A DNA stretch of 29,426 bases, taken from the IMG/VR virus record IMGVR_UViG_3300042346_000540, positions 1-29,426 of that record, one strand, 5' to 3'. The notes beneath the pieces are model-generated. The model was not told the origin of the DNA. It saw only the letters and a list, made by a program, of their open reading frames with translations, and did not search any database. Each line of letters opens with the position of its first letter. The stretch's first letter is position 1. The position numbers and the translations under genes are program-made. This document shows positions 1-29,426 of the stretch, piece after piece. This DNA comes from a virus.

Positions 1-49
1 CGCGGTCTATTTCATCGTTCCGTTTGCAAACGGTGTGCAGCCGCTCTGA
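1..49 (+). CDS. C-terminal end of an upstream virion protein (partial)
   Basis: Only the last 15 codons are in the window, read from position 2 and ending in TGA at 47-49 (residues AVYFIVPFANGVQPL). The hydrophobic-aromatic beta-like end and the position 6 bases ahead of the next structural gene suggest a virion protein. The fragment is too short to assign a family. Confidence 0.55.
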   Translation, partial: AVYFIVPFANGVQPL

Positions 50-55
50 TACGTC

Positions 56-820
56 ATGGCCGACTACACCGGATATCTGCTCGAGCTGCTGCCGACGGAG
101 TTCGGAGAGACTCGCGACTACACCCTCGAGCTGCTCGAGGTTACGTATGGGCTCGCGAACGCGCGCGTCGGCGTCGTCAACTCGACTCTCGGCGCGCTGA
201 CGCTCGCGAGCACGGGCATCTCGCCGCGAGGTTTGATACGCGGCATTTCCACGACGCTCGCGGATTACGAGGCGCAACCCGTCCGCACGTCTACGTGGCG
301 CAGCATCGCGAACAACTGGAATCACACCGCGGACGAGCGCTCGCGCACGCTGGTCTGCTGGGCCGCTGAAAGCACGACCACTGGCGGCATCGGCAACAGC
401 AAGGGCTCAAGCGTCTGGGGGCGGCTCGTGAGCTTCGGGCCGTTCCCGTTGCTCGTCGGCGCTGATGGCAGACCGTACACCGTGCGTCTCGCTGTTGGCG
501 GCCGATCGACCGCGAGCGCGTACCTCCGCATCGGCGTGTGCATCGCGGGCACCGCGAACGAGCAAATGGGACTCACGACCGCGCCAGCGAACGTGCTTGA
601 GACGGCGGCCTTCAACAACGCGACCAACCTCTGGCGCATTGACGGCTACGTCACGCTCGACGCGGAGTTTGTGAATTACGCCATCGTGAATGGGCTGTCA
701 GGCACGTCGCCGTCAAGCGTCGCTGCGGTGCTCGTGACCGTCGAGGTCTGGGCGAAGGCAGTGTCCACGTTGAGCGTGTACGCCACGCAGGCATACGCCG
801 CAGAGCAGGTGCCGCTATGA
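56..820 (+). CDS. Putative phage structural protein, family not recognised
   Basis: A 254-residue protein rich in Thr, Ser, Val and Ala with alternating hydrophobic/polar segments, as in beta-sandwich virion proteins. Residues 110-240 read as a run of predicted beta strands. There is no signal peptide or membrane segment. Its TGA overlaps the next start as ATGA, so the two are probably translationally coupled. It lies in the late rightward transcription unit just before the lysis genes, where appendage, decoration or tail-fibre components are often found. The exact role cannot be told. Confidence 0.7.
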   Translation: MADYTGYLLELLPTEFGETRDYTLELLEVTYGLANARVGVVNSTLGALTLASTGISPRGLIRGISTTLADYEAQPVRTSTWRSIANNWNHTADERSRTLVCWAAESTTTGGIGNSKGSSVWGRLVSFGPFPLLVGADGRPYTVRLAVGGRSTASAYLRIGVCIAGTANEQMGLTTAPANVLETAAFNNATNLWRIDGYVTLDAEFVNYAIVNGLSGTSPSSVAAVLVTVEVWAKAVSTLSVYATQAYAAEQVPL

Positions 821-1827
821 CCGCGACCGTACCCGCAGCGCGCACCATCATCGCAGAAGCCGACGTCGTCACGGGGCAGGCTGTACGCGCGAGGACGTGG
901 CTTGACGCGGGCGAACTGGCCAACTGGTGCGGCGGAAACGGCGAAGTGCTCGTGCCTGCGTTCGCGCCAAACTTCGCGATTGCCGCGGGCTCGACCGCGA
1001 CGTGGTATTTTCGCGTCACGCCACCGGGGCGCGCGGTGCGCCGCACATGGCACTTGTGGCTAAGCGGTAATGCAGTGCTTGAGTTCAAGGACACGTCGAG
1101 CGCCACGCAGAACTACATCATCGCGGACTCGGGCACGCTGCTCGTGTATCAGGAAGATTTGAGCGCGAAGAGCGCCAGCCTCCAGACCATCAACTTCACG
1201 CTGACCAACGCGGCATCGAGCGCGACGGTCACGGTGCTCGGCGTGACGTGCTTTGAGGCTCCGCGCATTACGCTCGACGGTGACGCGGCAGACCTCGGCG
1301 TCGAGCTCACGACGCTACAGGTGCGCGAGCCCATCGAGGCGCGCGATTACTCGTCAATCGTCGGTGTCGCGCTGGCGCTCGCAAGCCCGCAGCGTCGCCA
1401 GTATTTCAACATCGCGCGACCGCGCACGACGACGGACGCGTGGTCGACGACGAGCGGAACCTTCGCGAGCATTTTGCTTGAGGTGCCGATTTTGGCGCGC
1501 AAGGTCTATCGCACCGACACGACCGGCAACGTGCGTTTCGCGGTCTACGTCAGCGCCAGCGATGGCGCGACGAGCGGCGAGATTCGCGTCACAAACAACG
1601 CGACGACGTCCACGATCACCATCGCTGCAACGACACCGGGCACCGGCTGGTCATGGGTGACCGGCGACTTCGCTGCCGACATTCTCTGCGAGGATCTGAC
1701 GCAGGCCACGGGCTGGCCTAGCGGCGCGCTGCTGACGAGCGTGTCAAAGACGCTGACGATCGACATTCGGCGCAGCGCAGGCGCCGGCACCTTCTACGTC
1801 GCGACCGTCGCGGCCGTCGAGTATTGA
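817..1827 (+). CDS. Putative phage structural or appendage protein
   Basis: A 336-residue protein with Thr/Ser/Val-rich beta-type composition and no recognisable enzymatic motif. The start is fixed by the 4-base ATGA overlap with the preceding gene. Several stretches resemble jelly-roll or immunoglobulin-like strands (for example the region around residues 110-150 and the C-terminal 60 residues). It ends in aromatic residues (VEY), common in virion proteins. The pairing with the upstream gene suggests the two assemble in the same structure, possibly a host-recognition appendage. That is inference from composition and position. Confidence 0.68.
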   Translation: MTATVPAARTIIAEADVVTGQAVRARTWLDAGELANWCGGNGEVLVPAFAPNFAIAAGSTATWYFRVTPPGRAVRRTWHLWLSGNAVLEFKDTSSATQNYIIADSGTLLVYQEDLSAKSASLQTINFTLTNAASSATVTVLGVTCFEAPRITLDGDAADLGVELTTLQVREPIEARDYSSIVGVALALASPQRRQYFNIARPRTTTDAWSTTSGTFASILLEVPILARKVYRTDTTGNVRFAVYVSASDGATSGEIRVTNNATTSTITIAATTPGTGWSWVTGDFAADILCEDLTQATGWPSGALLTSVSKTLTIDIRRSAGAGTFYVATVAAVEY

Positions 1828-1854
1828 GCGCCACGCGCGCGAGGAGAGCAGACC

Positions 1855-2223
1855 ATGAGCGATACCATTCTCCGTGAAGACGCCGACGTCCTGCCGCCTG
1901 AACAGGACGCGATTTCGCAGGTCACGATGACCGCTGCAACGGCGACGGCCGCGCAGGACACTGGCGTCACCGGCGCGACGAACGCACTCGGGCCGCAGTT
2001 CGTGACGTTCTGCGCGACGGCCGAGTTTTTCATTGTGTTCTCAAAGGACGGCACCAGCACGATCACTACGCCGGTCGTCAGCACCGCGACGTGCTTCGGG
2101 CCGTTCCCTGCGAGCGTGCAGGTGCGAGTTCGCGTGACGCCGCAGCAGCGCTATTTCCGCGTCATCAGCACGCCGGGCGGCACGTTGAAGTGGTATCGGT
2201 CCAACGGACCGGGAGTCCTCTGA
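1855..2223 (+). CDS. Small putative virion protein
   Basis: A 122-residue protein with an acidic N-terminus and then a beta-rich body of about 95 residues. It is preceded by a good Shine-Dalgarno (GAGGAG, around 1840). The compact single-domain size and the ending (LKWYRSNGPGVL) fit a decoration or head-tail accessory protein, but no family is recognised. It is the last gene before the lysis cassette. Confidence 0.65.
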   Translation: MSDTILREDADVLPPEQDAISQVTMTAATATAAQDTGVTGATNALGPQFVTFCATAEFFIVFSKDGTSTITTPVVSTATCFGPFPASVQVRVRVTPQQRYFRVISTPGGTLKWYRSNGPGVL

Positions 2224-2306
2224 AATGACGCGGCGTCTCGCTGGCGCGCATGGCGGGCTATCTCGACGTGCCCGTGCAGGCGGCGCTATGACGACGAGGT
2301 GTTGCG

Positions 2307-2657
2307 ATGATGATTTGGCAGCTCATCGCAGCATTGGCCGCGACACCATCGGCGCTCGTCATCGTGCGCGGCCTCGTGCGTCGGCTGGACGGCCAGTCGC
2401 GATCGGCGTCGAAGGAAGTCGATTACTTGCGCGCCGAACTCGTGCGTGAGCGCGCGGATTGCGACGAGGAGCGCCGCGAGTACGAGGAGCGCATCGCCGC
2501 TCAGGCCAAGTCGTATGCGAAGCTCACCGTCGAGAAGGCTGAGCGCGACGCACGCATCTTCGAATTGAAGCAGCAGCTCGCGCAAGCCGAGCGTGAACGT
2601 GATCAGGCGAACACGGTGGCCGCGTGGATGGCCGCGCAGAAAGGCAGCGGAGAATGA
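2307..2657 (+). CDS. Membrane-anchored coiled-coil protein, Rz-like (inner-membrane spanin candidate)
   Basis: A 116-residue protein. Residues 1-22 form one hydrophobic segment. The rest (about 30-105) is almost entirely charged helix with heptad-like spacing, rich in Glu, Arg, Lys and Gln. This is the topology of inner-membrane spanins of the lambda Rz type: N-terminal anchor with a periplasmic coiled coil. It lies two genes before a lipoprotein and six before the amidase, so the context is a lysis cassette. The start could also be the second Met at 2310. Its TGA overlaps the next ATG (2654). Rz genes diverge too fast for sequence-level certainty, and a generic membrane-anchored coiled coil is the alternative. 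Confidence 0.55.
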   Translation: MMIWQLIAALAATPSALVIVRGLVRRLDGQSRSASKEVDYLRAELVRERADCDEERREYEERIAAQAKSYAKLTVEKAERDARIFELKQQLAQAERERDQANTVAAWMAAQKGSGE

Positions 2658-2866
2658 GCCCGAAGAAGAAGAAGCCCGCAATCGCGGTGACGCTGCCGAT
2701 GGTCGGTGGCTGGCTGGCGTCGCTGTCGCTAGTGCTCACTGCGGTGCTGCCGGTGCTACCTGCATCGACGCCGACGCTCGTGCGCGAGCTGCTCGCCGTC
2801 GCCGCTGTCGCCATCGCCGCGACGCTCCAGTCGTGGCGTCAGCCGCCGAGCGGGGACGCGCCATGA
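2654..2866 (+). CDS. Holin-like small membrane protein
   Basis: A 70-residue protein starting MSPKKKK, a positively charged N-terminus followed by two hydrophobic stretches (about 9-31 and 38-56) and a short polar tail. Size, two membrane segments and position between a spanin-like gene and the amidase match a class II-type holin, the inner-membrane pore that times lysis. The start at 2654 is chosen because it overlaps the upstream stop as ATGA; a longer open frame upstream has no support. The function is inferred from topology and context only. Confidence 0.55.
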   Translation: MSPKKKKPAIAVTLPMVGGWLASLSLVLTAVLPVLPASTPTLVRELLAVAAVAIAATLQSWRQPPSGDAP

Positions 2867-3399
2867 CAGCCACGCTGCGGAGCGCTGAGTTTCAGCGCAA
2901 GGCTGGCATCGTCGCAGGCTTCGCGTGGCTGCTCGCGATGGCGGGCCTGACGCTCGCGGCGTGCCTGTCGGGCGGCTGCGGTGCGTCGGCGCTCCAGGTG
3001 CACGCGGGCGTCGCCGACGCGACTGGCGAGGCGATCACGGCCGCGGGCGCAGAGCTGCTCGAGCATCGCGAGCGCGCGCTGCACGAGGCCATCGATGCCG
3101 CGCCGACGCGCGAGGTCGCGGAGCAGGGCGTCGAGGTCGTGCGCGAGCGCTACGAGTCCGCTGTGCTCGCATACGACGCGCTGCGCCTCGCGCACGACGC
3201 ATACGTGGACGTGCTCGTCCTCGCGGCCGCTGGCGACGTGGACGACCCGGCGCGGTGGGCGCGCATCGCCGCGCGCGTCGTCGTGGCGTGGCAGGCGTGG
3301 GCCGAGACGGGCCGTGCGCTGGCGCTCGACGTGCCCGCGCCACCGGCGATGCTGTTGTCCGTGGCTGTGCTCGCAGGAGGCGCCGATGTCGCTGAGTGA
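2863..3399 (+). CDS. Putative lipoprotein of the lysis cassette
   Basis: A 178-residue protein. Residues about 15-32 are hydrophobic and end in a lipobox-like LAAC, so the mature protein would be acylated at that cysteine and sit in the outer or inner membrane. The rest is helical, rich in Ala, Glu and Arg, without recognised enzymatic motifs. It overlaps the holin-like gene by ATGA. Together with the coiled-coil protein at 2307 it could form an i-spanin/o-spanin pair, although it is longer than most o-spanins. Alternatively it is a structural lipoprotein or a superinfection-exclusion factor. Confidence 0.55.
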   Translation: MTATLRSAEFQRKAGIVAGFAWLLAMAGLTLAACLSGGCGASALQVHAGVADATGEAITAAGAELLEHRERALHEAIDAAPTREVAEQGVEVVRERYESAVLAYDALRLAHDAYVDVLVLAAAGDVDDPARWARIAARVVVAWQAWAETGRALALDVPAPPAMLLSVAVLAGGADVAE

Positions 3400-3649
3400 A
3401 ATCCTTGCGTCGCTGTCGAGCGTGTCGCAGAGCGCCACCTTCGCGCTGCCAGCTGGTCATCCGCGCGACGTCGCCGCCATTCTGCACGCGGCGCTCGGGG
3501 TCGCCGCTCGTCTCTCGCAGACGGGCCGCACGCGGACGCAGATCGTCGACGCTATCCGGCGCGTCGTGGACATCGAGGACGACGTCGCCGCGCAGGACGC
3601 AGCCGCAGCCGCGCGCATAGCAGCCCGTTTCGGCGCGTCTGATGAGTGA
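3386..3649 (+). CDS. Small helical protein of the lysis region, unknown function
   Basis: An 87-residue, mostly helical protein (MSLSEILASL at the start, Ala/Asp/Arg-rich C-terminal half). The start at 3386 is supported by a strong Shine-Dalgarno, CAGGAGG, at 3374-3380, inside the end of the lipoprotein gene; the two genes overlap by 14 bases. It has no membrane segment or cysteine cluster. No family is recognised. Confidence 0.55.
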   Translation: MSLSEILASLSSVSQSATFALPAGHPRDVAAILHAALGVAARLSQTGRTRTQIVDAIRRVVDIEDDVAAQDAAAAARIAARFGASDE

Positions 3650-3803
3650 CCCGCGTCCTACGCTGGACGAGGCGCGTGACGCGCTCCTGCGGGCTGCTGT
3701 GGCGCTCGTGCGGGCACGTAAGGCCGACGTGGCGCGGGCGCGCGAGCAGGAGCTGATGCGCGAGCTTGAGGATGCCGCACGGCGCTTCTGGACGGCGTCG
3801 TGA
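3642..3803 (+). CDS. Very small helical protein (53 aa)
   Basis: The ATG at 3642 overlaps the end of the preceding gene by 8 bases. The 53 residues (start MSDPRPTLDEARDALLRAAV) are predicted as one or two amphipathic, highly charged helices. It overlaps the GTG of the next gene. Conserved tight packing with both neighbours supports it as real; its function is unknown. Confidence 0.45.
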   Translation: MSDPRPTLDEARDALLRAAVALVRARKADVARAREQELMRELEDAARRFWTAS

Positions 3804-3961
3804 GGCAGCAGCTGGTGAGGCTGGCGAGCACGCTGGTCCTCGAGCACGCGCTGATGCTGCGCGGCGCGCTATACACACTCGGGCACGACGGCTGCGCGTC
3901 TCGCGTGTGGTCGCGCGCGACGGCCGTGGTCGGCTGGCTAGACGAGAGGGCGAAACGATGA
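3800..3961 (+). CDS. Very small protein with GTG start (53 aa)
   Basis: GTG at 3800 overlaps the previous TGA by four bases (GTGA), and its own TGA (3959-3961) overlaps the amidase ATG at 3958. The 53 residues contain amphipathic helices and one Cys. It fills the gap between two coupled genes in frame, which is the best evidence for it. No membrane segment is long enough to call it an antiholin. Function unknown. Confidence 0.45.
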   Translation: MRQQLVRLASTLVLEHALMLRGALYTLGHDGCASRVWSRATAVVGWLDERAKR

Positions 3962-4554
3962 CGACGTTCGATCCGGTCGATGGGCGCACGCTGACGCCGC
4001 GCTGCTGGTGGGAGCCGCCGGGCGAGGGCTGCCGCCGTCGCAAGCGCCCACCGCGCGCGGTGGTCTGGCACTGGACCGCGGGCGAGCGTCCTGCGGAGGC
4101 CGTGTGCACGACGCTGCGCAATCGCAAGCTGTCGGTGCATTACGTGATCGACCCGGATGGCCGCGTCGTCCAGTGCGCGGACCCCGTGTCGACGGTCACG
4201 TACCACGCGGGCCTCGCCAACGAATGGACCATCGGCGTCGAGATCGTTAGCAAGGGCACGCAGCCCGCATCGCCAGCGCGCCCACGCCCGCGTATCGCGT
4301 GTCGCGTGCACGGGAGGCACGTCGCAGGCCTCGATTTCTTGCCGCCGCAGTACGCGTCCATCATCGCGCTCGCGGAGCAGCTCAGCGCCGACTACGGCAT
4401 CCCGCGCGCGTGCGCCGGAACTGAGCCGCAGGTGATGACGCCCGGTGTGCAGAGCACTTTCGCGGGGCACCTCGAGCACGCGCACCTGAGCGCTGGTAAG
4501 GTCGACTCGGGCGGTTTGGTTATGCGCGCATTGCGCGAGCGCTGGAAAATCTGA
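3958..4554 (+). CDS. N-acetylmuramoyl-L-alanine amidase (Amidase_2/PGRP-type endolysin)
   Basis: A 198-residue zinc amidase that would cut the bond between N-acetylmuramic acid and L-alanine in peptidoglycan at the end of infection. The fold motifs are visible in order: VVWHWTAG with the first zinc His (H38), HYVIDPDGRVVQ (about 61-72), YHAG (83), GVEIVS with the catalytic-site Glu region (93-98), and GHLEHAHLSAGKVDSGG (170-186) carrying the second His ligands (H174/H176), Lys181 and the acidic third ligand (D183). It has no signal peptide, so export depends on a holin, in line with the holin-like gene at 2654. The start at 3958 is chosen for the ATGA overlap; an open extension upstream is out of keeping with the family's length. 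Confidence 0.93.
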   Translation: MTTFDPVDGRTLTPRCWWEPPGEGCRRRKRPPRAVVWHWTAGERPAEAVCTTLRNRKLSVHYVIDPDGRVVQCADPVSTVTYHAGLANEWTIGVEIVSKGTQPASPARPRPRIACRVHGRHVAGLDFLPPQYASIIALAEQLSADYGIPRACAGTEPQVMTPGVQSTFAGHLEHAHLSAGKVDSGGLVMRALRERWKI

Positions 4555-4566
4555 GGAGGATTCATC

Positions 4567-4974
4567 ATGGCTGTCCAACTTTCTGTCGCAGTTCGCAACG
4601 CGCGCCTCGACGCTATCGAGACGTCTATCGGCACCAGTGCCGTGCTCAAGATCCGCACCGGCGCTGCGCCCGCCAACTGCGCGACCGCTGACAGCGGCAC
4701 CGTGCTCGCGACGCTGAATCTGCCCACGGACTGGATGGCTGCGGCATCGAGCGGCAGCAAGTCGAAGAGCGGGACTTGGGAAGACCTCACCGCCGACAAC
4801 ACCGGCACCGCCGCGCACTTTCGCGTGTACGCGAGCGATGGCACGACGTGCGGTATCCAAGGAACCGTAACCGCGACGGGTGGCGGCGGTGATATGACGC
4901 TAGACAATACCAGCATCGCCAGCGGTCAGGCCGTGTCGATCACGACCTTCACGCTCACCGACGCAAATTCCTGA
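4567..4974 (+). CDS. Small phage virion protein (beta-sandwich, widespread family)
   Basis: A 135-residue protein with a Shine-Dalgarno (GAGGA, about 4554-4559) and ATG at 4567. The sequence, with NARLDAIETSIGTSAVLKIR near the start, a short central GTW motif and an ending TFTLTDANS, is the pattern of a common family of small phage structural proteins found next to tail or decoration genes in many phages of Gram-negative bacteria. I recognise the pattern from memory; the family has no settled name or gene symbol. The stop is shared with the next ATG in TGATG form. Confidence 0.75.
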   Translation: MAVQLSVAVRNARLDAIETSIGTSAVLKIRTGAAPANCATADSGTVLATLNLPTDWMAAASSGSKSKSGTWEDLTADNTGTAAHFRVYASDGTTCGIQGTVTATGGGGDMTLDNTSIASGQAVSITTFTLTDANS

Positions 4975-5117
4975 TGCGCTGCGCCGACTGCCACGGCACG
5001 GGTCAGCATCCTGCGGAGACGCAATGCGCGCTCTGCGAGGGGCGCGGCCACGACAACTCGGGCATTGGCTGGCCCAGCGAGAGCGAAGACGACCCCATTC
5101 CCGCGAGCGAGGGCTAG
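4974..5117 (+). CDS. Tiny DnaJ-type zinc-finger protein (47 aa)
   Basis: ATG at 4974 overlaps the upstream TGA (TGATG). The 47 residues contain two zinc knuckles of the DnaJ central-domain type: CADCHGTG at 3-10 and CALCEGRG at 18-25. An acidic tail follows. One zinc ion would be held by the four cysteines. Free-standing knuckles like this are frequent in phages and are usually placed in interaction or assembly roles. It lies between two virion genes with only 3 bases to the next ATG. It is too small for most gene finders, but the cysteine spacing makes chance unlikely. Confidence 0.7.
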   Translation: MRCADCHGTGQHPAETQCALCEGRGHDNSGIGWPSESEDDPIPASEG

Positions 5118-5120
5118 ACC

Positions 5121-5918
5121 ATGGCGATCACGACTCTCGACGGCCTCATCGGCGCGACCAAACAGCGCGTGCGCTGGAACAAGACGGCCACGCGTACGAC
5201 GGTCGCCAACGGCTGGTTTTCGCTCATCGACCTTGCAGGCCAGCCCGGCGCGGGCGTGCTTGCGGGCACGTCGACGGCGGCCGGTGTCGTGCCGACTGAC
5301 GCGACTGCGGGTTACCCGCTCATCAACGCATTTGGCGGCGGCGCGTCGGGATATCTTGGGCGCGTTTCATTCGGCAGCACCGTCGCGTGCCGTATCGCGG
5401 TGTTCGACCGCTTGTTCCTTTCGGGCGCGTATGCGTTCAACGCGAACACCGCGCTCACGGCACAACCCTCGTTTTCCGGCCGAGTGCCCGGTACCAACTA
5501 CGCGGGCCTCGAGATTTGGTGTGAGCAAGTAACGGCGGCGACAGGCAACCAAGCCGTCAACGTCACCTACACCAACCAAGGCGGCACCGGCTCTCGCACG
5601 ACTGGCGCTGTCGGCATCGGTGCTGCACAGACGGTCGGCCGCTGCTGGCAGCTGCCGCTGCAAAGCGGCGACTCCGGCGTACAACTCATCACCAACGTGC
5701 AGGGCAGCACGGCGACTGTCGGTACCTTCAACGTGATGGTGCTGCGGCGTCTCGCGGAGGGCCGCGTGCCTATCGCCAACGGCCTCGATCGTCAGTCAGT
5801 GATTGACGTCGGCGCGCTGTTGCAGGTCTATGAGGACTCCGCGTTTTACGTGATGGTCGCGGCCGACAGCACGTCGTCGGGTTTGCCCGACGTGGACTTC
5901 CAAGTCGTCAACGGCTGA
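5121..5918 (+). CDS. Phage structural protein of the ITTLDGLI family
   Basis: A 265-residue protein. The N-terminal AITTLDGLIGATKQ, the early SLIDLAGQPGAG segment and the motif FDRLFLSG match a widespread phage virion family of about 250-270 residues, usually encoded beside the small beta-sandwich protein seen at 4567. The body is beta-rich, with long Gly/Thr/Ala stretches and no catalytic motif. The presumed role is a capsid- or tail-associated decoration protein. I recognise it by pattern, and the precise virion location is not known to me. Confidence 0.72.
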   Translation: MAITTLDGLIGATKQRVRWNKTATRTTVANGWFSLIDLAGQPGAGVLAGTSTAAGVVPTDATAGYPLINAFGGGASGYLGRVSFGSTVACRIAVFDRLFLSGAYAFNANTALTAQPSFSGRVPGTNYAGLEIWCEQVTAATGNQAVNVTYTNQGGTGSRTTGAVGIGAAQTVGRCWQLPLQSGDSGVQLITNVQGSTATVGTFNVMVLRRLAEGRVPIANGLDRQSVIDVGALLQVYEDSAFYVMVAADSTSSGLPDVDFQVVNG

Positions 5919-5931
5919 GCGGAGGTAGACG

Positions 5932-6762
5932 ATGGCGACGTCACTCGACCGCAGCCTCGTCGGCCTCCTTGGTAGCATCGAGGTCTTCGGCCTCGGGGAC
6001 GCTGCACCCGGAATCACCGGCACGCTGACGACGACGCTCGGCGCGCTCACGTCGAGCGCTGACGGCACCGTCCGCGTCGATGGCGATGCATCGATCACGC
6101 TCGACGCGCTGACGTCGTCGTCGGCCGGTACGGTGCTGGTCGACGGCGACCTGACCGCGACGCTGGGCGCGGCGACCGTCTCGAGCACGGGCACCGTCGC
6201 AACGCCAAGTGCGACGGGCACACTGACCGTCACGCTCGGCACGCTGACCGTCAGCAGCGCCGCTGCCGTGCGCGTCGCTGGCGCGCTGACCGTCACGCTC
6301 GGCGCTGCCACGCTCGCCAGCGCCGCTACAGTCCGCGTGGACGGAGCGGCCACTGCGACGCTCGGGGCCGCGACTGCGAGCGCAGCAGGCGGCGTCCTCG
6401 TGGCGGCAACGGCCGACGTCACGCTTGGCGATCTGACGGTAGCGTCTACGGCACGCGTCGACCCGATCGGCACGCTCGACGTAGTGCTCGGCACGCTCAC
6501 CGCGACGGCGACCGCTCAGCAGACGACGCGCGGCGAGGTCGGCGTCACGCTGGGCGCGCTCGAGCTGCTGGCGTCCAACGTGCCCTTCGTGCCCAGTGCT
6601 GAGCGCACGCGCCGCGTACCGTCGCCGCCGCGCATCATGGACGCCATCATCGAGGTCCGCGCCGACGAGGTGCCCGCGCAGCCTCGCGCAGCAGACGTGC
6701 CGGCACCTACCCGCATCGCCACCACAGCGCGGCCCAGCCGCATCACGACGAGGGCCGCATGA
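5932..6762 (+). CDS. Beta-repeat protein with about nine TLGA-type repeats
   Basis: A 276-residue protein preceded by GGAGG (5921-5925). After 25 non-repeated residues it carries about nine tandem repeats of roughly 21 residues between residues 28 and 222. The core is [TV]-x-TLGA[LA]T-x-S-[SA]-x-x-x-V-x-[VD]-x-G. Each repeat would form two beta strands, so the array should make a beta-solenoid or fibrous stalk. A basic, Pro/Arg-rich tail follows (about 235-276) without repeats. Similar TLGALTLSATGTV-type repeats are seen in phage structural proteins. Such repeats can expand or contract by recombination, although the DNA copies here are already diverged. Confidence 0.7.
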   Translation: MATSLDRSLVGLLGSIEVFGLGDAAPGITGTLTTTLGALTSSADGTVRVDGDASITLDALTSSSAGTVLVDGDLTATLGAATVSSTGTVATPSATGTLTVTLGTLTVSSAAAVRVAGALTVTLGAATLASAATVRVDGAATATLGAATASAAGGVLVAATADVTLGDLTVASTARVDPIGTLDVVLGTLTATATAQQTTRGEVGVTLGALELLASNVPFVPSAERTRRVPSPPRIMDAIIEVRADEVPAQPRAADVPAPTRIATTARPSRITTRAA

Positions 6763-7061
6763 CGACGAAGTTCTCTGACGACGTGCTCGACTACTCGCTC
6801 GTGTTCGAGCTTGCCAGCGGCGAGGCCATCGCCTCCGCGACGTGGACGGTCACGCGAACCACTGAGGGCGCGGCGACAGGCAGCGACCTCGCGATCGGCA
6901 CCGGCGCACGCGCGCCCAGCAACAGCGGCTCGACGGCGACGGTGTGGCTCTCAGGCGGGCGCGTCGGCGAGTCGTGGCTCGCTAGCGTCGTGATCACCAC
7001 GGACGCCACGCCAGCACGCACACTCGCAGGCTCGATGCTCATCACCATCGCCGCGCTCTAG
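6759..7061 (+). CDS. Small Ig-like virion protein (fibre-tail adaptor-like)
   Basis: A 100-residue protein whose start overlaps the repeat protein by ATGA. DDVLDYSLVFEL near the N-terminus, SATWTVTR (about 27-34) and the STATVWLSGGRVGESW segment follow the pattern of small one-domain phage proteins often named fibre-tail adaptor or tail-fibre accessory proteins. It is the last gene of the rightward late unit and is followed by a terminator. The call rests on pattern memory and position. Confidence 0.65.
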   Translation: MTTKFSDDVLDYSLVFELASGEAIASATWTVTRTTEGAATGSDLAIGTGARAPSNSGSTATVWLSGGRVGESWLASVVITTDATPARTLAGSMLITIAAL

Positions 7062-7100
7062 TCTCCCCTCGGCGTCGGTAGCCTCCTCGCCGCGCCCGTG

Positions 7101-7149
7101 TGCCCCGCGCTTCCGGCCTTCGGGCTGGAGGCGCGGGGCATTTCGTTTT
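7101..7149 (+). terminator. Intrinsic terminator with cUUCGg tetraloop
   Basis: Positions 7101-7140 form an 18-bp hairpin: arms 7101-7118 and 7123-7140, including two G-U pairs, closed by C-UUCG-G, an exceptionally stable tetraloop. On the plus strand it is followed by TTTCGTTTT (7141-7149), so it ends the rightward late transcript. It also separates two convergent operons. Leftward RNA meets the same hairpin but has no U-tract after it. Confidence 0.9.
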
Positions 7150-7152
7150 CCG

Positions 7153-7380
7153 TCAGGGCGACAGCTTCGCCAACTGGTCGCGCAGCGCTGCGGCCTGCTC
7201 GAGCGCTTCCTCGGCGCGGTGATACTCCCGCTCGCGCCCGTCGAGCGCCTGCCGCAGCTCGGCCTGCACGCGGCGCAGCGTCGTCGCCGTGTCGTCGCGC
7301 TGCACTTCGCAGCGACGCAGCTCTGCGCGCACGAGGCCAAGCTGCTGGATGAGTTCGGCAATCTGGTCACGCTCGGTCAT
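7153..7380 (-). CDS. Coiled-coil protein (75 aa), unknown function
   Basis: Last gene of the leftward operon. The start is at 7380 (MTERDQIAELI), 12 bases inside the end of the upstream gene; a longer in-frame extension would only overlap its neighbour. The whole protein is a charged amphipathic helix with heptad spacing of Leu and Ala. It has one cysteine and no membrane segment. Confidence 0.6.
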   Translation of the reverse strand: MTERDQIAELIQQLGLVRAELRRCEVQRDDTATTLRRVQAELRQALDGREREYHRAEEALEQAAALRDQLAKLSP

Positions 7381-7678
7381 TAGGCTGCTCCCTTCCAAGG
7401 TAATCGCGCGCAATCCACAGCGTACTCGCGGTGTCCTCGCCGCTATCGATCGCGCGCACGAGTTCGCCCAGCAGCATCCTCGCCGTGCGCTCGGTGGACT
7501 GCTCGCCGCTCTGCGCTTCGTACGCCTCGCGCATTTCATCGAGCCGCAGCACGGCCTGTTTAGCCTGCCGCGACGTGCGCCCGTGCTCGGCGCGCAGTGC
7601 AGCGACGCGGGCCTTCTGCTCGCGCAGCGCGACGGCGAGCACGCCGATCGCGACGCGGCGCACGTCAGCGGACGTCAC
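7367..7678 (-). CDS. Helical protein of unknown function (103 aa)
   Basis: ATG at 7678 overlaps the stop of the upstream gene (7675-7677) as ATGA. It is a predicted all-helical protein, Ala/Arg/Glu-rich with a coiled-coil-like central part (about 15-60). No recognised motif. Its place at the distal end of the recombination/replication operon fits a small accessory protein. Confidence 0.6.
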   Translation of the reverse strand: MTSADVRRVAIGVLAVALREQKARVAALRAEHGRTSRQAKQAVLRLDEMREAYEAQSGEQSTERTARMLLGELVRAIDSGEDTASTLWIARDYLGREQPNDRA

Positions 7679-8148
7679 AGACCATCACCACGCAGCGCAG
7701 CACGAACCTCGTCGATCACGCTGTCAGCGGTAGCCTCAAGGTGCATATCGACGTAGCGCGGTCCGCGCTGCGTAACAGCCTCTACGAGTCGCATCCGCGC
7801 GTGCAGCTCCTCGACCTTTACCGCCAGCAAGTCGCGCTCGCGGATAAGCGCCGTCGCCGCCGTCTCGTCCGCGCGCCAGTGAATGGTCGAGCGCCCGTCG
7901 CGCATGGCGCGCACGACGAGCGCTTGGTCCGCAGCCATGCCTCCCACGCGCGCGTCGCAGATGGCGTCGATGACGCGCGACGCTTCCTCGAGGTCGAGGT
8001 CGCCGTGCTGCACCGCGTACAGCGTCTCGTAGACCGCGCCGCTATGGGTGCCGTGCTTGACGATTAGCGCGTGCGCGTCCTGCCGCGCTTTCGCGCACGC
8101 CTCGCGGCTGCACGTTGGCCCGCATGAGTGGATATCGTCGTCGCTCAT
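7675..8148 (-). CDS. Unknown protein with N-terminal Cys/His cluster
   Basis: A 157-residue protein starting at 8148. Residues 7-18 (HSCGPTCSREAC) hold a His and three cysteines in zinc-knuckle spacing. The rest is mixed helical with a Leu-rich coiled segment around 105-120. Its start overlaps the stop of the winged-helix gene (ATGA). No family is recognised. A zinc-stabilised interaction domain at the N-terminus is a reasonable reading. Confidence 0.65.
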   Translation of the reverse strand: MSDDDIHSCGPTCSREACAKARQDAHALIVKHGTHSGAVYETLYAVQHGDLDLEEASRVIDAICDARVGGMAADQALVVRAMRDGRSTIHWRADETAATALIRERDLLAVKVEELHARMRLVEAVTQRGPRYVDMHLEATADSVIDEVRAALRGDGL

Positions 8149-8996
8149 GGCTGCTCTTCCGACGCAAGCTGTTGCTCAAGCTCTGCGACGCGACGCGCGA
8201 GCTGCTGGATGCGCGCTTTCGCCGCAAGTTGCTGCTCAAGTTCTGCGACACGTTGCTCGAGTTGCTTCTCGCGCGTCGAGGCCGTCGCATCTTGCGGGCG
8301 CTTCGTCGTGTCCAACGACAGCTGAAGCTCTGGCGCATCTTCGTCCAGCAAATCAGGAGGCGGCTGAAACAGCTTCGGAGCCTGCGGCGGCGCGACAGTA
8401 CGCTCAGCCATAGGCTCGCACGGGATGCGGGCTTCGAAATGGTTGGTCAATTGGAGTCGGATAAACCCATCACGAGACAAATGCAAAATCGCAACCTGTA
8501 CGGAACGAACGTCAATTCCGCAACGCGCTGCAATGCTGTGCACGTTTCGAGAGTCGCGCCCCGGTGTGGGATTGCGATCGCTACTCGCCCATTCACAAAC
8601 ATCCATCAAGACGATGCGATCAACCGGCTTGATATCGTGGCGTGAGCAGATCATCCAATCGAACCGAAGCGACGGCGCGACAAGCGCCACGGGCAAGATT
8701 TCCACGCGACGGCGACGCGACAGCTTTTCATGAAGTTTCACGAACCCTTGGTGTGCAAGCCGATGCAGGGCATCGTGCGTCGTCGTCTCGGGAAGCCCGC
8801 ACATCTGCGACGTGATGCTCGAGGGAGGAAGTTCAACGATGCGATTCTGCTGCGCGTCGCCAATTGGCTTCTTTCGCTGTATTTCTGAAAACGTCCGCAC
8901 GAACGTCAAGACGATTTTGTCGTATGCCGTAAGGGAGGTGTTTTCAAGAACCGACGTCGACAGCCAACCGTAATTACCGGGCTTCCACTGTTCCAT
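8145..8996 (-). CDS. Tandem winged-helix DNA-binding protein, putative replication initiator
   Basis: A 283-residue protein with Shine-Dalgarno AGGAG six bases before the ATG at 8996. Two similar units are visible. Residues about 22-105 (LTAYDKIVLTFV then a recognition-helix-like segment and RRRRVEILPV) and about 120-190 (VDRIVLMDVCEWAS, VHSIAARCGIDVRSVQVAILHLSRDGFI) each look like a winged helix. A Pro-rich linker follows, then a C-terminal coiled coil with an internal duplication of RVAELEQQLA. Tandem winged helices are typical of plasmid Rep and phage replisome-organiser proteins, and the gene sits beside SSB and RecT. The function is inferred. A transcription regulator is the alternative. 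Confidence 0.65.
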   Translation of the reverse strand: MEQWKPGNYGWLSTSVLENTSLTAYDKIVLTFVRTFSEIQRKKPIGDAQQNRIVELPPSSITSQMCGLPETTTHDALHRLAHQGFVKLHEKLSRRRRVEILPVALVAPSLRFDWMICSRHDIKPVDRIVLMDVCEWASSDRNPTPGRDSRNVHSIAARCGIDVRSVQVAILHLSRDGFIRLQLTNHFEARIPCEPMAERTVAPPQAPKLFQPPPDLLDEDAPELQLSLDTTKRPQDATASTREKQLEQRVAELEQQLAAKARIQQLARRVAELEQQLASEEQP

Positions 8997-9023
8997 GTGC
9001 GTCTCCTAATTCGACTCGTGTTG

Positions 9024-9272
9024 TTATTGCAATTTCTCTACATCATTGATCAAGCTTTCCAACCATGCGCACTTCCGCGTGATGCCCTCTGCGAGCGTGC
9101 CGCCGCACCACGCCGCTCCCAGCGCAGCGCGTGCGGCCTCAAGCTCCGCGCGCAGTGCGTCGCGCTCGACGGTTGCCGCGTACAGCGTCCGCGCCAGCGC
9201 AGCGTTGTGCTGCTGCGCCAGCGCAAGCTGCTCGGCGTCGTCAAAACGGCAGGTCATCGTTGCCGCCGTCAT
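9024..9272 (-). CDS. Small coiled-coil protein of unknown function
   Basis: 82 residues if it starts at 9272, where the ATG overlaps the upstream stop (ATGA); Met6 at 9257 is an alternative. Residues 10-60 are a helix with heptad spacing. The N-terminal codons lie inside a duplicated copy of the SSB gene's 3' end (9239-9268), read in another frame: the first residues MTAATMTCRF are out-of-frame SSB-tail DNA. The start of this gene was therefore probably rebuilt when the duplication arose. Confidence 0.55.
   Translation of the reverse strand: MTAATMTCRFDDAEQLALAQQHNAALARTLYAATVERDALRAELEAARAALGAAWCGGTLAEGITRKCAWLESLINDVEKLQ
9239..9268. repeat. 30-bp direct repeat, copy 1 (relic of the SSB 3' end)
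   Basis: Matches 9645-9674 at 28 of 30 positions (differences at the sixth base and at one T/C). On the minus strand it still encodes NDDLPF followed by TGA, the acidic SSB tail, but it has an in-frame stop just upstream and so is an orphan tail. The two copies flank a segment of about 376 bp. Confidence 0.85.
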
Positions 9273-9469
9273 TCCGTCATATTCCGATGATGCTCGCGTT
9301 CGAGCTCGGCGAGGCCGCGCAGGACGGCGATGCGCAGGACGACGGCGCGTTCAATGCGGAACGCCGCGTATTCGGGCAGCGCGGCGAGCACGCCGACGAG
9401 CGCCTCCGCGCGCGCCAGGGCGGACTCGGGGAGGCGGATGGAAACCTGTTTCTCGGATTTATCGGACAT
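9269..9469 (-). CDS. Ribbon-helix-helix protein (CopG/Arc-like), 66 aa
   Basis: The residues EKQVSIRLPESALARAEALV give the usual RHH layout: a basic beta strand that reads DNA as a dimer, then two helices. The start at 9469 is chosen because AAAGGGAAA sits just before it and the RHH strand then begins at residue 6. The frame stays open for 55 more codons to an ATG at 9634 (12 bases after the SSB stop), but that start has a weak Shine-Dalgarno; the longer form is possible and would fit the tight gene packing. DNA from 9470 to 9634 is visibly less GC-rich than its surroundings. Probable transcription regulator of phage genes. Confidence 0.62.
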   Translation of the reverse strand: MSDKSEKQVSIRLPESALARAEALVGVLAALPEYAAFRIERAVVLRIAVLRGLAELEREHHRNMTE

Positions 9470-9644
9470 GATTTTCCCTTTGTGAGTAATAGTGACCAAA
9501 CCGGCAACGATTGATGTTCCGACTTCGTTCATCGGAAGACCGGCATTGAAGCGATCATTCTCCGTAAGAATGATTCCAAGTCTGTGTCGCTCCATGAAAT
9601 CCATGTCGCGCGGGTCGCGTTTAGTAGCTTTCATTGCCGTATTT

Positions 9645-9674
9645 CGTCAGAACGGCAGGTCATCGTCGCCGCCG
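9645..9674. repeat. 30-bp direct repeat, copy 2 (functional SSB 3' end)
   Basis: This copy encodes the end of the intact SSB (GGDDDLPF and TGA on the minus strand). It is the partner of 9239-9268, 406 bp away, and the likely source of the duplication. Confidence 0.85.
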
Positions 9675-10051
9675 CTGTCCCAGTTGCTCGCCGCAGGCTT
9701 CCCGCGCCGCTCCACGATGGGGCCGTCGCTGGCCTCGCGCTTGCCGCCGACGAGCGCAATTTCCGTGACCGTGATCTCAGGCGCAGCGCCGCGCGTGCCG
9801 TCGCGCTTCTCAAACTGACGCAAGCTGAAACGGCCCGTGACGCCGACCGGCGTGCCCTTCTTCAAGTAGGGCGCAACGCCCGACTTTTTGCCCCAGATCA
9901 CGAGGTCAAAGTAGACGGGCGGCTCGTCCTTCTTGAAGCCGTTGACGGCAATCGCGACGTTGCACACGCGGTCACCGTTCTTCGTGTCACGCACCTCCGC
10001 GTCACGCGTACACCGGCCGGTCACGGAAATCGTATTCAGGTCGCTGCTCAT
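9647..10051 (-). CDS. ssb: Single-stranded DNA-binding protein
   Basis: A 134-residue SSB. Residues 4-105 form the OB fold: LNTISVTGRCTRDAEVRDT at the start, then VCNVAIAVNG, VYFDLVIWGKKSG with the conserved aromatic/Trp pair, and VGVTGRFSLRQFEKRDG. A short flexible linker leads to the acidic tail DDDLPF, the docking peptide for partner proteins. It would coat single-stranded DNA during phage replication and work with the RecT-like protein encoded just upstream; the two genes overlap as ATGA at 10048-10051. Confidence 0.93.
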   Translation of the reverse strand: MSSDLNTISVTGRCTRDAEVRDTKNGDRVCNVAIAVNGFKKDEPPVYFDLVIWGKKSGVAPYLKKGTPVGVTGRFSLRQFEKRDGTRGAAPEITVTEIALVGGKREASDGPIVERRGKPAASNWDSGGDDDLPF

Positions 10052-10854
10052 GTGCTCTCCTCGCCGCTCTCGCGGTCTGCGTTCATCCGCGCGATGATCG
10101 CGCTCTTGCTCTCGTCGATGCGCGCCTTCGCAGCCTTGCCCGCCGCGCTCACGCGCTCGCGCCCCGCCGCGCTCAGCGACGCCCACGCAGGCGCGACCAG
10201 CTCGGCCCGCAGCTGCGCGAGCTCGACGTCGGTGCTCGCCACGTCGAGCGCCGCGACGATGCGCTCTGCGCCGTCCTCGAGCGTCGGTGTCGCGGGCACG
10301 CCCTCCACGACGGCGACGTGCTCGACGCGCGGCTCCTCGTCGTGCTGCGGCGCGCTCAACTCCTCGCGCGTGTAGACGCTGCCGCTAAACGCGTCGGCGG
10401 CGTAGGCACGCGCACCCGCAGTAATCGCGCGTGCACGCAGCATGGCGCGCGGGTACTTGCGCCACGTCGCGGAGCCCCAGAGGCCCGCACGCTCGGCGTC
10501 GGCGCGCGTAAAGGTGCTCGTGTACGGCGCGCAGTTCGGGCGCGTCAATCGCACGCTGGCGCACTCGTCGGTGTCGCTGAGCCACTCGAGGCCGATGCCG
10601 TGCGCGAGCATCCGGCCCGACACGAAGCTGGCGTCCATTCCGAGCTTGCCGTTGACCAAGTAGAACGACCGCAGCGACGCCATCGGGCCGACGCCCAACT
10701 CGCGGCCTGCGAGGATGACGGCGGCGACCTGCGCGGGAGTGCGGAAATGATCGGGGATGAACCCGCCCTTTGCCGCGGCAAGCGTCTCCGCGAGCCGCAG
10801 CACGTCAGCCAACGACGACACCATATCCAGACCAGCGACCTTGATTTCACTCAT
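10048..10854 (-). CDS. RecT-family single-strand annealing recombinase
   Basis: A 268-residue protein. Residues 30-150 carry the pattern of phage RecT-type proteins: the FRTPAQVAAVILAGRELGVGPMASLRSFYLVNGKLGMDA region, then GSATWRKYPRAMLRARA, which resembles the conserved W-x-x-x-P-x-x-M-x-x-x-R helix of this family. It would anneal complementary single strands for recombination-dependent replication, normally with an exonuclease; none is recognised in this window. The start at 10854 is supported by GGAGGA seven bases upstream and ATGA overlap with the upstream stop; an ATG at 10869 is less likely. The C-terminal third is variable and helical. Confidence 0.85.
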   Translation of the reverse strand: MSEIKVAGLDMVSSLADVLRLAETLAAAKGGFIPDHFRTPAQVAAVILAGRELGVGPMASLRSFYLVNGKLGMDASFVSGRMLAHGIGLEWLSDTDECASVRLTRPNCAPYTSTFTRADAERAGLWGSATWRKYPRAMLRARAITAGARAYAADAFSGSVYTREELSAPQHDEEPRVEHVAVVEGVPATPTLEDGAERIVAALDVASTDVELAQLRAELVAPAWASLSAAGRERVSAAGKAAKARIDESKSAIIARMNADRESGEEST

Positions 10855-11336
10855 GATTGCGTCCTCCATTTCGTATAGGCACGAGCGCTGCTGTCAGCGC
10901 TCAATCGAATGCGCTCTGCCAGTCGCGGCAGGCGCGCCCACCGGTCATCAGCGTCGGCTCCCAGTACCGACTCCGCGACCTGCTGGCTCATCGCGGCGAT
11001 AGCACGACTCACCAGCGACCGCAACTCGTCGCCGCTCATGCTGACGCCGCGGAACTGCGCGCGGATACGCTCGCCCACCTCGAGCATGGCGGCGCTCAGG
11101 TCCGCGTCGTCGCGCGCGGCGATGCCGACCTCCTCGACGTCGAGGGCCGCGGCGCTCGTCGGCCAGACGTGCCGCTCGCTGTCAGCGACCGCGCCGATGA
11201 TCTCGCACGAGTACAGCGACTCGGGCGTCAGCTCGTCCACGAGGTCGCCCTCGTCCAGTTGCAACGCATCCTCGCGCGACGTCGCGAGCACGGGCACGAC
11301 GTACTCCGCGCGCACGCGCACCCAGTACTTCGACAT
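10851..11336 (-). CDS. Unknown protein of the leftward operon (161 aa)
   Basis: The start at 11336 (MSKYWVRVRAEYVVPV) is preceded by GGGAGG and overlaps the upstream stop as TGATG. The N-terminal 90 residues look alpha/beta, beginning with a strand and an acidic segment. The C-terminal part is helical. The N-terminal pattern YWVRVRAEYVVPVLATSREDAL resembles small phage proteins with a repeated beta-alpha unit, but no family is recognised. It directly precedes RecT. Confidence 0.65.
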   Translation of the reverse strand: MSKYWVRVRAEYVVPVLATSREDALQLDEGDLVDELTPESLYSCEIIGAVADSERHVWPTSAAALDVEEVGIAARDDADLSAAMLEVGERIRAQFRGVSMSGDELRSLVSRAIAAMSQQVAESVLGADADDRWARLPRLAERIRLSADSSARAYTKWRTQS

Positions 11337-11461
11337 CACGACGGCCTCCCAGCCGCAGCGATGCGCCGCCGCAGCTGGCGGCACGCGGGGCACGCGCAGC
11401 CCTCGCAGACGGCGACAAGCGCGGCGACGAGCCCGCCGTGCGGGTTACCCGGCGCGCGCAT
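11336..11461 (-). CDS. Tiny zinc-binding peptide (41 aa)
   Basis: ATG at 11461 overlaps the stop of the upstream gene, and its own stop overlaps the ATG of the next gene, both as TGATG. The 41 residues include CEGCACPAC (three Cys pairs spaced C-x2-C-x-C-x2-C) followed by a basic end, so metal binding is likely. The double coupling makes this short frame credible; function unknown. Confidence 0.5.
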   Translation of the reverse strand: MRAPGNPHGGLVAALVAVCEGCACPACRQLRRRIAAAGRPS

Positions 11462-11724
11462 CACAGCGCCCCGTCGCGCTGCACGATGTAGAAGATCTGG
11501 CCCGCGGACTGGCGGGTGCTCTCGACCGCGGAGGCCAACGCCGCCTCGAAGGTCGCGCCGGTGCCGCTGCCCGTGATCGACGTCTCGGTGACGACGTCCA
11601 CGATCCACGCCACCTCGGGCATGGCGCTCACGCCGCAGCGGTAAGCGCGAATCGCACGCAGCCCCATGTCGCCCATCGTGCTCTCCATCATCGTCGTCAT
11701 CGTCGTCGTGTTCGTGGTGCTCAT
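11461..11724 (-). CDS. Small unknown protein with Thr/Met-rich start
   Basis: 87 residues starting at 11724 with Shine-Dalgarno GAGG nine bases upstream. The first 15 residues are low complexity (MSTTNTTTMTTMMES). The remainder is a compact alpha/beta domain of about 65 residues. The leader around the start (GCGAGGACACCATGA) is nearly the same as that of the gene starting at 12967, pointing to a shared translation signal. An inverted repeat (CTGACG/CGTCAG, 11745-11760) lies in its leader and may affect read-through. Confidence 0.6.
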   Translation of the reverse strand: MSTTNTTTMTTMMESTMGDMGLRAIRAYRCGVSAMPEVAWIVDVVTETSITGSGTGATFEAALASAVESTRQSAGQIFYIVQRDGAL

Positions 11725-11810
11725 GGTGTCCTCGCTGTGGTGGTCTGACGGCCTCGTCAGGCGACGCGTCACGTCGCGACCGGCGCTCGCGTGGAGCGCG
11801 CGGTTTCGGC

Positions 11811-12440
11811 CTAGTAGCGCTCGCCCGCAGCGCGCCGTGCGTCGCGCTCTGCGATGTAGCGCTGCCGGTAGTCCTCGCTGGCGCGACTCAGATGCGCGTC
11901 AAGCCGCCGCTGATCGGCTGCCGCCCACGCGCCGTCACCGTGCGCCGCGAGGACGACGTCGAGTTCGCGCTGTGCCTCTCGGTGCTCGCGAAGCAGCGTC
12001 TCGCGGTACGTGCGCTGCTCGCCGCCTGCGAGGTACGCGTCGCGCGCCGCGTCGATGCGCTGGCGCGTCGCCTCGTGGATGGCATCGACCTGCGCGCAGA
12101 CCTCGGGGCCGATGGCTGCTCGAGCGCGCAGGCGACACGCCTCCGCGATGTCGGCGCGGCACTGGCGCTCATGCGCGCGCAGCTCGTACGCGCCAGCGAT
12201 GGCGTGAGCGGCCTCCGTCATCGAGCGCCCACGGACGTCGGCGCACGCTGCGCCGAGGGCGCGCTCCGCATCGGTGATCGCGGCGAGCGTCGCGCGCAGA
12301 TACGCGGTGTCGCTGCCGCCGTCGCGCCATGCCTCGCGCGCAGCCGTCACCGCAGCGGCGCAGTTCGCGTGCGCGGTGCCGATGGACACGCCGAATCCCG
12401 CGGGGAACTCGCCGTAGCGCAGTGCGTCACGCACGCTCAC
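11811..12440 (-). CDS. Ala/Arg-rich helical protein, unknown function
   Basis: A 209-residue protein, almost wholly helical and rich in Ala, Arg, Glu and Asp, with four cysteines scattered in the middle. The start at 12440 overlaps the upstream stop as ATGA. No motif is recognised. Composition is in line with the GC-rich codon use of the neighbours. It may be a nucleoid-like or assembly protein, but that is a guess. Confidence 0.6.
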   Translation of the reverse strand: MSVRDALRYGEFPAGFGVSIGTAHANCAAAVTAAREAWRDGGSDTAYLRATLAAITDAERALGAACADVRGRSMTEAAHAIAGAYELRAHERQCRADIAEACRLRARAAIGPEVCAQVDAIHEATRQRIDAARDAYLAGGEQRTYRETLLREHREAQRELDVVLAAHGDGAWAAADQRRLDAHLSRASEDYRQRYIAERDARRAAGERY

Positions 12441-12967
12441 GACGCCACCTCGAGGTCCGCGATCATCGCCTCGACGTCGGCCTCGCTGGCGGCGTCTGCG
12501 ACGAGCTGCGTGACGTAGGCATCGCGCACGCGGTCGATGGTGTCGGCGTCGGTAGCGAAACCGCCGATTTGCGACACCGACGCCGCATTACGCAGCTGCC
12601 AGATGATGGCGCGGTCGGACCAGCCGCAGGACACGTAGTCCGCCTCGGTGCAGCTCGCGAGCAATTCACGGCACGCGTTGTCCTCGGTGACGTCGTCGCG
12701 GTCGGCAATGAGCGCCGCGCAATCGTCGCTGATCATGAGGTCGACGATGTGCGCGACGTCGTCGTCGCTGGCGACGCGAGTCTCGCGCACGTCGAGCTGC
12801 GCGAGCAGCGCCTCGACGGTCATCTCGAGCGCCGCGGCAGCCTCGCCGCTGCCTGCGTAGCCTGCGTCGCGGTGCAGCTCCTCGACGGCATCAGCGGGCG
12901 TCGCGCCCTCGTAGATGCCGAGACAGTGGCCGGTGTCGCGCGCGGTAATCTGGTAGCTGGTCGTCAT
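12437..12967 (-). CDS. Unknown acidic protein, first gene behind leftward promoter 2
   Basis: A 176-residue acidic protein starting MTTSYQITARDTGHCLGIYEG at 12967, with GAGGA seven bases upstream. The N-terminal 50 residues look alpha/beta; the remainder is helical and strongly acidic (Asp/Glu/Ala). An earlier in-frame ATG at 13045 would lie upstream of the mapped promoter -10 and is rejected. An acidic early protein made right after a strong promoter could be a host-takeover protein or DNA mimic; this is speculative. Confidence 0.62.
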   Translation of the reverse strand: MTTSYQITARDTGHCLGIYEGATPADAVEELHRDAGYAGSGEAAAALEMTVEALLAQLDVRETRVASDDDVAHIVDLMISDDCAALIADRDDVTEDNACRELLASCTEADYVSCGWSDRAIIWQLRNAASVSQIGGFATDADTIDRVRDAYVTQLVADAASEADVEAMIADLEVAS

Positions 12968-12989
12968 GATGTCCTCGCTCTCTGTAATG

Positions 12990-13008
12990 CGACGGTCCCT
13001 AACCGTCG
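12990..13008. promoter_or_regulatory. Operator candidate at the leftward promoter 2 start site
   Basis: A perfect inverted repeat, CGACGGT (12990-12996), 5-nt spacer, ACCGTCG (13002-13008). It falls at about +2 to +20 of the transcript from the promoter at 13017-13045. A third half-site, ACCGTC at 13038-13043, overlaps the -35 box. This arrangement suits a dimeric repressor able to block both the -35 box and the start site. Confidence 0.6.
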
Positions 13009-13016
13009 ACGTGATG

Positions 13017-13045
13017 TTTATAAGGTAGGCGCTAGCAACCGTCAA
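13017..13045 (-). promoter_or_regulatory. Sigma70-like promoter, leftward operon (promoter 2)
   Basis: On the minus strand: -35 TTGACG (13040-13045), 17-bp spacer, -10 TATAAA (13017-13022). Start expected near 13010. It drives the long leftward operon from 12967 to 7153. Confidence 0.8.
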
Positions 13046-13052
13046 GCTTTAT

Positions 13053-13403
13053 TCACGCACCGCGGTAGAAGCGCGCGACCTCGCGGTGATGCGCGGCGTC
13101 AGCGTCGGCGCGATTGGCGGCGGCGCGCTCACGATCACCGGAGCCAGGCTGCTGGCCAATGAAGAAACGGCGGCCACCGGCTGCGGCGCTGCGACGGTAG
13201 GCCGCGGCGATGCGCGCGAAGGTCTTGGCAATGCGCGTGTTGAGGATTGCCTTGTCGGTGTCGCTCGTCGCGTCGCGCTCCGCGTCGATCTGCTCGGTCA
13301 CGAGGCCGTGCAGCTCGCTGACCTGTCGCAGCGCGCGGTGCGCCGCAGCAGCGCGAGAAACGTCAGCCGAGGTGCAGGTCGTCGTGGTCGTCGTGGTCGT
13401 CAT
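13053..13403 (-). CDS. Unknown helical protein with poly-Thr N-terminus
   Basis: A 116-residue protein whose first codons are ATG followed by eight Thr codons in a 9-bp tandem pattern (13379-13403), then a helical, Ala/Arg-rich domain with many His and Asp residues. The start at 13403 is chosen because the upstream extension would run towards the promoter -10 at 13453. First gene of the leftward transcript from promoter 1. No family recognised. Confidence 0.6.
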   Translation of the reverse strand: MTTTTTTTTCTSADVSRAAAAHRALRQVSELHGLVTEQIDAERDATSDTDKAILNTRIAKTFARIAAAYRRSAAAGGRRFFIGQQPGSGDRERAAANRADADAAHHREVARFYRGA

Positions 13404-13452
13404 GGTCGTCTCTACTCTCCGTGCGTCGCGGCACCGCGCCGCTGACCCCCTA

Positions 13453-13481
13453 CGTATAAGCCCGGTGCTATATCGAGTCAA
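13453..13481 (-). promoter_or_regulatory. Sigma70-like promoter, leftward (promoter 1)
   Basis: On the minus strand: -35 TTGACT (13476-13481), 17-bp spacer, -10 TATACG (13453-13458). It lies in the AT-rich divergent region and points into the gene at 13403. Confidence 0.72.
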
Positions 13482-13485
13482 ATAT

Positions 13486-13517
13486 TATTTCGCGTGGCGT
13501 GCGAAATATTTATTTCG
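13486..13517. promoter_or_regulatory. AT-rich operator island in the divergent control region
   Basis: Three half-sites: TATTTCGC (13486-13493), GCGAAATA (13501-13508) and TATTTCG (13511-13517). The first two form a perfect 8-bp inverted repeat with a 7-nt spacer; the second and third form a 7-bp inverted repeat with a 2-nt spacer. It is a rare AT-rich patch in this GC-rich genome, placed just upstream of the promoter 1 -35 and about 60 bases ahead of the AT-hook gene. Confidence 0.65.
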
Positions 13518-13574
13518 TGCGCTAGCACGCGGTCGGCTTGCGCGCTGCTAGATCAACTGCTAGCCGTCGCGGCC

Positions 13575-14180
13575 ATGCCTGACACGCCGTCCTCAAAACT
13601 GCCCGCCCTTTTCGTGCGCCTGCCCGTGCACACGCACGACCTCCTGCGCGACCTCGCCGCAGCCGCCGACGAGTCGGTGTCGCGCTACGTCGTCACGCTC
13701 ATCGAGCAACAGCGCGTCGGTGGCCCGCAGCTGCCGCCGAGTCGCGCGCGCAAGGTCGTCGCGCCACCGCCCGTCGAGATCGCCAGCGACGAGCCCGTCA
13801 AGCGCAAGCGTGGTCGCCCGCGCAAGGTGCCGCTCGCGCCGCCGCCGCCCGTCGAGGTCGTCGTGGAAGTCGCGCCCGTCGTGCCCGTCGAGCAGCCGCC
13901 GCGCCGTCCTCGAGGTCGCCCGCGCAAGGTGCCCGCGGAGGTCGTCGCCACGCCACCGCACAAGCGCACGCCGCGCGTCGAGGCCGCGCCCGTTGAAGAG
14001 CCTGCCATCACCGCCGCAGACATCGGGCAGCTCGTGGTCAACGCCGTGCGCCTTGCCTCGCCGTCTATACCGGACACGCTGGACCGCATCCGCGCCGCGT
14101 TGGCTCGCCTCGAGGAGCCGCCCGTCGAGGAACCCGTCGTCGCCGGCGAGTCGCGCGTCGTCGTGGAGGACGCGCCATGA
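13575..14180 (+). CDS. DNA-binding protein with RHH-like N-terminus and two AT-hooks
   Basis: A 201-residue protein. Residues 9-46 (LPALFVRLPVHTHDLLRDLA and the helix after it) follow the strand-helix-helix layout of RHH proteins. Two AT-hooks follow, KRKRGRPRK (77-85) and RPRGRPRKV (111-119), each with the GRP core that enters the minor groove of AT-rich DNA. They are separated by Pro/Val-rich linkers. The C-terminal 50 residues form a helical segment. The start at 13575 is taken because RHH strands lie near the N-terminus; a longer frame runs into the operator island. It is the first gene of the rightward divergent unit, so it is a likely regulator or nucleoid-type protein acting on the AT-rich island. 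Confidence 0.72.
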   Translation: MPDTPSSKLPALFVRLPVHTHDLLRDLAAAADESVSRYVVTLIEQQRVGGPQLPPSRARKVVAPPPVEIASDEPVKRKRGRPRKVPLAPPPPVEVVVEVAPVVPVEQPPRRPRGRPRKVPAEVVATPPHKRTPRVEAAPVEEPAITAADIGQLVVNAVRLASPSIPDTLDRIRAALARLEEPPVEEPVVAGESRVVVEDAP

Positions 14181-14398
14181 GCCCGCACCGTCGCCGCTCG
14201 CTTCTCCTCGACCTCGCTGTCGCGCACGTCCGCGAGGCGCGTCTCGCTGCTCGCCTCGTCGTCGGCGCGCTGCGTGACGCTGCCATCGCCGCGCTGCTCA
14301 GCACGCGCGCGGACGACGATATCTCGCTGCCGTCGTGGCGCGCTCGCCGCGATGCCGAAAGCGGCCCGCGCATCACTGGCCGCGGAGGTGACGCGTGA
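14177..14398 (+). CDS. Small basic helical protein (73 aa)
   Basis: ATG at 14177 overlaps the AT-hook gene stop (ATGA); its TGA overlaps the GTG of the next gene. The first 45 residues form an Arg/Leu/Ala-rich amphipathic helix; the tail is polar. No motif recognised. Confidence 0.55.
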   Translation: MSPHRRRSLLLDLAVAHVREARLAARLVVGALRDAAIAALLSTRADDDISLPSWRARRDAESGPRITGRGGDA

Positions 14399-14742
14399 AT
14401 AGCAAACCAGACCCCCGTTGGGAGAAATTGTACGCGGCGGTTCGCGCAGCTGTGCAAGGAAATGACCGCCAAGTCGCAGACGATTTGATACGGCTTTACC
14501 GCCGCAACCTTCGTCTAAAAAAACCCGACCCACGGCATATCAAGTCGTCGGTGCGCGCGATTGCGCGGCGAACAGGCTTGACGTGCGCCGAAGTTCGAGA
14601 GTCTACCAAACGCCTTCGAATGGGAGTTTCCGCTGGCCGTTTCCACGGTTATACAACTGGACTGATGATGACTTATATGCATCCACGCGATGATCGAGCC
14701 TCTTGGTTCACAGTGGGTCCGTGTCTTACGGAGGATCTATGA
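14395..14742 (+). CDS. Putative helix-turn-helix protein, GTG start
   Basis: A 115-residue basic protein starting with GTG at 14395 (overlap GTGA). Residues about 48-72 (KSSVRAIARRTGLTCAEVRE plus the next helix) read as a helix-turn-helix: a helix, a Gly turn and a recognition helix. Codon use is visibly less GC-rich than in both neighbours, suggesting a different recent history. Possibly a transcription regulator; no family is recognised. Confidence 0.6.
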   Translation: MNSKPDPRWEKLYAAVRAAVQGNDRQVADDLIRLYRRNLRLKKPDPRHIKSSVRAIARRTGLTCAEVRESTKRLRMGVSAGRFHGYTTGLMMTYMHPRDDRASWFTVGPCLTEDL

Positions 14743-15239
14743 CCCGCATCCTCGATGACATCGTGCTCGGCGCGCTGCTCGCCGTCATCGGCTTCGGCAG
14801 CTGCTCGGCCTGCAACGTCGCGGAAGCGCAAGACCCGCCCGCAGCCGCGTCGCACGACGCCGCCGACATCGCGCGCTGCCTCGTCGCGGAGAGCTCGCGC
14901 GCGGAGGACTGGCCCGCCATCCTCGACGTGCTCGAGCGGCGCGCTGCTCGAGGCGAGATGAGCGTCGCATCGATGGCGCGCCGCTACTGCGCCGTGCACC
15001 GCGCGTCGCGACCCTCGCTGCGGCAGGCCCGCATCCGCGCGCTACCAGAGGGCGGCACGCCGCGCTTGCAGCGGCTCTATGCTCGCGCACTCGTCGCCGT
15101 CCAGCGCGGAGGGCCGGGGCGATGCGACGCGGAGCACTGGGGCGCTGCGAGCGGCGACGATCTCGCGCGCGCGTTGCGGTTAGGCTGGCGGCGCGTCGAC
15201 TGCGGCGACACCGCTAACGCGTTCTGGCGGTTGCCGTGA
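14739..15239 (+). CDS. Exported protein, putative cell-wall hydrolase-like
   Basis: A 166-residue protein with GGAGG (14730-14734) before the ATG at 14739. Residues 1-30 hold a hydrophobic signal-like segment ending near ACNVAEAQ. The mature part has conserved-looking ARCLVAES (about 46-53), CDAEHWG (129-135) and VDCGDTANAFWRLP at the very end. This resembles proteins annotated as SleB-type or transglycosylase-like cell-wall hydrolases, with HWG and DCG-x-x-N-x-FW signatures. It is not part of the lysis cassette. It might help DNA entry or remodel the cell wall early. The assignment is from pattern memory and moderately sure at best. Confidence 0.55.
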   Translation: MTRILDDIVLGALLAVIGFGSCSACNVAEAQDPPAAASHDAADIARCLVAESSRAEDWPAILDVLERRAARGEMSVASMARRYCAVHRASRPSLRQARIRALPEGGTPRLQRLYARALVAVQRGGPGRCDAEHWGAASGDDLARALRLGWRRVDCGDTANAFWRLP

Positions 15240-15245
15240 CTATCC

Positions 15246-15272
15246 GGGGTCACAATTCGCAGAAGTGACCCC
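15246..15272. promoter_or_regulatory. Inverted repeat after the hydrolase-like gene
   Basis: Perfect 8-bp arms GGGGTCAC (15246-15253) and GTGACCCC (15265-15272) with an 11-nt loop. It lies 7 bases after the stop at 15239 and has no U-tract, so it is either a binding site or an RNA 3'-end stabiliser. Confidence 0.5.
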
Positions 15273-15313
15273 GTGACATTGACCTCATGACGTGCGCGGC
15301 GTAATCACCACGC

Positions 15314-15383
15314 GGACCAGCAGCTCGACGCCGTCGCGACTCCCTACCCGCGACGTAGGGCGTCAGCTGCTGGTCCTTTTCTT
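15314..15383 (+). terminator. Large bulged hairpin terminator
   Basis: Arms GGACCAGCAGCT (15314-15325) and AGCTGCTGGTCC (15365-15376) pair perfectly. Inside, after a one-base bulge, GACGCC pairs with GGCGTC, and an inner TCGCG/CGCGA pair closes the top. TTTTCTT (15377-15383) follows. It ends the 13575-15239 transcript just before the next promoter. The structure is longer than a minimal terminator. Confidence 0.82.
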
Positions 15384-15394
15384 ATCCTCGCGCG

Positions 15395-15422
15395 TTGACA
15401 TACCAGCGCAACGTGATATGCA
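15395..15422 (+). promoter_or_regulatory. Sigma70-like promoter with extended -10, rightward
   Basis: -35 TTGACA (15395-15400), 16-bp spacer, -10 TATGCA (15417-15422) preceded by TGA, i.e. an extended -10 (TGn) element. Start expected near 15429. It drives the RHH-ParB-helicase operon. Confidence 0.75.
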
Positions 15423-15438
15423 TACGACTCCCGTTCGA

Positions 15439-15461
15439 TGCGCGCTTTACGCGCAAAGGAG
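15439..15461 (+). promoter_or_regulatory. Hairpin abutting a strong Shine-Dalgarno
   Basis: TGCGCG (15439-15444) and CGCGCA (15450-15455) pair around a 5-nt loop; the last base of the stem is the first base of AAAGGAG (15455-15461), six bases before the ATG at 15468. It could modulate translation of the regulator. Confidence 0.5.
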
Positions 15462-15467
15462 TTGAAT

Positions 15468-15653
15468 ATGTCACGCCGACGGAATCCTGTCCTAGATGCT
15501 CGGCGCGTGGAGAATCCACGCACGGAGCGGTTCTCGATGATGATGACGCCTGAAGAGCGCGTCGTGCTTGAAGAGGTCGCTGCCGCCGATCACCTGACGC
15601 CGTCCGCGTGGCTGCGTCGCGCCTTCCTGCTCGCTCGAAAGGCAGGTGTCTGA
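15468..15653 (+). CDS. Small RHH-like transcription regulator (61 aa)
   Basis: Residues about 17-58 (RTERFSMMMTPEERVVLEEV, then DHLTPSAWLRRAFLLARKAG) fit a CopG-type ribbon-helix-helix: a short strand, helix A, a turn with Thr-Pro-Ser and helix B. The N-terminus is basic. It is the first gene after promoter 15395-15422 and its stop overlaps the ParB-like gene as TGATG, the usual layout of an autoregulator. The start is set by AAAGGAG. Confidence 0.75.
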   Translation: MSRRRNPVLDARRVENPRTERFSMMMTPEERVVLEEVAAADHLTPSAWLRRAFLLARKAGV

Positions 15654-16774
15654 TGGCTGCTGTCACGGTCGACATCACGCGCATCCGGCTTGACGGCGGC
15701 ACGCAGATTCGCGAGGCGCTGTACGACAAGGCCACGCTGGACGAGTATTTTGACGCGGCCGAGGCGGGTGCGACATTTCCGCCGATCCACGTCGTGGACG
15801 ACGGGAACTCGTTGTGGCTGGTCGACGGCTTCCACCGTCACGCCGTCGCAATCCGTCGAGGGCAGCGCACTATCGACGCGCATATCCGCGAGGGCACGAT
15901 CGAAGACGCGCAATGGCTTGCGTGCGCGGCTAACCGCGGGCTTGCGCGAACGAACGCTGATAAGCGCGCGGCTGTGATTGCAGCACTACGGCATCCAAAA
16001 TCCAAGGGGAAAGGTGACCGAGCTATCGCTGCGCATTGTGGCGTCTCCCATCCATTCGCCGCGACAATTCGCCGCGAATTGCAGGCTCAGAATATGGAAA
16101 ATCTGGAAGTGGAAACCGTTACCACTTCCAAGATTGAGTCTGGTTCCGGTAAGAAGCTCACTGAAAAAGGACACGTCGCAACGGGCCATTCGCCAGTCGC
16201 AAAGGCTCGGAAAGACAAGGCTTTCGAGGATGCGCAGCAGCCCGCGAAGCCGATTCCGCCTGTTCAGCCGGTGGCCGACGAGGAGGCCGACGACGACGGC
16301 TTCGACGGCTACGACGCCGAGCTCGAGGACGACGTCGCCGCTGAGCCCGCGAAGGTCGAGAAGCCGTCCGTGCTCTGCGACCATCAGGGGCGCGAGGTGC
16401 CGGGATGCTTGATCTACAAGTGGACGCTGTTGACGCGGCAATACGAAGCGACGGTCGCGACCATCGTCGCCGCGAAGAACGCATCAGGGCAGCATCGCGC
16501 GGCCCTCACGCGCGCATCGAAAAACATCACCAACGGCGCGCTGGTGCGCCATGCCGATCTCGATGGTTGGTCGCTGAGCCGTTCGCTCAAGCAAGCCGAA
16601 ATGTCGGTGGAACGCTTGCGTCCGTGGGTGGTCTGCTCGGAATGCGATGGCACGGGCGGCGAGCATCCGGTCTATTGCAACCCCTGCGGCGCGACTGGTT
16701 GGTTGTGCCCCGAAGATTTCCAGCAGCGGGTTGACGGCGCTAACGCGCGGAACGGCAAGCGAGGTGCGCGATGA
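15653..16774 (+). CDS. ParB-like protein with C-terminal zinc knuckles
   Basis: A 373-residue protein. Residues 1-100 form a ParB/Srx-type N-terminal domain with FPPIHVVDDG and the signature VDGFHRHAVA (57-66; ParB proteins have GxHR here). Residues about 117-143 hold a helix-turn-helix (GDRAIAAHCGVSHPFAATIR). After an acidic linker (about 210-245), the C-terminal 130 residues end in two zinc knuckles, CSECDGTG and CNPCGATGWLC. Phage ParB-like proteins act as regulators, CTP/ATP-dependent nucleic-acid proteins or nucleases. Which applies here is unknown, and no ParA partner is present, so partition is unlikely. Overlaps the helicase as ATGA. Confidence 0.8.
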   Translation: MAAVTVDITRIRLDGGTQIREALYDKATLDEYFDAAEAGATFPPIHVVDDGNSLWLVDGFHRHAVAIRRGQRTIDAHIREGTIEDAQWLACAANRGLARTNADKRAAVIAALRHPKSKGKGDRAIAAHCGVSHPFAATIRRELQAQNMENLEVETVTTSKIESGSGKKLTEKGHVATGHSPVAKARKDKAFEDAQQPAKPIPPVQPVADEEADDDGFDGYDAELEDDVAAEPAKVEKPSVLCDHQGREVPGCLIYKWTLLTRQYEATVATIVAAKNASGQHRAALTRASKNITNGALVRHADLDGWSLSRSLKQAEMSVERLRPWVVCSECDGTGGEHPVYCNPCGATGWLCPEDFQQRVDGANARNGKRGAR

Positions 16775-18402
16775 CCGTGAAGCTTCGTGATTATCAATTG
16801 GAAGCCGTCTCCGCTATCGAGCGCGAACACGGCGAGAAGGGGCTGCGGTCCACGTTGATCGTGCTCGCCACCGGCCTCGGAAAGACGACCATCTTCTGCG
16901 AGTGGGCGAAGCGTAGACAGGCACTTCACGGCGGACGTGTGCTTGTCCTCGCGCATCGCGAGGAGCTTGTGAATCAAGCCGTTGCGCGATTGAAGAGGCA
17001 GATCCCTGATGCGCAGGTTGGCGTTGAGATGGCGGGACAGACTACGTCGTCGCTGATGCCGCAGCCGTTCGTCGTCGCGAGCGTGCAGACGCTGTCGATG
17101 ACGAAACGCTTGCAACGCTTCAACCCGTGGGATTTTACGTCGATTGTCGTGGACGAAGCGCACCACGCAACAAGCGCGACCTACCGCAAAATCCTCGATC
17201 ATTTCCACGCATCGCAAGTTCTGGGGGTCACGGCGACGCCTGACCGTCTCGACAAGGTCGGACTTGGAGAACTGTTCGATAGCTGCGCGTATCGGATGGA
17301 CATTTACGAGGGCATCCAGCGCGGGCATCTGACGAGCATCATCGCGCAGCAGATCGCCGTCGAACACCTCGACATTACGCGCGTCCGCTCGCGCAACGGC
17401 GACCTAACTGCCGCCGACCTTGAGCAAGCGATGAACAACGACCGCGTGTTGCACGAAATGGCTGGGCCGCTTGTGCGCGAAGCCGGGAAGCGTCCGACGA
17501 TTGTTTTCACGCCTACGGTCGCGACCGCGAAGGCGCTGGTTGACGTGCTGGCCGCATACACGAAGGCAAAAGCTGCGGTTGTGCATGGCGAAACGGGCAG
17601 CGAATTGCGTCAGCGGATTCTGGACGAATATGAAGCAGGCGAAGTGCAATTCCTTGTAAATTGCGCGGTTTTGACGGAGGGTTTCGACTCACCGCACACC
17701 AGCTGCGTGGCGCTTGCACGTCCAACGAAGTCGCGTGCGTTGATGACCCAGTGCATCGGCCGCGGCACACGCAAGCACGAGGGCAAAGAGAACCTGCTCG
17801 TGATCGACTTCGTCGGCATGGTCGGCACGACGCACAAGCTGTGCAGCCCGGTCGAGGTGTTGATGGGCGAGAACCCGCTGCCTGAGCGGTGGCAGGAGCG
17901 GATGCAGGAGCTGTCTGATCAAGGAATGTCGCTTGAACGCGCCTACGCGCAGGCCGAGCGCGAAAGCAAGGAAGCCGAACGCGCGGCGCAGGAACTGGAA
18001 CGGCGGCGCAAGGAGGACGAGGCGCGCAGGCGCAACGCAAAGGTTTACGCCGAGCCGCGATACGCAAGTCGACAAGTCGATCCGTTTGCGAGCAAGTTCG
18101 GCGGTGCGCTTCCGATTCCCAAATATGACGGCGGCGTGCGAATGACTGACGAGCAGCGCGCGCTTTTGACGAAGTGGGGCATCGGCTCACCGGACCTATC
18201 GAAGCGGCAAGCGCATCAGGTGATCGGCGCGCAAATCGCAAGATACAGGAAGGGAATGTGTACGCCTCCTCAGGCTCGTGAACTGGCGAAGCGCGGATAC
18301 GACACGACGTACATCACCTTTGAACAAGCTAAAAAGCTGTGCAGCGCGCTTGAGGCGAATGGCTGGGTGCGTGGCAACGGACCGGAGTTCAACCAGCCAT
18401 GA
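16771..18402 (+). CDS. DEAH-box superfamily 2 helicase
   Basis: A 543-residue helicase. Visible motifs are LRDYQLEAV (Q-type entry, 5-13), Walker A ATGLGKTT (33-40), LVLAHREEL (motif Ia), VDEAHH (127-132), TATP (motif III, about 153-156), IVFTPT (motif IV), LTEGFDSP (motif V) and QCIGRGTRK (motif VI). A charged coiled segment follows (about 385-430), then a C-terminal domain common in phage helicases. It would unwind DNA at the phage fork or remodel recombination intermediates, close to the UvsW/RecG-like niche. It is ATP-driven and cytoplasmic. It overlaps the ParB-like gene by ATGA. Confidence 0.92.
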   Translation: MTVKLRDYQLEAVSAIEREHGEKGLRSTLIVLATGLGKTTIFCEWAKRRQALHGGRVLVLAHREELVNQAVARLKRQIPDAQVGVEMAGQTTSSLMPQPFVVASVQTLSMTKRLQRFNPWDFTSIVVDEAHHATSATYRKILDHFHASQVLGVTATPDRLDKVGLGELFDSCAYRMDIYEGIQRGHLTSIIAQQIAVEHLDITRVRSRNGDLTAADLEQAMNNDRVLHEMAGPLVREAGKRPTIVFTPTVATAKALVDVLAAYTKAKAAVVHGETGSELRQRILDEYEAGEVQFLVNCAVLTEGFDSPHTSCVALARPTKSRALMTQCIGRGTRKHEGKENLLVIDFVGMVGTTHKLCSPVEVLMGENPLPERWQERMQELSDQGMSLERAYAQAERESKEAERAAQELERRRKEDEARRRNAKVYAEPRYASRQVDPFASKFGGALPIPKYDGGVRMTDEQRALLTKWGIGSPDLSKRQAHQVIGAQIARYRKGMCTPPQARELAKRGYDTTYITFEQAKKLCSALEANGWVRGNGPEFNQP

Positions 18403-18782
18403 AAAAGTTTTTGACAGCGGGCGTGGCGTATCGTATGACCGGCGCGGGCAGTCAGCCGCGAGTTGACTGGGTGGACGTAGGGGCTCCACCACTTCGCGAA
18501 GGCGACCGAGCAGACCGGCGACGGGTGCAAGGCGCTGAGCAAGACACCTCCCCCCGGCCAGAAACGAAGCGCCCCATGCGCCGACGACTGGACTCCGACG
18601 AAGTGGTGATCTCACCACAAAGTCGATGGGGGGTAGGGGGGTCTTGCTCGGCTCCCTCGCACCCGGTTGGTGGGGAGGCGGGCGGCGCTGGCGAGGGGGA
18701 CGGGCGGCGACGGGGTCGGAGAGTAGAAGGTGCCGGTGCCGGTGCTGGTGCAGCTCCGTCGTCGGTGGGGAGGACGCAATGA
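18399..18782 (+). CDS. Doubtful Gly/Arg-rich frame over a regulatory island
   Basis: 127 codons whose ATG overlaps the helicase stop and whose TGA overlaps the next ATG, both as ATGA. This supports a gene, but the residues after about 30 are low-complexity Gly/Arg/Pro/Ala with no motif. The DNA holds a good promoter (18411-18439), two palindromes and G-runs. It may be untranslated leader or replication-control DNA that happens to be open. Both readings are kept. Confidence 0.35.
   Translation: MKKFLTAGVAYRMTGAGSQPRVDWVDVGAPPLREGDRADRRRVQGAEQDTSPRPETKRPMRRRLDSDEVVISPQSRWGVGGSCSAPSHPVGGEAGGAGEGDGRRRGRRVEGAGAGAGAAPSSVGRTQ
18411..18439 (+). promoter_or_regulatory. Sigma70-like promoter upstream of the zinc-finger gene array
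   Basis: -35 TTGACA (18411-18416), 17-bp spacer, -10 TATGAC (18434-18439). Start expected near 18446, giving a leader of about 330 bases before the ATG at 18779. Confidence 0.68.
18492..18641 (+). promoter_or_regulatory. Palindromes and G-runs in a long leader
   Basis: CTTCGCGAAG (18492-18501) is a perfect 10-bp palindrome. GTGGTGA-TC-TCACCAC (18603-18618) is a 7-bp inverted repeat with a 2-nt spacer. Two runs of six G separated by TA follow at 18628-18641, with more G-runs up to about 18780. Candidate operator sites and G-quadruplex-forming sequence. Confidence 0.5.
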
Positions 18783-19063
18783 GTGATGATGCTGCACGTA
18801 GGCTCGACCCTGCTGGCTCTGCTCTCGAGCAGGCGTGGCTGGACGTGGTCGAGTGCCACGACGACGAAGTCCACGGCCAGCTCCACGCCGCCATCCAGAC
18901 GACGGCGCTGCTGGTCTTGACGCGCGAGATATCCCTCGGATGCGCGCTGGACGAGCACCTATACGTTGAGGCTGCGTACCGTTGCGGCGTCCACGTCCGC
19001 GAGATTCGCTCGCGGCTGGCTGCTGCGATGATGCGGGCGCGCATCCACGAAAGCCCGCGATGA
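18779..19063 (+). CDS. Small unknown protein heading the zinc-finger operon
   Basis: 94 residues with GGGGAGGA just upstream of the ATG at 18779. It is a helical, acidic N-terminal protein (MSDDAARRLDPAGSALEQAW) with a hydrophobic central helix (about 42-54) and a basic end. It overlaps the first zinc-finger gene as ATGA. No family recognised. Confidence 0.6.
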   Translation: MSDDAARRLDPAGSALEQAWLDVVECHDDEVHGQLHAAIQTTALLVLTREISLGCALDEHLYVEAAYRCGVHVREIRSRLAAAMMRARIHESPR

Positions 19064-19440
19064 CGGCGCATTGCTTCGTTGCTGACGGCTATCGCGAGGA
19101 CGGCGAGCCGCGTCTGCGATGCGCGCGCTGCGGGATGCTAGGCCACTGGGCGGGCGCTCGCGACGCGTGCCCGTATTTGTGCAACGCGCGCTACCGCGTT
19201 CACGCGACGACATCGGCTCCGCAGCCGGTCGTGCAAGGCAACGGCGCGTCGGTGCACTGGGACGGGCCGTACGCAAAGAACCGCTGGTCGACGTGCAAGC
19301 GCTGCGGCAGCAAGTTCCGGCACCCGAAGAGGTTTCGCGTCATGTCGTTCTGCGGCCCCATGTGCGCGCGCGATAATATGCTCGACCGCAATCGCGCCGA
19401 CGCTGCGGCGTATCGTGCGCGGCAGGAGGCGCGGTCGTGA
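19060..19440 (+). CDS. Zinc-finger paralogue 1 of 4
   Basis: 126 residues with two cysteine modules. Module A is CARCGMLGHW followed by a Cys eight residues on. After a variable linker, the motif WDGPY introduces module B, CKRCGSKFRHP then FCGPMC. A basic helical tail ends it. The paired C-x2-C and C-x3-C of module B resemble the treble-clef/HNH-like zinc ribbon found in many phage proteins. The catalytic HNH histidines are not obvious, so nuclease activity is not claimed. The start is set by ATGA overlap. Confidence 0.72.
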   Translation: MTAHCFVADGYREDGEPRLRCARCGMLGHWAGARDACPYLCNARYRVHATTSAPQPVVQGNGASVHWDGPYAKNRWSTCKRCGSKFRHPKRFRVMSFCGPMCARDNMLDRNRADAAAYRARQEARS

Positions 19441-19811
19441 TCGACGACGACGATGACGATGCGCTGCCGGGCTACGTGCTGCCGCACCAGTGGTATCCCG
19501 ATGGCAAGCTGCCTGACGGTGCCGAGCGCGTACGGTGCTCGCGCTGCGCGGTGCTGCGCCACTGGCCCGCGGCTCACGCGACGTGCGTGCGGACGCAGAT
19601 CACGCCCCCCGCGCTGGACGAGACGCAGCCTCTGCACGCGGGCCAGTGGGATGGGCCGTACGCCGCGGAGCAGCCGCGGACGTGTCGCGCCTGTCAGCGG
19701 TCGTTCCGGCGTCCTCGTCGGTGGCCGCGTCTCCAGACGTGCTGCCGCGTGTGCAGCGTCGAGAATCTCCGCGCAGCCAATAGCGCGCAGCAGCGGAGGC
19801 AGCGGTCGTGA
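19437..19811 (+). CDS. Zinc-finger paralogue 2 of 4, GTG start
   Basis: 124 residues from GTG at 19437 (GTGA overlap). An acidic start (six Asp) leads to module A, CSRCAVLRHWP plus a later Cys, then WDGPY and module B, CRACQRSFRRP then CCRVC. It shares the architecture of the gene before and after it at about the same module spacing. The N-terminal acidic tract is unique to this copy. Confidence 0.72.
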   Translation: MIDDDDDDALPGYVLPHQWYPDGKLPDGAERVRCSRCAVLRHWPAAHATCVRTQITPPALDETQPLHAGQWDGPYAAEQPRTCRACQRSFRRPRRWPRLQTCCRVCSVENLRAANSAQQRRQRS

Positions 19812-20206
19812 GCGGGCACGACTGGCACGACGAGGGCCGCAGCGACCTCGGTGAGCCGCGCTCTCGCTGCCGGTATTGCGGCGTCATGGCGCACTGGCCG
19901 CTCGCGGAGGATGCGTGCACGTCGGCGCGACGCGCGGGCATTCAGCGCAGCAGCAAGCGCAAGGCGTACGCGCGCAAGAGGCCGCAGCCGTCGTCGGGCG
20001 TCTGGGCAGGGCCGTATCGCGAGGGCGAGGCGTCGCGCGAGTGTCGGCGCTGCGCGGCGACGTATCGCAGGCCGGTGACGATGACGCGCTGCGAGTTCTG
20101 CGGCCCGTTGTGCGCGTGGGAGGCGGCGCGCACGTCGCAGATGGAACGCTGGGCGAAGCAGCGCGAGAGGCGTACTGCGGCGTCGCGCGAGAGGCGTGCG
20201 CGATGA
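19808..20206 (+). CDS. Zinc-finger paralogue 3 of 4, GTG start
   Basis: 132 residues from GTG at 19808 (GTGA overlap). Module A is CRYCGVMAHWP with a Cys nine residues on; then a basic linker, WAGPYREGE, and module B, CRRCAATYRRP then CEFCGPLC. The tail is very basic (RERRTAASRERRAR), suited to nucleic-acid contact. Confidence 0.72.
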   Translation: MSGHDWHDEGRSDLGEPRSRCRYCGVMAHWPLAEDACTSARRAGIQRSSKRKAYARKRPQPSSGVWAGPYREGEASRECRRCAATYRRPVTMTRCEFCGPLCAWEAARTSQMERWAKQRERRTAASRERRAR

Positions 20207-20754
20207 CGGCGCAGCTGCACGACTGGACGCCGGCAGGACGCGACGCAACGGGCGTCGAGCTCGAGCGCTGCGCGTGCTGCGGCGTCATGCGCCACTGGCC
20301 TGCGAGCGCGGAGGCGTGCGTCGATCACGACCGCATCGCGCGCGAACGGCGCACCGTGGGATTGCGACCGCAGTCGAGGACGGCGCTACCAGCGCGGACG
20401 GCGACGTGCTGGCCGGGGCCGTATCGCGAGGAGCTGCCGCGTCGGTGCGTCGGTTGCGGCACGCAGTTCACGCGGCCGGTCGCGATGCGCCGCTGCGACT
20501 ACTGCGGGCCTGCGTGCGCGTATCGCGCGCGGCGAGCGTCGATCACGGCGTCGCAGCATCGCCAGCGCAAGGGACGCGGGCCAGCGCGGCTCCAGTGCGC
20601 CACGTGTCGGCGGCGATTTACGTACGACGCCAGCGTGCGGCGTCTGCAATACTGCGGCGAGGCGTGCGCGCATCAAGCGCGGCTCAAACAGCAGCGGGAA
20701 TCAGATCGTCGGTGTCGAGCGCCAGCGCGCGCGGAGCAACGCAAATGCAGCTGA
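20203..20754 (+). CDS. Zinc-finger paralogue 4 of 4, with an extra module
   Basis: 183 residues, ATGA overlap at 20203. Module A is CACCGVMRHWP; then WPGPYREELPRRC introduces module B (CVGCGTQFTRP, CDYCGPAC). A third unit resembling module B follows, CATCRRRFTY then YCGEAC, and a basic tail. This copy looks like the family plan plus a duplicated module B, so domain gain accompanies gene duplication. DNA or RNA binding is likely from the basic charge. Confidence 0.72.
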   Translation: MTAQLHDWTPAGRDATGVELERCACCGVMRHWPASAEACVDHDRIARERRTVGLRPQSRTALPARTATCWPGPYREELPRRCVGCGTQFTRPVAMRRCDYCGPACAYRARRASITASQHRQRKGRGPARLQCATCRRRFTYDASVRRLQYCGEACAHQARLKQQRESDRRCRAPARAEQRKCS

Positions 20755-20978
20755 TTATCTTTGAAGGGTGCGCGACGTGCCCATTTCTCGGCACCGATAT
20801 CCGCGGCGTCGACTCAATGACGATCGAGCACGCGTGCACCGTGTCGGACGACCGCATCGTCGTCGCGTCGCTAGACCTTGCGACGGAGCCGCCGACGACG
20901 CCGCCGCGCTGGTGCCCGATGCGGCTCGAGCGGATCACCGTCGAGCTGTCTATCAGGCCCGACAGGACGTCAAACTGA
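20745..20978 (+). CDS. Small Cys-containing phage protein (CPF...WCPMR type)
   Basis: 77 residues, ATG at 20745, overlapping the preceding stop by 10 bases. CATCPFLG (9-16), a further Cys (31) and PPRWCPMRLE (54-63) form the pattern of small phage proteins seen in many replication-region operons. The cysteines may hold a metal. Function unknown. Confidence 0.65.
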   Translation: MQLIIFEGCATCPFLGTDIRGVDSMTIEHACTVSDDRIVVASLDLATEPPTTPPRWCPMRLERITVELSIRPDRTSN

Positions 20979-21235
20979 TGCCCGGTCAGCTACCGCCGCA
21001 GTGCAAGCGGCACCCCGGATTCGTCGCAGGCGCGTGCGGCCGCTGCCAGATAGAGCGCAATCCATCGCTGGCGACCTCGGAGCGCACGTGGACACCGCGG
21101 CAACGCGCGCACTGGGGGCGCACGAGCGAGGAGGCCGCGGAGTCGCGCGCGGAGTACGAGCGCGCAGCAGCGCAGCGTCGGGCCGACTACGAGGCGCAGG
21201 ACGCTGAGCGCGAGCTGCGAGGGAGGTCGCGATGA
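20978..21235 (+). CDS. Small charged protein with Cys cluster
   Basis: 85 residues from ATG at 20978 (TGATG overlap). CKRHPGFVAGACGRCQ (9-24) gives three Cys and a His in zinc-knuckle spacing; the rest is a long charged helix (Glu/Arg/Ala). Overlaps the methyltransferase as ATGA. No family recognised. Confidence 0.58.
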   Translation: MPGQLPPQCKRHPGFVAGACGRCQIERNPSLATSERTWTPRQRAHWGRTSEEAAESRAEYERAAAQRRADYEAQDAERELRGRSR

Positions 21236-22701
21236 AAGCGCCGCGCATCATCCACGCCGATTGCCTCGAGGCGTTACGCGCGATGGACGCGTGCAGCGTG
21301 GACGCGATCGTCACCGACCCTCCTGCGGGAATCGCGTTCATGAACAAAGATTGGGACCGAGACAAGGGCGGTCGCACCGAGTGGGTCGCGTGGATGGCAG
21401 AGATTGCGCGCGAGTGTTTGCGCGTCATCAAGCCGGGAGGTCACGCGCTGGTGTGGGCGTTGCCGCGCACGTCACACTGGACGGGCTGGGCGTGGGAGGA
21501 CGCGGGCTGGCAGCCTCGCGACAAGGTCGTTCATCTGTACGGGTCGGGCTTCCCGAAGAGCCTCGACGTGAGCAAAGCCATCGACAAGGCTGCTGGAGCG
21601 GAGCGCAAAGTAGTCGGGACTCGCACGCTGACGGGCAACGCGGCCCAGACAACGGAAGAAAAGGGCGGAACATACGCCTCCAATACCGACTCGCGAGGAG
21701 TGCCCCCCAAGGAAGTGCCCATCACCGCTCCAGCCACCGAAGCCGCTCGCCAATGGCAAGGCTGGGGCACCGCGCTCAAGCCCGCCGCTGAGGACTGGTG
21801 GCTGATGCGCAAGCCTCTCGACGGCACCATCGCGTCGAACGTGATCAAGCATGGCACGGGCGCGATCAACGTGGATGGGTGCAGAATCGGGACGGATGGT
21901 GAGGATATGGGCAATCCGTCTCGTTTCTTAAAGTCAGACGCAAAACTGCACGAAGGATGGCAACGCCCCCACAAGGCCAACGAAGAGAAGATGAAGGAGC
22001 GTGCCCTCGACCGCTTTGAGAAGACCACATCGCTAGGTCGCTGGCCCGCGAACGTAACGCTTGACGAAGAGGCTGCGGCGATGCTGGATGAGCAGACTGA
22101 CATCGCGAGGCCGAAGACCGGGCGTGTAGGTCAACGCGGCGGCAAAGGCTTCGGAATGTTTGACGACGAAAAGAGCGCTGCAGCTATCGGCACTTGGCCC
22201 GCAGATCCCGGCGGCGGCGCGTCCCGCTTCTTCTATGTCGCGAAGCCCTCGCGCTCCGAGCGCGACGCTGGCTGTGCCGAGCTTGAACCGCAGCAGCGCG
22301 ACGAGGGCCGCGTCGCTGGCGCACCGGGCGGCGATAACCCGCGCAACCGTGGCGCGGCGGCTCGCACGAACAGCCATCCCACGGTGAAGAGCATCGCGCT
22401 GATGCGCTGGCTGGTGCGGCTGATAACGCCGCCCGGTGGCGTCGTGCTCGACCCGTTCTGCGGTAGCGGCACCACGTTGCTCGCGTGCATCGAAGAGGGC
22501 GTGGACGCGATCGGCATCGAGCGCGAGGCTGAGTACGTCGAGATCATCCGGCGACGGGTGGCGCACGCGCTCAAGACGCCAGCGAAGCCCACGAAGCGCA
22601 AGCCGCGCCCCGTTGCGCCGATAGCGCCGCAGCCTGCGCCGGTTGCGCCAACAGTGACTGACATGGCATCAAGACAGCTGGGGCTCTTCGATGGCGTGTA
22701 A
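21232..22701 (+). CDS. DNA methyltransferase (N6-adenine/N4-cytosine, beta-type order)
   Basis: A 489-residue SAM-dependent methyltransferase. Catalytic motif IV is TDPPAG (28-33), early in the protein. SAM-binding motif I is LDPFCGSGTTLLAC (about 406-419), near the C-terminus. This order is that of beta-class enzymes. The usual DPPY/F aromatic is replaced by Ala-Gly; DPPAG versions are known in phage enzymes of this kind, so activity is likely but the target base is unclear. The centre (about 110-370) is a long insertion with Lys/Gly-rich stretches, possibly the target-recognition part. No restriction enzyme is beside it, so it is probably an orphan protecting phage DNA or marking replication state. 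Confidence 0.88.
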   Translation: MKAPRIIHADCLEALRAMDACSVDAIVTDPPAGIAFMNKDWDRDKGGRTEWVAWMAEIARECLRVIKPGGHALVWALPRTSHWTGWAWEDAGWQPRDKVVHLYGSGFPKSLDVSKAIDKAAGAERKVVGTRTLTGNAAQTTEEKGGTYASNTDSRGVPPKEVPITAPATEAARQWQGWGTALKPAAEDWWLMRKPLDGTIASNVIKHGTGAINVDGCRIGTDGEDMGNPSRFLKSDAKLHEGWQRPHKANEEKMKERALDRFEKTTSLGRWPANVTLDEEAAAMLDEQTDIARPKTGRVGQRGGKGFGMFDDEKSAAAIGTWPADPGGGASRFFYVAKPSRSERDAGCAELEPQQRDEGRVAGAPGGDNPRNRGAAARTNSHPTVKSIALMRWLVRLITPPGGVVLDPFCGSGTTLLACIEEGVDAIGIEREAEYVEIIRRRVAHALKTPAKPTKRKPRPVAPIAPQPAPVAPTVTDMASRQLGLFDGV

Positions 22702-23158
22702 TCTCGACGTGTCGTTCACGGTGCCGGGGCCGGTCGTTCCGTGGCAGCGCGCGGCGTCGGTGGGCGCGCGTCGCTTCACGCCCGCAAAGCAGCGCCAGTA
22801 TCAGCAGCTCGTGCGCTATCACGCGCTCGCCGCGCGACCACGCGGGCCGTGGTTGCCGAGCAAGCACGCGCGCTACCGTGTCGACGTCGAGGCGTACCTG
22901 CCTGACGAGCGGCGACGCGATCTCGACAACATCGCGAAGACGGTGCTCGACGCGCTCAACGGCGTGCTCTATCTGGACGATTCGCAGATCACGACGCTGC
23001 TCGTCGCGACGCACGTCGACCGCGAACGTCCCCGCGTGGAGGTGCGCGTCGTGGAACTCGAGCGCGTCATCGTCGCGAAGCCGCAAAGGTCCAGAGCTGC
23101 GCGCGTAACGTCCAGACCTCGCGCGCAAACGTCCAGAGTCGAGGGCGACGCGACATGA
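22691..23158 (+). CDS. rusA: RusA-type Holliday-junction resolvase
   Basis: A 155-residue protein. It has the RusA pattern: VPGPVVPWQRA near the start, a conserved strand (RYRVDVEAYL), then RRRDLDNIAKTVLDALNGVLYLDDSQI with the acidic residues D77, D79, D87 and D96/D97 plus K83, which match RusA catalytic positions. It would cut four-way junctions made by RecT-dependent recombination, resolving concatemers before packaging. It overlaps the methyltransferase by 11 bases. The last 20 residues are basic and come from a 21-bp DNA repeat not typical of the family. Confidence 0.88.
   Translation: MACNLDVSFTVPGPVVPWQRAASVGARRFTPAKQRQYQQLVRYHALAARPRGPWLPSKHARYRVDVEAYLPDERRRDLDNIAKTVLDALNGVLYLDDSQITTLLVATHVDRERPRVEVRVVELERVIVAKPQRSRAARVTSRPRAQTSRVEGDAT
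23089..23137. repeat. Three 21-bp-spaced GTCCAGA repeats
   Basis: GTCCAGA begins at 23089, 23110 and 23131, exactly 21 bp apart, with similar GCGCGC-rich spacers after the first two. A related GTCCGGA lies at 23163. The period equals two DNA turns and seven codons of the RusA tail. Confidence 0.65.
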
Positions 23159-24186
23159 AGAGGTCCGGACTTAGCGTCGACGTGCGCCAGCTGCTCGAGG
23201 ACCACGTCAGCGAGGTCGCGCTGGTCGACGCGCTCGATGCGCAGCCGTACCGCGACGCTGCGCCCGTCGAGACGGTGACGCCGGCCATGCTGCGCGAGCG
23301 GGCCAAGCGGCAGCACGAGGCCACCAAGGTCGCGCTCGCCATCATCGCGCGCGAGAACCGCGGCGAGAGCAGCCGCCCGCCGTTTGGTGGCGTTCTCGGC
23401 GCGCTACGGGCGCTAGACGCCGCGCGCATCGACGGTGCGCCCTTGCGGTCGACCAGCGACCCGTCGCGGTTTGAGGCGCAGTCTTGGGGCGGCAGCGGGG
23501 CATCGCAAGGGGACGCCGCGCAGCGGGCTGTCGAGCGCATCGCGCCCGTGTCGCGGCTGTGGGCGCTGTGCCTCGCGGACGGCTGGACGCTGCGCACGTA
23601 CCCGGTCGAGGAGCGGCTGTCGGCAGCGCAGGCGCGGGCGGTCGTCGTGTGGTCGGTGCTCGGCGTCATGGGCAGCCGACTACCGATGCAGCATCCGCAG
23701 CCGCGCTTCGGGGAGGGCGTGCGGCAGCAGAAGCCTAAGACGCGCATCGCGGTGCGTGGCAGGCCGCGCAAGGGCGAGGAGGACGTTGACCCGTACGAGG
23801 AGCCGCTTGCCAGCGATATCGCGGCGTACGCGTCGCAGGCGTTCGGCGTCGAGGTGCCAGTCGGGCACGTGATCACGATGCGACGCGAGGGGCTGCTAGA
23901 GCTATATCGGGCAATGAGCGCGCGCGGGCTGGTCCCGCACGACGGGAGGTTGACGGCTATGGCTGCGAGCAGGGCAACACCGTGGGATCTGCAAGGCTGG
24001 AAAGAGATTGCGACGACGTGCGGCTGTAGCGAGCGCACCGTGCGGTATCTGTCAGACGAGAAGTCGCTGCCGGTTTACAAGACCTTTGCGGGCGTCGTCG
24101 CGGTGAAGGCCGAGCTGCAAACGTGGATGGCCGAGCACCTTGCGTCTGGCAGGCGTCCACCGAAGCCGCGCAAGAGGGGCGAATGA
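23155..24186 (+). CDS. Helix-turn-helix protein with AT-hook-like motif
   Basis: A 343-residue protein, ATGA overlap with RusA. The N-terminal 180 residues are helical without recognised motif. Residues around 200 have VRGRPRKG, an AT-hook-like core. The C-terminal 60 residues (WDLQGWKEIATTCGCSERTV, then LPVYKTFAGVVAVKAELQTW) read as an excisionase/MerR-type winged helix-turn-helix, as in phage late regulators and Xis-like proteins. As the last gene before the late module, it could activate terminase and head transcription. That role is inferred. Confidence 0.7.
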   Translation: MKRSGLSVDVRQLLEDHVSEVALVDALDAQPYRDAAPVETVTPAMLRERAKRQHEATKVALAIIARENRGESSRPPFGGVLGALRALDAARIDGAPLRSTSDPSRFEAQSWGGSGASQGDAAQRAVERIAPVSRLWALCLADGWTLRTYPVEERLSAAQARAVVVWSVLGVMGSRLPMQHPQPRFGEGVRQQKPKTRIAVRGRPRKGEEDVDPYEEPLASDIAAYASQAFGVEVPVGHVITMRREGLLELYRAMSARGLVPHDGRLTAMAASRATPWDLQGWKEIATTCGCSERTVRYLSDEKSLPVYKTFAGVVAVKAELQTWMAEHLASGRRPPKPRKRGE

Positions 24187-24286
24187 TGCGTCAATGCGCG
24201 CCTATCGTTGCCGCGCAATCGGCTTGCGCCGACCCTGTATTGCGTGCGTCCCTTACAATGCGCGGGATTCCTGCGATGGTGATGGC
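24187..24286 (+). promoter_or_regulatory. Early/late boundary, weak -10 only
   Basis: This 100-bp gap separates the regulator from the packaging genes. It holds a TACAAT -10-like box at 24254-24259 with no matching -35 at 16-18 bp, as expected for an activator-dependent late promoter. No hairpin terminator is seen. Confidence 0.3.
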
Positions 24287-24817
24287 ATGAGCAAGCGGCA
24301 GCGGAAGGGCGAGGAGCCTCGGCAGCTGAGCGCGCCGCTCGGCAGGCCGTCGCACATCACGCCAGCGTTCACGCAGCGGGTATGCGCGCGAGTCGAGAAC
24401 GGGCTGCGTCTACCGGCAGCGCTCGAAGCCGAGGGCGTGTCGCCGCGATGCATCGAGAAGTGGCGCTCGCAGGCTGACGCAGGACGCGAGCCATACGCGG
24501 ATTTCTTCGGCGCTGTCGCACGCGCGCGCTCGGCATTCGAGCAGTCCATGCTCGACCAGATACGGCTGCAAGCCAAGCCCACGCAGGCTGGCGAGGAAAG
24601 CGACTGGAAAGCTCGCGCATGGCTGCTTGAGCGCACGATGCCTGAGACGTACGCGCCCTCGCAGCAGCTCGTCATCCGCGCGCAGGAGGCCGCGGCAAAC
24701 GACGTGCTGACGGCTGCTCGCGAGTGCTTGCCGTCTGAGTGGTACGCGGTGCTGCTCGCGCGGCTTGCTGGCGATGACAGGGCCGACGACGACGAGGCCG
24801 CAGACGAGGCGCATTGA
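24287..24817 (+). CDS. Putative terminase small subunit
   Basis: A 176-residue protein directly before the large terminase (TGATG overlap). Residues 30-80 (FTQRVCARVENGLRLPAALE, SPRCIEKWRSQA) form a helix-turn-helix of the type seen in small terminases, which recognise the packaging site. The middle is helical (oligomerisation-like), and the acidic tail could contact the large subunit. The start at 24287 (MSKRQRKGEE) is chosen by its basic N-terminus; in-frame upstream ATGs lack support and a good Shine-Dalgarno is absent. Confidence 0.75.
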   Translation: MSKRQRKGEEPRQLSAPLGRPSHITPAFTQRVCARVENGLRLPAALEAEGVSPRCIEKWRSQADAGREPYADFFGAVARARSAFEQSMLDQIRLQAKPTQAGEESDWKARAWLLERTMPETYAPSQQLVIRAQEAAANDVLTAARECLPSEWYAVLLARLAGDDRADDDEAADEAH

Positions 24818-26304
24818 TGACGGTGCGCGAGCTGATACGCGGTCGGCGGCAGGCGCAGGTGTCGACGCGGCTGCGAGCGGCAGCGGCGCAGGAGCTTGAG
24901 CGACTGCGCGCGGAGAAGTCGCCGTCACGCGAAGACCCGCGGCGCAGGCTGAGCCTCGTGGATTACGTGCACGCGCTGTCTCCGCGATGGGAGCCGCCGC
25001 AGCACCTCGCGCCGGTGGCCGCTCTCTTCGAGCGCGCGATGCGTGGCGAGACGGTGCGTGCGTGCGTGAGCGTCCCGGCGCAGTTCGGCAAGACCACGCT
25101 GATCCAGCATGGAATCGTGCAGATGCTGTCGCGTCATCCGACGTGGCCAGTGGTGTACGCGTCGTATTCGGCCGACTTCGCGCACGACCGCAGCAAAGAG
25201 ATTCGCGACCTCGCACGCGAGGCCGGGCTGTCACTGCGCGACGACACGAGCGCGGCTGGACGCTGGCGTCTGGTCGAGGGTGGTGGTCTGCTCGCGACGG
25301 GCATCGGCGGGCCGCTCACCGGCTATGCCGCGCAGGTCGTCGTGGTCGATGACCCGCACAAAAATCGCGAAGAGGCTGAGTCGCGGCGCGAGCGCGAGAA
25401 GATTTCCGACTGGCTGCGGTCGACGGCGCTCACGCGCATCGCGCCCACGGGCTCGTGCATCGTTGTGCATACACGCTGGCATCCCGACGACCTCATCGGC
25501 AGGCTCGAAGCTGACGGCTGGGAGGTCGTGAATCTCCCGGCGATCACCGCCGAGGACGAGTCGCTGTGGCCGTCGCAGCGCCCGCGTGAGTTCCTGCGCC
25601 AGCGCGAGCGCGAGGTCGGGCCGTACGAGTGGGCAGCGCTTTACATGGGCCAGCCTCGAGCGCGCGGTGGCGCAGTTTTCTCAGCAACGCCGACGACGTA
25701 CTCGACGCCACCGGGCGAGCTCACGCGCGGCATCGGGCTCGACCTCGCATACTCAGCGAAGACGAGCGCGGACTGGTCGGTGGCAGTGGTGATGGGCAAG
25801 GCGGGACAAGGGCAGGACGCGCGGTACTACGTCCTCGACGTGCTGCGCGCGCAGATGCGTGCGAGCGATTTCGCGCAGCAGCTCGCGATGCTTAGGGCAC
25901 GCTGGCCGCACACCGCGTCGCGCATCTACGCAGGCGGCGCTGACCGCGGCGCGCTCGACTTCCTCGCGCTGCCGCCACCTCGAGGAGTCGGGCTGCAAGT
26001 CGAGGTCAAGACGGCCATCGGAGACAAGTACGCGCGCGCCACACCGCTGGCAGCAGCGTGGAACGCGGGCCGCGTGCTCGTGCGCGAGGGCGCTGCGTGG
26101 CTGCCTGACCTCTGCGACGAGGTCGCGCGATTTACGGGGCAGGGCGACGCGCACGACGACCAAGTCGACGCGCTCGCGGCTGCGTTCGACCTGCTCGCGG
26201 AGATGCACGTCGGCAGCGGCGTCGCGAGCACTGGCAGGCGCGTGTCTGCTGACCTGACGACAGACTACGCGCCCCGCGTCGGGCGCAAGAACTACTGGGG
26301 TTAG
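24817..26304 (+). CDS. terL: Terminase large subunit
   Basis: A 495-residue packaging motor and nuclease. The ATPase half has Walker A SVPAQFGKTT (85-94) and Walker B VVVVDDP (174-180). The nuclease half begins with GIGLDLAYS and an Asp pair at TSADWS, and ends with GDAHDDQVDALAAAF, the usual last acidic motif of the RNase H-like nuclease. The start at 24817 is set by the TGATG overlap; TTG at 24814 is possible but unlikely. It pumps DNA into the prohead through the portal encoded 3 bases downstream. Confidence 0.93.
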   Translation: MTVRELIRGRRQAQVSTRLRAAAAQELERLRAEKSPSREDPRRRLSLVDYVHALSPRWEPPQHLAPVAALFERAMRGETVRACVSVPAQFGKTTLIQHGIVQMLSRHPTWPVVYASYSADFAHDRSKEIRDLAREAGLSLRDDTSAAGRWRLVEGGGLLATGIGGPLTGYAAQVVVVDDPHKNREEAESRREREKISDWLRSTALTRIAPTGSCIVVHTRWHPDDLIGRLEADGWEVVNLPAITAEDESLWPSQRPREFLRQREREVGPYEWAALYMGQPRARGGAVFSATPTTYSTPPGELTRGIGLDLAYSAKTSADWSVAVVMGKAGQGQDARYYVLDVLRAQMRASDFAQQLAMLRARWPHTASRIYAGGADRGALDFLALPPPRGVGLQVEVKTAIGDKYARATPLAAAWNAGRVLVREGAAWLPDLCDEVARFTGQGDAHDDQVDALAAAFDLLAEMHVGSGVASTGRRVSADLTTDYAPRVGRKNYWG

Positions 26305-26307
26305 CCG

Positions 26308-27822
26308 ATGACGTCTCGCAAGCCACGCACGCAGAAGACCGCGCCGGTCGCTGCCGCTGCGCCTGAGCCGATGGGGCCGGTCACGCGCATCCCCGAGATG
26401 GGTCGCGTCATCAGGCCGCAGTCGCTGTCGGCCATCAGCGGGCGCGCGCTACAGCCGGTGTCGCCGGGGCGCATCTCGACGGCGCTGCGCGAGCTCGACT
26501 TCGGCAATTACGAGTATTGGGCGGACATGGCGACGCAGATGCGCCGTGACCCCGTCGTGCGTCGCGCGTACTCGACGCGCCGCTCGTCGGTGGCTGGCCG
26601 CGGCTTCGCCGTGCGCATGGCCGACGACGTCGCGCCCGAGATGCGCGGCGCTGCTGAAGAGCTGGTGCAGTTGACCAAGGAATGGCTCGTGTCGCTTGAG
26701 GCGCGCGAGACGTTCCTGATGCGCGTCCTCGACGCCATCGGCATGGGCATCTCGTGTCACGAGCTGGTGTGGTCGCGTCGCGGCGGCGCGTGGATGCCGC
26801 AGCCGGTGCCAGTGCAAACGCGCAACTTGCGGTACGCGCAGGACTGGTCACTCGAGGTCAGGGACTTTGACTACCAGTGGTACAACACGATCAACTATCC
26901 GGCGAAGTTCCTCGTGCACGTGCCGTGGACGGACCCCGGCCGGCCGATGGACCAAGGCGACTTCCTCGCGGCGGTCTTTTACTGGATGTTCAAGCGCAAC
27001 GTCTGGACGTTCTGGTTGGTTGGCGCTGAGCGATTCGGCAATCCACTTGTGCTCGCGCAGATGGCCGCGTCGTCGGATAGCGCGCAGCGGCAGCGCATCC
27101 TCGACGACCTACAGCAGCTCACGGCCGACAGCGTCGGTGTCACGAGCGGCACGTCGGATATCAAGATCATCGACCCTGCAGGCGCAGGCTCGACGGGCGT
27201 CTGGAAAGAGCTTCGTGCGTCGCTGAACGAGGAGCTGTTCCTCGCGCTCGGCGTCAGTCCCGATCTCTATCTCAGCGGCGCAAACGGCTCGCGCTCGAGC
27301 ACGGAGACGCGCGACGGCGTGCGGCTCGAGAACAGCAAGCTCGACTCGACGCTGATGTGGGGCTCAATCACGCGCGACGTGGTCAGGTGGCTCGCGTACT
27401 ACAATCTGCGCCGCGCCGATATCCCGCTGCCGGTCATCGAGACGCTCTTTGACGACAGCCTGCCGATCACGCGCGACGCCATCGACACCGGCAGCGTGCG
27501 CGTCAACGAAATCCGCGCCTCGCTGGGCTTGCCCGCGTGGAGCGTCGAGGACGGCGGCGAGAACATCGCGAAGATTCAGCTACCGCCTGCGCCTCCGGGC
27601 TCTCCGCTGCCCTTTGAGGCCGCGCCGCCAGTCGAGACGGGCTCGCCATCGATCGAGGCCGTGACGCCCGCTGAAACGCTCGGAGGTGCGTCCGCGGAGC
27701 GCCCTTTCTCGACGTCGCCGGGCTCGGCGCATGGGATGCCAGCGCTGTCGATGACGTCGGCGACTTCGCGGACGTCCTCGCTCTCAGCGACCCCGCGGAC
27801 AAGGCGCGCGTACAGGCAGTAA
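26308..27822 (+). CDS. Portal protein, DUF935 (Mu gp29-like)
   Basis: A 504-residue protein as read in frame 0. It shows the DUF935 pattern: NYEYWADMATQMRRDPVVRR, SVAGRGFAV, ISCHELVW, KFLVHVP, FKRNVWTFWLVGAERFGNPL and LGVSPDLYLS. The portal is the dodecameric ring at the capsid vertex. From about residue 467 on, the frame turns to Ser/Thr/Arg-rich low-quality sequence, while the -1 frame is clearly coding. The last 37 residues may thus be the minor frame-0 ending of a frameshift pair (see 27702-27729). Confidence 0.9.
   Translation: MTSRKPRTQKTAPVAAAAPEPMGPVTRIPEMGRVIRPQSLSAISGRALQPVSPGRISTALRELDFGNYEYWADMATQMRRDPVVRRAYSTRRSSVAGRGFAVRMADDVAPEMRGAAEELVQLTKEWLVSLEARETFLMRVLDAIGMGISCHELVWSRRGGAWMPQPVPVQTRNLRYAQDWSLEVRDFDYQWYNTINYPAKFLVHVPWTDPGRPMDQGDFLAAVFYWMFKRNVWTFWLVGAERFGNPLVLAQMAASSDSAQRQRILDDLQQLTADSVGVTSGTSDIKIIDPAGAGSTGVWKELRASLNEELFLALGVSPDLYLSGANGSRSSTETRDGVRLENSKLDSTLMWGSITRDVVRWLAYYNLRRADIPLPVIETLFDDSLPITRDAIDTGSVRVNEIRASLGLPAWSVEDGGENIAKIQLPPAPPGSPLPFEAAPPVETGSPSIEAVTPAETLGGASAERPFSTSPGSAHGMPALSMTSATSRTSSLSATPRTRRAYRQ
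27702..27729 (+). promoter_or_regulatory. Candidate -1 ribosomal frameshift signal
   Basis: C CCT TTC (27702-27708) is an X XXY YYZ heptamer in the portal's frame. A GGAGG lies at 27682-27686 (15 bases upstream), and a hairpin with arms CGCCG (27716-27720) and CGGCG (27725-27729) starts after a 7-nt spacer. These are the parts of a bacterial frameshift cassette. Confidence 0.65.
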
Positions 27823-28694
27823 TCGGGCGACCGTACGTCGTCGCCGCGGAGACTACGCTTGAGGGCGTCGTCGCGTTCACGCCGGTACGCGAGGCCATCG
27901 CCGTCGCGTCGGCCGGTGGCGCGAGCGCTATCGAAGAGGCCGTCGCCGCGTTCAAGGGCACGCCGGAACTTGAGCGGCTGATTTACGAAGCGTCGGTGAA
28001 ATCCGACCTCGCAGGCCAGATGTTCGTGCGCCTCGTGGAGCTCGACCCGCAGGGCGCGCAACGGCAGCTCGCGGTCGACTTGCGGCCCGCGTTCTTGAAG
28101 ATGCCATTTTCGGAAGCGGTGGCCTTCTGGCGCGAGCGCGGCGGTGACCCCGACATCCTCGAGTTTGTGCTGCGCGCGTATCGCCGTCGCGCTGCGCTGG
28201 CCACCGACGAGCAGCTCGACGTCATCTCGCGACGCGCCGTCGAGGAGCTACAGCGCACGCTCGAAGAAGGCAACACGCTGCGCGACTTCCGACGCGCGAT
28301 GGAAGACCAGACCATCACGCTCGGCATCGCGCCGCAGGACGCCAGCTACCTCGAGAACGTCTACAGGACCAACGTCGCCACGGCCTACGGCGCGGGACGC
28401 TGGACGCAAATGAATGACCCCGACGTCCTCGAGGCTCGCCCGTATAGGCAGTGGCTCACGGCGCAGGACAATCGCGTGCGCGCTGAGCACGCGCCGATGA
28501 ATCGCAAGGTTTGGCGCGCTGATGATTCGTCGTTCGCGAACATCTCGCCGCCTGCCGGATTCCAGTGTCGCTGCGTCATCACGACGCTGTCGGAAGAAGA
28601 ACTCCGCGACGAGGGCTTGCAGGTCATCACCAGCATCCCATCGGGATTCATGCTGACGCCCGGCTTCGGCGCATCGTCTTTTGTGAGGTCATAA
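27708..28694 (+). CDS. Head morphogenesis protein, Mu F/SPP1 gp7-like, made as a portal fusion
   Basis: Read in the -1 frame from the slippery site, this adds 328 residues to the portal's 467, giving a fusion of about 795. The frame has no ATG, GTG or TTG between its opening at 27675 and a GTG at 27996 that lacks a Shine-Dalgarno, yet reads well as protein throughout. The Mu F domain is in the second half: YRTNVATAYGAGRW, then RAEHAPMNRKVW and PPAGFQCRCVITTL, the family's His and Cys-x-Cys motifs. It is a minor head protein needed for capsid assembly, sometimes injected. If not a fusion, a 232-residue protein from 27996 would be made. Confidence 0.82.
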   Translation, partial: LDVAGLGAWDASAVDDVGDFADVLALSDPADKARVQAVIGRPYVVAAETTLEGVVAFTPVREAIAVASAGGASAIEEAVAAFKGTPELERLIYEASVKSDLAGQMFVRLVELDPQGAQRQLAVDLRPAFLKMPFSEAVAFWRERGGDPDILEFVLRAYRRRAALATDEQLDVISRRAVEELQRTLEEGNTLRDFRRAMEDQTITLGIAPQDASYLENVYRTNVATAYGAGRWTQMNDPDVLEARPYRQWLTAQDNRVRAEHAPMNRKVWRADDSSFANISPPAGFQCRCVITTLSEEELRDEGLQVITSIPSGFMLTPGFGASSFVRS

Positions 28695-29426
28695 TGGCAT
28701 CTACCGCAACAGCCTTCGACGGCTCACGCAAGCTCGCGCTGCGCGCCACGCTCGGCGCGTTCGCTGACGTCGCCGCGCAGCCCACCATGAAGGCACCGCT
28801 GCTCGCCAACGCTCAGTGCTCGTGGGTTGAGATGGCCTACGAGAGCGAGTGGAACGGCCACCCAGCTGGGCCGTTTGCATTCACGCGCGAAGTCTTCGGC
28901 GACATCAAACGCCTCTACGACGCAGGCGAGCAGCCGGTGCCCGTGCTCTGGGGCCACCCGCGCCACGACATGGGCGTGCCCATCGACGCGGCTGGCTGGA
29001 TTCAGGCGCTCGAGGTGCGCGACGGCGCGACGGGCTGCGAGCTGTGGGGCTACGTCGAGTGGACTGACGACGCCGCCAAGCGCATCGCGTCGGGCGCGCA
29101 GCGCTTCTGCTCAGTCGTTGTTGACTTCGCGCCGATTGACCGCGCGACTGGCGAGGTCGCTGGCCTCGCTGAGCTGTACGAGCTCGGCCTCACGCCGTCA
29201 CCGTTTCTACCGGGCATGACGCCCATCACTCTCTCCCGCGTCGGGACTCCGTCGCGGAGGTCAACAAGGAGTCTCGCAATGGATCCCACGAAGGTTTTGA
29301 TGGCAATCGCGACGGCGCTCGGTCTCAAGAAAGACGCGACGCCGGAGAAAATGAAGAAGGCGTTTGACGCGCTTGTGGCGCTTGCGGGCGCGATGGCCGA
29401 GGAGGCCATGCCCGCTGCGACGATCA
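28694..29426 (+). CDS. Mu I-like protease/scaffold protein (partial at window end)
   Basis: ATG at 28694 overlaps the upstream TAA (TAATG); the frame is open to the window end (244 residues so far). WGHPRHDMGVPIDAAGWI, RFCSVVVDFAPID and GEVAGLAELYELGLTPSPFLPGM match the phage Mu I protease family, which cleaves the scaffold and itself during head maturation. From residue 196 the character changes to a Lys/Ala-rich helical segment, the start of the scaffold part. The C-terminus lies beyond the window. Confidence 0.85.
   Translation, partial: MASTATAFDGSRKLALRATLGAFADVAAQPTMKAPLLANAQCSWVEMAYESEWNGHPAGPFAFTREVFGDIKRLYDAGEQPVPVLWGHPRHDMGVPIDAAGWIQALEVRDGATGCELWGYVEWTDDAAKRIASGAQRFCSVVVDFAPIDRATGEVAGLAELYELGLTPSPFLPGMTPITLSRVGTPSRRSTRSLAMDPTKVLMAIATALGLKKDATPEKMKKAFDALVALAGAMAEEAMPAATI
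29279..29426 (+). CDS. Nested in-frame scaffold start (Mu Z-like), partial
   Basis: ATG at 29279 is in frame with the protease gene (residue 196) and has AAGGAG at 29266-29271, seven bases upstream, a better ribosome site than that of the protease itself. In Mu, gene Z (scaffold) is the in-frame 3' part of gene I. The same plan is likely here: MDPTKVLMAIATALGLKKDA then a helical segment, made in excess as free scaffold. Confidence 0.65.
   Translation, partial: MDPTKVLMAIATALGLKKDATPEKMKKAFDALVALAGAMAEEAMPAATI

Follow-up and report, generated by a model that had tools for sequence, protein, structure and literature searches.

The Mu-type head module and its overlapping frames

The stretch of DNA analyzed here, which we call the window, comprises 29,426 bases of an IMG/VR virus record, and its right end carries a Mu-type head module with terminase, Portal_Mu portal, Mu_F, and Mu I-like protease genes, all on the plus strand. 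The terminase large subunit (24814 to 26304; Pfam Terminase_6C, E=1.8e-11; PHROG 38, E=1.2e-83) is located directly 5' of the portal frame, defined here as frame 0 (26308 to 27822), which encodes a Mu-type portal (DUF935/Portal_Mu) of 504 amino acids when unshifted. This ORF matches Pfam PF06074 with E=8.5e-48 and 163.8 bits, above the gathering score of 23.9, as well as the PHROG 113 portal family, and its identity also fits the neighbouring genes, since terminase and MuF flank the Portal_Mu gene. Among solved structures, the portal family profile matches the portal chains 8rka (E=1.9e-17), which we take to be the portal of phage JBD30, and 9khx.

The Mu F-like minor head protein is encoded in the -1 frame (27675 to 28694) and was assigned through PF04233 (E=3.9e-17, 63.4 bits, above the gathering score of 29.6) and the PHROG 220 minor head protein family (E=4.2e-36), with the MuF domain at residues 190-302 of this ORF. 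A search of solved structures with MuF returned no significant match, and the AlphaFold model of the -1 product is of low confidence (mean pLDDT 49). On the 3' side of MuF, the Mu I-like head maturation protease (28694 to 29426, where it exits the window; PF10123, E=1.1e-21; PHROG 328) has a start that overlaps the MuF stop in the sequence TAATG.

Elsewhere in the window, the stretches 9647-10869 (minus strand), 22691-23158, 3958-4554, and 24284-24817 carry SSB, RecT-like, RusA, N-acetylmuramoyl-L-alanine amidase, and a weak small-terminase match, the last being of the Sf6 type and just below the cut-off. Four adjacent small Cys-rich ORFs at 18982-20754 have a CxxC / RxF-P / FCGPxC pattern in common and resemble paralogous zinc-ribbon proteins; when compared with Pfam, they matched no family over its cut-off. 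At 5932-6762, adjoining putative tail-end genes, a protein of 276 amino acids is built of degenerate repeats of about 63 nt (21 codons) with a T-L-G motif.

The portal and Mu_F frames share 145 nt. Following the TGA at 27672-27674, the -1 frame is open up to its stop at 28692-28694; the third-position G+C signal of the portal frame holds to approximately 27,560, and past the slip site it is the -1 frame that has the signal. Within the overlap, in the phase of frame 0, lies the slippery heptamer C_CCT_TTC (27702 to 27708, plus strand), at which the P-site codon would move from CCT to CCC and the A-site codon from TTC to TTT. A sequence-only reading of this DNA had proposed that portal and MuF are joined here by a -1 programmed frameshift; the portal frame, the -1 frame, the heptamer and its phase, a GGAGG, and a hairpin were rechecked and all lie where it had placed them. 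The two product sizes that it predicted are also reproduced by our calculation, with 504 residues for the portal and 467 + 328 = 795 for the frameshift product, portal residues 1-467 being common to both. The predicted trans-frame peptide of the fusion is ...ERPFLDVAGLGAWDAS..., and ...ERPFLDVAGL... would span the junction. The unshifted portal would instead end in a Ser/Thr/Arg-rich tail of 37 codons plus the stop (27709 to 27822, plus strand).

Conservation of the switch site and the missing MuF start

In one sequence alone, the heptamer is weak evidence, and it is its conservation that raises it above chance. By chance, the window should contain CCCTTTC about once, and in-phase X_XXY_YYZ heptamers occur at 3 of the 2757 codon sites of six genes, which gives about 0.05 expected per 48-codon overlap. 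We queried IMG/VR with the portal and with MuF, obtaining about 50 contigs each; all members of the clade are metagenomic contigs and none is cultured. In all clade loci that could be read across the junction, with identities from 100% to 39% for the portal and down to 56% for MuF, CCCTTTC is kept at the switch with its codon phase unchanged. A scan for the heptamer and its context, with the exact pattern CCCTTTC-N14-CTCGGCGNNTGGGATGC, found 51 contigs from 42 metagenomes, counts that do not represent independent events because the sequences are related. Profile searches of IMG/VR for distant members gave essentially the same set plus two loci (L115 and L140) at 22-29% identity, and MuF and portal queries found no relatives among the cellular genomes of GTDB.

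The frame of Mu_F relative to the portal is -1 in all clade loci, and none of them encodes a single-frame portal-MuF fusion. Since stops close the -1 frame upstream and frame 0 downstream, the shift would be confined to a short stretch: the -1 frame stop is located 30 nt 5' of the heptamer in most loci, and frame 0 ends, counted from the heptamer, at +118 in most relatives and at +46 in L077. In the window, CCCTTTC is the sole in-phase X_XXY_YYZ heptamer of this stretch. The portals of some relatives (L066, L058, and L077) have an extra C-terminal module of about 100 amino acids (LNGAQV...GFVPA) directly before the linker. The heptamer stays at the junction in these relatives, pointing to an exchange of modules at the portal-MuF boundary in which the heptamer was retained.

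Frameshifts in single contigs are often artefacts, and the arrangement could in principle stem from an assembly or sequencing indel, or else from a decayed gene. The comparison refutes this explanation: all relatives, taken from dozens of independent assemblies of separate metagenomes, show an identical arrangement, which excludes a sequencing indel, and both frames are under purifying selection. We regard it as having practically no chance of being correct. Across relatives, MuF read in the -1 frame has a pN/pS of 0.30, and in the stretch past the slip site the ratio is 1.12 in frame 0 and 0.65 in the -1 frame.

A second feature of the locus, already claimed from the sequence alone, is that MuF lacks a usable start early in its frame. 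The first ATG, GTG, or TTG of the -1 frame is the GTG at 27996, and most records likewise have none of these codons near the switch in the Mu_F frame. Between the upstream stop of the -1 frame and the heptamer, most clade loci have no ATG, GTG, TTG, CTG, ATT, ATC, or ATA, and the few that have a start-like codon there have it at inconsistent places. The alignment of homologues, which had been proposed as a check, thus agrees with the earlier claims of a conserved heptamer and of an early start that is missing in most records, and the -1 frameshift gains support from this comparison.

MuF could nonetheless be initiated separately in the -1 frame, either from the GTG at 27996 or from some non-standard codon close to the GGAGG, with the heptamer being incidental. 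Two facts speak for this alternative: a Shine-Dalgarno-like GGRGGTG is conserved within the overlap, and MuF has a start of its own in outgroup phages. Against it stands the scarcity of start-like codons upstream of the heptamer, together with the variable position of the first downstream GTG or ATG, which in other relatives is found at +63, +165, +168, +183, +228, or +318. The GTG at 27996 is an unlikely independent start: its position is not kept in relatives, and initiation there would remove about 98 conserved residues. Separate initiation would also leave the frozen heptamer unexplained, and we consider it very improbable.

A separate ATG-started MuF gene is found in eight outgroup loci (Mu, Mushu, YPCBV-1, Mx4, MMP7, PeaS-P1, L079, and L115), and CCCTTTC is absent near the junction in Mu, Mushu, YPCBV-1, Mx4, MMP7, PeaS-P1, and L079. 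Because the outgroups keep a separate start, we infer that the change went from start codon to frameshift and that the frameshift replaced the usual MuF start in this lineage.

Nucleotide constraint around the proposed slip site

The first codons of MuF after the switch vary less than their protein sequence would require. In -1 codons 1-14, pS is 0.16, compared with 0.43 overall. Among 35 sequences, all six degenerate codons of this stretch that are invariant in amino acid are also invariant in nucleotide, compared with 10/126 elsewhere in MuF (Fisher P=1.2e-6, relatedness being common to both groups), and the frozen codons include the rare GAT, used for 18% of Asp. This freezing of nucleotides around the slip site indicates that something besides the protein acts here on the RNA.

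Upstream of the heptamer, the sequence-only reading had noticed a Shine-Dalgarno-like GGAGG, which indeed occupies 27682-27686 and lies 15 nt upstream of the heptamer; the comparison of relatives defines the element better as GGRGGTG, ending 13 nt upstream. It reads GGAGGTG in this record (27682 to 27688, plus strand) and GGRGGTG in nearly all relatives, with both GG dinucleotides in 32/32 sequences, A or G between them, and T in 30/32. We take this element to be complementary to the 3' end of the 16S rRNA. Its glycines require GGA or GGG plus GGT, which are less used in the portal (4%, 10%, and 10%, respectively, with GGC at 76%), and GGRGGTGCGNCCNCGG upstream of the heptamer is nearly fixed despite this preference for GGC. 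Stimulatory Shine-Dalgarno elements were sought in E. coli 6-17 nt upstream of the motif (PMC4066793), a range that includes the 13-nt distance of GGRGGTG. On these grounds, GGRGGTG is a probable 5' stimulator of frameshifting.

The 3' flank (27709 to 27740, plus strand) is also conserved at the nucleotide level, with CTCGGCGNNTGGGATGCC (27723-27740) nearly frozen, and it is possibly a 3' stimulator. A G/C hairpin of 5 bp had been described here, and in this record CGCCG and CGGCG can indeed pair (27716-27720/27725-27729) after a spacer of 7 nt; most relatives have other bases in place of its 5' arm, and as a conserved stimulator the hairpin does not hold across the clade. Two further hairpins, GGC/GCC at +25/+39 and CGGA/UCCG upstream, failed in the same manner. 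No common 3' hairpin or pseudoknot was found by RNAalifold or by folding against synonymous recodings (z about -0.6). Nucleotide conservation at 27723-27740 and 27678-27697 exceeds the needs of a slip site and a Shine-Dalgarno-like element, and no common RNA fold accounts for it.

Slippage of the RNA polymerase, rather than of the ribosome, would yield an identical fused product. Transcriptional slippage normally needs long homopolymers, and the runs in CCCTTTC are only three bases long. The conserved X_XXY_YYZ codon phase and the Shine-Dalgarno-like element favour the ribosome, leaving the polymerase as a very improbable agent of the change of frame.

A proposed portal-MuF fusion and the portal ring

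The frameshift is strongly supported by these comparisons of sequences. We propose that a -1 programmed ribosomal frameshift takes place on the portal mRNA: most ribosomes would stay in frame 0 and produce the portal of 504 amino acids, while a fraction would slip back one base at C_CCU_UUC, probably aided by pairing of GGRGGUG with the 16S rRNA and possibly also by the conserved 3' element. The slipped ribosomes would continue in the -1 frame to produce a portal-MuF fusion of 795 amino acids; with no conserved start in the -1 frame, this fusion would be the only ready way to obtain the MuF domain. Rings assembled largely from the short portal, with fusion subunits in a few positions, would then bring a low number of MuF copies to the portal, and the minority fusion would set the number of MuF domains per ring. 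The frameshift explanation is very probably correct. C_CC.U_UU.C is reported among the high-level -1 frameshift motifs in E. coli (PMC4066793), with efficiencies that may not carry over to the host of this phage.

The main rival concerns the fate of the fusion product. The frameshift may be real and serve only to supply a little MuF; the fusion would then be cleaved, the Mu I-like protease being one candidate enzyme, so that no mixed ring would persist in virions. The protease gene lies directly 3' of MuF, and portal and MuF meet in a linker rich in Pro, Ala, Ser, and Thr whose length varies, both of which would suit cleavage; in-frame portal-MuF fusions in some Microbacterium phages show that the joined form can exist (PMC7302621). 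We judge cleavage unlikely, at a level that still deserves attention. Regarding the mixed rings themselves, we lean towards an arrangement in which the count of MuF domains covalently attached to each ring would be fixed by ribosomal frameshifting as opposed to binding affinity, so that translation would break the 12-fold symmetry at the DNA entry vertex.

A few MuF domains per ring would agree with existing knowledge of related portals and of MuF proteins. The JBD30 portal is a dodecamer (PMC11445458), and in SPP1 the MuF protein gp7 binds the portal gp6 and enters the procapsid in few copies (PMC6316719). SPP1 targets a separate protein that is bound non-covalently, whereas a fusion made at the frequency of frameshifting would do so covalently. 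Modules of the Mu/D3112/JBD30 type, with a DUF935 portal followed by a MuF gene, have the same protein families in the same order, terminase-portal-MuF-Mu I protease, but MuF has its own start in those examined, and this start often overlaps the portal stop. The in-frame fusions of Microbacterium phages (subclusters EA3/EA5/EA8 and cluster EB; PMC7302621) join portal and MuF in one polypeptide in the same order as the predicted frameshift product; there, every portal subunit bears MuF because both are encoded in one frame, whereas here only the shifted fraction would.

Frameshifting itself is well described for capsid, tail, and tail-chaperone genes (PMC5009743; PMC6316719), and the capsid genes with a -1 frameshift include those of Lactobacillus phage A2, T3/T7 (10A/10B), and Listeria A118/A500 (PMC5009743). 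Like the portal case proposed here, these yield a minority C-terminal extension of a structural gene and two forms per particle; they extend a major capsid or tail protein, several with an Ig-like domain, whereas the portal would be extended by a MuF head protein that is separately encoded in relatives. The lambda G/GT tail assembly chaperones (Xu et al. 2004, cited in PMC7911831) also have a heptamer-type -1 frameshift that is conserved across relatives and sets the product ratio. They differ in the genes and the step involved, tail chaperones as opposed to head and portal; the G/GT pair lies between the major tail and tape measure genes, whereas the present pair lies between terminase and protease. 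In the open-licence papers searched, we found no description of a portal and MuF made by frameshifting; the mechanism is known, and its location is new.

There is as yet no good account of how a 12-fold portal comes to bear just one or a few copies of an ejection or MuF protein. If our explanation is true, it would provide one for a single lineage: the ratio would be written in the slip site, where silent mutations could alter it and the effect could be read out. The portal would also be added to the phage structural proteins that are diversified by frameshifting. Automated gene calling can be expected to miss the beginning of such MuF genes and to choose an internal GTG instead, and therefore more cases may hide in existing annotations.
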